In this document: piece by piece, positions 1 through 64,000 of the stretch | Position numbering within the stretch: position 1 is the first letter of the stretch | How the letters are laid out: each line of letters starts with the position of its first letter | Assembly (NCBI RefSeq): GCF_003236175.1 | Contig: NZ_QKTW01000016.1 | Coordinates: forward strand, 128,482 to 192,481 | Length of the DNA stretch: 64,000 bases | Direction: 5' to 3' | From: Taibaiella soli | GTDB taxonomy: Bacteria > Bacteroidota > Bacteroidia > Chitinophagales > Chitinophagaceae | Program-made: the position numbers and the translations under genes | Notes under the pieces: model-generated | What the model saw: the letters and a program-made list of their open reading frames with translations, nothing else | Database searches by the model: none | Told to the model about the DNA's origin: nothing

Positions 1-481
1 TTTTCAGCAACGAAAAATAAATGTCTTTAGTACCGGCCGTCCAGTCGCAGTCCACCTGAATTTCTTTTGGCGTCCATTTTGATTCTGCACATAAAGAGGT
101 CAGCAGCTTATTGATATTCTGCGCCAGCGAATCTGCATTATTTTCTGTGAGGTGCTGTAAAACAGGTTGCGTAATAAAGAACACCGGCACATATTCCATT
201 GATGTATCCAGTTGCGCGGGAAGCCGTACAATGCTTACTGGCAAGGGCTTCTGCTGTTCGTCATTCCAATCTACATCAAAGCAACGCACATACATTCGTT
301 TACAGTGCAATTGCTGTATTGTCGTTTTTTCCTTTGCCGAAAGATTATAAATGGTTTTCCAGTAGTAGAATCCCCTGACTGGTGGCTGATGCCGCTTGTG
401 GCAGGCGGAAAGCAACATTACCAGCAGACAGCAAAGCCAGACGCAATACTGCCTGCGTGATATGTAAGGAAGAATATTCAT
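1..481 (-). CDS. Lipoprotein of unknown function, partial (3' end outside window)
   Basis: An open frame runs from an ATG at 481 to the left edge of the window without a stop, so only about 160 N-terminal residues are visible. Residues 1-26 form a signal peptide ending in the lipobox LLSAC, with the lipidated Cys at about residue 27, so export as a lipoprotein is likely. The mature part starts with a FYYWKT motif and contains YVRCFDVDW and QVDCDWT. This pattern reminds me of a family of Bacteroidota proteins with a glycosidase-like barrel (DUF3142-like), but I cannot confirm it. The start lies 12 bases after the stop of the lipid kinase gene, so it is probably the third gene of the nadC operon. 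Confidence 0.7.
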   Translation of the reverse strand, partial: MNILPYISRRQYCVWLCCLLVMLLSACHKRHQPPVRGFYYWKTIYNLSAKEKTTIQQLHCKRMYVRCFDVDWNDEQQKPLPVSIVRLPAQLDTSMEYVPVFFITQPVLQHLTENNADSLAQNINKLLTSLCAESKWTPKEIQVDCDWTAGTKDIYFSLLK

Positions 482-493
482 GTTTTTGCGAAG

Positions 494-1372
494 CTAGGGT
501 ACAATCACCTTTTGCGCCGCAGCTTGTATTTTAAATTCCAGGCGATTGGTGCAAGGATGCGCATCTCCATCTGTTTGCATCAATTTCAAATCAGGATGCA
601 CGATCGTTATTTCTTTTCCTCTATAATGCTCTACAAATGGACTTTTGGTCAATGTGCCATTCATTGCGCGAATAACCAATGAAGAACCCAATATTTTTGG
701 AAATTTCTTGATCACAATTACATCAAGCAAACCATCCTGCCAATCGGCATCAGGCGCAATCTGAAAATTGTAGCCAAACTGCCTTCCGTTAGCAATATTG
801 ATAAGGAATGCCCGCGTTTTTATTTCTTTTCCATCTACGATAATGCGCCAATCCCATTCATTGTACAACCAAAGATATTTTGTCACCAGCCAGCTATAAA
901 CCATCAGTCCCCGGCGCGCACTCTTCGCAAACTTCTTCGCGATTAATGCATCGAAACCCACACCTGCATTGCTGATAAACATCTGACCATTTACAAAACC
1001 TACGTCCATCTTTACCACTTTATTGCGGTTAATGGTTTCAATTGCTTCGCGATCTTTCAGTGGGATTTCCATGGTGCGAGCCATGCCATTTCCCGAACCT
1101 TTCGGAAAGATAGCAAGCACAGTATCGGTACCGAGCAAGCCAGCGGCAATATCATTAGCAGAGCCATCCCCACCAACGGCCACAACTCCGTATGCACCTG
1201 CTTTAGCAGCTTCACGCGCTAGTTCTGTTCCATGCTTTGCATATTGTGTGTGCTGTATTTCGTAGGAAAATTGCTCCTTATCGAGATACTGTTCAATAGC
1301 GTGTTCTACAACTTTTTGGCGTTCTACGCCAGATTTAGGATTGACTACAAAAACGAGATGTTTTTTGCTCAT
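494..1372 (-). CDS. YegS/DgkB-type lipid (diacylglycerol) kinase family protein
   Basis: This 292-residue cytoplasmic protein belongs to the diacylglycerol/lipid kinase catalytic family, which transfers phosphate from ATP to a lipid. Visible motifs are NPKSG at residues 11-15, the nucleotide-binding GGDGS at 67-71 followed by NDIAAGL, and PKGSGNGMARTM about 20 residues later. Length and motif order fit the bacterial YegS/DgkB group. The ATG overlaps the end of nadC by four bases, which points to translational coupling. The lipid substrate (diacylglycerol, sphingosine-like or phosphatidylglycerol) cannot be told from sequence. Bacteroidota can make sphingolipids, so a sphingoid substrate remains possible. 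Confidence 0.85.
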   Translation of the reverse strand: MSKKHLVFVVNPKSGVERQKVVEHAIEQYLDKEQFSYEIQHTQYAKHGTELAREAAKAGAYGVVAVGGDGSANDIAAGLLGTDTVLAIFPKGSGNGMARTMEIPLKDREAIETINRNKVVKMDVGFVNGQMFISNAGVGFDALIAKKFAKSARRGLMVYSWLVTKYLWLYNEWDWRIIVDGKEIKTRAFLINIANGRQFGYNFQIAPDADWQDGLLDVIVIKKFPKILGSSLVIRAMNGTLTKSPFVEHYRGKEITIVHPDLKLMQTDGDAHPCTNRLEFKIQAAAQKVIVP

Positions 1373-2208
1373 ACCAGTTGGGCTTTAAGGCTCAGATCCA
1401 TGCTTACCGCATGATGGATGATCGCACCTACCGATACAAAGTCCACACCTGCCTTAGCATAATCTGCGACGTTCTCCAGCGAAATACCACCGGAAGCTTC
1501 TGTCTGGAATTTACCGCCAATCAGCTTTACCGCTTCTTCTATTTCCGCAGGGGTAAAATTATCGAGCAGGATGCGGTGTACACCACCGACAGCAATAATG
1601 CGTTTTACGTCGTCAATACTGCGCGCTTCAATTACAATTTCTAAAGGCAGGCTGTGCGACAAAAGGTACTCGTTTGTTTTAGCGATTGCCTTTTCAATAC
1701 CACCGCAAAAATCGATGTGGTTATCTTTCAGCATTACCATGTCATACAAACCCATTCTGTGATTGGTGCCACCGCCGATCTGTACTGCTTCTTTTTCGTA
1801 AGCACGGAACAGTGGTGTGGTTTTGCGTGTATCCAGCACTTTGGTATTGTAATCTTTTATCTTCTCTACATATACATTCGTCAGCGTAGCGATGCCGCTC
1901 ATACGCTGCATGCAGTTGAGCGAAAGACGTTCTGCTTTCAGAATGGTATGAATGCGCGCCGACACTTCGAAAGCCACATCACCGTTCTTCACATGGTCGC
2001 CGTCATTCTTATAGATTGTAAACTCCGCCTCTGGTTCCAGAAAATGGAAAATTTCCTGCGCCAGTGTCACACCAGCCAATACGCCATCTTCCTTGATTTT
2101 CAGCACTGCTTTGCCGCGGGCCTCTTCCGCAATGCTCGCCAATGTTGAATAATCACCGTTTCCTACGTCTTCCTGCAGCGCAGCTGCTATAAATGCTTGT
2201 GTCGTCAC
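1369..2208 (-). CDS. nadC: Nicotinate-nucleotide pyrophosphorylase (carboxylating)
   Basis: This is quinolinate phosphoribosyltransferase, which makes nicotinate mononucleotide from quinolinate and PRPP in de novo NAD synthesis. The 279-residue length is normal. Family signatures are visible: LDTRKTTP followed by GGGTNHR and MVMLKDNH in the active-site region, EIVIEAR, the ILLDNF motif, and the C-terminal EASGGI and VSVGAIIH phosphate-binding segments. It is first in an apparent operon with the lipid kinase (four-base overlap) and the truncated lipoprotein. A -7 promoter box lies 18 bases upstream. No nadA or nadB is in view. Confidence 0.95.
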   Translation of the reverse strand: MTTQAFIAAALQEDVGNGDYSTLASIAEEARGKAVLKIKEDGVLAGVTLAQEIFHFLEPEAEFTIYKNDGDHVKNGDVAFEVSARIHTILKAERLSLNCMQRMSGIATLTNVYVEKIKDYNTKVLDTRKTTPLFRAYEKEAVQIGGGTNHRMGLYDMVMLKDNHIDFCGGIEKAIAKTNEYLLSHSLPLEIVIEARSIDDVKRIIAVGGVHRILLDNFTPAEIEEAVKLIGGKFQTEASGGISLENVADYAKAGVDFVSVGAIIHHAVSMDLSLKAQLV

Positions 2209-2226
2209 TTTCTAAAGTTTGTGGCG

Positions 2227-2234
2227 CAAAACTA
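2227..2234 (-). promoter_or_regulatory. Bacteroidota -7 promoter box for the nadC operon
   Basis: Read on the minus strand this is TAGTTTTG, an exact match to the Bacteroidota sigma-ABfr -7 consensus TAnnTTTG, 18 bases before the nadC start. No good TTTG -33 element is seen at the usual spacing. Confidence 0.55.
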
Positions 2235-2290
2235 CTAAATACCAGCCTTTTGGCGCATCGACATATTGTTATTTTTATATTTATCTCTGT

Positions 2291-3475
2291 TTATTCTTCG
2301 TCTTCAGCCTCTGTATTCATTTTGCTAAACAAAATATAGGCGCCTTTGGTCACAAAACTGGCGTTTGTCGGCGTATTTTCTGGTAGAAAAACCTGCGTAA
2401 ATCCTTCTGAACTCATACCTGTACGAACCGGAATCTGACGAAAATGATAGTTGGTATCCGTTTTTCCAGCGCTTTTCTTCTCAATATTTTGAGCTTCCAG
2501 CAGATAAACGAATTCCCGTCCACTCTGCTGTATAATGGCTTCAGATGGCAGCGCCGTTCCTTTTATTTGTTGCACGTGAATCTCAGCTGTTATATAAGAG
2601 CCTGGCAATAAACCTTCATCTTCTTTAGTCATGTGGCAATGCACCTGAACAGTACGGTCTTCCCGGATTTCTTTGCCGATCAGATGAACCTCAGCCTCGC
2701 GGTCCTGGGTTTCATTTGCCAGGCGAAAAGTTACTTTGTCACCAATATGCAGCTGTGGGATATTTTTTTCGAAAATGGAAAGTTCACAATGGGTATGCGT
2801 AGGGTCTACCAGTTCAAACAATACATCGTTGGCCTGCACATATTTTCCGCGATTGATCAATACTTTGGTTACATAACCATTAATAGGTGCAGGGATATCG
2901 ACGGTCCGAGAAATGGTTCCTTTCATGACCGCAGCCGGACTGATGCCCAATAATAACAACTTTTGTTTCAAAGCTTCAGCACGGACTTTCATGGTTTCAT
3001 AATCAGCAACTGCTTTCTGATAAGTTTTACCGGCATTTATATTGTCCACCTGTAATTCTTTCTGCCGCTGGTATTCCGATTTCAGAAAGTCTAATTGATG
3101 CATCGCTTCCGCGTAGTCTTGTTGCAATTGTATATACTCTGCATTCTCCAATGTGGCCAATGTTTCACCCTTGTGTACATGCGTTCCCTGCAAAAGATCG
3201 GTATACTTCACGAGTCCGCCGTAAGGCACGCTGATGCTCACAAGATTCTGCGGTGGCACATCCAGTTTTCCATTTACTTTAATGGTGCCGGAAAGCATTT
3301 TATCGATTGCTTCCCCAAGCATAATATTGTTTACAGACATCTGTTCCTGCGTAATCACAATAGCAGTGCTGTCTGTTTCTTTTACTGTTTTTGTAGCAGT
3401 TTCCTGCGGTTTACCTTTACACTGTATCAGCAATAATGCTACTACAGGCAACCAGAATATTTTCTTATAGTGCAT
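2291..3475 (-). CDS. RND efflux periplasmic adaptor subunit (membrane fusion lipoprotein)
   Basis: This is the membrane-fusion protein of a heavy-metal RND pump (CzcB/CusB-like), linking the inner-membrane pump to the outer-membrane channel. The start MHYKKIFW at 3475 leaves a short leader ending in the lipobox LLIQC. An in-frame upstream start at 3499 would overlap the pump gene by 14 bases. The central part has the expected barrel-sandwich half (YGGLVKYTDLLQG, VHKGETLATLE), an alpha-helical hairpin (about residues 120-175) and the second half (PAPINGYVTKV, RGKYVQANDVLFEL). It follows directly on the pump gene and is presumably cotranscribed. No His-rich metal-binding tail is present, so metal choice must be read from the pump. 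Confidence 0.9.
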   Translation of the reverse strand: MHYKKIFWLPVVALLLIQCKGKPQETATKTVKETDSTAIVITQEQMSVNNIMLGEAIDKMLSGTIKVNGKLDVPPQNLVSISVPYGGLVKYTDLLQGTHVHKGETLATLENAEYIQLQQDYAEAMHQLDFLKSEYQRQKELQVDNINAGKTYQKAVADYETMKVRAEALKQKLLLLGISPAAVMKGTISRTVDIPAPINGYVTKVLINRGKYVQANDVLFELVDPTHTHCELSIFEKNIPQLHIGDKVTFRLANETQDREAEVHLIGKEIREDRTVQVHCHMTKEDEGLLPGSYITAEIHVQQIKGTALPSEAIIQQSGREFVYLLEAQNIEKKSAGKTDTNYHFRQIPVRTGMSSEGFTQVFLPENTPTNASFVTKGAYILFSKMNTEAEDEE

Positions 3476-3485
3476 GACTTTCTTT

Positions 3486-6400
3486 TTATTTGTTGACACC
3501 AGGAATTGCGCCAGCGTTATAATACGCAGCTCCCAATACAGCTTTGTTATAGTTCAATAATGTTTGCAAATAATCCGCTTTAATGCCTGAAGCAGTTTCA
3601 ATAGATTGCAGATAGGTGGTATAATCTACCTCGCCAGCCATATAGGTTTTCTGTCCCTGAATCAGCAATTTTTCTGCTTCGGGCAACGCAGATCTGGAGT
3701 AATAATCCAGCATCGTTTTTTGTCGTTCCAGTTCTTCGAATGCAATCTTTCGATTTTGCTGCAATTCGGTCATAGCTTGTCCCTCAGCCGATTTCGCTGA
3801 TTCGTAACCCCATCTGGCGGATTTGATCCTTGCAGATTGCGCGCCGAAAATTAAAGGCACATTTACGCCGACCTGCACTCCTTGAAAACGATTACCTGCG
3901 GTTGCGAGATCTCCGTTACTACTCATCGGATTGCCAATCAATGATTGATTAAAATAGCCAACAGAAAAATCAGGCATCATTTTCTGCTGCTCCAAATTCA
4001 TCTGACGTTTGGCTATTTGCATTTTTGCTGCATTAAGCATTGCGAATGGATGTGAAGAATTGGAAAATGTATCGATTTCGTTTAGCGCCACAAGACTGTC
4101 CTCTACTGGCATTACCAAAGCTTCTGTCTGTAACAGCATTTGCAATCTCAATATTGATTGGCGCAGCATTGCTTCGTATCCAGATTGACGCGCTTTCATC
4201 ATTTCATACTTCGACTGTGCCAATGTTTGTTCTATAGGTGGCGCCTCGCCAACTTTCACCCGTTTTGTTGCGGCCTTCAGCATATTGATGTAAATGCTGT
4301 CCTGCCGGATATACCACCGATGTAGCGACTGAAGATAAACCAGCTCCTGGTAAGCATTTGCCACCGCGAAAGAAAGATCGTATTTAGTTAATTGCAAACG
4401 CGCATTTGCGCTGTGTGTTTCTGATTCATACAATTTTTTTTGCGCGACCATTTGCGTTGGGAAGGGAATATTTTGTGTCACTGAAAAGTGATTGTCACCT
4501 TTTTCAAAACTGTTGTATTGCCCAAACATCCCTGCGACATTTGTCTTTCCAGGATCCCATGCAGAAGACTGCAAGGCAGTGCTCGCTTTTACTTCATATT
4601 GATTCGTTGCAATCTGTTTATTGTTTTTTAATGCAGTATCAATGCAATTCGACAGCGTCCATTTTTGAAAAGTTTGCGCCTTCGATGTATTAGAGATTCC
4701 AAATAAAACAAACAATAAAACCACAAAAGCACCACCAGTTTTAGGTTTGATGCGATGTTCTGCAACCGTATACAAAATCGGAAGTAAGAAAAGAGTAAGC
4801 AATGTAGAAGTAATCAATCCACCGATTACAACCGTTGCCAAAGGTTTTTGCACCTCCGCACCAGCAGTGTTGGAAAGCGCCATAGGCAAGAAACCAAGTG
4901 AGGCTACGCTCGCCGTCATCAACACTGGACGAATGCGTGATTTAGCACCGGTTAGTACACGTTCTGCGACATCGGTCATTTGCAATTTTTTAAGTCGGTT
5001 GAATTCTGAGATAAGCACAATGCCATTAAGAACTGCAACACCGAATAATGCGATGAAGCCAATTCCGGCAGATATGCTAAACGGCATACCACGGAGCAAC
5101 AACGCAAAAACGCCGCCCACAGCCGCAAACGGAATAGCAGAGAAAATAAGCAATGCTTCTTTGACCGAAGCAAATGCAGCGTACAACAACAATAAAATAA
5201 GCAGCAACGCAACCGGCACTGCAATAGACAATCGTGATTTGGCCTCGATCAGATTCTGGAACTGGCCGCCATATTTCACATTATAACCCGCTGGTAGTTT
5301 GATTTCCGCACTCATCTTTTTTTCCAATTCTTCCACAATACTTTCAACGTCCCTTCCCCGAACATTAAAACCTACAACGATTCTGCGACGTGCATTCTCC
5401 CGTTGTATCTGATTTGGTCCGAGTTCGGTTTTTACCTCGGCTAATTGATTGATCGGAATCTGTAGTCCTGCTGCATTTGCGACATAAAGGTTTTGTACGT
5501 CTTCGATTGAATGCCGTCCCGATGTATCCAGGCGCACCACCATATCATAGCGCTCTTCGCCCTCATATACGGTGCCGGCACGACTTCCTGCAAAACCCGC
5601 TTCCAGCGTTTTATTTACATCTGCAATGCTCAGACCATAACGGGCAATTGCATCTCGATTGTAACGGACCACAATTTGTGGTAACCCTGTCACTTGTTCG
5701 ATATACACATCTTTAGCCCCTTTGATACCGGACACAACGCGACCAGTTTGGTCTGCAAGTGCTTTGAGCCTTTCAAGATCATCGCCAAAAATCTTCACAA
5801 CGACATCTTGTCTGGCCCCTGCAATTAGTTCATTAAATCGCATCTGTATCGGCTGCTGAAATCCAAAGCTGGCTTGTGGTAATACTTTCAGGGCATCAGA
5901 CATTTTACCAGCCAGCTCCTGCCAGTTCTTAGCACTCGTCCATTCTTTTTTCTCTTTGAGTACAATGATGAGATCGCAAGCTTCAAAAGGCATCGGATCT
6001 GTTGGAATTTCGCTCGTGCCAATTTTACCCACCACTTTCTTTACTTCCGGAAATTCTTTCTTCAGTATTTCGGCGGCTTTCTGCGCGGTTTCTATGGTCT
6101 GTGAAAGCGAAGTCCCCGTTACCAAACGGGTCTCCACCGCAAAATCGCCTTCTTCTAACGTGGGCAAAAATTCACCGCCCATATTCATAAAAATGATGAC
6201 GACGGTTACCAATGCAGCGATTGCGAAACCAATGATCGGAACCTTTAGATCTAAAGCCTTCTGCAACGCTTTACCGTACCAGGCTTCTATTTGCTCCATC
6301 ATCTTATCAGCAAAAGATTTTTTATTCTTCACCTTCGGAGAAAGCACCCAGGCGCTCATCATCGGCACATATGTCACGGAGAAAATCAGTGCGCCCACAA

Positions 6401-7865
6401 TCGCAAAACTCACCGTTTCCGCCATCGGACGAAACATTTTCCCTTCAATACCAGACAATGAAAGGATCGGCAGATAAACAATGAGAATGATGATCTGCCC
6501 GAAAATCGCAGCACTCACCATTCTGGAAGAAGCAGTAAAAACAGTGCCCCGCATTTCGTCCTTTTGCAAGGTAATAGAGTCACCACCCGCTTGTTTCAAT
6601 TTATCATGCAATAAATGCATGACAGCTTCTACAATAATTACGGCTCCATCTACAATCAGCCCAAAGTCAATAGCACCGAGGCTCATCAGATTTCCGGAAA
6701 CACCAAATACCTGCATCATACCAAGCGCAAAAAGCATAGACAATGGAATGACAGAAGACACAAGCAAGCCAGCACGCAGGTTTCCAAGAAAAATGACCAG
6801 CACAAAAATCACAATGAGCGCACCTTCAATCAGATTCTTTTCAACGGTATGAATCGCGCGATTTACCAGTTGTGTTCTATCGAGATAAGGCTCAATAACT
6901 ATACCCTGTGGCAGCGTTTTCTGTATCTCTGCCATCTTCGCCTTTACGCGTGTGATGACTTCATTTGAATTCGCACCTTTCAGCATCATTACAATGCCAC
7001 CAACCGTTTCGCCTTTATTATTAAAGGTCATCGCACCATAACGCACTGCGTGCCCCTCCTGCACTTTACCAATATCCCGCACATAAACAGGAATGCCATT
7101 TTCATTGCGCACCACAATGTTTTCGATGTCGGGGATACTCCCTACCAACCCTTCACTCCTGATAAAATAAGCACCGGACCCTTTTTCAATATAAGCGCCG
7201 CCGGTATTTTGATTATTGCGTTCGAGTGCGGTAAAAACATCGCCCATACTCAGTTTCATGCTATTGAGCTTATCTGTGGAAACGGCGATTTCGTATTCTT
7301 TCAGATACCCTCCAAAATTGCTTACATCGGCAATGCCCGGTGTTCCTAGTAACTGACGGCGAATGATCCAATCCTGGATTGTACGCAAACGGGAAAGGCT
7401 GTATTCTCCTTCAAATCCCTTTTTTAGGCGTAAGGTGTATTGATAAATTTCACCCAAACCAGTAGTAACCGGGGCCATTTCAGGATTACCCAAATCGCCT
7501 GGGATACTGGATTTTGCCTGCTGCAGACGCTCATTGATCTGCTGCCGCGCCCAGTAAATATCTACATTATCCTTGAGTACAATGGTCACAACCGACAAGC
7601 CAAAACGGCTCATCGAGCGCACTTCTACAATGCCGGGAATGGTCGCCATCGTCTGCTCCACCGGAAAGGTTATAAAACGCTCTACTTCCTGTGCAGCCAA
7701 CGAAGGGCTGGTGGTAATGATCTGGACCTGATTATTGGTGATATCCGGTACAGCATCTATTGGGATGGTGGTAATGGCATAAGCCCCCCATATAATAACA
7801 GCCAGCGTGCCCAATAAAACGGCCAGCCTGTTTTTGATGGAAAATTGAATGACAGAAGCTAACAT
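3486..7865 (-). CDS. CzcA-type heavy-metal RND pump fused to a TolC-like outer-membrane factor
   Basis: Residues 1 to about 1040 form a complete HME-RND proton/metal antiporter of the inner membrane. The motif DFGLIVDGAVIIVEA in the fourth transmembrane helix (about residue 395) carries the two Asp and the Glu typical of CzcA-type transporters for divalent cations rather than the CusA copper/silver type. From about residue 1045 a hydrophobic stretch (VVLLFVLFG) ends in SKAQ, a typical signal-peptidase site, and is followed by about 410 residues of TolC-family sequence (WTLSNCIDTALKNN at its start, long heptad-rich helices, VNVPLIFG). One open frame therefore encodes pump plus outer-membrane factor. 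The start MLASVIQFS at 7865 matches family N-termini; an in-frame start exists at 7895. Such fusions are known in Bacteroidota. Whether the product is cleaved is inference. Confidence 0.9.
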   Translation of the reverse strand: MLASVIQFSIKNRLAVLLGTLAVIIWGAYAITTIPIDAVPDITNNQVQIITTSPSLAAQEVERFITFPVEQTMATIPGIVEVRSMSRFGLSVVTIVLKDNVDIYWARQQINERLQQAKSSIPGDLGNPEMAPVTTGLGEIYQYTLRLKKGFEGEYSLSRLRTIQDWIIRRQLLGTPGIADVSNFGGYLKEYEIAVSTDKLNSMKLSMGDVFTALERNNQNTGGAYIEKGSGAYFIRSEGLVGSIPDIENIVVRNENGIPVYVRDIGKVQEGHAVRYGAMTFNNKGETVGGIVMMLKGANSNEVITRVKAKMAEIQKTLPQGIVIEPYLDRTQLVNRAIHTVEKNLIEGALIVIFVLVIFLGNLRAGLLVSSVIPLSMLFALGMMQVFGVSGNLMSLGAIDFGLIVDGAVIIVEAVMHLLHDKLKQAGGDSITLQKDEMRGTVFTASSRMVSAAIFGQIIILIVYLPILSLSGIEGKMFRPMAETVSFAIVGALIFSVTYVPMMSAWVLSPKVKNKKSFADKMMEQIEAWYGKALQKALDLKVPIIGFAIAALVTVVIIFMNMGGEFLPTLEEGDFAVETRLVTGTSLSQTIETAQKAAEILKKEFPEVKKVVGKIGTSEIPTDPMPFEACDLIIVLKEKKEWTSAKNWQELAGKMSDALKVLPQASFGFQQPIQMRFNELIAGARQDVVVKIFGDDLERLKALADQTGRVVSGIKGAKDVYIEQVTGLPQIVVRYNRDAIARYGLSIADVNKTLEAGFAGSRAGTVYEGEERYDMVVRLDTSGRHSIEDVQNLYVANAAGLQIPINQLAEVKTELGPNQIQRENARRRIVVGFNVRGRDVESIVEELEKKMSAEIKLPAGYNVKYGGQFQNLIEAKSRLSIAVPVALLLILLLLYAAFASVKEALLIFSAIPFAAVGGVFALLLRGMPFSISAGIGFIALFGVAVLNGIVLISEFNRLKKLQMTDVAERVLTGAKSRIRPVLMTASVASLGFLPMALSNTAGAEVQKPLATVVIGGLITSTLLTLFLLPILYTVAEHRIKPKTGGAFVVLLFVLFGISNTSKAQTFQKWTLSNCIDTALKNNKQIATNQYEVKASTALQSSAWDPGKTNVAGMFGQYNSFEKGDNHFSVTQNIPFPTQMVAQKKLYESETHSANARLQLTKYDLSFAVANAYQELVYLQSLHRWYIRQDSIYINMLKAATKRVKVGEAPPIEQTLAQSKYEMMKARQSGYEAMLRQSILRLQMLLQTEALVMPVEDSLVALNEIDTFSNSSHPFAMLNAAKMQIAKRQMNLEQQKMMPDFSVGYFNQSLIGNPMSSNGDLATAGNRFQGVQVGVNVPLIFGAQSARIKSARWGYESAKSAEGQAMTELQQNRKIAFEELERQKTMLDYYSRSALPEAEKLLIQGQKTYMAGEVDYTTYLQSIETASGIKADYLQTLLNYNKAVLGAAYYNAGAIPGVNK

Positions 7866-8010
7866 GATGGAGCTTTTGCCTATGACAACGCGCATGCAGC
7901 CTATATCAACGGATATACGCAGTCACAAAACATCATCACAGTAAATAAACAAATAGAGATACTGCATGCAAGTCCGGCGGGGGATTGCAATGCATCAGAA
8001 AAGAAATAGA

Positions 8011-8397
8011 CTAGCAAGCGCGCGGAGGCTGCCAGATATCGTTAAGCGTAGTAAAATGAAGAAAAGGCGTTTGATACGCGCAGTATTGCCGTTCATGATA
8101 AACTGGCGGCTTTACGGAAAATAAAATAGGTGTAGGCTGTGGCGCTACTACAACGTGAAACACAGAACAAACATCTGTCTTAAACGGCAGCTGCATATCA
8201 CGGTCATAATCTTTGTCCTTGGGCTGCGGTAATATATAATGCAGATAAAGGAAAGCTACCAATGTGATATCTGGGTTTTCAGAACGGTGCTCCATAAAAT
8301 GACTGGCCAGCACCGGAAGCTTGAGCAACTGATGTAGTTCTGTGTTGGCAAATGCATACACAGCAATCATTAATATCGCAAACCATTTTCTGAACAT
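8011..8397 (-). CDS. Small exported or membrane-anchored protein upstream of the efflux genes
   Basis: This 128-residue protein has a hydrophobic N-terminal segment (residues 4-17) that could be a signal peptide or anchor. It is followed by ELHQLLKLPVLASHF, a His-containing stretch, and LPFKTDVCSVFH. It ends in WQPPRAC, with Cys as the final residue. I do not know a characterised homologue. Similar small proteins occur beside metal-transport genes in Bacteroidota, and the Cys-rich small protein at 35983-36372 has a comparable layout and a similar HPPLSC end. It is 145 bases upstream of the RND pump on the same strand and has its own -7 promoter box. A role in metal sensing or handling is only suggested by context. 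Confidence 0.6.
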   Translation of the reverse strand: MFRKWFAILMIAVYAFANTELHQLLKLPVLASHFMEHRSENPDITLVAFLYLHYILPQPKDKDYDRDMQLPFKTDVCSVFHVVVAPQPTPILFSVKPPVYHERQYCAYQTPFLHFTTLNDIWQPPRAC

Positions 8398-8407
8398 GCG
8401 CTATGCG

Positions 8408-8415
8408 CAAAGGTA
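8408..8415 (-). promoter_or_regulatory. -7 promoter box for the small protein ahead of the efflux genes
   Basis: The minus strand reads TACCTTTG, an exact TAnnTTTG match, ending 11 bases before the ATG at 8397. The implied transcription start would leave only a few bases of leader. Confidence 0.55.
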
Positions 8416-8437
8416 GGGGAAAGGATTTACACGAGTT

Positions 8438-9664
8438 CTATTTCTGATTTTTCCATATAAGATTACCATCGCCATAGCTCAGAAAACGAAAATCATGTTG
8501 CATGGCGTAATCGTACAAACGTTTCCATTCATCGCCGATCAGCGCAGAAACGAGCAGCAGTAGTGTTGATTGTGGTTGGTGAAAATTCGTGACAAGCCCT
8601 TTGATGATCTTAGTATCGTATCCTGGCGCAATGAGAATTTGCGTGCGTGTCATGATGCGATCTTTTTCATTTTCCTGCATCCAGCGAATTATTGCATTCA
8701 GGCATTCATCAGCGCTGTAGTTAATGTTCATTTCGTAAGGATCCCATTGGGAAATGGCAATGCCCTCGAAATCAATTTCGATTCCGGAAAGCAGTTTTGC
8801 ACCAATCCAATACAGACTTTCCAATGTACGCATGGATGTGGTACCAACAGCTACAATACCTTTATCTAAATGCGCGAGCAATTTCTCAATGCAATGACGA
8901 TCTACGTCGATCCATTCTGCATGCATTTCATGGCCCGCCATAGTTTCGCTTTTCACAGGCTTGAATGTGCCCGCACCAACATGCAAAGTCACAAAAGCGG
9001 TATCAATTTTCTTTGCAGCAAGATCATTCATCACGGCATCGGTAAAATGCAAACCCGCTGTTGGAGCGGCAACGCTGCCTTCATTTTTTGCATAGATGGT
9101 TTGGTATCGGGAATCGTCGCTTAGTTCTGCTTCGCGATGCAAATACGGTGGCAACGGCACTTTACCTGCATAATGTAATACCTCCGCAAACGTCAGATCT
9201 TTATCGTCCCAGAAAAGCTCTAATGTAAAGTAACCAGGTTGTCGATCCGTAATACTGGCAGATAAAATAAAGTCCGGGTGCTCATGTTTAATCGACAATA
9301 CCATTCCATGTTTCCATTTGCTGGCGCCACCAATCATGCAATGCCAATACACTTTTCCTTTCTGCAGCATGGCATTTTGTATACCGTGGTATTGCGCATC
9401 AGGCTCCAGACAAAAAACCTCAATCACGCCACCAGTCTCTTTCTGAAACAACAACCGGGCATGCACTACTTTCGTCTGGTTAAAGACAAGCAAGGTTTCC
9501 TCTGGAATATGCATCGCAATGTTCCGGTAAGTATCTTCTGTGACACCGCCGTTTTCATACACCAAAAGCTTAGACGCATCACGCTGCGCTAACGGATATT
9601 TGGCGATACGATCATTTGGCAGATCGTAAGTAAAAGATTCTATACGGATATCCTGTGGGTGCAT
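8438..9664 (-). CDS. queA: tRNA preQ1(34) S-adenosylmethionine ribosyltransferase-isomerase
   Basis: QueA transfers the ribosyl part of S-adenosylmethionine to preQ1 in the wobble position of tRNA, giving epoxyqueuosine. Family motifs include PNDRIAKYPLAQRDASKLL near the N-terminus, the central PTAGLHFT, THVGAGTFKPV-like TLHVGAGTFKPV, HAEW, the conserved GTTSMRTLES, and LVTNFHQPQSTLL near the C-terminus. At 408 residues it is longer than the enterobacterial enzyme (about 356), as is usual in Bacteroidota. It stands alone. The upstream side is a 320-base divergent gap shared with the secreted protease-like gene. Confidence 0.93.
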   Translation of the reverse strand: MHPQDIRIESFTYDLPNDRIAKYPLAQRDASKLLVYENGGVTEDTYRNIAMHIPEETLLVFNQTKVVHARLLFQKETGGVIEVFCLEPDAQYHGIQNAMLQKGKVYWHCMIGGASKWKHGMVLSIKHEHPDFILSASITDRQPGYFTLELFWDDKDLTFAEVLHYAGKVPLPPYLHREAELSDDSRYQTIYAKNEGSVAAPTAGLHFTDAVMNDLAAKKIDTAFVTLHVGAGTFKPVKSETMAGHEMHAEWIDVDRHCIEKLLAHLDKGIVAVGTTSMRTLESLYWIGAKLLSGIEIDFEGIAISQWDPYEMNINYSADECLNAIIRWMQENEKDRIMTRTQILIAPGYDTKIIKGLVTNFHQPQSTLLLLVSALIGDEWKRLYDYAMQHDFRFLSYGDGNLIWKNQK

Positions 9665-9987
9665 TTCTATTTTTAGATTTTAATTTTTGTGCTTGGCGGT
9701 TTCAAATTTCTTAATTTTTCCTTTGCTTCGCAAAATTTTACAACACATCAGAAATGCCTGGTAGCGCGAAACCTGTGCGAATATGGATTTGTGTCCGGAC
9801 CTGATTAAAAAAAAAGGCGTCAATAGAATTAAATTTCAACGTACTTTCCGTCTTCCCCCCGCTACATTATAAACAGTTTTTTGTTGTCTGTTCAACGTTA
9901 AGTCTTGACAAGCCACTGTGCCCAGTGACTTTGTGGACCTATCTGACTGTCGAGCATTAAAAAACACCGGCCATAAACAGCTTATTG
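9665..9987. other. Intergenic region between divergent queA and protease-like gene
   Basis: This 323-base gap has no plausible small gene. It holds an A-run near 9806-9814, a short inverted repeat CACTG/CAGTG near 9917-9930 and AT-rich stretches suited to promoters for both sides. No exact TAnnTTTG box was found in position for either gene. Confidence 0.4.
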
Positions 9988-11586
9988 ATGAAAATAAATT
10001 TTAATAGCCACCTGTCTAAAAACATGGTGTTGAGTATTTCTTTTCTGTTGTGCGCTACTGGCGTCCTTGCGCAGCCAACCAATTCCCCGCCAGATTCAAA
10101 AACGGACATATTTACCTATTTCATGCCTGGAGCTGCTACTATGCCCTATGGCTCTGATCTGGCGAGTAAAGGAATCATTCATATCAACAGTGGTTCCCGC
10201 ACTATTGGTTTTAGTGGCACCTCGTTCCTGATTCGTACGTTTCTGGAAGACACACCCGATAGCGATAAAGTTTGTATGTGCCTAACCGGCCATCAGATAG
10301 CCAAAGCGATTATTCCACAAACCCCCGTCGTAGGTAGTCTGATTCCATTTAACTCAGCAATCTATATGGATTACTTAGGTGATGAGCAGGTTGCCGCATC
10401 TGGACAAAAACTGAATAGGGTGACACGTTTCTCCAAAGGCTACTTGAGTACTGCCAAACTACTAGCATATACCAATAGTGACGCAGATTCTACCGTAGGA
10501 GAAGATATTGCATTGGTACTTATGAATAAAAATGAACTTCCTTCATTGTCATTTGCCGAGCTGGGTTATGACTTTGATAACGTTAATATTTGGAGAAATA
10601 ATGGCTTTTATGATGTCGGGCATCCCTGGTGTTATCCGCAACGTATCAGTGACAATATTCAGGTTACAAAAATTTATACAACAACAGTGAATATGAATGT
10701 AGCGCTGCCTTATGCGCTGGCCCCAGGCAGCTCAGGATCGCCTGTTCTGGTGAAACCAGGTGCAGCCGGAGATCCTATTGTAGCTACAGGTGTGGCATGT
10801 GCCCTTTTTCTTCCAAAAGATTCGTTTGTAGACCTGTCTGGTAAAAACCGCGAATATGGCTTGAGTTTTCAGGTAACCAAAATAAATTTCATAGAGCAAG
10901 CTATTCGCAAACATTGCTGGAATAAACATGACAGTACAGATATCGCTACAAGTGGCAGCTATAAGCGGTCTGTTTCTATTGGCAATACCGATGCAGGAAA
11001 TGCGTTCAACCAGAACTGGACGCTGAGCACTACTGCCGCCCTAACAAGCGCCGCAACATCTTTATTTTCCACAGATCCCACGCAGAGTATGAAAATCACA
11101 CGACTGAATGCCAACATTTGTAATATCACAGGATTCAGTCTTCCATCTGCTTATCCCGGATCAAATACACCGTGGCATGCAATTATCGCCGCTAAGGAAA
11201 TTAACGTGTCATCAGGTTTCAATTACGATGCATCCGGCACCTCAGAACTTGACCTGGCCACCGTAGTCATTGGAGCGACACCAGCTAGTACGTCCAGACA
11301 ATTAGACAACAATATGACCAACGGCATAGCGCAAGAAAGTAACAACACCCTGTTTAAAGTATACCCCAATCCCAGCGCTGAAGGCATATTTCATATTTTG
11401 ACCCCTACCAGCGGATATTATAGAATTATGGTTTCGAGCCTAGACGGAAAGGCTATATATCAATCAAACTGTACGGCCAACCCATGGGAATTTCAGTTAT
11501 CGTCTGCACCACGCGGCATTTATTTGCTCACTATTTATACCCTACCTGACAACGAGCTTGTATATCAAAACAGAATAGTTTATTAA
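9988..11586 (+). CDS. Secreted trypsin-like serine peptidase-like protein with T9SS sorting domain
   Basis: The ATG at 9988 follows an in-frame TTG. A signal peptide ends near VLAQP (residue 29). The middle resembles a chymotrypsin-fold peptidase. A His sits in LTGHQ (about residue 102), an Asp in GEDIALVLM (about 173), and a Ser in APGSSGSPV (about 249) corresponding to the GDSGGP nucleophile motif. All three triad residues are thus present in order, although the His context is unusual (AAHC is typical). The last 80 residues, beginning VYPNPSAEG, form a type A T9SS C-terminal sorting domain, so the product is expected to be secreted or surface-attached. About 130 residues between them are unassigned. 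The gene is monocistronic and converges on the dGTPase gene. Confidence 0.75.
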   Translation: MKINFNSHLSKNMVLSISFLLCATGVLAQPTNSPPDSKTDIFTYFMPGAATMPYGSDLASKGIIHINSGSRTIGFSGTSFLIRTFLEDTPDSDKVCMCLTGHQIAKAIIPQTPVVGSLIPFNSAIYMDYLGDEQVAASGQKLNRVTRFSKGYLSTAKLLAYTNSDADSTVGEDIALVLMNKNELPSLSFAELGYDFDNVNIWRNNGFYDVGHPWCYPQRISDNIQVTKIYTTTVNMNVALPYALAPGSSGSPVLVKPGAAGDPIVATGVACALFLPKDSFVDLSGKNREYGLSFQVTKINFIEQAIRKHCWNKHDSTDIATSGSYKRSVSIGNTDAGNAFNQNWTLSTTAALTSAATSLFSTDPTQSMKITRLNANICNITGFSLPSAYPGSNTPWHAIIAAKEINVSSGFNYDASGTSELDLATVVIGATPASTSRQLDNNMTNGIAQESNNTLFKVYPNPSAEGIFHILTPTSGYYRIMVSSLDGKAIYQSNCTANPWEFQLSSAPRGIYLLTIYTLPDNELVYQNRIVY

Positions 11587-11672
11587 AGTCATCCTCACAG
11601 TGCTTACAACGGCACGGTGTAGGATATTACTTTGTGTCTTGCAAGAAACGTGAGCAACTTTCCATTGACATG

Positions 11673-13058
11673 CTATCGTATCTCCGGAATATTGATCCCG
11701 GTCATCTTTCTATACAAGTCAATGGCGTAAAGATCTGTCATACCGGATATAAAATCTACCACCGACTGGATGTTATGATACAACGAGCCATCTTTTAATT
11801 TAATCGGGAACTGCGCCGGAATCAATCGAAGGATTTTCACCGAACGGGGATTGTCGTTGTCCAATACTGCATGTATAAATTCTTTCAGCAAACCACCAAT
11901 TACATTATAACCGGCAATTTCAATTTCCACCACCGATTTATAATTATAAATGTATTTCACAGAAAAACGGTTGATCTCCGCAATCAGCTCCTGATCACGT
12001 TCATCGAGGCATTTCATCAGGTCGGATTCCAGTGTGCCGGCCAAAAGTTCTTCTTCTTTTTCCAGAAACACTTTTGCAAGCTTCCCAACCATCAGCCCAA
12101 TCCACATTGCGCGGATATATTGTACCTTCTGATTATCGTCATTGATCTGCTTCAGTTTTTCCTGAATCTTGTCCACGTGTTTGTAACCGTCTTCTCTTTC
12201 GAAGAAAGGAAGAAACAATTTTAAAAATGTTTCGATGCTGATGATATGCAAACGATGTGCATCTTCCAGGTCAATCACACGATAACAGATATCGTCGGCT
12301 GCTTCGGTGAGATACACAAACGGATGGCGTGCGTAAACATGTTCAAAACCCGCTTTCTTCGGAATTTCGAACTGATCTACGATTTGTAGATAAGTTTCAA
12401 TCTCACTATCGAAGAAACCTGATTTTTTAGTGGCGATCAATCCCGTTTTCTTAAACCCTTCGGCGGAGCTGGACGGATATTTCACAATCGCAGCCAACGT
12501 TGTCAAAGTCAGTTTACTGGATGGTTCCAGTTCGTTGTACTTATGTGTCAGCAGTCGAACTGCGTTGGAGTTACCTTCAAAAAGTTCAAAATCTTTCCGT
12601 TGGTTTTCGGTCAGTTCGCGATGAATGACTTCTTTCGCTTCACCAGTCAGCGTAGTAAAGAAATTACGGATCGCATCCTCGCCGGAGTGCCCAAACGGCG
12701 GGTTTCCGATATCATGCGCCAGACAAGCTGCTGCGATCACCGACTGTAACTCGTGTCGGTAAAAATCAGTAAACGCCTCGCCTTCGTTCGGATATTTTAA
12801 AGTGAGCTCTTCGCCAACGGCTTTACCTAGAGAGCGGCCTACAGATGCCACTTCAAGACTATGAGTAAGCCGGTTGTGTACAAATACCGCGCCCGGCAAA
12901 GGGAATACCTGCGTTTTATTTTGCAGTCTGCGAAAAGCAGAGGAGAATATTATACGGTCATAGTCGCGCAAGAACGAAGTACGAACCTGATCAGGATTAG
13001 TATTCTTCTTGACAGGATCGCCGCTACGACGCGCACTATATAAACTGGACCATTTCAT
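11673..13058 (-). CDS. dgt: Deoxyguanosinetriphosphate triphosphohydrolase (HD-domain dNTPase)
   Basis: The protein has the HD-domain signature of dNTP triphosphohydrolases, which release triphosphate from dGTP or other dNTPs. An RLTHSLEV motif is followed by CLAHDIGNPPFGHSGE, which supplies the metal-binding His and Asp residues. ADDICYRVIDLEDAHR further on is also family-typical. I prefer the start MKWSSLYS at 13058 over the in-frame ATG at 13076, because family members start with this sequence and continue with RRSGD. At about 461 residues it is the longer Dgt type. It stands alone between the secreted peptidase-like gene (convergent) and the antitoxin cassette. Confidence 0.9.
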   Translation of the reverse strand: MKWSSLYSARRSGDPVKKNTNPDQVRTSFLRDYDRIIFSSAFRRLQNKTQVFPLPGAVFVHNRLTHSLEVASVGRSLGKAVGEELTLKYPNEGEAFTDFYRHELQSVIAAACLAHDIGNPPFGHSGEDAIRNFFTTLTGEAKEVIHRELTENQRKDFELFEGNSNAVRLLTHKYNELEPSSKLTLTTLAAIVKYPSSSAEGFKKTGLIATKKSGFFDSEIETYLQIVDQFEIPKKAGFEHVYARHPFVYLTEAADDICYRVIDLEDAHRLHIISIETFLKLFLPFFEREDGYKHVDKIQEKLKQINDDNQKVQYIRAMWIGLMVGKLAKVFLEKEEELLAGTLESDLMKCLDERDQELIAEINRFSVKYIYNYKSVVEIEIAGYNVIGGLLKEFIHAVLDNDNPRSVKILRLIPAQFPIKLKDGSLYHNIQSVVDFISGMTDLYAIDLYRKMTGINIPEIR

Positions 13059-13130
13059 GGTGTAAAGATGCGGCAATACTGGGAATTTTTAGAGAAGGGG
13101 AAGGAAATGGCCACTAAAAAGTCAAACAAA

Positions 13131-13154
13131 CAAAAAAGGAAGCATCAAGCTTCC
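13131..13154 (-). terminator. Intrinsic terminator at the end of the Panacea cassette
   Basis: On the minus strand a six-base stem (GGAAGC / GCTTCC, loop TTGAT) is followed at once by TTTTTTG. The stem overlaps the stop codon of the 153-residue gene. Confidence 0.7.
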
Positions 13155-13606
13155 CCATTCTTCGATGACATTAGCATCTTTTTAATTTTTCTCTTTGTCG
13201 CGGAGCTGTTTTGAATACAGTCTATGATTGCACAAAATTCGTCATCCTTCATCGTTCCATAAATTTCATAGTCGATACCTTCAATACGATATGTGTCCTC
13301 CAATATTGAAATTTCATAGTCTTCTACCTGACTCCCGTAAATATAAGTTGGCAGATCAAAAGCAAATCCATTATCACAAATTGATCTTTTTGCCGCAAAA
13401 GCATAACAATTAATACACCTTTCCTCAATATCAATACAGCCATGTCCGGAAACGAAATTAGGTGCTTGATTGGTTCGGGTAGGCAATGAGGCAATCACTG
13501 TTCTGTTATCGATCTGCCCAAGTACCAGAAAATATTTAGGCTTAGCGGTATTCCCATTTTTGAAAAAGAAATCAAAAAAGTAAATAAGCGTTTTCGGCTG
13601 GAACAT
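13145..13606 (-). CDS. Hypothetical protein, putative toxin partner of the Panacea antitoxin
   Basis: This 153-residue protein has no signal peptide or membrane segment. The N-terminal part (KPKYFLVLGQ at residues 23-32, then VIASLPTRT) looks like alternating beta strands, and its layout recalls small SH3-like barrels such as PemK/MazF, but no catalytic motif is identifiable. It has a Cys-containing middle (C57, C64, C67 in HGCIDIEERCINCYAF) and a Lys-rich C-terminus. It begins one base after the stop of the Panacea gene and ends in its own terminator, which is the gene order antitoxin then partner. In Panacea systems the partners are diverse toxins, so a toxin role is inference from context. 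I do not recognise a characterised relative. Confidence 0.55.
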   Translation of the reverse strand: MFQPKTLIYFFDFFFKNGNTAKPKYFLVLGQIDNRTVIASLPTRTNQAPNFVSGHGCIDIEERCINCYAFAAKRSICDNGFAFDLPTYIYGSQVEDYEISILEDTYRIEGIDYEIYGTMKDDEFCAIIDCIQNSSATKRKIKKMLMSSKNGEA

Positions 13607-13607
13607 G

Positions 13608-14216
13608 CTACCGTTTTAAATTCCTGATAAATTCTTGCGTTTCCGCGATTTCCTCGTACAACTTTCTACTTCCTTCATCGCTAAATAACAGAGAGAAGTC
13701 TATTGTATATTCCGTGCTATTCAGCTTCTTTGCCTCCAGCAGATCGTAAACGTTATTAGCCTGGGCACAAATATTCCAAAGCGAGTTAGAGTCATGCGTA
13801 ATTCTGACCAACTCGTTTGCCGTTTTAGACATTGCGAAGGTGGTTACATGATCCAATACTTCGATATCATTATCGCTAAACTCGTCATCATTAAATTCCC
13901 TGACACCTACGAAAACGTCTCCCTTTTTCCCAATAAAATCTGCCAGAAGCGTTGGTTCATCATCCGACAGATCAATGTATATATCCTTTGCAACTGGCCC
14001 ATGCTGCCATATCTGAAAATCAATTCCGAAAAATGGTGTCTTATTTTTTTTGATGGAGCTTTCTTCCAGCAGAAACAGGATTTTAAGAATCTTAGTCTTG
14101 CTAAGATCGCTCATATGCTGCGACAGATAGATAATTGTGTTACCAATCTTATTTATCTGGTCATCCGTAAAATCAATGGTTTTATGGGGAAGTTTCATCT
14201 CTTCTATAATTTGCAT
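13608..14216 (-). CDS. Panacea/SocA-like (DUF4065) antitoxin-type protein
   Basis: The 202-residue protein matches the Panacea (DUF4065, SocA-like) pattern: a helix with LSKTKILKILFLLEE (residues 38-52), where the family has a LxKLLY-type motif, and then DFQIWQHGPVAKDIY (66-80), corresponding to the family's AWxxGPVxxxxY signature. Proteins with this domain act as antitoxins for varied toxins or, in the case of SocA, as a protease adaptor. It is upstream of the 153-residue gene with a one-base gap, and two -7 promoter boxes precede it. The pair looks more AT-rich than its neighbours (about 32-38% GC in two 60-base lines counted), which could mean horizontal acquisition. Confidence 0.8.
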   Translation of the reverse strand: MQIIEEMKLPHKTIDFTDDQINKIGNTIIYLSQHMSDLSKTKILKILFLLEESSIKKNKTPFFGIDFQIWQHGPVAKDIYIDLSDDEPTLLADFIGKKGDVFVGVREFNDDEFSDNDIEVLDHVTTFAMSKTANELVRITHDSNSLWNICAQANNVYDLLEAKKLNSTEYTIDFSLLFSDEGSRKLYEEIAETQEFIRNLKR

Positions 14217-14233
14217 TTTCCCGCTGAATTATT

Positions 14234-14241
14234 CAAAGTTA
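14234..14241 (-). promoter_or_regulatory. -7 promoter box for the Panacea cassette
   Basis: The minus strand reads TAACTTTG, an exact TAnnTTTG match 18 bases upstream of the ATG at 14216. A second exact box, TAGTTTTG, lies at 14268-14275. Between them is a short ATAG/CTAT inverted repeat that could be an autoregulatory site. Confidence 0.5.
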
Positions 14242-14300
14242 TCAAAAATAGCCGTCAACTATATTATCAAAACTAGTGCCAAACCTTGCAACCTATCTGC

Positions 14301-14333
14301 AAAAAAAATTCCGGCACTAAGCCGGAACTTCTT
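14301..14333 (-). terminator. Intrinsic terminator after the receptor-partner operon
   Basis: A perfect seven-base stem TTCCGGC / GCCGGAA with loop ACTAA lies at 14309-14327. On the minus strand it is followed by eight T residues. It ends the operon of the TonB receptor and the 217-residue protein, and separates it from the Panacea promoter. On the plus strand it is followed by a weaker T-run. Confidence 0.85.
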
Positions 14334-14354
14334 TTTTCTGAAACCTGGGTTTTG

Positions 14355-15008
14355 CTATTCTTTGTCTTCGCCTTTGGCCTGTCCCATAAAATAATCATTC
14401 GTCTGTTTGCCCCAGTATGGTTTTGTGATGTCAGTATCGGTGCGTTTGGCAAAAAGTCCGTCTGCTTTTTCGAAATACGGCAATGAAGCTTTTTTACCAC
14501 CACCAAACATTTTCGGTGTGTAAAATTTGCTGATGCCACGAAGCATATAAATCCTCGGATTGTCTGGGTTCAACTCTTTTGCCTTGTCCAGATTTTCGTT
14601 GAAAATAGCACCGTATTTCTGCCAGCGCTTTTGCGGTTCTACACCAATACGTGAGTTCGCGATCATTGCGCGCATCACATAAGTTTCGTCATTGTCTTTG
14701 CCGAGTAATGAAACAGCAGTTTCAAGATAAGTCTGTGCTTCATCGAGATAGGCGTCTTTTTTAGAGCCATCCTGTTCACTGAATGTCAGTGATACTTTGC
14801 CATAAGCTGCGTAATAAGACGCAAGCCATTCCTTGTCAAATTTCTTAGCGATCAGCCCCAGCTTGTTGCTGGCTTCAATTTTTTTGTCTTGTGTCCACGT
14901 GGTATCCAGTGCTGTAAATGATTTGGACAATACATCCTGGAAATTCTGCGCGAATGTGCTGACAGCTGTTACGCAAACTGCAGCGGCGAGTAAAATCAGT
15001 TTTTTCAT
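14355..15008 (-). CDS. Periplasmic TPR-like protein, partner of TonB receptor
   Basis: The 217-residue protein has a classic signal peptide ending near VSTFAQ (about residue 20). The rest is helical with alanine/lysine-rich repeats such as ASYYAAYGKVSL, DEAQTYLETAVSLLG and NLDKAKELNPDNPRIYMLRG, which look like tetratricopeptide-type helices. The C-terminus is acidic (KGEDKE). It lies 41 bases after the stop of the TonB-dependent receptor gene and is followed by a strong terminator, so the two form a unit. Similar pairs are common in Bacteroidota. A role as an accessory factor of the receptor is inference, and the substrate is unknown. Confidence 0.75.
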   Translation of the reverse strand: MKKLILLAAAVCVTAVSTFAQNFQDVLSKSFTALDTTWTQDKKIEASNKLGLIAKKFDKEWLASYYAAYGKVSLTFSEQDGSKKDAYLDEAQTYLETAVSLLGKDNDETYVMRAMIANSRIGVEPQKRWQKYGAIFNENLDKAKELNPDNPRIYMLRGISKFYTPKMFGGGKKASLPYFEKADGLFAKRTDTDITKPYWGKQTNDYFMGQAKGEDKE

Positions 15009-15049
15009 TGGGAGCGTTTTGTATTTATTTTTTGATTGATTGTGCGAAA

Positions 15050-17251
15050 TTAAAGTTCATCGCGGTTAAATTCTGTCAGTGAAAAATTCACTCCCACAAA
15101 AAAGTTGCGATACAATGCCGGCTTCACCGGATAGCTTTTCGTGCCGTCGGCAGAATAGCGATAACCAAAAATATTTTCGCGGTTAGTCACGTTGTCAACA
15201 CCAGCATATACGACTGTAAACCATTTTTTGACGTGTGTCAGATAATTGACGGTAAATGCAAGGTTGTGATAATCTGGTGTGCGGTCGCCCAAAAATTCCG
15301 GATTGGCCGGATTATAGTAAGGACGGCCAGTCGCGAAGCTATACGTCATATTGATCTGCGTCTGGATTTTCTCGATGTAGTATTTACCTACGATATTCAG
15401 ATTATGATCGGATATAAATGAAGGTGTTGCTTCAGCCAGGAAATCTTTGTACAAACGACGAGTATCGATATAGGAATAAGAAATCCAGTAGTCAAGATTC
15501 TTCACAGATTTTTTATCGCGCCAGAACAGTTCAATACCTTTTGCGTAGCCATATCCTGAATTGTCTACCGGACCAGTTACGAAATTATAATACTGATTCG
15601 GATCATAAAAATTAGTATGCTCGCGGATCAATGACTTGTAATCCTTATAGTATCCTTCTATACGCAATGTTCTGTCCGATTTCATCCATTGATAATTGGC
15701 GATATAGTGAATCGCTTCCTGATAGTTCGGACGATAGCCATAGAGCAGGTACGCATTGTCTGGATTCTGATAGAAGATACCTGTTGCGATACCGATCTGA
15801 CCATAGGCTCCTACTTTAACAGCCGCCGACAATCTGGGCGCAATGGCACTTTTGTGCAATAACTCGCTATGTTCAATACGCACACCCGGGCGGATAGCCA
15901 CGCGATACCAAGGCTGCCATTCCGCCTCCACATACCCCGCCATACTCGTTTCTGTAAAACTTGGCTTCAACGTAAATTCAGCAGAATCGAGCGTACGATG
16001 ATAGCTATAATGTTGCAGTTCTACACCTGCAAGAACATTAAATCTTGTTGTGAAAAACCGTTTGCCTTCCAGTCTGAATTGCGCACGATCATCAGTGTTT
16101 TTGATTTTGTAACCAGGAATATAATCCGGTGCATAATTAATATCATCCTGATTATAGCTGTATGAAGCCGCAGTATAAAGACTCCATTTATTTTTAAACA
16201 TCTGACGATAGGAAATGCCGCTGTAATAGGTTTGGCTTTTGATACCAAAATTTAAATTCTGTCCTGCAGAATCCGGGTCATCTACAATACTTCTACTGTT
16301 GAAAATGGTGCTATTGAACATCACTTTCAGTAATCCGTCTTTATTGGGCTTCCAGGCATATTTTGCAGATGCACCGCCACCTTCCGGTACCTTATCATAC
16401 TTTACATTGGTATTTGCCAATCCATAAAATGGTGCAAGGTTATTGTAAGAAACCGCTACGTCACCGCCGCTATTTTTCCACAACTTGCTGCCCGAAGCAT
16501 ACACACCAGCCATATTAAGACCAAGATTGACTGTAGTACGATCCGGAAGATCCAATGTATTTAATTCCAGCACTGAGGAGAGCGCTTGTCCGTAACGGGC
16601 ACTGTAACCGCCGCTGCTAAAGGATACACCTTTGAACTGAAACGGGGAAAAACGGCTACGGGTAGCCACACCGGGTGCACTGTTGAAAAAGGCATTTTGC
16701 ACCACCATTTCATCAATGAGAATACTGGCTTCACTTGCGTCACCACCACGTACGAACAAACCGGTTTGTGTTCCCTGCTGTTGTGTACCAGGTAAAGTTT
16801 GTATCGCTTTCACCACATCAGCATTAGCACCGGCTGTAGTGATAATATCCATTGTGCTGAGTACAGTCTTTCCTTTATCGTTGGATGCGTCAAATGAGCC
16901 GGCGGTAATCACCACCTCTTCCAGTTTCTGCATCTTTTTCATTTTCAGCTGAATGTCCTTTACATCACCAGTGATTACCAATGGCATTCCCGCTGCTTCA
17001 TGGCTGGCTTCTGTAGCAACTAATGTTTGATTTCCTTTTTCATCTGTAGTAAAATGAAAATTACCTGCACTATCTGTAGTGGCACCATCAATCGTATTTT
17101 CGAGTGACACACTGGCGCCCTTTACAGGCTTTCCACCATAATCTATTACCTTCCCGCTGATCGTCGACTGCGCCCAGGACGTGGTTCCCAGAAGCAGAAG
17201 AGGAAGTGCAAGCAATCTGAATTTAAAGTTTCGTGTAAATTTTTTGTTCAT
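15050..17251 (-). CDS. TonB-dependent receptor with carboxypeptidase-regulatory-like domain
   Basis: This 733-residue outer-membrane receptor has a signal peptide ending near SWAQS. An N-terminal carboxypeptidase-regulatory-like beta-sandwich (ISGKVIDYGGKPVKGASV, residues 31-110) is followed by a plug domain with TLPGTQQQG, LFVRGGDASEASILIDEM and the GYSARYGQALSSVLEL motif, and then by about 500 residues of alternating aromatic beta strands forming the barrel. The C-terminus is unusual in ending EFNRDEL rather than in an aromatic residue. It is cotranscribed with the TPR-like protein downstream. Its substrate is not evident, since no SusD-like partner or degradation enzymes are near. Confidence 0.9.
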   Translation of the reverse strand: MNKKFTRNFKFRLLALPLLLLGTTSWAQSTISGKVIDYGGKPVKGASVSLENTIDGATTDSAGNFHFTTDEKGNQTLVATEASHEAAGMPLVITGDVKDIQLKMKKMQKLEEVVITAGSFDASNDKGKTVLSTMDIITTAGANADVVKAIQTLPGTQQQGTQTGLFVRGGDASEASILIDEMVVQNAFFNSAPGVATRSRFSPFQFKGVSFSSGGYSARYGQALSSVLELNTLDLPDRTTVNLGLNMAGVYASGSKLWKNSGGDVAVSYNNLAPFYGLANTNVKYDKVPEGGGASAKYAWKPNKDGLLKVMFNSTIFNSRSIVDDPDSAGQNLNFGIKSQTYYSGISYRQMFKNKWSLYTAASYSYNQDDINYAPDYIPGYKIKNTDDRAQFRLEGKRFFTTRFNVLAGVELQHYSYHRTLDSAEFTLKPSFTETSMAGYVEAEWQPWYRVAIRPGVRIEHSELLHKSAIAPRLSAAVKVGAYGQIGIATGIFYQNPDNAYLLYGYRPNYQEAIHYIANYQWMKSDRTLRIEGYYKDYKSLIREHTNFYDPNQYYNFVTGPVDNSGYGYAKGIELFWRDKKSVKNLDYWISYSYIDTRRLYKDFLAEATPSFISDHNLNIVGKYYIEKIQTQINMTYSFATGRPYYNPANPEFLGDRTPDYHNLAFTVNYLTHVKKWFTVVYAGVDNVTNRENIFGYRYSADGTKSYPVKPALYRNFFVGVNFSLTEFNRDEL

Positions 17252-17293
17252 CCGCTAGTTAATTTGTCAAGTGTTCGGGGTCATTTGGTGCCA

Positions 17294-17301
17294 CAAAACT
17301 A
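17294..17301 (-). promoter_or_regulatory. -7 promoter box for the TonB receptor operon
   Basis: The minus strand reads TAGTTTTG, an exact TAnnTTTG match, about 43 bases upstream of the receptor ATG at 17251. Confidence 0.55.
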
Positions 17302-17385
17302 CAATCCTTCTGTTGTGTTGGTATTAGTTTTCGGCTAAAATATCAGGGGTGTCGGTAAACGGCGGTCGCGGGTCGGTAAAAGATG

Positions 17386-17414
17386 AAAAAAGCCCCCACA
17401 ATTGCTGTGGAGGC
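17386..17414 (-). terminator. Intrinsic terminator after the 65-residue ORF
   Basis: A nine-base stem GCCTCCACA / TGTGGGGGC (one mismatch) with loop GCAAT is followed on the minus strand by TTTTTTC. It lies 47 bases after the stop of the small ORF at 17462-17659 and supports transcription through it. Confidence 0.7.
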
Positions 17415-17461
17415 CTGTCGTTTATATGAAACGCCCCTGTGAAAGCGTGTACTTACATTAA

Positions 17462-17659
17462 TTATGCGGTCTGCGAAGCGTAACGAACGGATCCTTTGTC
17501 GGATTCAAGCTGCCAGAGTGTTGCCATCATATCCCGTTTTACGATGGCACTGGATGCAATAGCTATACTGGCTTTCAGAAAGCTCCTGATATCTGTAAAG
17601 CGGATCATTTCTCGAATTGCTCTCTTTCTGTCGATATATTTTTGGTTGCGGATTTTCAT
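17462..17659 (-). CDS. Small basic hypothetical protein
   Basis: This 65-residue ORF begins MKIRNQKYIDRKRAI and is rich in Lys, Arg and Ile, with a helical central part (DIRSFLKASIAIASS) and no signal peptide. I do not recognise it. It is preferred over the overlapping frames because an intrinsic terminator follows on the same strand and because its residue composition looks protein-like. No clear ribosome-binding site or promoter box precedes the ATG. It could alternatively be the shadow of a small RNA gene that uses the same terminator. Confidence 0.45.
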   Translation of the reverse strand: MKIRNQKYIDRKRAIREMIRFTDIRSFLKASIAIASSAIVKRDMMATLWQLESDKGSVRYASQTA

Positions 17660-17709
17660 AACGGATGGTTTTGCTAAAAGATTTAAAACATCGTGCCAAG
17701 GGGATGACG

Positions 17710-17779
17710 GTGAATGGTGAGTGGTGAGTGGTCAAAGGTGAAACGTCAAACGTCAATGGTGAGTGGTGAGTTGTGAATC
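17710..17779 (+). repeat. Heptanucleotide degenerate repeat, site A (ten units)
   Basis: Ten consecutive seven-base units follow the pattern GTSARWN (examples GTGAGTG, GTCAAAC, GTGAATG) without a break in phase. Third-position G/C and the last three bases vary. This is the longest of seven such sites in the window. It does not encode a plausible protein. Confidence 0.8.
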
Positions 17780-17796
17780 CCGTATGGCCCGATATC

Positions 17797-17846
17797 GCTG
17801 AACGGAGTTGAAGGGTGTGATATCGCGGGCTTCGACTCCGCTCAGC
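17797..17846. repeat. Inverted repeat of the GAGCGGAGT type
   Basis: The arms at 17797-17813 and 17830-17846 are 17 bases long and complementary except for two positions. The core word is CTGAACGGAGTTGAAG, and CTTCGACTCCGCTCAG in the other arm. The spacer contains a second copy of GATATCGC, which also precedes the left arm. Related words occur at 42439-42538 and 53940-53955. It can form a hairpin in either strand. Confidence 0.7.
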
Positions 17847-17940
17847 CTGACAAAAGACAAATCAGCGATCGAAAAATTATGTTTTCCGCAATTTTGTCAT
17901 TATTTTTTAGCCCTAAAACTATTTTCAAACCATACGGCAT

Positions 17941-18129
17941 ATGAAAAAAACAATCGCCTTTCTTTGCCTGGCGGCTGTGATCCTTGTCAGCTTTAGTTCT
18001 TGTGCGAACAGACATATGGACGAAGGTCACCGACACAACTACTGGAAAAACAGGAAAGACAATCAAAACACGCGGTATCGCTATGCATACCCGGACCATG
18101 ACCCAGATCATCCTCGCTATTATCACTAA
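17941..18129 (+). CDS. Small His/Tyr-rich lipoprotein
   Basis: This 62-residue product begins with a signal peptide (MKKTIAFLCLAAV...) ending in the lipobox SFSSC, so the mature lipoprotein is only about 42 residues. The mature part is hydrophilic and rich in His, Asp, Arg and Tyr (HMDEGHRHNYW, YPDHDPDHPRYYH), which could bind metal. A strong intrinsic terminator follows 10 bases after the stop, which makes it a real transcription unit despite its size. I do not know its function. Confidence 0.7.
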   Translation: MKKTIAFLCLAAVILVSFSSCANRHMDEGHRHNYWKNRKDNQNTRYRYAYPDHDPDHPRYYH

Positions 18130-18139
18130 TCGGAGATAC

Positions 18140-18180
18140 AAAAATGTCCTCTTAACAGAATCGTTTAAGAGGACATTTTT
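18140..18180 (+). terminator. Intrinsic terminator of the small lipoprotein gene
   Basis: A 16-base perfect stem at 18140-18155 and 18165-18180, with core TGTCCTCTTAA, has a nine-base loop, and its distal arm ends in five T residues. It also lies just beyond the stop of the convergent DUF2723 gene and may serve both directions. Confidence 0.9.
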
Positions 18181-18200
18181 CCTTTATAGTTAGAGGTTTA

Positions 18201-21200
18201 CTAAGGGGCTGACGCGTTTACAACGGGAGCCAGGCTGGTGTAATGCGCCTGAAACCGTGCAGCGATAAATTTCGCGGTGGCACTGTCACCGGCTTCCGCT
18301 GCGGTACTAGCGAGCATATTCATCAAACCAAGATCATTACGCAAATCACGGGTAGTTGACTCCTGCTGTTTTTCACTCAGGGTCTTGGTCCAGGCGATAT
18401 CGGCTTCTGCATTTCGGGTAATTTTCATCGCCAGCTCTTTTCCTTTATCCTGCGCCCCCGCACGATAGTATGCCTGCGCAATGTAAAAAGCAGTCACATC
18501 GTAATAATAAGACGACTCAGTCACCGATGTCATTATTTTATCAAGCAGCTTGACTGCCTCTTCTTTTCGGCCCACTGCTGTTAATTCATCTGCTGTTCTC
18601 GCTGCATTAAAACGATAAGACATCAGCATCACGCGGTTCTTTTCATCGAAATAAACGTCATTTTGTTCTGCTCCACCCCAGATATATTTTTTAGTGAAAA
18701 GGTCTGATGTTTTGTCTTTATCGATCATTATTTCTCCCGGTGCAATATTTTTTGTGGTGAATGGCAATAAATGATACACCACTCCCTCCATTCGCAGATT
18801 GTTCGCAAGGCCCATCGGATTATCATTACCCGGATAACTGCCGTTAAAATAGATCGGACGTTTCCAGCCATCTCTGGCGTTTGCAGCAATGATATTGAGC
18901 ACTGCTAAATCGTTTTTATATGCAGCATCTTTCTGAAACTCAAACTTCATTTCATTATTAATAGTGGCTGAATCCGCTGGCGAAATCCATTTCCGATCCA
19001 CCAATTGCTGTACTGGCAACCCTTGTACAAAAAACTTTTTTGAAGGAAGATAATTTTCCATACTGCCGGAATTCGTCGCCAGTTTATTTTGCTGATCGTT
19101 GCTGATTACAAATTTGCAGATCTCTTCCAGATTGAAATATTTGTCCTGCGGTATCTGAGGATTGCTGAAATAGCCTACATAATTATGATTGCCGCCGATG
19201 TAATCTTCTTTTTTCCAGATCATAGGTACAGCATCCGCATCATTCACCCGATAATTGAGCTGGTCTACATACCAGTCTGTTCCTAATAACTCAATGATTA
19301 ATACACGTACATCACGGCGGATACCTTCAACCTCCTGCAAATACCAAAGCGGGAAAGTATCATTGTCTCCAGAGGTAAACAAAATGGCATTAGGCGCGCA
19401 TGACATAAGTGTATTATACGCGGTAGCACGTGCGAGCGACTTCCCGGACCGATCGTGATCATCCCATTCCTCTTTCGCCATAAGTGCTGGTACGGCGAGC
19501 AAACAGAGCAACAACGTCAGATATACCGCCTTGGGTGTTTTGGTTAAACGCTGTATCCATTGCTGCACCAGCAATACGCCAAGTCCAATCCAGATAGCGA
19601 ATGCGTAGGTACTTCCTGCAAATGCATAATCTCTTTCACGCGGTTGCAAAGCGGCCATGTTGAGATAAATCGCGATAGCTATGCCCGTAAAGAAAAACAG
19701 TATAAGTACAACCATTGCATCTTTCCGGTGATGATTAAACTGATAGATCATTCCCAGAATACCCAGTATTAAAGGAAGAAAATAAAGTTGATTGCGTGCT
19801 TTATTATCGTTGAATCCGGAACTCATTGCATTCATATCTCCGACACGCATTTTATCTAAAGGTTGGATACCCGAGATCCAATTACCATTCTTCACTTCGC
19901 CCTGTCCTTCGAAATCATTTTGCCTGCCTGCGTAATTCCACATAAAATAACGCCACCACATCCAGTTGATCTGGTATCCCATAAAAAAAGAAAGATTGTC
20001 GGCAGAAGTTGGAATATCGTCCTTATCAAGACCCAGATAGGATTGATAATACTGCACATGCGTCGGGTCTGAATTATCCCAGATACGCGGGAAAAAGCGC
20101 ATTCTGCTTTCATCATATTTATAGTTGAATTTATGGTCTGTGACTTCGTAATAATCCTTTCCATCTTTCTTCACCTGACTGTAGCTGTTTCCTTTCTGAT
20201 TGATTCCTGTAACAGGCGTATTATAATCTGGTCCGTATAAAAGTGGCTGTTGTAAAAATTGCTCCCGTTTCAGATAAGAAACCAAACTCATCACGTTATC
20301 GGGATTGGTCATGTCCACGCCAACATTAGCGCGGGAACGGATCATAGGAATCAGATAACTGGAAAAACCCAGGATGATAAACAACAAGCTAATGGTCCCA
20401 ATATGCAGCCAGTAATTGTTTTTCTTTTTTGCGTAAAAAAGCAAACCGACCAATCCTGCCAAAAGTAATACAGCAAAGAATAATGCTCCTGAATCAAATG
20501 GCATTCCGAAACTGTTGACGAACAACAGATCAAATTGCGCAGCCATCATCGGCAAATATTGAATTACACCAAACTGCACCGCAGCAAGCATTACACAGCC
20601 TACAACAAACGCGATAACTATTCCCATTTTTGTCGCTTTGTATCTGCGGAAGTAAAAAATCACTGCCAAAGCCGGAATCGCCAATAAATTAAGCAAGTGA
20701 ATACCTATAGAAATACCGATCAGATAGGCGATCAATACCAGCCACCGGTCCGCGTATTTACTATCTGCAGTATCTTCCCATTTAAGCATCGCCCAAAACA
20801 CTAATGCCGTAAAACAAGAAGAGGTGGCGTAAACTTCGGCCTCCACCGCAGAGAACCAAAAGGTGTCAGAAAAAGTATACGCTAATGCCCCAACTACTCC
20901 GCTGCCCATAATCAGCCACAGCTGCTGTTTTGAAATAGTGTCACCGTTTTTTATTAAAAGCTTTCGGGCAAAATGTGTAATAGACCAGAATAAGAACAGG
21001 ATTGTAAAGCCACTGGCAATAGCGGATTCTGAGTTAATAACCGCCGCCATTGAAGTCTTACTACCACCTGAGAAAATGGCAAACAATCGCTGGATAGTCA
21101 TAAAGAAAGGTGCACCAGGCGAGTGACCAACCTCCAGCTTGCTGGCACAGGCGAGGAATTCACCACAATCCCAAAAGCTCGCCGTACGCTCCATCGTCAG

Positions 21201-21269
21201 CAGATAAACCATTGTGGCAAAGGCAAATACCATCCAGCCTGTGAGATTATTTATTTTTCGGTAGTTCAT
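18201..21269 (-). CDS. DUF2723 family polytopic membrane protein (glycosyltransferase-like)
   Basis: This 1022-residue protein starts with the DUF2723 signature: a first transmembrane helix, then TASFWDCGEFLACASKLEVGHSPGAPFF, in which the Asp/Glu after the first helix resembles the catalytic acidic residue of GT-C fold enzymes such as protein O-mannosyltransferases. About eleven further hydrophobic segments occupy residues 70-610. The C-terminal 400 residues are soluble, with TPR-like helices at the end. It is present in most Bacteroidota. A membrane-embedded transfer of sugar from a lipid donor is inferred from fold similarity, and the acceptor is unknown. It is a single-gene unit that diverges from the two-component pair. 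Confidence 0.85.
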   Translation of the reverse strand: MNYRKINNLTGWMVFAFATMVYLLTMERTASFWDCGEFLACASKLEVGHSPGAPFFMTIQRLFAIFSGGSKTSMAAVINSESAIASGFTILFLFWSITHFARKLLIKNGDTISKQQLWLIMGSGVVGALAYTFSDTFWFSAVEAEVYATSSCFTALVFWAMLKWEDTADSKYADRWLVLIAYLIGISIGIHLLNLLAIPALAVIFYFRRYKATKMGIVIAFVVGCVMLAAVQFGVIQYLPMMAAQFDLLFVNSFGMPFDSGALFFAVLLLAGLVGLLFYAKKKNNYWLHIGTISLLFIILGFSSYLIPMIRSRANVGVDMTNPDNVMSLVSYLKREQFLQQPLLYGPDYNTPVTGINQKGNSYSQVKKDGKDYYEVTDHKFNYKYDESRMRFFPRIWDNSDPTHVQYYQSYLGLDKDDIPTSADNLSFFMGYQINWMWWRYFMWNYAGRQNDFEGQGEVKNGNWISGIQPLDKMRVGDMNAMSSGFNDNKARNQLYFLPLILGILGMIYQFNHHRKDAMVVLILFFFTGIAIAIYLNMAALQPRERDYAFAGSTYAFAIWIGLGVLLVQQWIQRLTKTPKAVYLTLLLCLLAVPALMAKEEWDDHDRSGKSLARATAYNTLMSCAPNAILFTSGDNDTFPLWYLQEVEGIRRDVRVLIIELLGTDWYVDQLNYRVNDADAVPMIWKKEDYIGGNHNYVGYFSNPQIPQDKYFNLEEICKFVISNDQQNKLATNSGSMENYLPSKKFFVQGLPVQQLVDRKWISPADSATINNEMKFEFQKDAAYKNDLAVLNIIAANARDGWKRPIYFNGSYPGNDNPMGLANNLRMEGVVYHLLPFTTKNIAPGEIMIDKDKTSDLFTKKYIWGGAEQNDVYFDEKNRVMLMSYRFNAARTADELTAVGRKEEAVKLLDKIMTSVTESSYYYDVTAFYIAQAYYRAGAQDKGKELAMKITRNAEADIAWTKTLSEKQQESTTRDLRNDLGLMNMLASTAAEAGDSATAKFIAARFQAHYTSLAPVVNASAP

Positions 21270-21415
21270 ATTTCTGGTTAATTTCTAAAGAAGTGAAATT
21301 ACCGGAGCGCCGACCGCAGGCAGGTTAAAGCGCGGGGAATTAATGTTAAATAAGGTTAAAAGGCCATCTGTTCTGCGTCGATGATTGTAATTTGCTGTCA
21401 ACCATTTTACCAAAC

Positions 21416-22735
21416 GTGAAGAAGCTCAACCTCAAATGGATCCGAGTACTGATGACGGCCAGCTATATTTTGCTGATCGCACTTACGGGCTTATGGCTGC
21501 ATAGCCAGTTGAAAACAGAGAAAGATTCACTGACGAAAGATCTCGTGAAACTGTTTACCAATGTGCAGGAACAGATCACCGATTCACTGATGGTGGTAAA
21601 GTATGTCTATCCGGCCATGAACCAGCAAGCCGTTGCGGAAGCGCAACCAGCAGAAGTACCACAGCCTGTTTCTGTGAATTTGCCGAAGCCCGAAATGCTC
21701 CGTGCTATGCGTTTTCTGATGAAGAATACGACACCGATTTCCAAAGCAGAAGAAAAGCAATTGTTCCGTATGGATACAATTGTTTTCAACGAAATATTCA
21801 CGACACGCATGAAAGAAAACGGTTGGCATTTCAAATCTGACTGGATTCCTTTGAATGGAAATGAAGCAACGAAAGAAAAAAATATTTTCATACCGAGTCA
21901 TTTCTTCACGAATGAAAATGGTGTGATGATTTCTAACTATGACCGCTATTTGTATCGTCGTTTGCTGCCGGAATTCGCATTTGTGTTGGTTCTACTTTCT
22001 ATCACTGCAACGGCCTTCCTGGTAATGTACCGCGGCTTGAAACAACAAATGCAATTGAGTGTAATGAAGGATGATTTTGTGAGCAACATGTCGCACGAAT
22101 TAAAGACTCCGATTGCAACTGTAAAAGTAGCACTGGAAGCGCTGCAACATTTCGATGTGATTGAACAACCAGAATTGAGTCGTGAATATTTAGGAATGGC
22201 CATGCATGAAATGGAACGGCTGGAACTCCTGGCAGGAAAGGCGCTACATACTTCTTTGTTAGAATCCGGAAAGATGGTTCTGCATCCGGAACTTCATGAT
22301 CTGGAAAAACTAGTAACACAAGTAGTGCATGCTTATCAGCTGAAACTACAACAATATGGCGCCACTATCTCGATTCATACAATAGGTGAAAATTTCATCA
22401 CAAAACTTGATCTCTTACATACCCAGGGCATACTCGTAAATCTGCTCGACAATAGCCTGAAATATGGCGTTGCACCAGTCCGTATCCGCATCATTCTCCG
22501 TGAACTGGAAAATGGTATTCAACTTTCTGTGAATGACAACGGACCTGGTATTCCGGAAGAATATCGTGCACGCGTTTTTGAAAAATTCTTTCGTGTACCA
22601 ACCGGCAACCAGCACAACACAAAAGGTCATGGTCTTGGATTGAATTATGCAGCACAAGTGATGGCGCAGCAAAATGGCGGCATCCGCGTGGAGAATGCAA
22701 CAGAAGGTGGCTGTACTTTTACCCTTACATTTTAA
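21416..22735 (+). CDS. Two-component sensor histidine kinase
   Basis: The GTG at 21416 (reading VKKLNLKWIRVLM) is the likely start. An in-frame TTG at 21392 would add eight poorly fitting residues. Two membrane helices (about residues 10-30 and 180-200) flank a roughly 150-residue periplasmic sensor domain. The cytoplasmic part has the H-box NMSHELKTPI with the phosphorylated His near residue 227, the N-box LLDNSLKYG, the G1 box NDNGPGIPEEY and the G2 box GHGLGLNYA. No HAMP domain is visible. The response-regulator gene begins nine bases after the stop. The signal sensed is unknown. Confidence 0.9.
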   Translation: MKKLNLKWIRVLMTASYILLIALTGLWLHSQLKTEKDSLTKDLVKLFTNVQEQITDSLMVVKYVYPAMNQQAVAEAQPAEVPQPVSVNLPKPEMLRAMRFLMKNTTPISKAEEKQLFRMDTIVFNEIFTTRMKENGWHFKSDWIPLNGNEATKEKNIFIPSHFFTNENGVMISNYDRYLYRRLLPEFAFVLVLLSITATAFLVMYRGLKQQMQLSVMKDDFVSNMSHELKTPIATVKVALEALQHFDVIEQPELSREYLGMAMHEMERLELLAGKALHTSLLESGKMVLHPELHDLEKLVTQVVHAYQLKLQQYGATISIHTIGENFITKLDLLHTQGILVNLLDNSLKYGVAPVRIRIILRELENGIQLSVNDNGPGIPEEYRARVFEKFFRVPTGNQHNTKGHGLGLNYAAQVMAQQNGGIRVENATEGGCTFTLTF

Positions 22736-22744
22736 CTAGTATTA

Positions 22745-23437
22745 GTGAAGAAAAAGATTTTCTATATAGAGGATGAGCCTTATCTGGGGCGTATTGTAAA
22801 GGACACTCTGGAACGGAAGGGGTATGAAGTTTTACTAAAACGTGATGGTGCGCGTATCATGGAAACGCTCACACAATTTTCGCCTGATATTTGCCTGCTG
22901 GATGTCATGCTGCCGCATGTAGATGGCTTTACTTTAGGCAATCATATTCGCAGTTTACATCCGCGCTTACCAATTATCTATCTGACTGCTAAAACTCAAA
23001 CGGAAGACTTGCTGCAGGGTTTTTCTTCAGGCGGAAATGACTATATCAAAAAGCCTTTCAGCATGGATGAACTTTTTGTACGTATCGAAAATCAGCTGAG
23101 ATTATCGGCGCCATTTAATGAAAATAGTGACACGCTTCCGGAAGAATTAACGTTGCATAATTTCCGTTTTTACCCAGCGCGTTATGAATTGCATTTCGGA
23201 GATAAAGTGATCCGTCTTTCGAATCGCGAATCGCAGATTTTGTCTATTCTCTGCAATCATAAAAACAAACCGGTGGACCGAAAAGTGCTGCTACACCATG
23301 TTTGGGGCGATGATTCTTTTTTTAATTCCCGCAATCTGGATGTTTATATCCGCAAGCTCCGCAGTTATTTTGAACCTGATCCATCGATTGAAATTATCAC
23401 GTTGAAGGGGATTGGATATCATTTTGCGGTGGCGTAG
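22745..23437 (+). CDS. OmpR-family response regulator
   Basis: This 230-residue protein has a receiver domain (IEDEP near the N-terminus, phosphorylated Asp in CLLDVML near residue 52, Thr in YLTAK, Lys in DYIKKPFS) and a C-terminal winged-helix DNA-binding domain (LSNRESQILSILC, NLDVYIRKLRSYF, TLKGIGYHF). The start is a GTG nine bases after the stop of the kinase gene, so the two are a cognate pair. Targets are not evident, and no repeated binding half-sites were recognised in the flanking DNA. Confidence 0.93.
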   Translation: MKKKIFYIEDEPYLGRIVKDTLERKGYEVLLKRDGARIMETLTQFSPDICLLDVMLPHVDGFTLGNHIRSLHPRLPIIYLTAKTQTEDLLQGFSSGGNDYIKKPFSMDELFVRIENQLRLSAPFNENSDTLPEELTLHNFRFYPARYELHFGDKVIRLSNRESQILSILCNHKNKPVDRKVLLHHVWGDDSFFNSRNLDVYIRKLRSYFEPDPSIEIITLKGIGYHFAVA

Positions 23438-23673
23438 TTGCCCGCAGCGAGTGGGCTTCCCGCAAAACACGCGGAGAGGCAAAGAAGCTAAGGATTTTTA
23501 ATACAATTTTTTTTCTCTCACAACGCCCGAGGCACCGAGATCCATATTATTTTTCCGGTTCTCGTATAGCAGGTTATGAGCAAACTTTGCGCCGCCGTGT
23601 CCGCCGTGGGCCCCTTCGCCTTCGCTCTGGGTGAGAGATTCGCGTCTCTGGGTGAAAAAATTCGCGTGAAAAA
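23438..23673. repeat. Intergenic region with degenerate repeats and a 21-22 base tandem duplication
   Basis: Between the response regulator and tamL lie words of the CGCAAAACACGCGGAG and GCGCCGCCGTG type that look like the common degenerate intergenic repeats of many bacteria. At 23625-23645 and 23646-23667 the segment beginning CTCTGGGTGA and ending ATTCGCGT is duplicated head to tail with small differences. No gene is supported here. Confidence 0.6.
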
Positions 23674-25992
23674 CTAGAAAGGATAACCGATTCCTATATT
23701 CAGCAACATATTGTCTTTACGCCAGTCGGGATCACCGAGATCAATCTGGTTAAATACCCAGCGTTCGCCTTCCGGCATCCAGGGTTTGCGGACAGGCATG
23801 CCCCAGTCGAAACGCAGAATGAGTATTTTGAAATCAAATCGCAGACCAAGCCCAACGTCCGCTGCAAGTTGCTTATAGAAATCCTTCGTGAATTCCCCGC
23901 CAGGGAAGTTGGGATTTTTATTATACAACCATACGTTACCAGCATCAAAGAAGATAGCGCCTTTCACAAAACTAAAAAGCGTTCGGCGTAGCTCTGTACT
24001 AAATTCCAGCTTCAGGTCGCCCACCATTTGTATATAGTCCGTTCCTTCCGAATTAAACGTACCCGGCCCCACCATTCTTGATCTAAAACCACGCAAACTA
24101 CTGCTACCGCCGGCGAAGAATTGCTTCACATTCGGCAACTGATAAGATTGTCCGTACGGACGGCCAGCGCCAATCAGCAAACGGCTTGCCCACGATGTTT
24201 TATTGTCGAGGTTATTGTAGTAACGAAAATCAAGTTGAGCGCGAACATACTCTGCAAATTCGCTGTTCACTATCTTCTTTGGCTCATCACCATATTGCGC
24301 TCTGTTCGTAAATCCTCCCAGCGTACCGGAAAAATCGGTAAGCCCGTCAAAATAAAAGTTGTTTTTCCTTACCGTTTGTGCCTGCGAGTTGTAAGTAAAT
24401 TCATAAGAAGGACCAATCACAAACCCATTGAAATCGATATTGGAATAATTATACGTGTAATCAAAATTACCGCCGTTATCAACCGTATCGGTGCGTACAA
24501 AATAAACGTTGATCGGATACAATTGGTGTTGCTTTCGGACATCTTCTTTCCAGTCGTAACCAAATGCAGCTTTTGCCGTATGAACCCGAAGCGGCTGCGA
24601 CTGTGTTTCCAATGTATATCCTGCTTTGATCACAGTATGCGGCATGTAATAGCTGCTGGAATTTACATTGATAAACGGCACCATAAACCTCGGAAAGCTC
24701 ACACTCGTTTCTATACCGGCCTGGTAAGTATTGGGCGTAGTATTTTGACCATTACTTGCGTACTGCAATTCAAAACCACCGAATACTTTGAACTGAAAAA
24801 GCTCTGCTCCTCTGAAGGCATTTCTGTTTCGCCAGCTCACACTCACCTTCGAACCAACGCGACTATCATTCTGCGTATTTGCTCCAGCCTCCAGCCGCAA
24901 CGATTTCTTTTGAAACGGTGTGAGATAATAAAACACATTCAACGCCGGAATGGTTGTATCTACTTCTTCAAAACGGTTTTTTACAAACTTAAATGTACCC
25001 AGACTCACCAGCCTGCTCAGTGAAGCATCCTGGTCTCCACGGCTGTACAAATCGCCCGGTGAAAATTTCATGGCGTTGGTAAATACAGAAGGTTTAAAAT
25101 CCTGCGTATGTTCTGCTACATAAAATCCTTTATAAAAGACTGCATCTTTCCGGTTCGTGTCTGCCTTGCGTGCATTTAACTGATAGTTCGGGTAAATATA
25201 CACATCCTTGATATGGAATATTTTCACAGCTTCGTCCGGCATCTCATCCGTTTTAATGAGTACTTTCAGGTCTACCTGATGATCGCCAACAGTGCTGTCA
25301 ACACTAATCAGCAAATAATCGGGCTTGAAATAAAAATAGCCGCGTTCTTTCAGCTTTTTGTCAATGCGTTCCCGCTCGCCTTTGATCAGATCGAGATTGT
25401 AGGGCTGGCCTTTGGTCAGTAATGTTTCATCTTTAATAGTGTCAATGTCTCGTGCCAGATCTCTTGTCAATGTGAATGTATCTGTTTTAAAAAGCACATT
25501 CCGGATTTTGTATTGGTCATTGGTCACAATGTCAAAAAAAGCCTCTGTTTTCTTACCCTTTGTTTTTGTTGTTACGGTTACCTGTGGTTTAAAAAATCCA
25601 CGATTGTACATGCGGTTTGCCAATACATTTCTATTGTGATTCGGATTGAATGCAGAGAAATAAACAGGCGGCTCCCCTTTTTTATTGAGCCAGCGCAGCA
25701 GTTTCTTGCTCTTTCCAGTGGAATCTTTTGTAGATACATAATGTGCCCAGAGTTTAAATCGCACAAGGCCAAGTAGCTTTTTGTTCGGTACAGGACGCAC
25801 TGCTCCGCCAAGATCGGTCTTCAGGAACTCGCGTTCTTGCTTCGAAGCCATCCGGTCATTAATCCGAATGGTAGAACCAGTGTACAGCGTTTCGCCTTCC
25901 GGAATATACTTTGTCACGCTGCAAGAAGCGAACAGCAGTATACACCATAGCCATCCTGAAATAAGCCATCTGCTATTTTTTTTGCTGCGCAT
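23674..25992 (-). CDS. tamL: TamL: lipid-anchored BamA/TamA-family outer-membrane protein
   Basis: This 772-residue protein begins with a signal peptide whose lipobox is LFASC (Cys24), so it is a lipoprotein, unlike TamA of Proteobacteria. The next about 330 residues hold POTRA-like repeats (for example PYNLDLIKGERERIDKKLKERGYFYF), and the C-terminal half is a 16-strand Omp85 barrel with the RGF motif in SLRGFRSRMVG and a terminal Phe. This combination is what has been called TamL in Bacteroidota. It overlaps the tamB gene by 20 bases, so the two are translated together. The expected role is insertion or assembly of outer-membrane components, or lipid transport, together with TamB. Confidence 0.88.
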   Translation of the reverse strand: MRSKKNSRWLISGWLWCILLFASCSVTKYIPEGETLYTGSTIRINDRMASKQEREFLKTDLGGAVRPVPNKKLLGLVRFKLWAHYVSTKDSTGKSKKLLRWLNKKGEPPVYFSAFNPNHNRNVLANRMYNRGFFKPQVTVTTKTKGKKTEAFFDIVTNDQYKIRNVLFKTDTFTLTRDLARDIDTIKDETLLTKGQPYNLDLIKGERERIDKKLKERGYFYFKPDYLLISVDSTVGDHQVDLKVLIKTDEMPDEAVKIFHIKDVYIYPNYQLNARKADTNRKDAVFYKGFYVAEHTQDFKPSVFTNAMKFSPGDLYSRGDQDASLSRLVSLGTFKFVKNRFEEVDTTIPALNVFYYLTPFQKKSLRLEAGANTQNDSRVGSKVSVSWRNRNAFRGAELFQFKVFGGFELQYASNGQNTTPNTYQAGIETSVSFPRFMVPFINVNSSSYYMPHTVIKAGYTLETQSQPLRVHTAKAAFGYDWKEDVRKQHQLYPINVYFVRTDTVDNGGNFDYTYNYSNIDFNGFVIGPSYEFTYNSQAQTVRKNNFYFDGLTDFSGTLGGFTNRAQYGDEPKKIVNSEFAEYVRAQLDFRYYNNLDNKTSWASRLLIGAGRPYGQSYQLPNVKQFFAGGSSSLRGFRSRMVGPGTFNSEGTDYIQMVGDLKLEFSTELRRTLFSFVKGAIFFDAGNVWLYNKNPNFPGGEFTKDFYKQLAADVGLGLRFDFKILILRFDWGMPVRKPWMPEGERWVFNQIDLGDPDWRKDNMLLNIGIGYPF

Positions 25993-28900
25993 TCGTAGTG
26001 TCGTTTGTTTTCTGGTCCATCAGTTTTTTTTGCTCTTCCCGCTGGCGTTGACGCTTCTTTCGGTTAAAGAGATTTTTGAACCTGTTATAGTCGAGGTTTA
26101 CAATAAAATTCACGCCAGTCTCTGTCACATATCCTTCCAATGCCCCGGCATCCTGATCGGTACGATATACGCGAACATTATAGCGGCCATCAGTTGTCAA
26201 TTTATAATCCGCAGAAAGATTTCCCGGAATCAGGCTGGCTTGCTGATTATTGGAGCTTTGCGGTCCTGAAAGCTCAAAGTTGTTACCGACCGTAACGGTT
26301 AAACGATCGTTGAGCAAGCTTTTCGAAGCAGCAATATTCAGATCGGTGCGCTCCGCTCTTTCTCCCGAAGTATAATCTTCTTGCGTGGCCAGATCAACAC
26401 TCAAGTCTACACCTTTAACGAGCGAGCTGGCATAGCGATTTAACTGATCACTGATGAAACTGCTCACACTTTGTTTCGCTGCGAACTCAACACTGCCGCC
26501 CGCTCCTGAAGACAGCGGATCTTCTCCTACAAATGAATTCAGAATCAACAACGCGAATACTTGCTTATTCATTTCTGAAGGTTCTGTACGTAATTGCGTC
26601 AACCTGTTGCGCACCAGATCTACACCATCGGAGGACAAACGATAATTTTTTCCTTCGGGCAATTCTATATCAAACGAAATTTCGGGCTGCATGATCTGAC
26701 CTTTCAAAATAAGATCTACATCAAACGGCAAGCGTTGTTTGTAATAATTTAACTGCGACTGGTCAGGCACCTGTTTCGCTACGAGATCGTACGGTGCAGC
26801 CTGCGCTACGTAGACAGCTGTGATATCCAGCCTTGTCCCGTCAATCGGGTCACCAGCAAATGTAATCATGCTTCCCGGCTTGATATTAAACGTGCGGTTG
26901 AGCATATTATAATGCAGCTGGTAAGAACCGCTTTTCAATTCGTATTCGCCTGTAAGCCCCACCACACCACCTGCCGTCACTGAGGCGTTGAGTGAAGCTT
27001 TACCTTTCACGGTTAAACGGTCGCCCGTTCCCTGATCTACAATCACATTAAACTGCGCATTGTCCTCAATATTTACATTCACATTGATCCCTGATCCCGG
27101 CGAGACTTTTGCGCGCTTGATGGTGTCTGTTTTCGGCAGCAAAATCCTGTTTCGCCCTTTATCTCTCGGATTGATAAACACGACTACGCCATTTCCTTTT
27201 TCAATTTCCGGATCTTTATCTGGCAGTGCGAGTGTAAAATTGGTTCCGTTTAATATGCCAAGGTCACCATCAACATCTATAGCAGATAACGGTCCTGTAA
27301 TATGCAGTTTTGATGACAGATAAACGTCGCCGTAAAATAGCTTGTTATCTTTTGCCTGGGAATGAAGGGCTCTCCATTTCTTAGCGGTCAACTGCAAATC
27401 GAGATTCATGTTGCTGTAATCTTCCGTCAATACATAACCATTTATGGTAAAGGCATTGCCTGCGCTGTCCAGTATTCTAAACTTGTCAAACTGAATTCCT
27501 TTTTCGTCGAAATTGATTTTCTCGCCTGGCATATGAAAATCGGCATTCAACATTGTCACTGTAGTTTCCAGCTTGTCTGTATTCAGCGTACCCGTAATCT
27601 TGGGTGCATCTGTCGTTCCTTTGATGGCTAAGTTGCCACGTAAAAAACCGGAGCTATTCTTGATTTGCCCACCAGCCAGTGACTCCATGCTTTTCAGGGC
27701 AAGTGCATTCATCTTTAGCTGAAAATCAAAATTATTACCATCAACCGGCTGTATATAATACATACCGTCTAGCTGAATATCATTACCATAACCGGTAATT
27801 GCAACAGATGTGTTGATGCTATTCGCATTCTTGCTTTCCGCTTTTGCAGTAAGATCGCCGATAGTGTCATTGAGTACCGTCAGGTTGTGAATTTTTAAAT
27901 CGGCGGCCATCATCAGATCCGGACTTATCTGATTAAGGTCTACCGTTCCGGAAACAACACCATCAGCCAACAATGTGTCAGGGCTGCTGATAATTCCGGT
28001 TACATTCGCTATCCTAAAATTGTTGATGTCAATGGACATAGGCGCATTGTAAGTTGCGGCCTTACTATTGATACTTAACAATTCTTTCTCGTGACTAATA
28101 TCAATTCCCTGCGCGTAAAAACCTTTGGGGCCGATAACAAATTTATTGCCCTCTTTTACCGACCATTCTTCATAATTGAGCAATAAACGATTGCCCAGTG
28201 TAATGGTACGATCGTCTCCGTCCTGCGACATTTTCGCCGATAACGCAAAGCGGTCTTTCTTTGCAGTGTCCTGTACATTCAACGCTGCCGTAATTTCGTC
28301 GCTGGTCAGAGAACCCTTTAAAGTTGTATTTACAAGTCTCAGGTTGCCCCTCGAAAAACGGGCTACCACCACATCATAATTTAGTGAAGAATCGGCCTCC
28401 TCAATATTTGCTTTTACACCTCTGATGCGATTGCTCGCGTAATTCAATCTCGCCAGTGATGCATTTAATTTCATGGTCTTCGGATCTAAACGTCCGGCGA
28501 TTTTCAAGGTATCAACGCGCGTCAATCCCGGCGCCAATGTGTGTATCAGCGGACCATCTACCATAAAGGCATTAAGTGTCAGATCATAATTATCCGGCAC
28601 TTTTACCGGAACTATCTTTACTTGCTTTTTGTTTTTTACATCAACGATTTTCTTAACAGTATAATGCCGGTTCAAATGGTCTTGCACTACATTGCCAATC
28701 TGTGACAGTGCCAGATGTCCATCGATATTCGCCTGCAGTACGCGCAGATCGATTTTGATGTGGTTCAGACTATCTTGCGGAGTAGACGCAACGTACAAGC
28801 TGTCCTGAAAGAAACGCTGTCCGTCATTTACAATTACTAAATCACGCATGGTAATAACACCTTGCGGATAGTCTACATTAAGTACTGGCACATCGGCGTG

Positions 28901-31048
28901 CACAATTCCGCGAATGCGGGACTCTGTCGTAGAAAAACCGATCGCTTGCATATCGATGCTATCCACATTAAGATCGGCCACAAACCCGGGATATTTATTG
29001 CCGAAATCAGCATTGGCCACCAGCGAAAACTTTGCATTTTTATCGGTAGAAACAAAATGGACATTGCCTTTTTTTGCTGCAACATTTCCGTCCAGTGTAA
29101 TACCGGTATAAGTATATCCTTTAATCGTCGCAGACTGTATCCCGCCTTTCACATTTGCCGTCATGCTATGTACATCAAAGCTGCTGCCCTTTACAGAAAA
29201 CGTGGATGTAATCTTGCCCAGGTTTTGTTCTTGTTTTAAAATGCGACCGAGATTGAGTGCATCTGTACGCAGATAAAGATCATAACGCTCCCTGTTTTTG
29301 CCCGGCGACATCAACACATATCCGTTCAGGTAAGCCTTACCGTCGGTGCTCATAAACATGAGCTGCATTTTATAATCTTTCGTTGTGCCGGTTACACGCC
29401 CTGTAAGCCCAAATGCGTCAGGCAAACGGATCTGATCATTTACGCTTTTCGGAAGAAAAGACTCGAGATCTGTCCGGGATGATTGTAATTTTTGAATGTT
29501 GAAATCATACGCAATTCGGTTTGCATCCGGCACACCCAGTAATTTGCCTTTCATGGCTACTTCTGTGCGTCCTAATCCAGAGAGATTAAATTTATCGATG
29601 GCCAGATTTCCTAACGTGCCCTGCAACACCGCATCTAGTTTCAGGTGTCCGTTTTTATTCTTCCGGATAAGATCGTAATCGGCCATTGAAGGCATAAAAA
29701 TCAAAATGTCTTTTACTCCGACCACACTTTTCTGCACATTGATTTTAAGCTGCATCGCCTGCATATTCTTCTGCAACGCCGTAAGCGAAGCATAACCAAT
29801 CTGGATATAGTTCTGGATAACTGTTTGATCGGTTTGCAGCAGCAGATTCCGCAGGTAAGCCCCTTTACTGTAATATGCAAATTGAGTTTTCAGCTCCCGC
29901 AGATCGAAACCTGATTTTTCTTTGACGGAAAGATGTTTGATATTGCCCGAAATAGTATCACTGGTGTATAACAAGTCTTCCGCATCAAGATTTAGATTTT
30001 GTGCGTTAAGATGCATATAATCCATTCCGGATTTTTGCTTCGGACTATTTTCATCGTCCATCACATAGCTGACATTGTTCAGTTTTCCCTCGGTTAACTG
30101 AACACGCCAATTCGAAGAACTTGCAGTATCCGGTGTTACAGTCGCGGTTTTCTTTGGAGCTGTCTTCCCCATCCATATCTTCACAGCTGTATTGGCAAGC
30201 TGTAATGAACTCAGGTCGATGAACTGTTTCTTTAGGCTAAACTCTTTGGGTTTTAGCGCAAGACGTCCAACATTTATGTCGAAGAGAAATTTACTAAGGT
30301 TATCTCCATAAGTAAATGTCGTTTTATCGATTTCTATCTCGTCGGCGGCCAGGTGAAAATCAGCGCCCGCAGAAGTATCTGTAGATGGTGGCAAATAAGA
30401 AGTGTCCTGATAAAAGCTGGTTTGCAATCCGGAGACTGCCAGTTTCTTTATGCCGAAATCCATTTTTGTCAGATCAATCTTTCGCAGTGTTAATCGGAGC
30501 TGATCCAATTTGACGGCTAATTTCATGCCTGCAGTTTCGTCATCAAAACGGATGCGGATATTATCAAAGTTGATTTTGTCTACATCAAATTTCAGACTGC
30601 TGGTATCATTTACTTTTTTTGCTTCCGCAGGAGAAGGTGTTTTAGGTTCGCCAACAAAAGCATGAATGATATAAGCAAAATTGTAGTTGGTATCCGGCGC
30701 ATGACGATAAATATGCGCATTCAATCCTTCCAGTTCCAATTGCTGCACCACTACTTTGCTGGAAATAAGCGCCAGCATGTTGATGTCGACTCTCAGCTTC
30801 GCAGCTGCCAGCAATGTATCTTTTGCCTGATCCTTAAACAGCACGCTGTCCAACTCAATCATTTTCGGCAGCCGGTAATTTATCGCACCGATATATACTT
30901 CTGTTTTGAGCTTCTTGGTGAGGAATGCTACGGCTTGCTTACGCACGAAATTTTTGCCCGACGGAGTCTGTAACCAGATGACTACTCCGATCAGTAAAAG
31001 CAGGATACTACCAATGACATATCCGACAATTTTAAAAAACTTCCGCAT
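25973..31048 (-). CDS. tamB: Translocation/assembly module TamB
   Basis: At 1691 residues this is a full-size AsmA-like TamB. A single N-terminal membrane helix (IVGYVIGSILLLLIGVVIW) anchors it in the inner membrane, a long stretch of beta-taco repeats spans the periplasm, and the DUF490/TamB domain occupies about the last 450 residues (LKGQIMQPEISFDIELPEGK, then DLSVDLATQ and YNVRVYRTD). The C-terminus is a Lys/Gln-rich tail. It lies directly upstream of tamL with overlap. TamB-like proteins are thought to move phospholipid between the membranes and to support outer-membrane protein assembly. An imperfect -7 box (TAACTTTC) precedes the start. Confidence 0.92.
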   Translation of the reverse strand: MRKFFKIVGYVIGSILLLLIGVVIWLQTPSGKNFVRKQAVAFLTKKLKTEVYIGAINYRLPKMIELDSVLFKDQAKDTLLAAAKLRVDINMLALISSKVVVQQLELEGLNAHIYRHAPDTNYNFAYIIHAFVGEPKTPSPAEAKKVNDTSSLKFDVDKINFDNIRIRFDDETAGMKLAVKLDQLRLTLRKIDLTKMDFGIKKLAVSGLQTSFYQDTSYLPPSTDTSAGADFHLAADEIEIDKTTFTYGDNLSKFLFDINVGRLALKPKEFSLKKQFIDLSSLQLANTAVKIWMGKTAPKKTATVTPDTASSSNWRVQLTEGKLNNVSYVMDDENSPKQKSGMDYMHLNAQNLNLDAEDLLYTSDTISGNIKHLSVKEKSGFDLRELKTQFAYYSKGAYLRNLLLQTDQTVIQNYIQIGYASLTALQKNMQAMQLKINVQKSVVGVKDILIFMPSMADYDLIRKNKNGHLKLDAVLQGTLGNLAIDKFNLSGLGRTEVAMKGKLLGVPDANRIAYDFNIQKLQSSRTDLESFLPKSVNDQIRLPDAFGLTGRVTGTTKDYKMQLMFMSTDGKAYLNGYVLMSPGKNRERYDLYLRTDALNLGRILKQEQNLGKITSTFSVKGSSFDVHSMTANVKGGIQSATIKGYTYTGITLDGNVAAKKGNVHFVSTDKNAKFSLVANADFGNKYPGFVADLNVDSIDMQAIGFSTTESRIRGIVHADVPVLNVDYPQGVITMRDLVIVNDGQRFFQDSLYVASTPQDSLNHIKIDLRVLQANIDGHLALSQIGNVVQDHLNRHYTVKKIVDVKNKKQVKIVPVKVPDNYDLTLNAFMVDGPLIHTLAPGLTRVDTLKIAGRLDPKTMKLNASLARLNYASNRIRGVKANIEEADSSLNYDVVVARFSRGNLRLVNTTLKGSLTSDEITAALNVQDTAKKDRFALSAKMSQDGDDRTITLGNRLLLNYEEWSVKEGNKFVIGPKGFYAQGIDISHEKELLSINSKAATYNAPMSIDINNFRIANVTGIISSPDTLLADGVVSGTVDLNQISPDLMMAADLKIHNLTVLNDTIGDLTAKAESKNANSINTSVAITGYGNDIQLDGMYYIQPVDGNNFDFQLKMNALALKSMESLAGGQIKNSSGFLRGNLAIKGTTDAPKITGTLNTDKLETTVTMLNADFHMPGEKINFDEKGIQFDKFRILDSAGNAFTINGYVLTEDYSNMNLDLQLTAKKWRALHSQAKDNKLFYGDVYLSSKLHITGPLSAIDVDGDLGILNGTNFTLALPDKDPEIEKGNGVVVFINPRDKGRNRILLPKTDTIKRAKVSPGSGINVNVNIEDNAQFNVIVDQGTGDRLTVKGKASLNASVTAGGVVGLTGEYELKSGSYQLHYNMLNRTFNIKPGSMITFAGDPIDGTRLDITAVYVAQAAPYDLVAKQVPDQSQLNYYKQRLPFDVDLILKGQIMQPEISFDIELPEGKNYRLSSDGVDLVRNRLTQLRTEPSEMNKQVFALLILNSFVGEDPLSSGAGGSVEFAAKQSVSSFISDQLNRYASSLVKGVDLSVDLATQEDYTSGERAERTDLNIAASKSLLNDRLTVTVGNNFELSGPQSSNNQQASLIPGNLSADYKLTTDGRYNVRVYRTDQDAGALEGYVTETGVNFIVNLDYNRFKNLFNRKKRQRQREEQKKLMDQKTNDTTNAQQKK

Positions 31049-31138
31049 CAGTGAGAAAGTTACAAAAATCGTTCCAGATGACCTTCATTACCATATGTGT
31101 TACAAAATCGCTGATGTTATATTGAGCATAGTTTAAGG

Positions 31139-31166
31139 GTGAGTTGTGAATTGTCAATTGTGCGTA
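31139..31166 (+). repeat. Heptanucleotide repeat, site B
   Basis: Three clear units (GTGAGTT, GTGAATT, GTCAATT) and a fourth degenerate one follow in phase. It lies about 90 bases upstream of the tamB start. Confidence 0.7.
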
Positions 31167-31306
31167 CCAAACATGACGCGCGTTACCAACGCCGTGACGG
31201 TAAATCACCAGCCTTGGATTCGTTGAAACGTCAACCAGAGACTGACCATGTGTCAGACATCCCAACAGTCGTGTTGAGATTAATTTCTGCACTAGTTTCT
31301 AAATGC

Positions 31307-31343
31307 AAAAACGGTCGGGCGACTAAAAGTCGTCCGACCGTTT
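31307..31343 (-). terminator. Intrinsic terminator of the MbnP/MbnH operon
   Basis: A 16-base stem at 31309-31324 and 31328-31343 (core CGGTCGG, one position G·U on the plus strand) has a three-base loop. On the minus strand it is followed by TTTTTGC. It lies about 100 bases after the stop of the MbnH-like gene. Confidence 0.85.
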
Positions 31344-31403
31344 GATTATGTTATTGCGGGACACCTCGTTCCTCGGCGTGACAAACGCGAGAGGATTAAC
31401 GCG

Positions 31404-31437
31404 GTCACTGTCAATTATCAATTGTCAACTGTCCATT
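31404..31437 (+). repeat. Heptanucleotide repeat, site C
   Basis: GTCAATT, ATCAATT, GTCAACT and GTCCATT follow in phase after a six-base GTCACT. The array ends two bases before the stop codon of the MbnH-like gene. Confidence 0.7.
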
Positions 31438-31439
31438 GT

Positions 31440-32489
31440 TTACTTCGGTTCTGCGAAACGTGGATCTTTAACGAACGTCGTATCTGTAAGTGTTTTTAGA
31501 AATGCAATGATATCCTGCTTTTCATTGTCTGTCATCTGAATACCATTGCGCAGCGAAGTGTCCAGAGTTGCAGACTGATAAATGCCGGTTCTATAATGTT
31601 CCAGCATCGCATCCAGCGTATTAAAACGACCATCGTGTGTATACGGACGCGTGAGGTCTACGTTACGCAATGATGGCACTTTAAATTTACGCATGTCTTC
31701 CGCCAGACCAGTAATATGTGCGCGTCCGCTGTCATTGAGCGAGGCGTCCGGTATTAAGCCATTGTTACGAAATGAATAATCGGTAAACATCGGCTCTTTA
31801 TGACAGCTACCGCACTTGGCACGGAATAACGTCAGACCATTTAGCTCTTGCGCAGACAAGCTACCTGTACCACGCGCATACTGATCGTAACGGGAATTAC
31901 TGGAAATCATAGCACCCATAAACTGAGCCAGCGCTTTAAAAATCCGTTGTGAATTGACCTCCTGATCACCAAAAACAGCTTTAAACCGTTTGATGTAATC
32001 AGCATCAGCACCGACTTTTGCAATTACTTCGGGCATCGTTTCGTCCATCTCTACCGGATTCTCAATCGGGTTGATTGGTTGGTTTTCCATATTAATCACA
32101 CCACCGTCCCAAAAGAAAGTAGGCAACCATGCTTCATTAAATAAACCAGGTGCATTCCGCTTTCCGAACAAACCATTAATGCCATGACTCAGCGGATGAT
32201 CCAGATGCGAAAAAGCAGCGAACTGCTGGTGACAACTCGCACAGGAAATCGTATTGTCGCGCGACAAGCGGGTATCGTAAAACAATTTCCTGCCCAGCTG
32301 AAAACCATCTTGTGTCAACACATTGTTCTGAAAAGTGTACACAGGTTGCGGCCAGCCCTGCGGCACTTCAAATGCTACAGGCCCACCGTTGTCTTGCTGT
32401 GGATCCAGCGACGGATCTGGCTTACAGCCAACAACCGCCACTACTATCCAACAGGCTACAAACAATATTATTCCTAGATTTTTCTTCAT
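31440..32489 (-). CDS. MbnH-like di-heme cytochrome c peroxidase family lipoprotein
   Basis: The start MKKNLGIILF at 32489 gives a signal peptide with lipobox VVGC (Cys22). An upstream in-frame start at 32564 would overlap the preceding gene by 62 bases. Two c-type heme sites are present, CASCH at residues 83-87 and CGSCH at 226-230, as in the MauG/bacterial cytochrome c peroxidase family. Family motifs SHGINGLFGKRNAPGL and the PIENPVEM segment are also visible. In the best-studied relatives (MbnH), this enzyme converts a Trp of the partner MbnP to kynurenine, which creates a copper site. The MbnP-like gene directly upstream, 13 bases away, makes that assignment more likely than a plain peroxidase. 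Confidence 0.88.
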   Translation of the reverse strand: MKKNLGIILFVACWIVVAVVGCKPDPSLDPQQDNGGPVAFEVPQGWPQPVYTFQNNVLTQDGFQLGRKLFYDTRLSRDNTISCASCHQQFAAFSHLDHPLSHGINGLFGKRNAPGLFNEAWLPTFFWDGGVINMENQPINPIENPVEMDETMPEVIAKVGADADYIKRFKAVFGDQEVNSQRIFKALAQFMGAMISSNSRYDQYARGTGSLSAQELNGLTLFRAKCGSCHKEPMFTDYSFRNNGLIPDASLNDSGRAHITGLAEDMRKFKVPSLRNVDLTRPYTHDGRFNTLDAMLEHYRTGIYQSATLDTSLRNGIQMTDNEKQDIIAFLKTLTDTTFVKDPRFAEPK

Positions 32490-32502
32490 CGCAAAAAGGC
32501 AA

Positions 32503-33261
32503 TTAAGCGCCAGCGTACGTAATGGTAAACATATTTGCGTAATTATCCGAAATCGATTTTGCATCAGCGCCTGGCATGTGAATAATCATCAGGTTCGAGA
32601 AATCAATTTTGTTCGGCGAATTAAACAATTGCAGTACATCGGCCTGCAGGTGCACATGCGGCGTACTTGTATTTACCTGTATCGCCTGTGGGAAATTGAG
32701 CGTAATTGTTTTCAGCACGCTGTTCGCGCCCGAAAAACCTCCACAGTGAAACATCAGTTTCCCATCAGGCTGTGTTGACTTAGGAGAATTTCCTTCAAAC
32801 TTGAGCATGATGTAACCGGTATTCCAGCTCCAGAACATTCCGTTTACCGGGTCTAACGCACCGGTCTGCGCACCAGACACATTGTGCAAACTATCTACTC
32901 CAATGGTAAAAGTGATCGAAGAATAACTTCCGTTAGGGACATCGCTCATATCGAAACTCGTAGAAGTAAGATCTTCCTGTTGCACCAGATGATAGCTGTT
33001 TGCCTCTGTATAAGTTGCACCATTAGCGGATTTCAAGGAAACATTACTGATATAGTAATTAAAACGGCTTACAGTAAACGAATCACCATTAGCATTTGTA
33101 TACCATTGGTTATTCAGATTAAGGTTACTACCGCCGGCTACGTTAAAAAACTCCAGCTTTACTTTACCGGTTGGTGTTGTTTCGTCTTTTTTGTGGCAGG
33201 CAGAAAGCGCTACCATCGCGGCGAACGACAGCATGCTCCATATTTTTGTTTTAGTTCTCAT
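32503..33261 (-). CDS. MbnP family copper-binding lipoprotein (first copy)
   Basis: This 252-residue lipoprotein (lipobox ALSAC, Cys22) carries the MbnP-like domain: VSRFNYYISNVSL, then GSYSSITFTIGVDSLHN, GALDPVNGMFWSWNTGYI (Trp144 and Trp146) and a His-containing strand (TPHVHLQADV). In characterised MbnP, a Trp is oxidised to kynurenine by MbnH and takes part in copper binding. Here an MbnH-like gene follows immediately. Which of the two Trp would be modified cannot be told without an alignment. It is a periplasm-facing or surface lipoprotein. Confidence 0.88.
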   Translation of the reverse strand: MRTKTKIWSMLSFAAMVALSACHKKDETTPTGKVKLEFFNVAGGSNLNLNNQWYTNANGDSFTVSRFNYYISNVSLKSANGATYTEANSYHLVQQEDLTSTSFDMSDVPNGSYSSITFTIGVDSLHNVSGAQTGALDPVNGMFWSWNTGYIMLKFEGNSPKSTQPDGKLMFHCGGFSGANSVLKTITLNFPQAIQVNTSTPHVHLQADVLQLFNSPNKIDFSNLMIIHMPGADAKSISDNYANMFTITYAGA

Positions 33262-33298
33262 TGAATTCGTTTTATGTCTTTAAAGACGTTTAAAAATC

Positions 33299-33712
33299 TT
33301 AATTGTTTGGCGCCTGTTGTTGTATCCATTTCAGCACTAGCGAAATGGTGCAATTATCCAGCTTTCCTGTAGGGGGCATTGGATCTGCCGTTGAGGTCAA
33401 CTGGCTATACAACAGACTTGCCGTTGGTGTTGCAGTGTTGATGTAACCCGTCCCTGGCTTCATCAGTGCAGCATATGCAATTCCTGAATCCAGATTCAGA
33501 TTACCGGTCGGTGCACTTCCTGTATGACAACCAGATAAGGCGCAATTTTGCCGAAGCACCGGAACAATATCCCGTGCAAATGAAACGGTGTTGACAGTAT
33601 CTGTGTAACACCCAACTGGCGCTGGTGACGCCGTTTTTGAATCATCATGCTTGCAACTCGCGATGATTGTAGCAATCATTATTACTCCAAAAAAAAGAAT
33701 TCTATTCTTCAT
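33299..33712 (-). CDS. Cytochrome c-like lipoprotein with a CX4CH heme motif
   Basis: The start MKNRILFFG at 33712 (an in-frame start at 33733 gives a poorer signal peptide) leads to the lipobox IIASC (Cys20). The mature 118 residues contain RQNCALSGCHTG, a CX4CH heme-attachment-like motif (C57, C62, H63) instead of the normal CXXCH. A later Met in DPMPPTG could be the sixth heme ligand. The pattern is common in Bacteroidota cytochrome-like proteins, but covalent heme binding is not proven by it. It overlaps the second MbnP-like gene by 11 bases, so it belongs to the same operon and may carry electrons to or from the MbnH-like enzyme. Confidence 0.75.
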   Translation of the reverse strand: MKNRILFFGVIMIATIIASCKHDDSKTASPAPVGCYTDTVNTVSFARDIVPVLRQNCALSGCHTGSAPTGNLNLDSGIAYAALMKPGTGYINTATPTASLLYSQLTSTADPMPPTGKLDNCTISLVLKWIQQQAPNN

Positions 33713-34493
33713 ACTTAAACATAGACGGTACATTACTGCTAATGGTATTGCTCACAGCAGAATTATTATCTGCAGCAGTTTTTACAGACAGGTTTGCACT
33801 ATTATTGAGTGATACACCACTTAGCAATTTGGAGTAATCAATAATGATATGTACAAACTGCGATTGATCTTTTGCAATAGAATAAACCGGTGTGTGATCA
33901 GGCATAGTAACGGTGTTCAAGTGTCCATTGGTTCCGATCTTGTACGTAAATGGCTGCATTAAAGCAGTACTTCCGTTGCCGCCTGCAGTCGTATCTACAC
34001 TTCCTTCCAGATCTACGAATACATAACCATCAGGTTGTGCACTGCTGCCAAACCACATATCGGAATGATTAAGCGCGCTGTCTGTTGCAGTTGGTGTTTT
34101 TGCATTTGTCGCAGCATCCAGACCTACATTAAACATGATCGATTTATAAGAACCCGTTGGCACTTTCGCCAGGAAATAAGATTCTGTTTCCAGATCTTTC
34201 AGGATAATCACAGCATTCGGCAACGCGTATTGAGTGCCATCTGTTTTAATCATCCGGATGTTCGACAAATACAATTGTGCCTTGCTCAGCGAAATCTGGC
34301 GACCGTTGGCATCTGGATAAGCCGTACCGTAATCATCAACTTCATTAGAGTCGATATTTGTGTGCAGGTGAATGTACACAGAACCGCTGTCTACGCTGGT
34401 TGTGTTGTTATTGTTGTCGTCATTTTTCTTACAGGAAGTGCCGGCGAGCGTAAATGCTGCTGCAACAGTAAGGATCGTAAGGATTTGTTTCAT
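33702..34493 (-). CDS. MbnP family lipoprotein (second copy)
   Basis: This 263-residue lipoprotein (lipobox AGTSC, Cys21) has the same fold cues as the first MbnP copy: SLSKAQLYLSNIRMI, TGSYKSIMFNVGLD, and SDMWFGSSAQPDGYVFVDLEG with a single Trp at 147, followed by FVHIIIDYSKLL. A low-complexity Asp/Asn stretch follows the Cys. The sequence is only distantly similar to the other copy, so the two are probably not a recent duplication. The motif around the Trp differs (DMWFG against MFWSWN), which suggests a different metal site or partner. Confidence 0.8.
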   Translation of the reverse strand: MKQILTILTVAAAFTLAGTSCKKNDDNNNNTTSVDSGSVYIHLHTNIDSNEVDDYGTAYPDANGRQISLSKAQLYLSNIRMIKTDGTQYALPNAVIILKDLETESYFLAKVPTGSYKSIMFNVGLDAATNAKTPTATDSALNHSDMWFGSSAQPDGYVFVDLEGSVDTTAGGNGSTALMQPFTYKIGTNGHLNTVTMPDHTPVYSIAKDQSQFVHIIIDYSKLLSGVSLNNSANLSVKTAADNNSAVSNTISSNVPSMFKYEE

Positions 34494-34513
34494 TTGATTT
34501 TGGTTATTGTTTT

Positions 34514-34918
34514 TTAAGGATGTGTTTGTAAATAAATAGTTTTAGTAGCCACTGTTCCGTCGTGGTCCACAACAGCTATAAGGTCCAATCGCAGACTGGT
34601 TGCCTGTGCCACACTATTAAACCAGGTATCGCTGATATCAAAATGATCATCGTGTACGTGTTCGGCATCATCATAAACGATAAAGCCAGTAGATGTATCC
34701 GTGATCTTCAGCTCGTAACCGTGCAATTCTGTAACGAAGGTTACTTTGGCATTAATGTGAACACTGTCTCCTTGCTGAAAAATCTGTCCCGGATTTGGTG
34801 ACATAATAGTCATCTGAACCTGATCTGCAGTGGCTGGTGTATTATCTTTTTTCTGACAGGAAGTTGCACCGATCGCCAATAAAATAATACCCAGAATTCC
34901 TGTTTTAAGAAAGCGCAT
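34514..34918 (-). CDS. His-containing lipoprotein with Ig-like fold
   Basis: This 134-residue lipoprotein (lipobox GATSC, Cys21) has beta-strand-like sequence consistent with a small immunoglobulin-like domain (PNPGQIFQQGDSVHINAKV, then LHGYELKITD). A His cluster, EHVHDDHFD (H87, H89, H92), and a nearby Trp (DTWFN) could form a metal site. I cannot name the family with certainty. DUF4625-like sequences have a similar outline. It lies between the barrel gene and the second MbnP gene with short gaps (27 and 20 bases), so it is part of the metal/redox operon. Confidence 0.65.
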   Translation of the reverse strand: MRFLKTGILGIILLAIGATSCQKKDNTPATADQVQMTIMSPNPGQIFQQGDSVHINAKVTFVTELHGYELKITDTSTGFIVYDDAEHVHDDHFDISDTWFNSVAQATSLRLDLIAVVDHDGTVATKTIYLQTHP

Positions 34919-34945
34919 TGTAAAATTTTTTATTACTGTATTGAA

Positions 34946-35869
34946 TTAAAAAAGAAAGAAAAAGCCAGTTTCCAGACGTGTTTTAGTGACTACATTACCT
35001 TCCGCATAGTTTTGCGCAATGGGCAATGAATAAGTCAGCTGCAAACCAAACTGTTTGTAATAAGCCTGTGCTCCCGCTGATGCATAGAAAATACTGCCGC
35101 CAGTCTGCTCATTAAGCCAGTGACGGGAATAATTATCATAGTCGTGCAGCGTATATTCATAACGGAAACCTGCCTGTGGCAATAGCTTCCATTTGCTTTT
35201 CTGCCACCAGTAAAAGCCCATCAATCCGGTACCAAGACGGTTGCCATACTTATAATCGTATTTATTCGCCGTCGTCAGTGTGTAAGTTGCATCAAGGTTA
35301 ATGCCTGCTTTTTTATAACGGATTGTATAATTGGCATTGGTGATAAAATCCCAGGAGCCAGTTCCTGGCTGCGTATTCGGCAACCCGAGTTTGTCCATTT
35401 CGGTAATACCCGTGTATTTACCGGTCGGTGCTTTTACGCCGCCGCCAACCCAGAGCGATTGCTGCCATTTCTTGTCTTTATACTTTTCCGGCGCAATAAT
35501 AGAAACTGTGGCCAGCGCAGAAGCATCACCGATGCCGCTGGAATAAGTGCGCACACCATCTTTTACCTGCAGATTTGTGGTATACGGAAGAAAAGCAAAA
35601 AGCTGTACGCGTTTGCTCAAATGATACCTTCCCCAAACCTGAAATGTGTTATAATATTCCGACGACGGTTCTTTAGGATCACTCGGAAGCAGGCCCGGAT
35701 GTGTACTGTTGATGCTGCGGTATTGATATTGGAGACCTATAAAATGGTTTTCATACTGGGGTAATATGCCCAGATATTGATTGCTCGCCGAGCATCCGCA
35801 TACATTGCAAGCCAAAGCATTGCCTGTTGCCAGAACGCCAAGCAGCAAACAACGAAGGAAATATTTCAT
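34946..35869 (-). CDS. Outer-membrane beta-barrel protein with N-terminal CxxCxC motif
   Basis: This 307-residue exported protein has a signal peptide ending at NALA and a mature N-terminus that begins directly with CNVCGCS (C21, C24, C26). The rest is made of alternating amphipathic strands with aromatic girdles (GRYHLSKRVQLFAFLPY, GGGVKAPTGKYTG, TGFFFLF at the end), which indicates an outer-membrane barrel of about 12 strands of the transporter or phenol-degradation MetA-like type. The terminal Cys cluster on the mature end suggests metal handling. The position at the head of the MbnP genes points to copper. Confidence 0.75.
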   Translation of the reverse strand: MKYFLRCLLLGVLATGNALACNVCGCSASNQYLGILPQYENHFIGLQYQYRSINSTHPGLLPSDPKEPSSEYYNTFQVWGRYHLSKRVQLFAFLPYTTNLQVKDGVRTYSSGIGDASALATVSIIAPEKYKDKKWQQSLWVGGGVKAPTGKYTGITEMDKLGLPNTQPGTGSWDFITNANYTIRYKKAGINLDATYTLTTANKYDYKYGNRLGTGLMGFYWWQKSKWKLLPQAGFRYEYTLHDYDNYSRHWLNEQTGGSIFYASAGAQAYYKQFGLQLTYSLPIAQNYAEGNVVTKTRLETGFFFLF

Positions 35870-35982
35870 CCTGAAATGTTTTGCTGATTACAATAAATGA
35901 ATGGAGCGCAATACTATACGCATATGCATGAGCTTCTGATTGTCAGAAACAGCTACAAAAAGGCGCATAAACGCGTGTAAAA

Positions 35983-36372
35983 TCAGCAGGAGAGCGGCGG
36001 ATGGAAAACGGATGAGAGCGGGTCGTATCCGGCCGGACAACGGAAATAACTATGGAATGTCTTTTCTTCGGAAGGATTGAAAACGCTGAAGGCAATCTTT
36101 TCAGGAATGATGCAAGGCGAAACTTCGATCTTATCCCATTTTACGGAAGGAAGATTCTTACCGGTATTTTGTTCGTTGCCTTCGTCTACTTTGTTGAGCT
36201 GTTTGCGGAGGTAACATTTACCGCAACAATGCATCTGTGGTTTGTCTTTGTTTTCACAAAGCTGCTGGGCCACATATTTTTTATTCCATTCGTACCAAGC
36301 CACTACGCCCAGCTTTACCGTACACTGGTAGCCGACGCAGAGCAATAATATGAACGCAATAAATTTTTGCAT
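35983..36372 (-). CDS. Small Cys-rich membrane-anchored protein at the head of the metal cluster
   Basis: This 129-residue protein has one N-terminal membrane helix (FIAFILLLCVGYQCTVKLGVV). It is followed by a conserved-looking block, WNKKYVAQQLCENKDKPQMHCCGKCYL, with Cys39, Cys49, Cys50, Cys53 and a His, that could bind a metal ion or a cluster. It ends in FHPPLSC. I have seen similar small proteins beside metal-receptor genes of Bacteroidota, but no function is known to me. It has its own -7 box and lies 113 bases upstream of the barrel gene on the same strand. Confidence 0.65.
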   Translation of the reverse strand: MQKFIAFILLLCVGYQCTVKLGVVAWYEWNKKYVAQQLCENKDKPQMHCCGKCYLRKQLNKVDEGNEQNTGKNLPSVKWDKIEVSPCIIPEKIAFSVFNPSEEKTFHSYFRCPAGYDPLSSVFHPPLSC

Positions 36373-36377
36373 TGATG

Positions 36378-36385
36378 CAAAGGTA
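36378..36385 (-). promoter_or_regulatory. -7 promoter box for the small Cys-rich protein
   Basis: The minus strand reads TACCTTTG, exact TAnnTTTG, ending six bases before the ATG at 36372. The same octamer is used at 8408-8415 ahead of the other small Cys protein. Confidence 0.55.
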
Positions 36386-36506
36386 GTGGCTGGAAATTTG
36401 ATTTAGGAAAAAAGACCCGGATTTTTTTCTGTCCACCAAAAGCGAATCATTTTCGCTAAATTACTGATTGGTAGTTTTCAGAAACAAACATCTAAACATT
36501 ATTCAC

Positions 36507-37415
36507 ATGGGAAAAGAAAAAAGTAAATGGGACGACAAAGACATCAAACGATATCTCGTAAAACCAGACAAGGAGATTTCCCTGAAAGATTATACTACAG
36601 ACGAAAAAAATAAACCGTTTGATAAAGAAACGGGAGCGAAGCGACTTGAAGAGGGGCTTGAAGAATTAGCCCTTTTACAGGATAAGCTTTATGCTTCAGG
36701 CAAATACAGCGTACTCATCGTCTTACAGGCAATGGATGCTGCGGGAAAAGACAGCACGATCAGACATCTGATGTCTGGTTTTAATCCGGCCGGCGTAAAA
36801 GTGGTAAGTTTTAAATCGCCTTCAAGCAAAGAACTGGGACATGATTATTTCTGGCGTCATTACAAAGAATTGCCATCGAGAGGAGAAATCGGCATTTTTA
36901 ATCGTTCCCATTACGAAAACGTACTGGTCACGAAAGTGCATCCGGAGATGATTCTTAACGCCAATCTGCCCGAAATCAATTCTGAAAAAGACATCGATAA
37001 AAAATTCTGGGAAACCCGTTATCGTCAGATCCGCAATTTCGAAAGAACACTTTTCGAGAACGGGACGATTATTATGAAATTCTTTTTACACGTATCAAAA
37101 GACGAACAGAAAAAGCGCTTTCTGGAGCGCATTGAAAACCCGCATAAAAACTGGAAGTTTTCATTGGCAGATCTTAAAGAACGCGCACGCTGGAATGATT
37201 ATCAGGAGGCATATGCTGATGCGCTCAGCAATACATCCACTGAATATGCACCATGGTATATCATTCCCGCCGATGACAAATGGTTTATGCGGATATTGAT
37301 TGGAAAGATTGTCCATTCTGAATTTGAAAAAATGAAACTCTCTTATCCTGAGGTTTCGAAAGAAACTAAAAATGAATTACTCAAAGCTTATGATGTGTTG
37401 ATGAATGAGAAATAG
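36507..37415 (+). CDS. ppk2: Polyphosphate kinase 2 family protein
   Basis: This 302-residue cytoplasmic enzyme moves phosphate between polyphosphate and nucleotides. The ATG at 36507 gives the usual N-terminus MGKEKSKW. Family motifs are the Walker A-like AAGKDSTIRH near residue 73, SRGEIGIFNRSHYENVLV, the lid region NWKFSLADLKERARW and APWYIIPADDKW. The length and motif context resemble the single-domain class often called polyphosphate:nucleotide phosphotransferase (class III, able to use AMP and ADP), but the class cannot be settled by eye. It is a single gene whose 3' side carries a long octamer inverted repeat. Confidence 0.9.
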   Translation: MGKEKSKWDDKDIKRYLVKPDKEISLKDYTTDEKNKPFDKETGAKRLEEGLEELALLQDKLYASGKYSVLIVLQAMDAAGKDSTIRHLMSGFNPAGVKVVSFKSPSSKELGHDYFWRHYKELPSRGEIGIFNRSHYENVLVTKVHPEMILNANLPEINSEKDIDKKFWETRYRQIRNFERTLFENGTIIMKFFLHVSKDEQKKRFLERIENPHKNWKFSLADLKERARWNDYQEAYADALSNTSTEYAPWYIIPADDKWFMRILIGKIVHSEFEKMKLSYPEVSKETKNELLKAYDVLMNEK

Positions 37416-37426
37416 CTTAGGTAACA

Positions 37427-37503
37427 GGTTGATACGTTTATAGGTTAAAACGTTGTTGCATACAGCCACAAATCCTGAGGGACAACTTACAAACGTATCA
37501 ACT
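37427..37503. repeat. Inverted pair of octanucleotide repeats after ppk2
   Basis: The left arm 37427-37446 and right arm 37484-37503 pair at 19 of 20 positions when G·U is allowed. Each arm is built from eight-base units such as AGGTTGAT, ACGTTTAT and AGGTTAAA, and the units continue on both sides (37426-37457 and 37483-37514). The loop is 37 bases. It lies between the convergent ppk2 and helicase genes and may act as a terminator or processing site, but it has no T-run. Confidence 0.75.
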
Positions 37504-37538
37504 TATAAACGTACCGAATGATTTAACTCTTTAACCAA

Positions 37539-40500
37539 TTACCCCTTTAACAGCTCAACATCCTCTGTAATCGTCGGCTTCACCAATTCATAAGTCTTCA
37601 CAAAATTGCACCAGGTGCAATCTTCCTTACCGCAACCAGTGTCAAACTCTTTGTTCATGATGCGTTCATAAACATCTTTAATTTGCGCTTTCACCACACC
37701 CACGCTGTTCTCATCGATTGGCACTGTATAACGGACAAATTCACCTTTCTTATTCTTCTCAATAAAGTCAAATATGCCTGCCGTCATAGTCCAGTCGCGC
37801 GCCGGTGGATGGTTTTGCAACAGGATCTTATAAAACACCATCTGGCGCCAGTAGTCTCCGCCATCAGGGTTTGCCTCAGTTGGGCCGATCAGCTGATTGC
37901 GCGAAGAATATTCGGGACTGCCGGTTTTGTAATCAATCACCACACAATTCTTTCCTTCAAATTCCAGCTTATCAAGCTTCCCTTTTATCGGCACATTTCC
38001 GAGTGATACATTCGAGATATTATACTCGGCAACTACATGCTTGTTGAAACTGTCAATGTATTCATCATAATATTCGCCCAATATCTGTTTTCCTAACTCT
38101 ATCCTGCGCCCAAACTGCAATTCGGTAAATGCGCCCTCCTCTCGTTTCATCGCGAAATAGAACGTTTTCAGCAATTCATCCTTATCAAAAAACTCCTTGT
38201 CTTCGTCTTTGATCATCTTTTTAAACAACTGCTCCAGCGCATAGTGCACCGCTGTACCAAATGCCAGTGAGTCTGATTTAGCAGCAGGCACTCGCAGAAT
38301 ATATTCGTAGTAGAAAGACAACGGACAATCCAGATATTTATTCAATGCGGAAACGCTCACTGCAAATTGTTCGAGACGTTTATCGATCAGTTCTGCTTTT
38401 GCGAGCTCTATTTTCACAGGAGGATCCGGCATAAATGAGACCGACAAATGCGTCATCAGATGTTCATTGTCCATGGCACGTTTTACGCGTTCATCGTCTT
38501 TACTGATCTCGTCAATAAACATAGAAGGCTCAAGATCTTTGTGCTTATTATCTTTTTCGGAGAATGAAATATGCAGGTGTTTCTTCGCGCGGGTCATCGC
38601 AACGTAGAACAACCGTCTTGCCACTTCTTCCGCCCCTCTTCCATCTTCTTCGCTTTGGCTTTCGCGTGTCAATGTATCTGGCAATGAGAAACCTCTGTTG
38701 TTGCCCGATTTTTTCTCCCAGAAATTTTTCGTGAGACCAACAACAAACACATGTTCAAACTCGTGTCCCTTGGCGCTGAATGCGGTGTAAAAACGAACGC
38801 CGTTTTCTTGCTTCACAACCTTCTGTATCGAAATCGCAATGCCCTCCTTCTCCATTTTCTCAATCATCTCCAGCAGCATCCGAATTGACAAACGCGGTCT
38901 TTTATCGCATTCATCTTTGACGAAATCAAAAAATGTATGCACTACCTGCATGTCCCAAACCTGATTGTTGCCTTTCAGCAAATGCCCAATAATGCCGGAG
39001 TCATACAAAATGTTTTCCATCAGCATCGGCAAGGTCAGCGAGCTCATCTCGCCAATCCATTTCTCCAGACATTGACCAAGCTTATATAATGGCTTCGGAT
39101 TGATTAACCCAAACGTTTCCAGCAGCAAGGTATCCTGCAACAGATATCGCCAGTATTTGTGCTTGCGTTCTTTTTCCTGCAGATAAAGACTTAGCGTGGC
39201 AATATCTAATGTGCTCACCTGAAAGAACGGTGCATGCAACAACTGAAACAAAAGCTCTTCACCACTGAATGCCTGCTGATGCTCCTGATACAGGTATTCA
39301 AAAATGTTAAGTATTTGCCGGATGATTGGAAGGTCTAAAACATTCACGGGTTTCTTTACCCAATATGGAATGCTTTTCTTTTCCAGCATCGCAATGATAT
39401 TCGCAGCCTGCTTGTGCTGCGCATAAAGAATGGCCACGTGCTGTAACGGCACACCCGTTTGCTGCAGTATTTCTATCTGTGAAACGATATCGGCTTCTTC
39501 ATGCAAAACATTGAAGTAAGAGGCTACTACTGGCGCAGGAATAATTGATTCCTCACGAAAGCGATCGTTTGCTGCAACGATATTTTTGTCCAGATTTAAT
39601 GCGTCCAGCTGGTAGATCAACCGTTGCTGATTGCTGGATATTGTAGCCGCAGAACGGTCCAGAATGGCTTGTGATGAACGGTAGTTCTCTTTCAGCACAA
39701 TCACCTCAATAGTCTTCTGATAACGCTCGTAAAAATCAATGATGTTCTGCAGCCGCGCACCCTGAAATTCAAAGATCGACTGATCATCATCGCCTACAAT
39801 AAAAATGTTCGGATCTTCCCAATAATCGGAAAGCAATGTCAGCAGTTCATTCTGCGCACCACTTGTATCCTGAAATTCGTCCACCAGCAAAAATTGGAAT
39901 TTCTCCTGGTTCATCAGCAAAAACTCCGGATGCTCCTTAAATGCTTTGATTACCCAAAGAATCATATCGCTGAAATCATAGCGCCCCATTTCCTGCATAC
40001 GCGCCTGATACTCGGGTAAGAGCAAAGCCGCAGCGCGTGTACGTTCCATACGTTCCGCCTCCTTACGGATATCTTCCGTTTTGGGATCACCGGCTTTAAT
40101 ATTTTTCTTGCTGTTTGCTTTTTTGTAAATGTATTTTTCGCGCTCTGGAAGCGATTCAAGATAGATGTCAATCGCGCCGCTTACATATGGCGCACTCCAG
40201 TCTTCTGATTTCATCAGATCAAAGAGGGCGCGCAAATTTTTGGCGTCATAATAGATATCACCTTTCAGACGACGCAAGGCATGTCCTTCCGGTAATGTTT
40301 CGATGATATTGTACAATAGATCCATCCGCTCCAGATCCGATATCGGCATCAGTTCACGTAACCCGAAATACTCCGGATTGTTCTGGATCACATTGTTACA
40401 AAAGGCATGGAAGGTATAAATATGCACTCGATGTGCATCTTCACCGATAATCTGCAGCAAACGACGACGCATGGCCACTGTCGCTTCATCTGTAAAGGTG

Positions 40501-40697
40501 AGACAAAGTATTTCGTAAGGTTTTACTTGTGTTTCACTTCGAAGCAGATTGGCAATACGCATCGCCAATACTTCTGTTTTGCCCGTTCCGGGACCCGCAA
40601 TCACCATCACTGGACCGTAAATCGTATCTACAGCCCGCTTTTGTTGCGCATTTAGCTTATTATATCTCTTTAAAAATGGTTGCTCCGTCTGACTCAT
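37539..40697 (-). CDS. UvrD/Rep-type helicase fused to a Fe-S PD-(D/E)XK nuclease
   Basis: The start MSQTEQPFLK at 40697 is preferred, because the extra 41 residues of the longer frame do not look coding. The N-terminal half is a superfamily 1A helicase: Walker A GPGTGKTEVL near residue 33, VDEFQDTSGAQ, GDDDQSIFEFQGA, LKENYRSSQ and RLFYVAMTRAKKHL. The C-terminal about 220 residues form a RecB/AddB-type nuclease, with a first Cys in YLDCPLSFYYEY, the catalytic GKLDKLEF and VIDYKTGSP, and three last Cys in GCGKEDCTWC that complete a 4Fe-4S site. The product is about 1052 residues. Lack of a neighbouring addA/addB partner suggests a stand-alone DNA end-processing enzyme. Confidence 0.88.
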   Translation of the reverse strand: MSQTEQPFLKRYNKLNAQQKRAVDTIYGPVMVIAGPGTGKTEVLAMRIANLLRSETQVKPYEILCLTFTDEATVAMRRRLLQIIGEDAHRVHIYTFHAFCNNVIQNNPEYFGLRELMPISDLERMDLLYNIIETLPEGHALRRLKGDIYYDAKNLRALFDLMKSEDWSAPYVSGAIDIYLESLPEREKYIYKKANSKKNIKAGDPKTEDIRKEAERMERTRAAALLLPEYQARMQEMGRYDFSDMILWVIKAFKEHPEFLLMNQEKFQFLLVDEFQDTSGAQNELLTLLSDYWEDPNIFIVGDDDQSIFEFQGARLQNIIDFYERYQKTIEVIVLKENYRSSQAILDRSAATISSNQQRLIYQLDALNLDKNIVAANDRFREESIIPAPVVASYFNVLHEEADIVSQIEILQQTGVPLQHVAILYAQHKQAANIIAMLEKKSIPYWVKKPVNVLDLPIIRQILNIFEYLYQEHQQAFSGEELLFQLLHAPFFQVSTLDIATLSLYLQEKERKHKYWRYLLQDTLLLETFGLINPKPLYKLGQCLEKWIGEMSSLTLPMLMENILYDSGIIGHLLKGNNQVWDMQVVHTFFDFVKDECDKRPRLSIRMLLEMIEKMEKEGIAISIQKVVKQENGVRFYTAFSAKGHEFEHVFVVGLTKNFWEKKSGNNRGFSLPDTLTRESQSEEDGRGAEEVARRLFYVAMTRAKKHLHISFSEKDNKHKDLEPSMFIDEISKDDERVKRAMDNEHLMTHLSVSFMPDPPVKIELAKAELIDKRLEQFAVSVSALNKYLDCPLSFYYEYILRVPAAKSDSLAFGTAVHYALEQLFKKMIKDEDKEFFDKDELLKTFYFAMKREEGAFTELQFGRRIELGKQILGEYYDEYIDSFNKHVVAEYNISNVSLGNVPIKGKLDKLEFEGKNCVVIDYKTGSPEYSSRNQLIGPTEANPDGGDYWRQMVFYKILLQNHPPARDWTMTAGIFDFIEKNKKGEFVRYTVPIDENSVGVVKAQIKDVYERIMNKEFDTGCGKEDCTWCNFVKTYELVKPTITEDVELLKG

Positions 40698-40864
40698 ATA
40701 CTCCTTTAATTTACAGAAAATATCCCTTTTTCCGGCTTTCGTCCGTTTGTATTCACCTGCAAATTGGAGCTGTTTACCGAAAACTCCAAGCTCTTCACCG
40801 AAACCCCATCGTGACAGCATTTTATAAATCTCAGATTTGTGCTGTAATCTTAAAATAACACGCC

Positions 40865-41641
40865 ATGTACGCTACTGCTCCTCTTATAGATGTTTACGAC
40901 CACAGCTATCTGAACCGCCAGATCAACACTGTGGTGAATGATCATACCGGCCGCACTTACCCGCTGCTGAAGGACATTCCGGTATTGCTTCATGACCGTT
41001 ATATGCGAGGTAACAACGAAAAATATTCCCGTCTGTATAACTGGATCGGTGGCAGTTATGACTTCGCTGAAAAAGTGATCAGCAAAGTTATGTATGGCAA
41101 TCAGATTGCCGAAACGCGCCGCGAGATTATGTCTCGCACGCAAATCAAAAATGGCGACCGCATCCTGTACGTTTCAATTGGCACTGGCATGGGCTTGAAC
41201 TACTTGCCTTCTGACGTGGATGTTTCTACCCTGGAAATCACAGGTGTAGATATTTCTATCGGCATGCTGCAAAAATGTAGCAAGAACATGAAAAAATGGG
41301 GTATCGATGCAGAACTGATCAACTGTTGCGCAGAGGCTCTTCCTTTTGAAGACAACTATTTTGACGCAGTCTTTCACGTGGGTGGCATTAATTTCTTTAC
41401 TGATAAACAGGCCGCTATCGATGAAATGGTACGTGTAGCCAAGAAAGGCGCTCACATCATGATCTCCGACGAAACGGAAAGCATAGTAAAGGATACCGAT
41501 CGCAAAGAAGCGGTAAGACCGCCACTGGCTATGATCCCGTTTGAAATGAAAAATGTGGCACTGGAAACATTCTGGAAAGGACGTTTTTACTGTATTACGT
41601 TTCAGAAACCGGAACCCCAACATTTAACAGTTTTTCATTAA
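40865..41641 (+). CDS. Class I SAM-dependent methyltransferase
   Basis: This 258-residue cytoplasmic protein has the Rossmann methyltransferase pattern: motif I in LYVSIGTGMGLNYL, an acidic residue at the end of strand two (ITGVDISIGML), and motifs near AEALPFEDNYFDAVFHVGG and RVAKKGAHIMISDE. The layout resembles UbiE/MenG-type and other small-molecule methyltransferases of the Methyltransf_11 type. The substrate is unknown. An N-terminal region of about 60 residues precedes the core. It diverges from the helicase gene and is followed after 32 bases by a thioredoxin-like gene. Confidence 0.8.
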   Translation: MYATAPLIDVYDHSYLNRQINTVVNDHTGRTYPLLKDIPVLLHDRYMRGNNEKYSRLYNWIGGSYDFAEKVISKVMYGNQIAETRREIMSRTQIKNGDRILYVSIGTGMGLNYLPSDVDVSTLEITGVDISIGMLQKCSKNMKKWGIDAELINCCAEALPFEDNYFDAVFHVGGINFFTDKQAAIDEMVRVAKKGAHIMISDETESIVKDTDRKEAVRPPLAMIPFEMKNVALETFWKGRFYCITFQKPEPQHLTVFH

Positions 41642-41673
41642 CGGTTGTGAGGACCTGTACTATCTTTAGGCCT

Positions 41674-42222
41674 ATGAAAAAGCTTGCACTGTTTTTAAGT
41701 ATTATTTTAATAGGTCTCAGTCAGATGACTGTAGCGCAAAAAAACAAAACGCAGACTCCGCCACAGGAAAAGAAAAGAGATTCGCTGCCATGTGAAAAGT
41801 TCCCGAAACTTCCGGCATTTAATCTGCTGGCTATGGACAGCAGCACAATCTTCAATACATACAATATCCCCGAAGGAAAACCGACCGTATTAATGTTTTA
41901 CAGCCCTGATTGCGACCATTGTCAACATCTGGCGCAACAGATCATGGACCACATGGATTCATTGAAAAATGCGGAATTTTATTTGCTTACGCCGATGACC
42001 ATCGCAGCTACTAAAGAGTTCGATGCGAAATACCATGTAAGCGATTTCAAAAACATGCATCTCTACAAGGATTATGAATTCTTTTTCCCGCATTTCTATG
42101 GCGCCAATTACGTCCCTTATCTCGCGGTGTATGACAAACATAAGATGCTCGTAAAAGTTTACGAAGGTGGCTCCAATATGAGTGTACTGATCAAAGCAGT
42201 GAATCAAGCTTCTGAGCGCTGA
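41674..42222 (+). CDS. Exported thioredoxin-like (TlpA-type) protein
   Basis: The ATG at 41674 gives MKKLALFLSI and a signal peptide ending near VAQ (residue 22), whereas the longer frame from 41647 lacks one. The mature protein has a thioredoxin fold with LMFYSPDCDHCQHL (active-site C80-D-H-C83) and a cis-Pro region in NYVPYLAVYD. It is expected to act as a periplasmic thiol reductase or oxidoreductase. The GKPTVLMFYSP context is typical of TlpA/AhpC-TSA proteins of Bacteroidota. A strong terminator follows. A near-consensus -7 box (TATCTTTA) lies just upstream at 41661-41668. Confidence 0.85.
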   Translation: MKKLALFLSIILIGLSQMTVAQKNKTQTPPQEKKRDSLPCEKFPKLPAFNLLAMDSSTIFNTYNIPEGKPTVLMFYSPDCDHCQHLAQQIMDHMDSLKNAEFYLLTPMTIAATKEFDAKYHVSDFKNMHLYKDYEFFFPHFYGANYVPYLAVYDKHKMLVKVYEGGSNMSVLIKAVNQASER

Positions 42223-42231
42223 TGCCGATTC

Positions 42232-42259
42232 GTGAATTGTGAGTTGTCAGCTGTGAGTG
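42232..42259 (+). repeat. Heptanucleotide repeat, site D
   Basis: Four units in phase: GTGAATT, GTGAGTT, GTCAGCT, GTGAGTG. It begins 10 bases after the stop codon of the thioredoxin-like gene. It shares a 20-base identical run with site F, which lies in the opposite orientation. Confidence 0.75.
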
Positions 42260-42343
42260 GCCCATTTTCCGCGATATCCCTCTTTCATCGGGATGAAAGC
42301 GCGAGCATCAAGTTTAATTACTACAACACCTCAGCATAAATAG

Positions 42344-42375
42344 AAACAGGCTGTCTCAATGAGACAGCCTGTTTT
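42344..42375 (+). terminator. Intrinsic terminator of the thioredoxin-like gene
   Basis: A 14-base perfect stem (core CAGGCTGTCTC) with a three-base AAT loop ends in GTTTTAATT on the plus strand. Confidence 0.88.
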
Positions 42376-42562
42376 AATTACTCGTGTTTGTCACATCGAC
42401 GGCAGGAGATGTCCCCCGCAATGTGGACCTAATGTTTTTTCAGTTGAGCGAAGTCTTCCCACTTCGTTCCACCGGACGCCGTCTCATGACCGCTGTGTTT
42501 TGCGTCCACCACGACGAAGTCGGGAGACTCCGCTGAACATGCGCAGCATTGACCAATTGCAG

Positions 42563-42605
42563 ATTTGACGTTTGACTTTTCACGTTTGACCTACTCACTA
42601 CTCGC
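42563..42605 (-). repeat. Heptanucleotide repeat, site E
   Basis: Read on the minus strand, units such as GTGAGTA, GTCAAAC, GTGAAAA, GTCAAAC and GTCAAAT follow, with one extra base between the second and third units from the 5' side. The GTGAAAN/GTCAAAC pair order is like that of site A. Confidence 0.7.
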
Positions 42606-42643
42606 GCCAAAAATCACCGATCAAAAAATCAGACATCAGCGAT

Positions 42644-42683
42644 AAAAAGAGAAAAGCTGCCACTTGGCAGCTTTTCTCTTTTT
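42644..42683 (-). terminator. Intrinsic terminator of the DUF349 gene
   Basis: An 18-base perfect stem at 42644-42661 and 42666-42683 (core GAAAAGCTGCC) with loop ACTT. On the minus strand the distal arm ends in five T. It lies five bases after the stop codon at 42689. Confidence 0.9.
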
Positions 42684-42688
42684 ATCTT

Positions 42689-44332
42689 TTAAGCAGTTTC
42701 TTCGTCGTTATTCTTTTGTTCTTCTTTTGCGTGGTGATCATCTTTCGGTGCGTTGTGCGCCGCTTTAGTCTCTAATTCGTTTAGCTGTGTCTTTACTTCG
42801 TCTATTTTTTCCTGCTTGTGTTTTACCTTATGTTCACCTTGCGCAATCAGCTTTTGCAGATGCTGACGGAGTTCTTCTTCTTTCGGACCTGTGGTGATAT
42901 TATTCAATCCATCTTTAAAATCCTCCAGTTTACCCAGCTCTTCTTCCAGCTCTTCTTCCAGTTTTACGAGGAAGTTTTTCGTTTGCTGTGTTCGGCTCAC
43001 CAATTGCTTTTCTGCTTGTGATTTGCGGCGTTCACGATCAGCATCTTTACGGTTGAAGAAATAAGTGCGTGCTGCAATAAATTCCTCCCAGATACGATCA
43101 CTATGCTCGCGCGGCACCGGACCAATTTTTTTCCACTCTGTCATCAGCTCGTTCAGCTCTTCCGTTGACTCACGCCAATGTGTAGAATTCTTGAGTGATT
43201 CAGCACGTTTCAGCAAAGCCATTTTCTGAGCAAGGTTATCTTCAAGCGATACACGGAATGCTTCGAAATGGTGGCGTTTTGCCTGGAAGAAATGTTCTTT
43301 GGCAGCGTTCAGACGGTTCCAAAGTTCATCCGCTTTTTCGGCCGGCACACGACCTGTATTTTTCCACTCTTCCATCAGATCAGCATAAGCTTGTGAAGTA
43401 CCAGTCCAATCAGTACTTTCCTTCATGCCTTCTGCTTTATCGATAAGAGCAAGTTTGATTGAATAGTTTGCTTCCTGTTCTTGCTGAATAGATTCGAAAT
43501 GCAATTTCTTACGATCGTAGAACGCGTTTTTTGCAGCGATAAAACGATTCCAGAGCTCTTCATTTTTTTCCGGCAACGTGCGACCAATGCTTTTCCATTG
43601 TTCCATCAGTTGTTTGAAGAGTTCCGTTGTTTCTTTCCATTCTTCAGAAGCCGCGTTGTTCTCTGCTTTTTCCACCAGTTCCATTTTCAGGTCCAGATTT
43701 TGGAGCATTTCCTTTTCCTGTCCTTCCTGATGCTGGCGTTTGCGTTCGAAGAACGTATTTCTTGCAGCTTCCAGACGATTCCACAATTCATCGTTGCGTT
43801 GTTTGTCTACAAAACCAATGTGCTTCCATTGATCTGCCAAGTCGCGCAGCGCTTGTGTTGTTTCTTTCCACTGATCATTTTGAACGATTGCCTCTGCCTG
43901 CTGTACCAGCGCCAGTTTTGCGGCATGATTCTCCTCAACCAGTTTGTTGACAACCGTTTCAAAGTCATCAAGCGAAACCATCAGACTGTTGAAGTCGCCT
44001 AATGCGTGGCTGTGTAAAAGATACTCGCGTGTACGGGCCAGTTTGCCCATCAGCTTCAGCTTTTCTTCGCTGGCATCCCATTCGGCACGCAGTTCTTTTA
44101 CTTTAGCCTCTACTTCCGAAAATTTCTCGATCAGCGCCTTTGCAGTCGCTTCCGCATTTTCGGGAGTCAACGTTGTAATAATTCGCTCCGGAAGAGTTGT
44201 GGTGGCCTTCAATACGAGTTCACCATTTTCGCGGAGCTGGAAAAATTCTTTACCATTAAAAACGACGCCTTCCCACCAGCTTTGCAGTTGGTTGGTAGTT
44301 GCATTGGCTTCTTGAGTCATAATCGCTTCCAT
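42689..44332 (-). CDS. DUF349 repeat protein
   Basis: The ATG at 44332 (MEAIMTQEA) or 44320 (MTQEA) is likely, since the longest frame begins with a TTG at 44374. The protein consists of about five repeats of some 75 residues, each with a pattern like W.ETT..L..L..QWK.IG.......ELW.R..AA...FF.RK, corresponding to DUF349. The repeats are helical and charged. The C-terminus has further coiled-coil sequence and a His/Lys/Asp-rich tail (DDHHAKEEQKNNDEE). DUF349 proteins occur widely in Bacteroidota. Their function is not established, though a role in nucleic-acid or envelope stress has been suggested for relatives. It is cytoplasmic, with no signal peptide. Confidence 0.85.
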   Translation of the reverse strand: MEAIMTQEANATTNQLQSWWEGVVFNGKEFFQLRENGELVLKATTTLPERIITTLTPENAEATAKALIEKFSEVEAKVKELRAEWDASEEKLKLMGKLARTREYLLHSHALGDFNSLMVSLDDFETVVNKLVEENHAAKLALVQQAEAIVQNDQWKETTQALRDLADQWKHIGFVDKQRNDELWNRLEAARNTFFERKRQHQEGQEKEMLQNLDLKMELVEKAENNAASEEWKETTELFKQLMEQWKSIGRTLPEKNEELWNRFIAAKNAFYDRKKLHFESIQQEQEANYSIKLALIDKAEGMKESTDWTGTSQAYADLMEEWKNTGRVPAEKADELWNRLNAAKEHFFQAKRHHFEAFRVSLEDNLAQKMALLKRAESLKNSTHWRESTEELNELMTEWKKIGPVPREHSDRIWEEFIAARTYFFNRKDADRERRKSQAEKQLVSRTQQTKNFLVKLEEELEEELGKLEDFKDGLNNITTGPKEEELRQHLQKLIAQGEHKVKHKQEKIDEVKTQLNELETKAAHNAPKDDHHAKEEQKNNDEETA

Positions 44333-44413
44333 TTTTGGATAAGTAACAGTGAATGTGTCTTGTTCTTTCTGCAATATAGTCTTAATATCTATATTTTTAA
44401 CGTTATCCTCTAA

Positions 44414-45205
44414 TTAATGTGCACCGAAAACCTTTTGTAACAAATCTGTAACGCGGGCTGCTGGATTGGTTCGGATTTTGTTCTCCTCATCTGCAATATT
44501 CACAAACAAACCATTGAGTGCCCGTTCTGTTACATATGAAGTCAAATCAGGATTAATTTTATTCATAGTTGTCGGAAGCTTATTGTAAACATTAAAAACA
44601 TTGCTCCAATAAGCAGTTGCTCCGGTTTTACCCAGAGAAGAGGAAATTACAGGCTGAAACGCAGATGTGAGCGACGCAGTTGTCTTGTCTTTCAGATACT
44701 TCGTTGCGGCGCCGTTTCCACCCTGTAAAATAGTCATTCCGTCCTGGATCGACATCGTACTTATTGCATTCACAAAAATCGGAACGGCCTTGCCCGCCGC
44801 ATCCTCTGCAGCGCGGTTCATGGAAAGAATTGCCTTATCAACAATGCTCCCCATACCAATCTGACGCAATGTATTTTCTACTTTCTGCGCTTCTGGTGGC
44901 ATCAGTACTTTGATCAATGAATTCCCAAAGAAACCATTTACAGCAGACAAACGACCTGATGCGTTTTGTGCCCCGATTTGCAACGCCTGACGCAATGCAC
45001 CAACGACGTCTGTATTACTGAGGTTATTAAGATTAAGTCCGCCACCGGAATTAGTAGTGCCAGTACTGCTACTGGAACTGCCTTTTGTTGCGGAATTCAG
45101 TACCTGATTTGCCTGATTCAGCAGATCATTAAAACTTTGTGCCTTTGCCTGGTTTACCGCTGCAAAAGAGGCCAGTATTGCGGCATTTAAAAATATCTTC
45201 TTCAT
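44414..45205 (-). CDS. DUF4197 family exported protein
   Basis: This 263-residue protein has a signal peptide ending near QAKAQ. A Ser/Thr/Gly-rich linker (residues 40-57) is followed by the helical DUF4197 domain: DVVGALRQALQIGAQNA, then FFGNSLIKVLMPPEAQKVE and GKAVPIFVNAISTMSIQDGM, and a C-terminal GLFVNIADEENKIRTNPAAR motif. The family is conserved in Gram-negative bacteria, and its function is unknown. It lies between the DUF349 and beta-barrel receptor genes on the same strand with short gaps, but no functional link is apparent. Confidence 0.88.
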   Translation of the reverse strand: MKKIFLNAAILASFAAVNQAKAQSFNDLLNQANQVLNSATKGSSSSSTGTTNSGGGLNLNNLSNTDVVGALRQALQIGAQNASGRLSAVNGFFGNSLIKVLMPPEAQKVENTLRQIGMGSIVDKAILSMNRAAEDAAGKAVPIFVNAISTMSIQDGMTILQGGNGAATKYLKDKTTASLTSAFQPVISSSLGKTGATAYWSNVFNVYNKLPTTMNKINPDLTSYVTERALNGLFVNIADEENKIRTNPAARVTDLLQKVFGAH

Positions 45206-45246
45206 TTAAGGTTGTTTCAAATTATACTATCAAAAAGCCGGCCAAA

Positions 45247-47754
45247 TTAAAATCCACCCTGACTATCACTGTCATCGCTTTTCAGGTTATCGCGTTCTTT
45301 CACCTGCGGTTGATTATTCTGTTTACGGCGTGGCGCAGCTTTGGTATCCTTACCAAATCGGTAGGTAAAGGTAAGATTGCCAATACGTGTTTCGCGATCG
45401 CGGTAAATGCTTTGGTAATACGTTGCGAGATCGTAAACGGTCGTGTATTTGCGGGTATTGAAGATATCGGAGACGTTAGCTACGATATTCGCTTTACCAC
45501 CCCAGAGATTTTTGCGAATTGCAACGTCTACCCACCATGCATCTTCGAGATGTCCCTGTCCGGAAACTTTCGGTGACTCATAATTTCCATTCAACTGGAT
45601 AGAAAAGCCTTTCGGTAAACGGATGTTTGTATTCGCTTTTCCTAACCAGCTAAAACCACTGTTGTCTAACGAAGGATCTACGTTGTCACCCATGATTTTA
45701 TTCTGGAAGAAATTGAAGTTTAAAGTCGCATCCCAGATCGGCATGATCTGCGCTTTACCAGTCAGCTCCAAACCGTAAGTAACGCCACTGTTCAGATTTT
45801 GAGGCTGCACATAAGTGATGTTTGTTGTTTCGTCGTAGTAACGATATTGTGCAATCAGATTCTGTGTATATTGATAATACAAGCTCGCAATGAAATTGTG
45901 TCCCTTCTTGAAAAGCTTGTTATAGCTCAGTTCTGTATTGTTGATAAATTCTGGCTTCAGATCAGGATTACCAGAGCTTACTTCCTGCGGGTTAGACAGA
46001 TCAAGGTATGGCATCAACTGACGAAAATCAGGGCGATTGATACGACGTGTAAAACTCAGATAAACGCTTTGGTCTTGTGGTAATTTATAGGACACAAACG
46101 CGGAAGGAAAGAGGTTCGGAAATTTATTGGTATACGTCTTTCCGTTTGCCTGTGTAGTTGTCCCTTCGTATTCCGCATCTTCAAAACGCAGGCCAGCCTG
46201 ATAATTGAATTTACCAAACTGATCGCTGAAGTTTGCATAAGCAGCATAGTTCTTTTGCGTGTAACGGTACCCGTTCAACAAAACACTGTCAACCGCTACA
46301 TCTCCGGCCGGATTTGTAATCGTTGGATTATTGCTGCTTTCAAACGAAAATAATTGTGTTTTTACACCAACATCAAACTTGCCATTCTTCGTCAGCAACG
46401 GTGTTGTAAAATCAACTTGTCCGCTGAAACTGGCGTTAGAGCCAGAGCTTGGGGAATTCTGATAATACTGTCCTGAAATTGGATTTTCCGCATGATCAAA
46501 CGTATCGGTAAGATAAGTCTGTTTCATTGTCATCCAGCTTTTGGAATAGGTTGCATTGGCCGTTAATTCGCGCTTTTCTTTGTGGAATTTATGTTTGTAA
46601 TCCAATGATGAAGAAAGGGAAAACGGTCCACCTTCGCGGTCTGTATAGCGATTCTGCTGCATGTACATATTGCCTGCGTCAAACAGTTGATAATACGCCG
46701 GTCCGTCACCACCAAAATGCATCTTGTTGATGTTCTCCGTCAGTGTAAAGGAGTTATTATTATCGAGTGTATAATCTGCGCCTATCGTATTGAAAAAGCC
46801 ATCAAACTTGCGGTGATTGTTTTCATAACTGTAAGATGAAGTATCATTCATCTTCTGGTCCAATCGGCTTGTAGTGCGGTTATAGTTACTGTTGAGACGG
46901 AAACTGCTGTTGGCAAAGAAATTCCACTTTTTGTTTCTCAAGTTCAGGTTCAGGCTACCATTGTACTTGTCACGCGTACCAGCACCAAGGGAAGCCACGC
47001 CATTAAAGCCAAATTTGTTGTCTTTCTTCGTAATGATATTGATGATACCAGTCATACCCTGCGCATCATATTTCGCAGAAGGGTTCGTAATAACTTCTAC
47101 ACTTGAAATACTAGAGGCCGGCATACTCTGCAATGCAGAAGCCGCGTCGCCGCCCAGCAAGGTTGCGGGTTTACCATCGATCAGAATCGTTACATCACCT
47201 TTACCGCGCAGACTTACATTACCGTCGACGTCTACTGAAACAGAAGGCACGTTCTGCAACACATCAGATGCACTACCGCCGGCAGTTGTAATATTTTTTT
47301 CTACGTTGAATGTTTTCTTATCAATGCCCATTTCCATAATTGGCTTTTCGGCAGTGATATTTACCTCTTTCAATTGGGTGGCTGAAGCACCAAGCTGTAC
47401 TTTACCGAGATCTTTTTCCGGGTTGTCAGGGGTCATTACGACTTCAACAAATTTTTGCTGAAAACCGATGGCGCTGATGCGGAGATGGAATTTACCCACG
47501 CCGGTAGGCTCAATTGTGAAGGAACCATTGTCTTTCGTCAGATCGCCATTTACCACCGAAGAATCGGCGCGTAATAATGTAATAGTTGCATAAGCAACTG
47601 GCTGCCCCTTTGAATCAACAAGCCGTCCGAATAATTTTCCGGTCTGTTGTGCTGCTGCCGCTCTTCCACCCTGCGAGCCCGGCGTTTGTGCCAATGCTGG
47701 AGCAGAAATACAGGCAATTGCGGTAAGGGAAAGGAGCGTAATAAAACGTTTCAT
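45247..47754 (-). CDS. Outer-membrane beta-barrel family receptor (TonB-dependent type)
   Basis: This 835-residue exported protein has a signal peptide ending near ALAQT. Residues 40-110 form a carboxypeptidase-regulatory-like domain (LFGRLVDSKGQPVAYATITL), residues 125-230 a plug (ASDVLQNVPSVSVDVDGNVSLRGKGDVTILIDGKPATLL, then SSVEVITNPSAKYDAQGMTGIINI), and the rest an outer-membrane beta-barrel of the PF14905 type. The C-terminal 30 residues are charged and disordered (APRRKQNNQPQVKERDN) rather than ending in an aromatic strand residue. The substrate is unknown. The promoter region has a CGTAAA palindrome. Confidence 0.88.
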   Translation of the reverse strand: MKRFITLLSLTAIACISAPALAQTPGSQGGRAAAAQQTGKLFGRLVDSKGQPVAYATITLLRADSSVVNGDLTKDNGSFTIEPTGVGKFHLRISAIGFQQKFVEVVMTPDNPEKDLGKVQLGASATQLKEVNITAEKPIMEMGIDKKTFNVEKNITTAGGSASDVLQNVPSVSVDVDGNVSLRGKGDVTILIDGKPATLLGGDAASALQSMPASSISSVEVITNPSAKYDAQGMTGIINIITKKDNKFGFNGVASLGAGTRDKYNGSLNLNLRNKKWNFFANSSFRLNSNYNRTTSRLDQKMNDTSSYSYENNHRKFDGFFNTIGADYTLDNNNSFTLTENINKMHFGGDGPAYYQLFDAGNMYMQQNRYTDREGGPFSLSSSLDYKHKFHKEKRELTANATYSKSWMTMKQTYLTDTFDHAENPISGQYYQNSPSSGSNASFSGQVDFTTPLLTKNGKFDVGVKTQLFSFESSNNPTITNPAGDVAVDSVLLNGYRYTQKNYAAYANFSDQFGKFNYQAGLRFEDAEYEGTTTQANGKTYTNKFPNLFPSAFVSYKLPQDQSVYLSFTRRINRPDFRQLMPYLDLSNPQEVSSGNPDLKPEFINNTELSYNKLFKKGHNFIASLYYQYTQNLIAQYRYYDETTNITYVQPQNLNSGVTYGLELTGKAQIMPIWDATLNFNFFQNKIMGDNVDPSLDNSGFSWLGKANTNIRLPKGFSIQLNGNYESPKVSGQGHLEDAWWVDVAIRKNLWGGKANIVANVSDIFNTRKYTTVYDLATYYQSIYRDRETRIGNLTFTYRFGKDTKAAPRRKQNNQPQVKERDNLKSDDSDSQGGF

Positions 47755-47810
47755 CTAAGTTTGTTTGGAGTGCGTCCATAGCGGCAAAACATGCTATTAA
47801 TTATAATGTT

Positions 47811-47825
47811 CGTAAAATATTTACG
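47811..47825. promoter_or_regulatory. Palindrome upstream of the beta-barrel receptor
   Basis: CGTAAA and TTTACG flank a three-base ATA centre, about 57-71 bases upstream of the receptor start. The symmetric shape would suit a dimeric regulator, but it is short and AT-rich, so it could be chance. Confidence 0.3.
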
Positions 47826-47901
47826 TACGCTAAGGACAGGCAAAATTGACGGAAATAAGCGATAAAGGATTAAAGCTGAATAAATAAAAAATTGTTAAAT
47901 A

Positions 47902-47924
47902 AAAAGCCGCAAAATGCGGCTTTT
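47902..47924 (-). terminator. Intrinsic terminator of the BatA-DHOase-DUF4199-GT2 operon
   Basis: A ten-base stem AAAAGCCGCA / TGCGGCTTTT with a three-base A loop. On the minus strand the last arm ends in four T and continues into TTATTT. It lies 28 bases after the glycosyltransferase stop. Confidence 0.85.
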
Positions 47925-47951
47925 ATATATAATCATTGTATTGACAATACG

Positions 47952-48923
47952 TTATTGATTTTCTTCAATGGGAAGTTTTTCGTCCCAACCAAGCCGTTGT
48001 TCGATAAGATAATTATTGCGATCGGCTGCGCTACGAGAAACCAATTCGGCAATAAAACCGGTAAGGAAAAACTGCGTACCGATGATCATTGTGGTCAACG
48101 CCAGGTAAAATGCTGGTTTATTACTAAGGTTTCCTTCGAAGAATAATTTTTCAACGACCAGCCAGATGGTAATAAAGAAACCAGCCAGAAAAGCCACTGT
48201 TCCCCAAAGACCGAAGAAGTGCATTGGTTTTTTGCCGAAACGGGAAATAAACTGAATAGACAACAGATCCAAAAATCCATTGATAAAACGTTCCCAGCCA
48301 AATTTTGAGGTACCGTATTTGCGCGGTCTGTGTACAACTACTTTTTCACCGATCTTCCGGAACCCGGCCCATTGCGCCAGCACTGGAATAAAACGGTGCA
48401 TTTCGCCATACACTTCTATACTCTTTACAACCTTTCTTTTGTACGATTTCAGACCGCAGTTCATATCGTGCAGCTTAATGCCCGAAACCCAGCGGTTGAC
48501 GCCGTTATAAAGTTTGGAAGGAAGATTTTTAGTTACTGCATTATCATAACGGACTTTTTTCCAGCCACTTACCAGATCAAAACCATCAACGGTGATCATC
48601 CGGTAGAGCTCCGGAATTTCATCCGGGCTATCCTGAAGATCAGCATCCATTGTGATGATGACGTTGCCGACTGCAGCTTTGAAACCTTCATTTAAAGCCG
48701 CACTTTTACCATAATTACGCTGAAAACGAATACCGCGTACCTGATCATACTGAGCAGAAAGCTTTTCAACCACGTGCCAGCTATCATCGGTACTGCCGTC
48801 ATCGACCATGATTACTTCATATGAATAACCATGCTCGTTACATACACGTTCAATCCAGTCCACAAGTTCCGGCAGCGATTCTTCTTCATTAAAAAGCGGT
48901 ACGACGATAGAAATGTCTAACAT
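47952..48923 (-). CDS. Family 2 glycosyltransferase with C-terminal membrane helices
   Basis: The start MLDISIVVPL at 48923 is three codons inside the longest frame. The GT-A catalytic domain shows VVPLFNEEESLPELV, the nucleotide-binding VDDGSTDDSW and the metal-binding DADLQDSP. The C-terminal 90 residues hold two membrane helices (FGLWGTVAFLAGFFITIWLVV and a later one). This layout matches DPM1/GtrB-type enzymes that transfer a sugar to undecaprenyl phosphate. It is the last gene of an operon with DUF4199, the dihydroorotase-like gene and the BatA-N gene. The sugar is unknown. Confidence 0.88.
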   Translation of the reverse strand: MLDISIVVPLFNEEESLPELVDWIERVCNEHGYSYEVIMVDDGSTDDSWHVVEKLSAQYDQVRGIRFQRNYGKSAALNEGFKAAVGNVIITMDADLQDSPDEIPELYRMITVDGFDLVSGWKKVRYDNAVTKNLPSKLYNGVNRWVSGIKLHDMNCGLKSYKRKVVKSIEVYGEMHRFIPVLAQWAGFRKIGEKVVVHRPRKYGTSKFGWERFINGFLDLLSIQFISRFGKKPMHFFGLWGTVAFLAGFFITIWLVVEKLFFEGNLSNKPAFYLALTTMIIGTQFFLTGFIAELVSRSAADRNNYLIEQRLGWDEKLPIEENQ

Positions 48924-48950
48924 TGGATGCAAAATACGGGAAAATAGAAA

Positions 48951-49463
48951 TTACAGATTAGGCATTACCGGCGGAGCGCCTTTCTTTTTAGCAACGGCAG
49001 CGCCGATTGCGGAAAATATGGCCCCGGCTATCATCGTCATAAAAACAATCCCTGCCACCATAAATACTTTAAAGTATTTATGCGTCATATCAATTCCCTG
49101 CTGGATTTGCTCTTCTGTCATCCCCTTTTCGGTCATTTTTTCACGCGCAATCTCCAGTCCTTTCTCCTGCATTTCCGGGAAAATCATATTCGACAGGAAA
49201 CCCCAAACTAATAATATAAGCGTAATAATGGCGCTTGCTTTAAGGCAGCTTGCGAACACTTGTCCGAATGTAACGTAGCCATCATTCATTTTTGAAAAAG
49301 CCACTGCGTTGAGAATGATGCCAACCAACATCACGCCGTACTGGATATTGCCCATTCCCGGTTTAAACGCCAGCCCTGCAACGTATAAAATTACATTGAT
49401 AACAATCATGGCAAGCGCGATCACCAGCCCATAGGTCATGTGAAGATTCTTACTGTTTTTCAT
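48951..49463 (-). CDS. DUF4199 family membrane protein
   Basis: This 170-residue protein has four predicted membrane helices: residues 8-30 (LVIALAMIVINVILYVAGL), 37-56, 70-92 (LKASAIITLILLVWGFLSNMI) and 130-155 (FMVAGIVFMTMIAGAIFSAI). A charged loop with KMTEKGMTEEQIQQGI lies between the third and fourth. The family is confined mainly to Bacteroidota and has no known function. It overlaps the 3' end of the dihydroorotase-like gene by 14 bases, and the glycosyltransferase gene starts 27 bases after it, so the four genes form a tight unit. Confidence 0.88.
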   Translation of the reverse strand: MKNSKNLHMTYGLVIALAMIVINVILYVAGLAFKPGMGNIQYGVMLVGIILNAVAFSKMNDGYVTFGQVFASCLKASAIITLILLVWGFLSNMIFPEMQEKGLEIAREKMTEKGMTEEQIQQGIDMTHKYFKVFMVAGIVFMTMIAGAIFSAIGAAVAKKKGAPPVMPNL

Positions 49464-50727
49464 ATTGATTCAGATTGCATTTATTGTGATTAATGATGCC
49501 GTAAATATTCCCTGTCAGCTTATCACCAAAAGGATTATTATTAGACAAAGACTTCCAGTTATCTTTCTTCAGGTGGGTTTCTTCTTCCGGGCTAAATATA
49601 GTAATTTCTATATTTTTCCCCTTGTTAATTTGAGCGTTATCAAAACCGAAGACTTTTCTCGGTGCTGCGCCAAATGCATCAACAATTCTTTCCAGTGAAA
49701 CTTCATTTTTGAGCGCTTCCCAAACGATGTTGAACGCTATTTGCTGAATGTTCATACCATCGGAAGCGTATTCAAATTCTTTTGCCTTGGCATCCCATTC
49801 CTGTGGCCGGTGATGACTCGCAATAACGTCGATCGTGCCGTCTTTAAGACCTGCGATCAATGCTTGCCTGTCGGCCTCGCTGCGCAATGGCGGATTCACT
49901 TTATACAGACTGCTGTAACCACGGAGTGATTCATCGGTCAGGGCCAGATGATAGGGCGTTACCGAACAAGTCACTTGTAAACCTTCCGCTTTCGCTCTGC
50001 GAATCATATCAACAGAAGCGGCAGACGAAATACCGGTAATATGCAGTTTTGAATTAGTGTAACGCAACAGTTCAATATCGCGGTGTACCATGATCGTTTC
50101 TGCAAGATCAGGCATTCCGGCCATACCAATTTGTGTAGAAACCGGACCTTCATGCATCAGTCCGCCAGCGGAAAGACTCGCGTCAACCGGCACCTGAATT
50201 AAGGTTCCGTCAAAAGCTTTTACATATTCGAGTGCTTTCAGGAAAAGACCGGCATTTTGAACTGGCTTCCAGCCGTCAGAAAACGCAACTGCGCCATGAC
50301 GTTGCATATCCATCATTTCAGCCAGCTGTTTACCTTCTGCTTCTTTAGAAACCGCACCGATCGGATGCAGCTGCGCCGCATGACCATTGGCTTTACTAAC
50401 CAGATATTGTACGGTTGACTTATCGCTGATAGCAGGATTGGTGTTTGGTGTCACGAGCACATGCGTAAAACCGCCCGCTGCCGCGCTATCCAAACCACTG
50501 ATGATCGTCTCCTTATGCTCATATCCTGGCTCGCGGTAATCTGCAAAAATATCTACCCAACCCGGACTTACGCAAATACCTTTTCCTTCCACGACCTTCT
50601 CCGCTTCTACATCAAGCGAAGCAGCGATTTCAGTAATAACACCATCTTCTATGAGGATATCTACGATTTGATTATTATAATCGGACTGAGCATCGAGTAC
50701 TCTTGCCTGACGGATGATTATGCGCAT
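49450..50727 (-). CDS. Dihydroorotase homologue without metal-binding residues
   Basis: The 425-residue sequence is clearly dihydroorotase-like (REPGYEHKETI, PNTNPAISD, VNPPLRSEADRQALI, DGTIDVIASHHRP). However, the HxH zinc motif that should precede REPG is replaced by FAD (VDIFADYREPG), the His of LHIxH is Gly (LHITGISSA), and the usual ATDHAP is ASHHRP, so the catalytic Asp is missing. A VTPYHL motif still has one His. This is therefore likely to be non-catalytic. Inactive dihydroorotase-like subunits (PyrX/PyrC') are known in other bacteria to support aspartate transcarbamoylase assembly. No pyrB is in view. It lies nine bases downstream of the BatA-N gene. Confidence 0.85.
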   Translation of the reverse strand: MRIIIRQARVLDAQSDYNNQIVDILIEDGVITEIAASLDVEAEKVVEGKGICVSPGWVDIFADYREPGYEHKETIISGLDSAAAGGFTHVLVTPNTNPAISDKSTVQYLVSKANGHAAQLHPIGAVSKEAEGKQLAEMMDMQRHGAVAFSDGWKPVQNAGLFLKALEYVKAFDGTLIQVPVDASLSAGGLMHEGPVSTQIGMAGMPDLAETIMVHRDIELLRYTNSKLHITGISSAASVDMIRRAKAEGLQVTCSVTPYHLALTDESLRGYSSLYKVNPPLRSEADRQALIAGLKDGTIDVIASHHRPQEWDAKAKEFEYASDGMNIQQIAFNIVWEALKNEVSLERIVDAFGAAPRKVFGFDNAQINKGKNIEITIFSPEEETHLKKDNWKSLSNNNPFGDKLTGNIYGIINHNKCNLNQYEKQ

Positions 50728-50736
50728 ATAAAAAAA

Positions 50737-52779
50737 CTATTGAGCAGCAATGTCTGATTTTCGGAAACTGCCGGCCAGAACCAAGGTTTCAGCCACCAGC
50801 ACAAACAGGGCCAAAATTACACAAACTTTCCAAAGCGGAAAGCTGCGCCATCCGTTATCTGCTGTAAAACTGCCCGTGTCTCCAACTTCCTGCCATTTTA
50901 TGTTATCACCCTTCCATTGATTTTTTAATGCGGCCAACGTCCAGACTTCCAGGTTTGATTCTTCACGATCGCCATTTAGCGCGATCCATACCGGATCGGT
51001 TCCTTGTGCTACCAGCTTGTAGAACCCGGGCTGAGACAATACCTGGTCAACAAAAACATCCAGTCCTGCACCATTTGGGCGCTGCGGCGGAATTAAATCA
51101 AGCCCGTCGCCCTGAATATGCACCATATTACGTTCGTCAGCATTATTGAGCGGCAACCAGGCCGGTTGTTGTGCGCCAACAGAGATTGCATAAATATCAC
51201 TTCCTTTCGATTGTGCAGCCATCTGATAAAGGAATGGCACAAAGAAATAGCTCCCCTGAAAATTGCCGGAAACCTGATCTATCGCGCTAGCGCAGATGTA
51301 TAATGCACCCTTGTATGGATGATAACCTGCCAGAAAAGGATCACCATTACGGAAACTCAAAACAGATTGCTGATTGGCGTTGAGCCCCGCGTGAACGATG
51401 TAATGCCAGTTGGCTACCGGCAATTGTACGTTCTCCGGAATTCTTTCAAAAAGATCCTTTACAAGATCATTGCCCTGCTGCAAACCTGCTACAGTTTGTG
51501 TTGCAGTATCAACGCCAGCGATACGGATATCACCGAGTATTTGCAAACCTTCATTCAATGCATCGAAATTGCCTGTTTTCGCTGGAAAAATGCAAATGCT
51601 CTGGCCTTTTTGTAAAGCAGCAGAAAGATTTTTCGCCAGACCTGCATCCAAACGCGTAATGCCATTCAGGATAACCAGATTGTAATCTTTGAAATCCGTT
51701 GGCGCCGCAGAAATATCGGATTGCGTCAAACGAAAACCGTTGTAGGCGCGGAACGCGGCTTGTATATAAGGATTGACCTGTGATTCATTCAGTACCAAAA
51801 CCGAAAGACCGGGTGCGCTTCTCGCGGTAATGCGGAATGTATCATCAAAACGAACGGAAGCGTCGTTGATCGTGAGCGCAATCTTTTGCCAGCTCGCATC
51901 ATTTGGTTGAAAAGAAACCGTATCTATTGATTCTTTTTGCTCATCGAAACCTAGCGAAGCAGCGCTTTTTACCTGCCCGTTTACTGTCAATTGCAGAATC
52001 GGCGATTCTTTCGGAAGTGTTCCTATCGCTTTGGTCCGAACCACAATCTGATTATTCTGACCTGCTAATAAAACCGGTGACAGCAAATAAGCCGTGTCGA
52101 TATAAATATTTTGTGCCGCATCGACCTGAACCGGGATACCATGAAATTGAATATTGCGCAGCAATGACTGATCTGGCGTTGCCGAAAATGCTGTTTGCTG
52201 AAAATCGGAATAATAATACAGATCTGCAGCAGATTGGCTTTCGCTCTGCATCAGGCTCTGTACAGAAGTCAGAATTTTAGCAGATGGCATCGATGCTGAT
52301 GTACCGCTCATATCCCTGATTGCCATAAGTGTTTTATCCGCCTGCATTGGCTGATAACTGGCAGGTTTGTCGTTAGAAAGCAGCAGAAACTTACTTCCCG
52401 GGCGCGCATTTCTGATTTGGCGTTGCGCGGCCTCCTTGGCGATATCCAACAAGCTTCTGGCTCCTTTTTTAAGCGCCATACTGTTGGAGTTATCAATGTA
52501 AATAACCTGTAGTCTATCCGTTTTTTCTACAGCGGTATTTTTATTGAGAAACGGCTGCGCGAATGCCAATATTAAACTGGCGAGAAATAAAAGTCGCAAA
52601 GCAAGTAGCCATTTGTAACGTATCTGACTCTGTTTGCGCGAATTGAGCTGAATATCTTTTAAAAAGCGGGTATGCGGAAAAAGTACCGTTTTATAGCGCC
52701 GGAGGTTAAACAGGTGTATGATCACCGGTATCGCCAGCGACAAACCCGCAACAAGAAATAAAGGATACAGAAAGCTCAC
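50737..52779 (-). CDS. BatA-N domain membrane protein
   Basis: The N-terminus has the aerotolerance-regulator (BatA) domain: a first helix, then VIIHLFNLRRYKTVLFPHTRFLKDI and a second helix (LALRLLFLASLILAFAQPFL). A VWA-like segment follows (VIYIDNSNSMALKKGARSLLDIAKEAA) containing the DxSxS metal-site pattern. About 450 residues of exported beta-rich sequence come next, and a C-terminal helix (VCVILALFVLVAETLVLAG) anchors the end. At 680 residues it matches a Bacteroidota family. The start codon is GTG, four bases after a -7 promoter box. It heads the operon with the dihydroorotase homologue. Confidence 0.88.
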   Translation of the reverse strand: MSFLYPLFLVAGLSLAIPVIIHLFNLRRYKTVLFPHTRFLKDIQLNSRKQSQIRYKWLLALRLLFLASLILAFAQPFLNKNTAVEKTDRLQVIYIDNSNSMALKKGARSLLDIAKEAAQRQIRNARPGSKFLLLSNDKPASYQPMQADKTLMAIRDMSGTSASMPSAKILTSVQSLMQSESQSAADLYYYSDFQQTAFSATPDQSLLRNIQFHGIPVQVDAAQNIYIDTAYLLSPVLLAGQNNQIVVRTKAIGTLPKESPILQLTVNGQVKSAASLGFDEQKESIDTVSFQPNDASWQKIALTINDASVRFDDTFRITARSAPGLSVLVLNESQVNPYIQAAFRAYNGFRLTQSDISAAPTDFKDYNLVILNGITRLDAGLAKNLSAALQKGQSICIFPAKTGNFDALNEGLQILGDIRIAGVDTATQTVAGLQQGNDLVKDLFERIPENVQLPVANWHYIVHAGLNANQQSVLSFRNGDPFLAGYHPYKGALYICASAIDQVSGNFQGSYFFVPFLYQMAAQSKGSDIYAISVGAQQPAWLPLNNADERNMVHIQGDGLDLIPPQRPNGAGLDVFVDQVLSQPGFYKLVAQGTDPVWIALNGDREESNLEVWTLAALKNQWKGDNIKWQEVGDTGSFTADNGWRSFPLWKVCVILALFVLVAETLVLAGSFRKSDIAAQ

Positions 52780-52783
52780 CTAA

Positions 52784-52791
52784 CAAATATA
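52784..52791 (-). promoter_or_regulatory. -7 promoter box for the BatA-N operon
   Basis: The minus strand reads TATATTTG, exact TAnnTTTG, ending four bases before the GTG at 52779. The start codon may therefore sit at or very near the 5' end of the mRNA. Confidence 0.5.
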
Positions 52792-52915
52792 AGTGAATAC
52801 TTGATTGGTTTATAAGCAACTGGAATTTGAACGACAGACAACAGAATTTTCGATGATATCACAACTATTTACACCCCTATAACAATGCAAATGACCGTTG
52901 AATGGCCCAAACCCG

Positions 52916-52923
52916 TAAATTTG
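52916..52923 (+). promoter_or_regulatory. -7 promoter box for the AraC-family gene
   Basis: TAAATTTG on the plus strand matches TAnnTTTG exactly and ends four bases before the GTG start at 52928, which implies a leaderless or near-leaderless mRNA if both are right. Confidence 0.45.
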
Positions 52924-52927
52924 CGTC

Positions 52928-53791
52928 GTGCGTTTAGTAAAAGATATCATTTCCATTCATACCAATACCCCGCTCGACCGGTTTCTCGGCCAGCAGGCGC
53001 AGGTTTTGAACCGCGAAGAGATTCGCGTGAGCCATTCGGTACATGTGGATTATCTGGATATCGCTTTTACGGAAACTACGCTACCGGAAGAACATGCCTG
53101 TCTTTATCTTTTCCCGATAGACGACAATCAATTCTGCCTTCAACTGCTTTATCTGCAGCATGATGAAAGCAAAGCATATACTGCGCACGTTTCCTGGATT
53201 CAGTTTTTACCTGCATTTTTCGATCAGTATCCGGCTGAAAGCCTGATGGCAAATTCACCGTTCCGTTTCGATCAAACGACGGAGCAGCAGTTTACTATTT
53301 GTGCACAGACACGCTCTTTACTGACGCAACTGCAACAAGCCACTGGCCTTACTGATTTCCTGCAATCACTGCAACAGACAGAACTGTCGCTGCATTTGCT
53401 GCGTCGTTCGCTGGAAAGCATTGCCGTTCCATTTACAGTTTGTCAGGTTCCGGCTTGTCGTTTCCTCGCTTATGAAACAGAACGTGACAAAATCGGCGAA
53501 GCGAAAATGATTCTCGATACACGTTTTGATCAGCCGATCACGATTAAGGAACTTTCCCGCAAAGTGGCCATGAATGAATGTTATCTGAAGAAAGGCTTTA
53601 AAGCGTTAACGGGTAAAACGATTCATGAATACCAGCAAGAGCTACGTATTTCAAAAGCTAAAGAATTGCTGAAAGGCCAGGAGCATTCTGTTTCCGACGT
53701 AGCAAACTTATTAGGCTTTAGCAGTATCTCCCACTTCAGTACTGCATTTAAGAAAGCAACGGGGTTGAAGCCTTGTGAATTGCTGGCGTAA
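52928..53791 (+). CDS. AraC-family transcriptional regulator
   Basis: This 287-residue protein has an N-terminal sensing or dimerisation part of about 180 residues and a C-terminal AraC DNA-binding domain. The two helix-turn-helix units are visible as PITIKELSRKVAMNECYLKKGFKALTG and SVSDVANLLGFSSISHFSTAFKKATGLKP, with the final GLKPCELL a normal family ending. The GTG at 52928 is the first start in frame, and no good internal ATG is close. It diverges from the BatA-N operon and has no other partner nearby. Its effector and targets are unknown. Confidence 0.9.
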   Translation: MRLVKDIISIHTNTPLDRFLGQQAQVLNREEIRVSHSVHVDYLDIAFTETTLPEEHACLYLFPIDDNQFCLQLLYLQHDESKAYTAHVSWIQFLPAFFDQYPAESLMANSPFRFDQTTEQQFTICAQTRSLLTQLQQATGLTDFLQSLQQTELSLHLLRRSLESIAVPFTVCQVPACRFLAYETERDKIGEAKMILDTRFDQPITIKELSRKVAMNECYLKKGFKALTGKTIHEYQQELRISKAKELLKGQEHSVSDVANLLGFSSISHFSTAFKKATGLKPCELLA

Positions 53792-53847
53792 ACGTCTAAT
53801 GCCGGCACATTTTCACCTGAACTTATTTTATTAAAAACGCGAAATCG

Positions 53848-53957
53848 GATTGCGACGTCCTCGTACCTCGTCCTCGCAACAACCCCTAGGGGGTTTCAAA
53901 CGCGAGCGAGTACTCACAGCTGACAACTCACTTATCATACTGAGCGGAGTTGAAGTC
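53848..53957. repeat. Composite intergenic repeat region, including heptamer site F
   Basis: At 53848-53910 lies a CCTCGTACCTCGTCCTCGC stretch with AAACGCGAGCGAG, related to 31349-31388. Heptamer site F (53911-53938) follows, whose minus-strand units include GTGAGTT, GTCAGCT and GTGAGTA, and then CTGAGCGGAGTTGAAG at 53940-53955. A small AACCC/GGGTT hairpin near 53881-53895 interrupts the first part. No gene is supported between 53792 and 53980. Confidence 0.65.
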
Positions 53958-53980
53958 CGCAAAAATTAACCTTCAGAGAT

Positions 53981-54403
53981 TCAATGCGTTTCCGCGATGG
54001 TTTTCAGTGTTTGTAAAATCGGATTTTCCTCGCCTTGATCAGCTTCCTGTACCGCATTCGGACGATTGTCTTCCTGAATAATCTCAAGCTTGGTCTGATT
54101 ATTTTCAGGCGTTAAAACATAATGCATCACGAAGTAATTTTCCGGCTTGTCTTCGAGATCAGGACGTGGGGCAAACAAAGAATATTTGATTAGTTCATGG
54201 TTGCGTACTTCCAGAATTTTGCCCCATTGTTCGTACACGTTTCCCTCCCATTCCGTACGAAAGCGAATCTCACTTCCGGCATTCCAATCGGTGATTACAT
54301 CGCTACCATACTGCCACTGCTTTACAAGCTCAGGTTGCGTGAGTGTGTTCCAGACTTTATCTGCGGGTGCATTAATTGTGATGCGGGAAATATTGCGTGC
54401 CAC
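53981..54403 (-). CDS. AHSA1/SRPBCC-family protein
   Basis: This 140-residue cytoplasmic protein has the START-like AHSA1 pattern: ISRITINAPADKVWNTLTQPELVKQW at the N-terminus, RFRTEWEGNVYEQWGKI in the middle and LTPENNQTKLEIIQEDN near the end. Such proteins form a hydrophobic-cavity helix-grip fold. Some activate Hsp90, and most bacterial ones have no known ligand. The start codon is GTG at 54403. It lies 36 bases after the stop of the flippase gene on the same strand, but no functional link is evident. Confidence 0.88.
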   Translation of the reverse strand: MARNISRITINAPADKVWNTLTQPELVKQWQYGSDVITDWNAGSEIRFRTEWEGNVYEQWGKILEVRNHELIKYSLFAPRPDLEDKPENYFVMHYVLTPENNQTKLEIIQEDNRPNAVQEADQGEENPILQTLKTIAETH

Positions 54404-54439
54404 AGTGATTAAGATTTTGGTGTTTCAAGTTAAAGAAAG

Positions 54440-55948
54440 CTACTTAATATATTTACCGATGAAAGGCATTTTCTTCATTTCTTCTTTCTCAACACGGAGC
54501 ACCAGCAGCAGGAATAAGCCCATTAAAACAATACCTGAGGTCAGGCGCAATGCAAATGAATGTGTGAAATGACTAACGCCTCTCTGTACTGCAAACAACA
54601 ATAGCATCACTACCATATAACTGAGTATTTTCTTAGTAGCATACGGCACAAAAAAGTATTTCTGTCCCCAGAAATAAGACATAATCATCATTGCGAAATA
54701 ACAGATACACGTGGCCCATGCGCAGGCATACATGCCATAAGTCGGTACAAAGGCAAAGTTGATGGCAAACGTAATTGCCGCGCCAATCAGCGTAATGTAC
54801 ATGCCCTTGCGCATGTTGTCTGTGATCTTATACCAAACGGAAAGATTGTAGTAAATACCAAGGCAGACATTCGCAAACAACAGGATGGGCACTACACCTA
54901 ATCCACTGCGGTAAGCCGGGCCAACCATATATTTCCAGACATCGAGGAAAAGACCGGTAAATAAGAACGCGAGACAAACGGTTATTGCAAACCATTTCAT
55001 CACACGGGCATATGTCTTTGGTGCGTTTTTATCAGCAGCCTGATTAAAGAAAAATGGCTCTGCACCCATTCTGAATGCCTGAATGAACAGCGTAATAAAG
55101 ATGGCTATTTTATAGTTGGCATTGTAAATACCTACTTCTGACTTTGCAATATCAACTGTATGCGAATTAAGCTTCAGCAGCATAATCCTATCCACCGTTT
55201 CGTTAACCATGCCACCGAGTCCAACAATGATCATCGGTGATGCGTAATTCCAGAGTTTTAACCAGAGCTCTTTGTCTATCGGGAAGCGGAAATCTTTCCA
55301 TTCATTAAACAGCAAAATAAACGTGACAGCCGACTGGGCTACGTTTGCAAGGACCAAAAGCCCGGCAGCACTATGGCTATTATACCAAATGGAATATGCC
55401 GCTTCGGGATGTGCTGCCGCATATTTCTGACTGAAATAGATAAAGAAAATAACGAAAGCCAGATTGACGAAAATGCTGACGAAACGGATTGCAGCATATT
55501 TTTTCGGTCGGCCTTGTTGTCGCAATCTTGCAAAAGGTATAGTAGAAAGTGCATCAAGCGCAATTACAATCACACACCAGGTGATATATTCCGGGTGAGC
55601 GTCCATGTCCACAAAATGAGCCATTGGCTTGCGCAATAAGACGCAAATAATACTCAATACAATTGTGCTCAACAATAAAGAACCAAAGGAAGTACGGAAC
55701 AATTTTTCTTTGTCCTCGCCAGAAGATGCAAAGCGAAAAAACGCCGTTTCCATTCCATAAGTAAACAGGATATTAGCGAGTGAAATGCAGGAATACAACA
55801 CCCCAAAATCACCGTAGGCTTCGCGCCCTGCCTGATTGCTGAGGAGATATGTAACGATAGGTGTTTGCAAATAGCCCAAAAATCTGGCCGCGATAGAACT
55901 TAATCCGTACCAGAGTGTTTGTCCTGCCAGGCTCTTTAATGATCCCAA
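54440..55948 (-). CDS. Oligosaccharide flippase family protein (Wzx-like)
   Basis: This 502-residue inner-membrane protein has about 14 hydrophobic segments. SLKSLAGQTLWYGLSSIAARFLGYLQTP at the N-terminus and FRMGAEPFFFNQAADKNAPKTYARVMKW in the middle are typical of the polysaccharide-biosynthesis/MVF-like exporters. It probably moves lipid-linked oligosaccharide across the inner membrane. The start codon is TTG at 55948 (reading GSLKSLAGQ). No polysaccharide gene cluster surrounds it, so the substrate cannot be guessed. It is downstream of korB on the same strand, beyond a terminator-like hairpin. Confidence 0.88.
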   Translation of the reverse strand: MGSLKSLAGQTLWYGLSSIAARFLGYLQTPIVTYLLSNQAGREAYGDFGVLYSCISLANILFTYGMETAFFRFASSGEDKEKLFRTSFGSLLLSTIVLSIICVLLRKPMAHFVDMDAHPEYITWCVIVIALDALSTIPFARLRQQGRPKKYAAIRFVSIFVNLAFVIFFIYFSQKYAAAHPEAAYSIWYNSHSAAGLLVLANVAQSAVTFILLFNEWKDFRFPIDKELWLKLWNYASPMIIVGLGGMVNETVDRIMLLKLNSHTVDIAKSEVGIYNANYKIAIFITLFIQAFRMGAEPFFFNQAADKNAPKTYARVMKWFAITVCLAFLFTGLFLDVWKYMVGPAYRSGLGVVPILLFANVCLGIYYNLSVWYKITDNMRKGMYITLIGAAITFAINFAFVPTYGMYACAWATCICYFAMMIMSYFWGQKYFFVPYATKKILSYMVVMLLLFAVQRGVSHFTHSFALRLTSGIVLMGLFLLLVLRVEKEEMKKMPFIGKYIK

Positions 55949-55970
55949 TGCTGTAGTTTATTATTGTTCG

Positions 55971-56028
55971 TTAAAAAAATGGTTAATCCAAAAATCAGAC
56001 CATTACCCAATTATTGAATTAACCATTT
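55971..56028 (-). terminator. Terminator-like hairpin after korB
   Basis: Perfect 11-base arms AAATGGTTAAT and ATTAACCATTT lie at 55977-55987 and 56018-56028. On the minus strand the distal arm continues into TTTT. The 30-base loop is unusually long, so efficiency is uncertain. Confidence 0.5.
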
Positions 56029-56055
56029 GTACCAAGTCGAAGACCTGATTATATT

Positions 56056-57093
56056 TTACTCAATTATCCAAGTTTCTTTACCTTCCAGCAGTTTGTCGAG
56101 ATTACCGAAACCTCTTACAGCCTGCGCTTCTTCTAACTGCAACGCCATTTCATCTTCGTACGTAGGACGCTCTGTTGCATAGAACACACCAAACGGACGC
56201 GGCAGGTGATTTTCTTCGCGCGGATCATCAAAGAAACGAACCAGCATTTGCGCTTTATAAAAATCATCTTCATCGTGGATCCAAAGGTCATCAGCGCTGA
56301 AACCATCAGCCAGATTTACCATTTGCGGTTTATAACCATCCAGACGAATACCTTTTTCTTTATTTGCGCCAAACAACAGTGGCTGACCTTGTTCCAGGAA
56401 AAGACCCTGATCCAGTTTTGTTCCTTTTTCGGTAAAAATCTCAAATGCACCATCGTTAAAGATGTTACAGTTTTGATAGATCTCCAGGAATGAAGCGCCA
56501 TGATGTTTGTGTGCACGGGTCAGCATGTATTGCAGATGTTTTGGATCACGATCCATACTGCGACCAATAAAGGTTGCATCTGCCCCCATCGCCAATGCCA
56601 GCGGATTGAACGGATGATCCAGACTGCCCATTGGCGTACTCTTCGTTACCTTATTTGCTTCGGAAGTAGGAGAGTATTGACCTTTGGTCAGACCATAAAT
56701 CTGATTGTTGAACAACAGCACATTCACGTCAAAATTGCGGCGCAACAGATGAATGGTATGGTTACCGCCGATACTCAGACTATCGCCGTCACCGGTTACA
56801 ATCCAAACGCTCAGATCCGGGCGGGAAGCCTTGAGACCAGAAGCGATGGCAGTAGCACGTCCGTGAATGGAGTGCATACCAAAAGTATTCATATAGTACG
56901 GGAAGCGCGAGCTACAACCGATACCGGAAATGATTACAAAGTTTTCTTTAGGAATTCCCAGGGTAGGCATTACTTTCTGCACTTGCGCCAGGATAGAATA
57001 ATCGCCACAACCCGGACACCAACGCACTTCCTGATCTGTTGCAAAATCTTTTGCTGTCAGCGCGGGTGTTTGTGGTACTGCTATGTCACTCAT
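56056..57093 (-). CDS. korB: 2-oxoacid:ferredoxin oxidoreductase subunit beta
   Basis: The start MSDIAVPQTP at 57093 is preferred to an in-frame ATG at 57120. The sequence has the thiamine-diphosphate-binding features of the beta subunit: RWCPGCGDYSILAQV near the N-terminus, GIGCSSRFPYY, then VTGDGDSLSIGGNH with the metal-binding GDG, and NNQIYGLTKGQYSPT. Together with the alpha subunit it converts 2-oxoglutarate (or another 2-oxoacid) and CoA to acyl-CoA, CO2 and reduced ferredoxin. The partial alpha subunit gene lies 6 kb away on the same strand, beyond a block of plus-strand genes. Usually the two are adjacent. The 5' leader carries a hairpin. Confidence 0.92.
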   Translation of the reverse strand: MSDIAVPQTPALTAKDFATDQEVRWCPGCGDYSILAQVQKVMPTLGIPKENFVIISGIGCSSRFPYYMNTFGMHSIHGRATAIASGLKASRPDLSVWIVTGDGDSLSIGGNHTIHLLRRNFDVNVLLFNNQIYGLTKGQYSPTSEANKVTKSTPMGSLDHPFNPLALAMGADATFIGRSMDRDPKHLQYMLTRAHKHHGASFLEIYQNCNIFNDGAFEIFTEKGTKLDQGLFLEQGQPLLFGANKEKGIRLDGYKPQMVNLADGFSADDLWIHDEDDFYKAQMLVRFFDDPREENHLPRPFGVFYATERPTYEDEMALQLEEAQAVRGFGNLDKLLEGKETWIIE

Positions 57094-57127
57094 TTGTATC
57101 GTAAAATCAAAATAATTCAAAAATCAA

Positions 57128-57162
57128 GAAACCTTAATGTGTTTTCTAGACACCTAGGTTTC
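57128..57162 (-). promoter_or_regulatory. Hairpin in the korB leader
   Basis: Outer arms GAAACCT / AGGTTTC (57128-57134, 57156-57162) enclose inner arms GTGT / ACAC. It lies between the -7 box and the korB start and would be in the 5' leader of the mRNA. It may be chance or a control site. Confidence 0.3.
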
Positions 57163-57172
57163 TATAGCGCAG

Positions 57173-57180
57173 CAAATTTA
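57173..57180 (-). promoter_or_regulatory. -7 promoter box for korB
   Basis: The minus strand reads TAAATTTG, exact TAnnTTTG, 80 bases upstream of the ATG at 57093, which leaves a leader of roughly 70 bases. Confidence 0.5.
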
Positions 57181-57271
57181 CAGCATATTATGCTGGTTTC
57201 TGTATGTTTTAACAATACTTATATAATATTATCCATTAGCGAATAGAAGCGGTTTATGTACCGGGCGTTCT

Positions 57272-57279
57272 TAACTTTG
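57272..57279 (+). promoter_or_regulatory. -7 promoter box for murI
   Basis: TAACTTTG on the plus strand matches TAnnTTTG exactly and ends 19 bases before the murI ATG. A TTTA at 57253-57256 is a poor -33 candidate. Confidence 0.55.
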
Positions 57280-57298
57280 TGCCTTCTCAATCAAACGC

Positions 57299-58123
57299 AT
57301 GCAAGCTCATCCCATTGGTATTTTCGACTCAGGTTACGGCGGATTAACCGTTTTTCGGTCTATAAAGCAAAAATTACCTCAATATGATTACCTGTATTTG
57401 GGTGATAACGGCCGCGCCCCGTACGGAAATCGTTCGTTTGAAACGGTGTACCAATACACGTTGGAGTGCGTGAAATGGTTTTTCGAAAATGGATGCCCTT
57501 TAGTGATTATTGCCTGCAATACAGCATCGGCAAAAGCACTTCGTACCATTCAGCAAAATGACTTGCCAAAGCTTGCGCCAGACAATCGTGTTTTGGGAGT
57601 AATTCGCCCGACGGCAGAAGTGATTGGTCAATATACTGAAAACCGAAAAGTGGCTGTTTTGGGAACAAAAGGGACTGTTGCTTCTGATTCTTATCCGATT
57701 GAGATCCATAAATTTTTCCCGGACATTGAAATTTTCCAACAGGCCTGCCCGCTTTGGGTACCATTGATTGAGAACAATGAACACAATACGCCGGGCGCCG
57801 ATTATTTCGTAGAGAAATACATGCAGCAATTGCTCGCACAAAATAATGAAGTGGATGCTGTTCTGCTTGCCTGCACACATTATCCGCTGATCGCCGATAA
57901 AATCAAAAAACATTTACCGGAAAATGTGTCTGTAATAGGCCAGGGTAGCATTGTAGCAGATAGTCTTACGGATTATCTGCATCGTCATCCGGAAATGGAA
58001 CAACGGATCACCCGAAATGGCTCGATGCGTTTTTTCACTACAGATGACACGAATGATTTTGATAACCACGGTTCACTATTTTTTGGACAACCAGTACAAT
58101 CGGAGCACCTGCATTTGCAATAA
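57299..58123 (+). CDS. murI: Glutamate racemase
   Basis: This 274-residue enzyme converts L- to D-glutamate for peptidoglycan. The signatures are IGIFDSGYGGLTV at residues 6-18, the first catalytic Cys in IACNTASAKA near residue 73, the second in LACTHYPLI near residue 190, and DNGRAPYGNR. Length and motif order are normal. It is the first gene in a plus-strand block with an AhpD-like gene, comM-like ATPase and two glycosyltransferases. Confidence 0.95.
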   Translation: MQAHPIGIFDSGYGGLTVFRSIKQKLPQYDYLYLGDNGRAPYGNRSFETVYQYTLECVKWFFENGCPLVIIACNTASAKALRTIQQNDLPKLAPDNRVLGVIRPTAEVIGQYTENRKVAVLGTKGTVASDSYPIEIHKFFPDIEIFQQACPLWVPLIENNEHNTPGADYFVEKYMQQLLAQNNEVDAVLLACTHYPLIADKIKKHLPENVSVIGQGSIVADSLTDYLHRHPEMEQRITRNGSMRFFTTDDTNDFDNHGSLFFGQPVQSEHLHLQ

Positions 58124-58274
58124 TTTTGAGAATGGTCGATGCAATCGAAGGTTGCTCGCGGTGACACAACGGTGCAGATTACAAGCATTTGTCCCCATGA
58201 ACAGAGTCGGAGTGTAAATACGCGATCGTGCGCATCTTTCATTTTCCTACCTTCAGCTTCCAAACATTCTTACC

Positions 58275-58715
58275 ATGCAAAAAAGAATCAATATCTACAA
58301 TGTGCTGCCGGAAGCATACAAACCAATGCTGGCACTCAGCAAACTGGTGCACGATTCTTCACTCGATAAAAAACTGCTCGAGCTCATTAAAATTCGTGCT
58401 TCGCAAATCAATGGCTGTGCTTATTGCCTGAATATGCATACACGCGATGCCCGTAAAATTGGTGAAACAGAACAACGCATTTTTCTGTTGAATGCATGGC
58501 GAGAAACCACGCTTTTCACAGATCAGGAACGTGCCGTACTTGCCTTTACAGAAGCAGTAACCAGTATTAGCAACCATCATGTACCAGACGATGTCTATGC
58601 AGAAATGGAAAAACATTTTACCGAACAGGAAATCGGCTATGTGCTTACAGCCATCGTCGTTATCAACGGATGGAATCGTTTTGCTATAGCGACCAACTTA
58701 CCTCCTGAGCTATAG
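58275..58715 (+). CDS. Carboxymuconolactone decarboxylase / AhpD-family protein
   Basis: This 146-residue protein has the AhpD-like core ASQINGCAYCLNMHTRDARKIGE, with the redox motif C48-A-Y-C51 and His55, followed by WRETTLFTDQERAVLAFTEAVT. The family includes alkylhydroperoxide-reductase partners and 4-carboxymuconolactone decarboxylases. The CxxC with its His favours the peroxidase-like AhpD group. No AhpC is nearby, and the physiological substrate is unknown. It is expected to be cytoplasmic. Confidence 0.88.
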   Translation: MQKRINIYNVLPEAYKPMLALSKLVHDSSLDKKLLELIKIRASQINGCAYCLNMHTRDARKIGETEQRIFLLNAWRETTLFTDQERAVLAFTEAVTSISNHHVPDDVYAEMEKHFTEQEIGYVLTAIVVINGWNRFAIATNLPPEL

Positions 58716-58793
58716 AATTTCGCAGTGCCGGTTTACGTTTTATCAGAATGCGATACCTTCACCGCGTTTTTTTAATAACTATCGGGAGAAAGC

Positions 58794-60338
58794 ATGTTGG
58801 TAAAAGTTTTCGGAAGTGCGGTGTATGGCGTAGAGGCGATGACCATCACAATTGAAGTTGACGCGCAGAGCGGCAGTCAGACAGGTTATTTTATTGTAGG
58901 ATTGCCAGACAATGCCGTTAAGGAAAGTCTGGAACGCATTATTGCTGCTATCAAAAATATCGGCTACGAACGGCCGCGCACCAAAGTATTGGTAAATATG
59001 GCTCCGGCGGATGTGCGCAAAGCTGGCTCTGCTTACGATCTTCCGATTGCGCTGGGTATGCTGGCGGTTTCTAAACAGATGAATGCAGATGCGCTGCAGG
59101 ATTATATTATTATGGGCGAGTTGTCTTTGGATGGCTCTTTACAACCAATCAAAGGCGCTTTGCCCATTGCTATTCAGGCACGTGCAGAAAAATACAAAGG
59201 ACTTATCCTGCCGGCACAAAATGCCCGCGAAGGCGCGCTGGTCAATAATCTTGACGTCTATGGCATTAATCATATCAGCGAAGTAGTTGATTTCTTCAAT
59301 GGTAAAACAGAACTAAAACCTGTAATCGTAAATACAAGAGAAGAATTTTACGATGCACAACAACATTTTGATGTCGATTTTAATGATGTAAAAGGACAGG
59401 AGAACGTAAAACGAGCGCTGGAAATCGCAGCAGCTGGCGGTCACAATGCCATTTTGATCGGCCCTCCAGGTGCGGGGAAAACGATGCTGGCAAAGCGTTT
59501 GCCAACTGTTCTGCCGCCGATTACATTACAAGAGGCGCTGGAAACTACGAAGATTCACAGCGTAGCCGGAAAGCTTTCCAGCAATTCTTCACTCGTCGCT
59601 CATCGCCCGTTTCGTTCACCACATCACACAGTATCTGATGCCGCCCTTGTAGGCGGCGGCGGCATTCCGCAACCGGGAGAAATTTCTCTGGCACATAACG
59701 GGGTTTTGTTTTTGGATGAATTGCCGGAATTTAAACGTACTGCGTTAGAAGTGATGCGCCAGCCTATGGAAGAACGCCGCGTGACGATTTCGCGGGCTAA
59801 GGTAACCTTAGATTTTCCTGCAAGCTTCATGTTGATCGCATCCATGAATCCTTGCCCTTGCGGTTATTTCAACCATCCGGAAAAAGAGTGCACCTGTGCG
59901 CCTGTAATGGTGCAACGGTATCTAAATAAAATATCCGGGCCTTTATTGGATCGTATCGACTTACATGTAGAAGTGACACCGGTTTCCTTCAACGAACTTT
60001 CTTCACAGGCAACCAGCGAACCGAGCGAGAAAATCCGCGAACGCGTGATTGCTGCAAGGGATATTCAGGCAAAACGATTTGAAAATACACCAGGCATCTA
60101 TTGTAATGCACAAATGAGCAGCCGTCAGCTGAAAGAGGTCTGTGTGATTAATCCGATCGGACAGAAACTTCTGAAAACTGCCATGGACCGTCTCAATCTT
60201 TCGGCCCGCGCTTATGACCGCATTCTGAAAGTATCCAGAACGATCGCCGATCTCACAGCGAGTGAAGAAATCCGCCCCGAACATCTGGCGGAAGCTATTC
60301 AATACCGAAGCCTCGATCGGGAAGGCTGGGCCGGGTAA
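58794..60338 (+). CDS. YifB/ComM-family Mg-chelatase-like AAA+ ATPase
   Basis: This 514-residue protein has an N-terminal ribosomal S5-like domain (residues 1-170, with [23 protein letters not shown]). It is followed by the AAA+ core with Walker [16 protein letters not shown] near residue 225, Walker [11 protein letters not shown] and [15 protein letters not shown], and a cysteine-rich [15 protein letters not shown] segment. The C-terminal Mg-chelatase helical domain ends the protein. In naturally competent bacteria ComM is a helicase that extends recombination branches during transformation. Whether this host is competent is not shown here. Confidence 0.92.
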
Positions 60339-60462
60339 ATTAGCCAGAAAATTATCTTTCCGGGAAGGAGGCGCCGAAAATAAAAGGTTAATGTTATTTT
60401 TATGCCCTCTAAAACCGTTGCACGGTCCCTGAATCCCCGTGTAAATTCCTGTTTTTCAAAAA

Positions 60463-61428
60463 ATGGACACAAAGAATAACGAGATAGCGCTTTCCATTGT
60501 AGTGCCGGTCTTCAATGAAGAACAAATCATTGAAGTGCTGGTAGATCGAATGGTGTCGGCCGCGGAAAGCATTACACCTGATTATGAGATCATTTTTGTC
60601 AACGACGGTAGTCGCGATACTTCGCTTCTGAAACTGAAAGAAGCCTGTGCGAAAAATCCGTCCAGACTTCATTACATCAGCTTCTCCAGAAACTTTGGAC
60701 ACCAGGTGGCCATCACCGCGGGCATGGATTTCGCTAAAGGTGATGCGGTCGTAACGATTGATGGCGATCTGCAAGATCCTCCGGAATTGATTAAAGACAT
60801 GTATCAGGAATATCTCAACGGATATAAAGTGGTATATGCAAAACGGGAGAAAAGAAAAGGGGAAACCTTTTTCAAACTCCTTACGGCTAAAATGTTTTAT
60901 CGTTTGCTGGCGAATATGGTTTCTTTTGAAATCCCGCTGGATGTAGGTGACTTCCGCCTTATCAGCCGCGATGTACTGGAATATCTGAAAAAGATGAAGG
61001 AGCCGGATAAATATCTGCGCGGACAGATTGCCTGGATGGGTTTCAAGAGCACTTATGTGATGTTTGAACGTGATGAACGCAAATTCGGAAAAACGAACTA
61101 TCCGTTTAAAAAAATGTTGCGTCTTGCATTTAATGGCATTACTGCATTCTCCGATTCCCCGCTAAAACTTGCAACATCTATGGGGTTTGCGGTATGCTCC
61201 ATTTCTTTTCTGATTGGCATGTACGCACTCTATGGTTATTTCTTCGGACACGATACCGTACCGGGATGGGCTTCTACGATTATCAGTATAACATTCCTGG
61301 GCGGCGTACAGTTGTTGTCGTTAGGCGTCATTGGTGAATACATCAGCAGAATCATCAACAACGTGCGTGACCGGCCGCTTTATATTATCGATCAATCGAC
61401 CATTGATTCAGCAATAGAAAGACCTTAA
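60463..61428 (+). CDS. Family 2 glycosyltransferase, polyprenyl-phosphate sugar synthase type
   Basis: This 321-residue protein has the GT-A domain (VVPVFNEEQIIEVLV, FVNDGSRDTSL, TIDGDLQDPPELIKDM, the acceptor-side DVGDFRLISRDVLEYL) and two C-terminal membrane helices (SMGFAVCSISFLIGMYALYGYF and the next). It most resembles DPM1/GtrB/ArnC-like synthases that load a sugar onto undecaprenyl phosphate. The GT39 gene begins three bases after its stop, so the pair probably makes and uses the same lipid-linked sugar. It resembles the GT2 at 47952 in layout but has different sequence details. Confidence 0.9.
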   Translation: MDTKNNEIALSIVVPVFNEEQIIEVLVDRMVSAAESITPDYEIIFVNDGSRDTSLLKLKEACAKNPSRLHYISFSRNFGHQVAITAGMDFAKGDAVVTIDGDLQDPPELIKDMYQEYLNGYKVVYAKREKRKGETFFKLLTAKMFYRLLANMVSFEIPLDVGDFRLISRDVLEYLKKMKEPDKYLRGQIAWMGFKSTYVMFERDERKFGKTNYPFKKMLRLAFNGITAFSDSPLKLATSMGFAVCSISFLIGMYALYGYFFGHDTVPGWASTIISITFLGGVQLLSLGVIGEYISRIINNVRDRPLYIIDQSTIDSAIERP

Positions 61429-61431
61429 CCG

Positions 61432-62919
61432 ATGTTGAAAGACTTATTCGAAAAAATACCAAAGCCCTTATTGGGCTTTCTTGCATTTTGTGCGATTGTA
61501 ATAGTGCCCATATTCGCATACCTGGGAAAGTTGCCGCTACAACTCTGGGATGAATCCCGGCTTGCGGTCAGCGCTTACGAAATGGCTAAAACGGGCAACC
61601 TGCTCATTCCTACATGGAATAATGTTCCAGATATGTGGAGTACCAAACCTCCATTCTTGATCTGGCAACAAGCGCTGATGATAAAAATGCTGGGGCCGAG
61701 TGAGCTTGCTGTGCGACTGCCTTCGGCCATTGCTGCTTTTCTTACATGCTTTGTGCTTTATCGCATTTCTGTAAAAAAATTCAATAGTTATCTGCTCGGA
61801 CTTATTATTGCTGCAGTGCTTGTGACCTCACATGGATATGTATCACTGCATGGCATTCGTACAGCCGATTATGATTCAATGCTGACGCTATTTACCACAC
61901 TTTATTGCTTTTCTTTTTTCTTTTTTCTCGAAGAGGAAAAACCAAAACATCTGATGTTTTCATTTGTATTTATGACGCTGGCCGTATTGACCAAAGGCGT
62001 TGCAGGTATGATGGCGACACCAGCACTAGTACTCTATACGTTGCTTCGGAACAAGGTTTTATTCACGCTGAAGAAAAAGCATTTTTATTTCGGGCTGGGC
62101 ATATTTCTTCTTTTCATTGGTGGTTATTATTTGCTGCGCGAACATTATAATCCCGGCTATCTGGCGGCTGTGCAAGAGAATGAACTAGGCGGACGCTTCA
62201 TGAATACATTGGAACAACATTCCGGAGACGCCTGGTACTATTATGACCGGCTGTCGGGCTTTAAATTCAGCTACTGGATGGTTTTGATTCCTTGTGGTCT
62301 GGTTACTGCATACTTTCTGGAAGACAAACGGTTGAAAAGAATTGTGTTCTTCTCTGCCTTGGTGGCGCTTGGCTATTTTACCATCATCTCCACGGCCAAA
62401 ACAAAACTCAATTGGTATGACCTTCCTTTGTACCCGTTTCTGGCGGTGATTGCAGGTGTATTCTTGTTTTCTATAGCAGCCACGCTACGCAAATTGCCGG
62501 CAGAAAAAATGATTACGGCGGTAAATGTCCTGCCATTTGCATTTGTGTTACTTGTTTTTTACAAGCCGTATAATGAAACCTATGTAACGGTTGCTTATCC
62601 GCCAAAAGGAATTGAGAAAGATGGTTACAGCATCAATCTCTATCTGAAAAAAATCATCAATCAAAATTCGCAGGAAGCTGCTCCTACAGACGGACAACTC
62701 GCGGTTTCCACGAATGTTTTCGGCAGCAATATCTTCTGGTATTTTAAACTGCTCAATAGAAAAACGGGCCAGAAACCTGAAAGTGTTGATATCCGCACCT
62801 TAAAACCAGGTCTGAAATTTATCACCAATGTGGAATCAGAAAAGAAATTTATCGCGGCTAATTATCCCAACAAAATCGTAGATCAGTGGGGTGATGTGAG
62901 CGTGTATCAGATTCAATAA
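61432..62919 (+). CDS. GT39/ArnT-like membrane glycosyltransferase
   Basis: This 495-residue polytopic membrane protein has a first-loop WDESRLAVSAYEMAKTGNLLIPTWNN followed by STKPPFLIW, in which the Asp-Glu pair is the expected catalytic acid of the PMT/ArnT (GT39/GT83) group. About eleven hydrophobic segments follow, and a roughly 120-residue soluble C-terminal domain. It should transfer a sugar from polyprenyl phosphate to an acceptor outside the inner membrane, such as lipid A, a glycan or a protein. The donor is probably made by the adjacent GT2 gene. The acceptor is unknown. Confidence 0.88.
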   Translation: MLKDLFEKIPKPLLGFLAFCAIVIVPIFAYLGKLPLQLWDESRLAVSAYEMAKTGNLLIPTWNNVPDMWSTKPPFLIWQQALMIKMLGPSELAVRLPSAIAAFLTCFVLYRISVKKFNSYLLGLIIAAVLVTSHGYVSLHGIRTADYDSMLTLFTTLYCFSFFFFLEEEKPKHLMFSFVFMTLAVLTKGVAGMMATPALVLYTLLRNKVLFTLKKKHFYFGLGIFLLFIGGYYLLREHYNPGYLAAVQENELGGRFMNTLEQHSGDAWYYYDRLSGFKFSYWMVLIPCGLVTAYFLEDKRLKRIVFFSALVALGYFTIISTAKTKLNWYDLPLYPFLAVIAGVFLFSIAATLRKLPAEKMITAVNVLPFAFVLLVFYKPYNETYVTVAYPPKGIEKDGYSINLYLKKIINQNSQEAAPTDGQLAVSTNVFGSNIFWYFKLLNRKTGQKPESVDIRTLKPGLKFITNVESEKKFIAANYPNKIVDQWGDVSVYQIQ

Positions 62920-62986
62920 ATCGTGGCCTGGCCAATATCTGATGTCTGATTTTTTGTACGATCACATTTATGGATTTATCATAATA

Positions 62987-63022
62987 AAAATGCGTCCCGA
63001 CAATATTGTCGGGACGCATTTT
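62987..63022. terminator. Bidirectional intrinsic terminator between GT39 and korA
   Basis: A 36-base perfect palindrome with the core TGCGTCCCGACAAT has A-rich and T-rich ends on both strands. It lies between two convergent genes and can serve both. Confidence 0.9.
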
Positions 63023-63045
63023 ATTGGACGGTTACGATATCTAAG

Positions 63046-63080
63046 CACTCACAGCCGACTATTCACAACTCACAAAATCA
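63046..63080 (-). repeat. Heptanucleotide repeat, site G
   Basis: On the minus strand the units GTGAGTT, GTGAATA, GTCGGCT and GTGAGTG follow in phase. They lie 28 bases after the korA stop codon. The unit order is close to that of site D. Confidence 0.75.
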
Positions 63081-63107
63081 GTACTCAGAAGATCCGCGGT
63101 CAGCGAT

Positions 63108-64000
63108 TTAGAGCAGCTCTTTAATCGCTGTTACCAACTCTGTTCTGGTGATTGGTACACCCTTAATTTTATTATAGCCAACCGCGTCAATCAGGAATTG
63201 ATCACGAATAATTTTGATCAATTGACCGTTGTTGATTTCCGGAATCAATACCTTTTTATAGCTTTTCAACATATCGCCGAGATTGCGCGGGAAAGGACGC
63301 ATGTGGCGCAAATGCGCGTGTGCAACAGATTTACCTTCTGCCTGCAATTCTGCAACAGCGCTTTTAATAGCACCGTATGTAGAACCCCAGCCCAGCACCA
63401 GTACATCGCCTGTTTCAGGACCTGCATCAAGTGTTTGTAATGGAATATAATCAGCAATACGCGCTACCTTTTCTTCACGGGTTTTCACCATATGCTGGTG
63501 ATTTTCCGGATCATAAGAAACATTACCTGTAATGTCTTCTTTTTCCAGACCACCGATGCGATGTTCTAAACCCGCTGTTCCCGGAACAGCCCAAGGGCGA
63601 ACCAGTTTTTCATCACGTTTATACGGCATGAATTTCGGTTCGTCTTCGCCCAGTGCACGCTTAAAGGTTACATCAATCGGTGCAAGATCCGCGCTTTGCG
63701 GATAAGCCCAAGGTTCCGCACCATTTGCGATATAACCGTCACTCAGCAGGATAACCGGCGTCATGTGCTGCACCGCAATGCGTACCGCTTCATAAGCAGC
63801 ATCAAAACAGTCGCTCGGCGTGCTCGCAGAAATTACTGGCATCGGACATTCGCCGTTGCGACCATAATATGCCTGCAGCAAATCGCTTTGCTCTGTTTTC
63901 GTTGGCAAACCAGTTGAAGGACCACCGCGTTGGATGTTTACAATCAACAAAGGAATTTCCAGCATTGCCGCCAGACCCATTGCTTCTGTTTTCAGTGCCA
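63108..64000 (-). CDS. korA: 2-oxoacid:ferredoxin oxidoreductase subunit alpha, partial (5' end outside window)
   Basis: An open frame continues through the right edge without a start, so about 297 C-terminal residues are visible. The conserved LIVNIQRGGPSTGLPTKTEQSDL-type motif is present near the edge (VNIQRGGPSTG, then TKTEQSDLLQAYYG). The C-terminal half has VLGWGSTYGAIKSAV and AHLRHMRPFPRNL, as in alpha subunits with a fused gamma domain in front. It is the partner of the korB gene 6 kb to the left. The two lie on the same strand but are separated by a plus-strand block. Confidence 0.92.
   Translation of the reverse strand, partial: ALKTEAMGLAAMLEIPLLIVNIQRGGPSTGLPTKTEQSDLLQAYYGRNGECPMPVISASTPSDCFDAAYEAVRIAVQHMTPVILLSDGYIANGAEPWAYPQSADLAPIDVTFKRALGEDEPKFMPYKRDEKLVRPWAVPGTAGLEHRIGGLEKEDITGNVSYDPENHQHMVKTREEKVARIADYIPLQTLDAGPETGDVLVLGWGSTYGAIKSAVAELQAEGKSVAHAHLRHMRPFPRNLGDMLKSYKKVLIPEINNGQLIKIIRDQFLIDAVGYNKIKGVPITRTELVTAIKELL

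Follow-up and report, generated by a model that had tools for sequence, protein, structure and literature searches.

Seven neighbouring genes on the minus strand of a Taibaiella soli contig look like a copper-handling operon, headed by a gene whose product is probably a copper sensor acting during its own synthesis and containing two MbnP proteins that differ in their partners. Taken as a whole, the operon, the sensor and the partner switch among MbnP proteins form the best explanation of the locus, and we put its chances somewhat above even. In the window, i.e. the entire stretch of 64,000 nucleotides that was analysed, the seven open reading frames run from 36372 down to 31440 in the order that an earlier note on this DNA had given, and the motifs quoted there (CNVCGC, DMWFG, FWSWN and CX4CH) are all found in the sequence:

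35983..36372, minus strand: gene 1 (P7), 129 aa, with a hydrophobic N-terminal segment, a Cys core (C39/C49/C53) and a C-terminal FHPP
35870..35982, minus strand: intergenic region of 113 nt between gene 1 and the barrel gene
34946..35869, minus strand: gene 2, a predicted beta-barrel of the outer membrane whose mature form starts with CNVCGC (judged by eye)
34514..34918, minus strand: gene 3, His-rich lipoprotein, weakly DUF4625/Big_7-like
33702..34493, minus strand: gene 4, MbnP-B, an MbnP without WxW (DMWFG), with M146, H42, H44 and H215 conserved in its clade
33299..33712, minus strand: gene 5, CX4CH mono-heme cytochrome-like lipoprotein, the partner of MbnP-B
32503..33261, minus strand: gene 6, MbnP-A, with canonical WxW (W144, W146) and H172
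31440..32489, minus strand: gene 7, MbnH-like di-heme lipoprotein (CASCH, CGSCH)
31309..31343, no strand assigned: 16-pair inverted repeat downstream of the operon, where the scan lists a terminator-like site on the plus strand

The gap of 113 nt behind gene 1 is followed by gaps of 27, 20, -11, 37 and 13 nt. The overlap of 11 nt with the end of MbnP-B corresponds to the likelier start of the CX4CH lipoprotein gene at 33712, and the MbnH-like gene more likely starts at 32489 than at 32564 (both refined by eye). Because the inverted repeat is symmetrical, it could terminate the minus-strand operon as well. While the MbnP domain (PF20243) by itself is common, being present in 218 of the 295 class genomes, gene 1, the barrel gene, MbnP-B and the CX4CH gene co-occur again in other genomes, and since these four recur jointly, the arrangement is not due to chance.

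The products of gene 1 and its relatives begin with a hydrophobic stretch, followed by a CX6-11CX3C core, a linker that is not conserved in sequence but nearly constant in length, and finally a tail that mostly reads [IV]F[HRQ]PP, with the PP 1-7 residues before the stop. The core is present in all 166 distinct members, three Cys are invariant across 17 aligned members, and the last Cys is separated from the first Pro by 63-75 positions (median 67 in the 166 members; standard deviations of 2.25 and 3.15 in two sets), even though identity falls to 0.09 in the linker, compared with 0.46 in the core and 0.59 in the tail. A PP within the last 15 residues is found in 111/111 distinct full-model members, as opposed to 16/1019 other genes in the fetched loci. 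The same tail emerges from a search blind to it, using a profile of the first 70 residues only: 69 of the 70 members examined carry it, the 70 (one of which is the window copy itself) being drawn from 101 rows, 30 as loci and 40 fetched from weaker rows.

The genomic context of the family was surveyed in 80 regions, hand-picked one per genome from ~150 matches listed (the stronger ones); as the rows come from related species, the counts are not independent. Of 86 gene-1 copies, 75 precede, in the same direction, a gene for an MbnP, an MbnH, a barrel, a CX4CH protein, a gene-3-like protein or a protein of 600-900 aa, and all four of the latter that were scanned contain TonB-receptor domains. 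PepSY_TM follows gene 1 in two loci (L071 and L130), and behind five of the 86 copies, the same strand carries no gene within 300 nt. Upstream, a same-strand open reading frame, some of which may be spurious, lies within 60 nt in 31 of the 115 copies with a called neighbour. A gene-1 match is absent from 134 of the 295 class genomes, and the second MbnP-MbnH pair of the T. soli genome is without one, so that the MbnP-MbnH pair does not need gene 1.

Based on these features, we read gene 1 as a putative copper sensor of Bacteroidota that, like CruR and CutF, would act as a nascent chain. CruR of Bordetella pertussis, a DUF2946 protein, is described as heading copper operons that include genes for a TonB receptor, PepSY_TM and MbnPH-like proteins (PMC9426467, PMC12992588), and as far as the available text of these sources goes, it resembles gene 1 in its N-terminal export signal (for gene 1, a hydrophobic segment), its Cys metal motif, a PP near the C-terminus, a conserved Cys-to-Pro spacing and an excess of C over G towards the 3′ end. 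The two differ in their spacing (~67 positions in the gene 1 family, 45 residues between the motifs in CruR), in their Cys motif (CX6-11CX3C instead of CXXC) and in their tail, which is mostly of the FHPP type, and FHPP rather than RAPP in the window copy. DUF2946 (PF11162) had no match in the T. soli genome and was absent among the families hit by 17 members. CutF and CutF-like proteins are characterised in the accessible part of their description by a length of <150 aa, a hydrophobic stretch at the N-terminus, CxxxC, a PP among the last 15 residues and a metal gene downstream on the same strand (PMC9973294). Gene 1 resembles them in features: it encodes 129 aa with PP at 125-126 and is followed by a same-strand gene after 113 nt (limit <1000), and in place of a signal peptide call, a hydrophobic segment is seen by hydropathy only. 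Since list D of CutF-like proteins in that source includes Bacteroidota, the gene 1 family may already be in it (PMC9973294). Likewise, the upstream open reading frames that precede sec genes in Bacteroidota have a conserved C-terminal proline, but, in the part of that report available, they end in NSP or NAP (PMC10987492), unlike gene 1 with its PP, Cys core and metal-type genes behind.

Three further features around gene 1 bear on how such a sensor might act:

36378..36385, minus strand: TACCTTTG, matching the Bacteroidota -7 box TAnnTTTG and starting 13 nt ahead of the ATG of gene 1
36013..36102, minus strand: C>G stretch in the linker region, candidate Rho-loading region (window skew 0.089)
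35995..36000, minus strand: codons P125-P126 (FHPP-LSC-stop), proposed arrest site

The position of the box, whose consensus is taken from the partly available PMC7366714, suggests a near-leaderless start of gene 1. As a copper-sensing upstream open reading frame, gene 1 would expose its Cys core outside the ribosome as translation slows at FHPP. At low copper, by analogy with CruR, the stalled ribosome would block Rho and allow the operon to be transcribed; copper bound to the Cys core would relieve the stall, and Rho would then terminate transcription ahead of the barrel gene. The operon would thus most likely be on when copper is scarce, a direction of regulation that we infer from the same analogy.

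A C>G excess near the 3′ end of gene 1 is found in 96% of 92 copies versus 31% of 194 controls. Since this excess falls mostly on codon positions 1 and 2 across the family, is not significant at fourfold sites and is not seen in the intergenic region alone, it may reflect the composition of the linker, which weakens it as proof of a rut site. The RNA from the end of gene 1 to the start of the barrel gene is predicted to fold with -40.4 kcal/mol (z -3.3, or -2.8 for a slightly longer stretch). Stretches between gene 1 and the next gene are predicted to fold somewhat more stably than control gaps (median z -1.82 vs -1.04, p = 0.003), with 7.3 vs 3.9 stop-to-start pairs (93 vs 150 stretches, the controls not being length-matched). 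The opening of such a stem by the ribosome, as in CutF, was nevertheless not adopted as part of the mechanism: with length-matched controls, the gain in accessibility is marginal (one-sided p = 0.04 overall), and in the window, the barrel start shifts in accessibility by just 0.009 when the 5′ side is held open.

The earlier note had counted gene 1 among the further carriers of copper, which now appears less likely, since a linker of constant length and a tail with PP at the C-terminus resemble a regulatory upstream open reading frame. Alternatively, gene 1 might encode an ordinary membrane-anchored Cys metallochaperone that is active as a finished protein, with the PP tail serving, e.g., in docking. 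A hydrophobic N-terminus in 93% of the 166 members (19-residue mean hydropathy >1.6), the three invariant Cys and the weak resemblance of the window copy to Shisa_N would all suit a metallochaperone, yet we consider it unlikely, given an unconserved linker that is kept near-constant in length and a PP so close to the stop. In addition, the gene tends to have its own promoter-like box within 100 nt (63/106, compared with 51/353 and 44/163 in controls) and to be followed by a long gap (median 82 vs 36 nt).

Neither TonB receptors nor Phenol_MetA_deg-like barrels are specific to one metal, and the operon might in principle serve iron, zinc, nickel or the response to oxidative stress. Some CutF-like proteins, too, might bind metals other than copper, according to the same description in which those with a Cys motif are mostly located upstream of copper genes (PMC9973294). 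The latter observation, together with an MbnP/MbnH and PepSY_TM context that fits copper operons in the accounts at hand (PMC9426467, PMC12914433), makes a different metal or stress improbable.

The copper theme of the earlier note stands, as do the identities it gave to the genes and one canonical MbnP-MbnH pair; its proposal of one enzyme with two substrates does not. Profile matches confirm two MbnP proteins and one MbnH-like di-heme protein. MbnP-A matches the Pfam family MbnP (PF20243) with 8.2e-57 and 192.6 bits and MbnP-B with 7.5e-28 and 98.1 bits, both above the cut-off of 27. Gene 7 combines a CCP_MauG match (8.8e-54) with two CXXCH heme motifs (CASCH, CGSCH) and a neighbouring WxW MbnP; its TIGR04039 match (1.4e-68, 231 bits) lies below the curated cut-off of 362.85, which no match exceeded in any of the 10 genomes examined. 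Its closest solved relative is 6e1c (4.6e-49), a di-heme enzyme of Methylosinus trichosporium that we take to be MbnH. MbnP-A and gene 7 have family, WxW, His and gene neighbourhood in common with MbnP (7L6G) and MbnH of that organism: W144 and W146 of MbnP-A form the WxW in FWSWN, and H172 aligns with the His of 7L6G (MVHVGS). Manesis 2021 is reported to describe the conversion of the first Trp of WxW to kynurenine, and by likeness to the characterised pair, MbnH would oxidise this Trp in MbnP-A, creating a Cu(I) site.

MbnP-B departs from this pattern. Its model adopts the MbnP fold of 7L6G (Foldseek 7.3e-5, VIA Z 10.0), and an MbnP profile finds 7L6G weakly in the PDB (0.0026), where single-sequence searches with either MbnP returned nothing at E<=1. 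When both copies are aligned for the kynurenine Trp, MbnP-A carries it and MbnP-B does not: Phe occupies the first Trp column, Ser the second and Lys that of His172. An alternative gap could place Trp147 of MbnP-B on Trp144 of MbnP-A, in which case the second Trp and His172 are still missing.

These losses go along with a change of partner. Trp144, Trp146 and His172 are present in 34/34 MbnPs with MbnH directly behind them, as compared with 1/17, 0/17 and 1/17, respectively, of those followed by a CX4CH cytochrome (duplicate sequences, open reading frames without a stop and MbnPs of <200 aa dropped; L112_2940 included). The MbnPs without WxW form a single clade, which lacks WxW throughout and His172 in most members, with a Trp at column 144 in 3/31 rows; from this clade analysis and residue count the misaligned L112_2940 was excluded. 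Three near-complete genomes encode such an MbnP in the absence of any MbnH (TIGR04039) match at E<=1e-20, and 8/9 operons in the 80-region survey that combine it with CX4CH are without MbnH.

The relay scheme of the earlier note, with both MbnPs modified by MbnH and the small proteins acting as copper carriers, could point to two PF20243 members in one operon with a single MbnH, and to a Trp that MbnP-B retains one position off the canonical one, next to a Met. It is very improbable all the same, and modification of both proteins by one MbnH was rejected on the residue losses, the clade and the genomes without an MbnH match. Rather, MbnP-B would be a sister protein that no longer has the kynurenine site and is teamed with the CX4CH mono-heme lipoprotein, a linkage that, like the missing WxW and aligned His, sets it apart from M. 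trichosporium MbnP.

MbnP-B might bind metal through a His/Met site and have the cytochrome for its partner in electron transfer. The candidate ligands are M146, present in 31/31 members of the clade, and H42, H44 and H215, each in 26/31. That it binds no metal and serves only as a scaffold or as partner of the cytochrome, e.g. by transferring electrons together with the CX4CH protein, is a lesser but real possibility, in keeping with the loss of WxW and of the aligned His and with a mono-heme cytochrome-like partner; the conserved Met and His residues and the copper-type operon speak against it. This partner, gene 5, resembles planctomycete-type cytochrome c (PSCyt1, PF07635) in its heme motif and in a weak profile match of 19.7 bits, and differs in staying below the cut-off of 22, in its CX4CH spacing and in its linkage to an MbnP without WxW.

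Of the remaining products, the barrel has no Pfam match of its own and a structure model with a pLDDT of 32; proteins downstream of gene 1 relatives in three loci (L060, L123, L180) match Phenol_MetA_deg. Gene 3, for which 'His-cluster lipoprotein' was a fair label (EHVHDDH), matches DUF4625 and Big_7 below their cut-offs, and a PHROGs search with genes 1-3 found nothing. The barrel and the His lipoprotein, which may or may not also be carriers as the earlier note had it, would serve the outer membrane side.

In a recent survey, RAPP/RGPP arrest peptides preceded TonB-related genes across Gram-negatives in general and copper genes in various lineages, Bacteroidota not being among the latter in the available part of the survey (PMC12992588). 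Whether the gene 1 family represents a phylum-wide class of copper-responsive arrest peptides, with a stall tail resembling [IV]F[HRQ]PP in place of RAPP and a Cys-to-Pro ruler of 67 positions, that governs copper acquisition in Bacteroidota, including a kynurenine-free MbnP pathway with a CX4CH mono-heme cytochrome, we regard as evenly balanced. If true, the family would fill the Bacteroidota gap with a different tail, and a large phylum would gain a predicted copper switch. The split of the MbnP family into two partner types, in turn, predicts which MbnPs carry kynurenine and which do not.

The seven genes that the earlier note described are all found as minus-strand ORFs, with intergenic gaps of 113, 27, 20, -11, 37 and 13 nt in the order of transcription: a Cys-core protein (gene 1), a barrel, a His-rich lipoprotein, MbnP-B, a CX4CH cytochrome-like lipoprotein, MbnP-A and an MbnH-like protein. 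Its family assignments hold as well: two of the products belong to PF20243 (MbnP), and gene 7 encodes a MauG/MbnH-like di-heme protein, with 6e1c as best solved relative.

36372 to 31440, minus strand: operon, gene 1 to gene 7
31309 to 31343: 16-pair inverted repeat downstream of the operon, a terminator-like site listed for the plus strand
36468 to 37415, plus strand: divergent gene directly upstream of gene 1, presumably polyphosphate kinase 2-like; its true start is probably a later ATG

The two MbnPs are of different kinds. The WxW pair and a His were located by profile alignment to the solved MbnP 7L6G, and residues were compared across 79 distinct aligned MbnPs. Where the MbnH gene lies directly next (34/79), Trp144, Trp146 and His172 are kept in 34/34; where a CX4CH gene does (17/79), they are kept in 1, 0 and 1 of 17, respectively. 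The remaining 28 are a mixture (15 with another neighbour, 6 with one on the opposite strand, 5 with a barrel, 1 with an MbnP and 1 with gene 1). Of the earlier proposal that one MbnH-like enzyme may serve both lipoproteins of the window, the half concerning MbnP-A survives, this copy being of the MbnH-followed kind (W144, W146, H172); the other half does not, as MbnP-B is of the CX4CH-followed kind (F, S, K). A tree of 78 MbnP rows (276 columns, Trp columns included) has a branch, supported at 100/99, that separates the 31 WxW-less rows from all others. This clade has Met146 in 31/31 and His42, His44 and His215 each in 26/31, residues that possibly provide an alternative site. The AlphaFold model of MbnP-B, of modest confidence (pLDDT 58), has 7L6G as its top match among solved structures (Foldseek 7.3e-5; VIA Z 10.0, rmsd 3.7 over 180), and as modelled the MbnP fold is retained. 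Elsewhere, L053 (3639-11744, genome G418) holds one MbnH-like gene and three WxW-less MbnPs inside ~8 kb.

Gene order divides along the same line. Among 26 CX4CH genes in the loci examined, 18 are preceded by a WxW-less MbnP and none by a WxW MbnP, the other eight following another CX4CH gene (2), a barrel (1) or some other item (4), or lying at the end of the stretch (1). MbnH lies directly downstream of 38/54 WxW MbnPs, a count made with a narrower WxW pattern that binned three MbnH-paired MbnPs as WxW-less; in the 79-MbnP alignment, both Trp are present in every MbnH-paired row. Nine operons of the 80-region survey (hand-picked gene-1 regions, one per genome) combine a WxW-less MbnP with CX4CH, eight of them without MbnH and the ninth, L067, with the window's gene order and both pairs. 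Such operons also occur in G011 (L101), G159 (L061) and G015 (L060), genomes that are 97-100% complete and in which a profile search of 10 hand-picked genomes gave no TIGR04039 match at E<=1e-20, so a B-kind MbnP can exist without MbnH. The other seven genomes of that set have 1 to 5 matches each; G011 and G159 encode a single MbnP each, G015 two.

PF20243 is common (218/295 class genomes and 334/396 order genomes sampled). MbnPs and TIGR04039 matches each number three in the genome itself. The window accounts for two MbnPs and one MbnH, and another contig carries one canonical pair, which has no gene 1. The genome's third MauG/MbnH-like gene (G000:C19:167958-168803) has no MbnP match on the same contig.

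The full gene-1 profile matches 161/295 class genomes, and a profile of the first 70 residues 76/198 phylum genomes. All 111 distinct members of the full-profile set carry a Pro-Pro inside the C-terminal 15 residues, at a distance of 1 to 7 residues from the end; a Pro-Pro in that 15-residue stretch occurs in 16/1019 other genes. Because the tail had been part of that profile, the test was repeated tail-blind with the first-70-residue profile: 69/70 distinct complete members (one of them the window copy), and 54/55 of those new to the analysis, have the motif, and the sole exception carries it 17 residues before the C-terminal end. CX6-11CX3C is present in 166/166 members, in which the last Cys and the first Pro are 63-75 positions apart (median 67; window copy 72), and mean pairwise identity is 9% in the linker, 46% in the core and 59% in the tail. 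Relatives outside the class (L183, L190, L193-L196, L201, L203, L204, L207) end in IDHPP rather than [IV]FHPP, usually with a TonB-receptor-sized protein next.

On the 3' side of gene 1 the median gap is 82 nt (117 copies including duplicates), the median of 820 same-strand gaps <300 nt being 36 nt; upstream lie a divergent gene (44 of 115), a same-strand ORF >60 nt away (40) or one within 60 nt (31). A TAnnTTTG box occurs <=100 nt upstream in 63/106 copies (controls 51/353 and 44/163), about equally often with a divergent or non-divergent gene upstream. As the box starts a median of 15 nt (window 13 nt) before an ATG that was picked by distance to the Cys core, a possible bias, the message may be near-leaderless. 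Behind 86 copies in the survey, MbnP (30), MbnH (17), barrels (33) and 600-900 aa proteins (36) were found; ten hand-picked downstream proteins gave TonB-receptor domains (4), PepSY_TM (2), Phenol_MetA_deg (3) and YtkA (1). Six regions hold gene 1 twice (L062, L067, L093, L114, L119, L136), in L093 as a direct tandem followed by a 779-aa protein. In L067 (G187), a barrel-sized protein, MbnP-B, CX4CH, MbnP-A and MbnH have another copy of gene 1 and one more WxW MbnP immediately behind them, which suggests two sensor-led units in tandem.

These features recall known nascent-chain copper sensors, as far as the available portions of the sources go. CruR has a sequence-free spacer of constant length (45 residues) from CXXC to RAPP (PMC9426467), at which translation arrests in vitro (PMC12992588), and gene 1 likewise has a poorly conserved spacer of near-constant length between its Cys core, a putative metal motif, and a C-terminal Pro-Pro. 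A TonB receptor together with PepSY_TM characterises operons of the CruR type (PMC12914433), and proteins of both kinds occur downstream of gene 1. RAPP/RGPP upstream ORFs of copper genes were reported missing in Bacteroidota, while those of TonB-related genes are described as present across Gram-negatives in general (PMC12992588); proline-ending upstream ORFs before sec genes are known in Bacteroidota (PMC10987492). CutF-like proteins, defined by a signal peptide and PP in the last 15 residues, were listed by thousands, Bacteroidota included (PMC9973294). Gene 1 passes those of the paper's filters that can be checked here (<150 aa, PP in the last 15 residues, a same-strand gene within 1000 nt) and may already be on that list, although the accessible text mentions neither its tail nor a Bacteroidota MbnP link. 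Among the papers listed by literature searches, in a collection that covers few subscription journals and not the MbnP study of 2021, none deals with the gene-1 family or with WxW-less MbnPs.

C exceeds G between 120 and 30 nt before the gene-1 stop in 96% of 92 copies versus 31% of 194 other genes, resembling the C>G bubble described for the Rho-dependent terminator of CruR. Since the excess comes mostly from the first two codon positions, does not reach significance at fourfold sites and is no different from controls in the intergenic region behind gene 1 alone, it fits a Rho mechanism but does not prove one; a CutF-like hairpin opening is weakly supported.

Gene content and conservation are observed directly, and arrest, copper and the direction of control are what we infer. 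The window cluster would be a copper-type operon in which a canonical MbnP-MbnH pair stands beside a WxW-less MbnP that has a cytochrome of its own, with a suspected nascent-chain sensor ahead.
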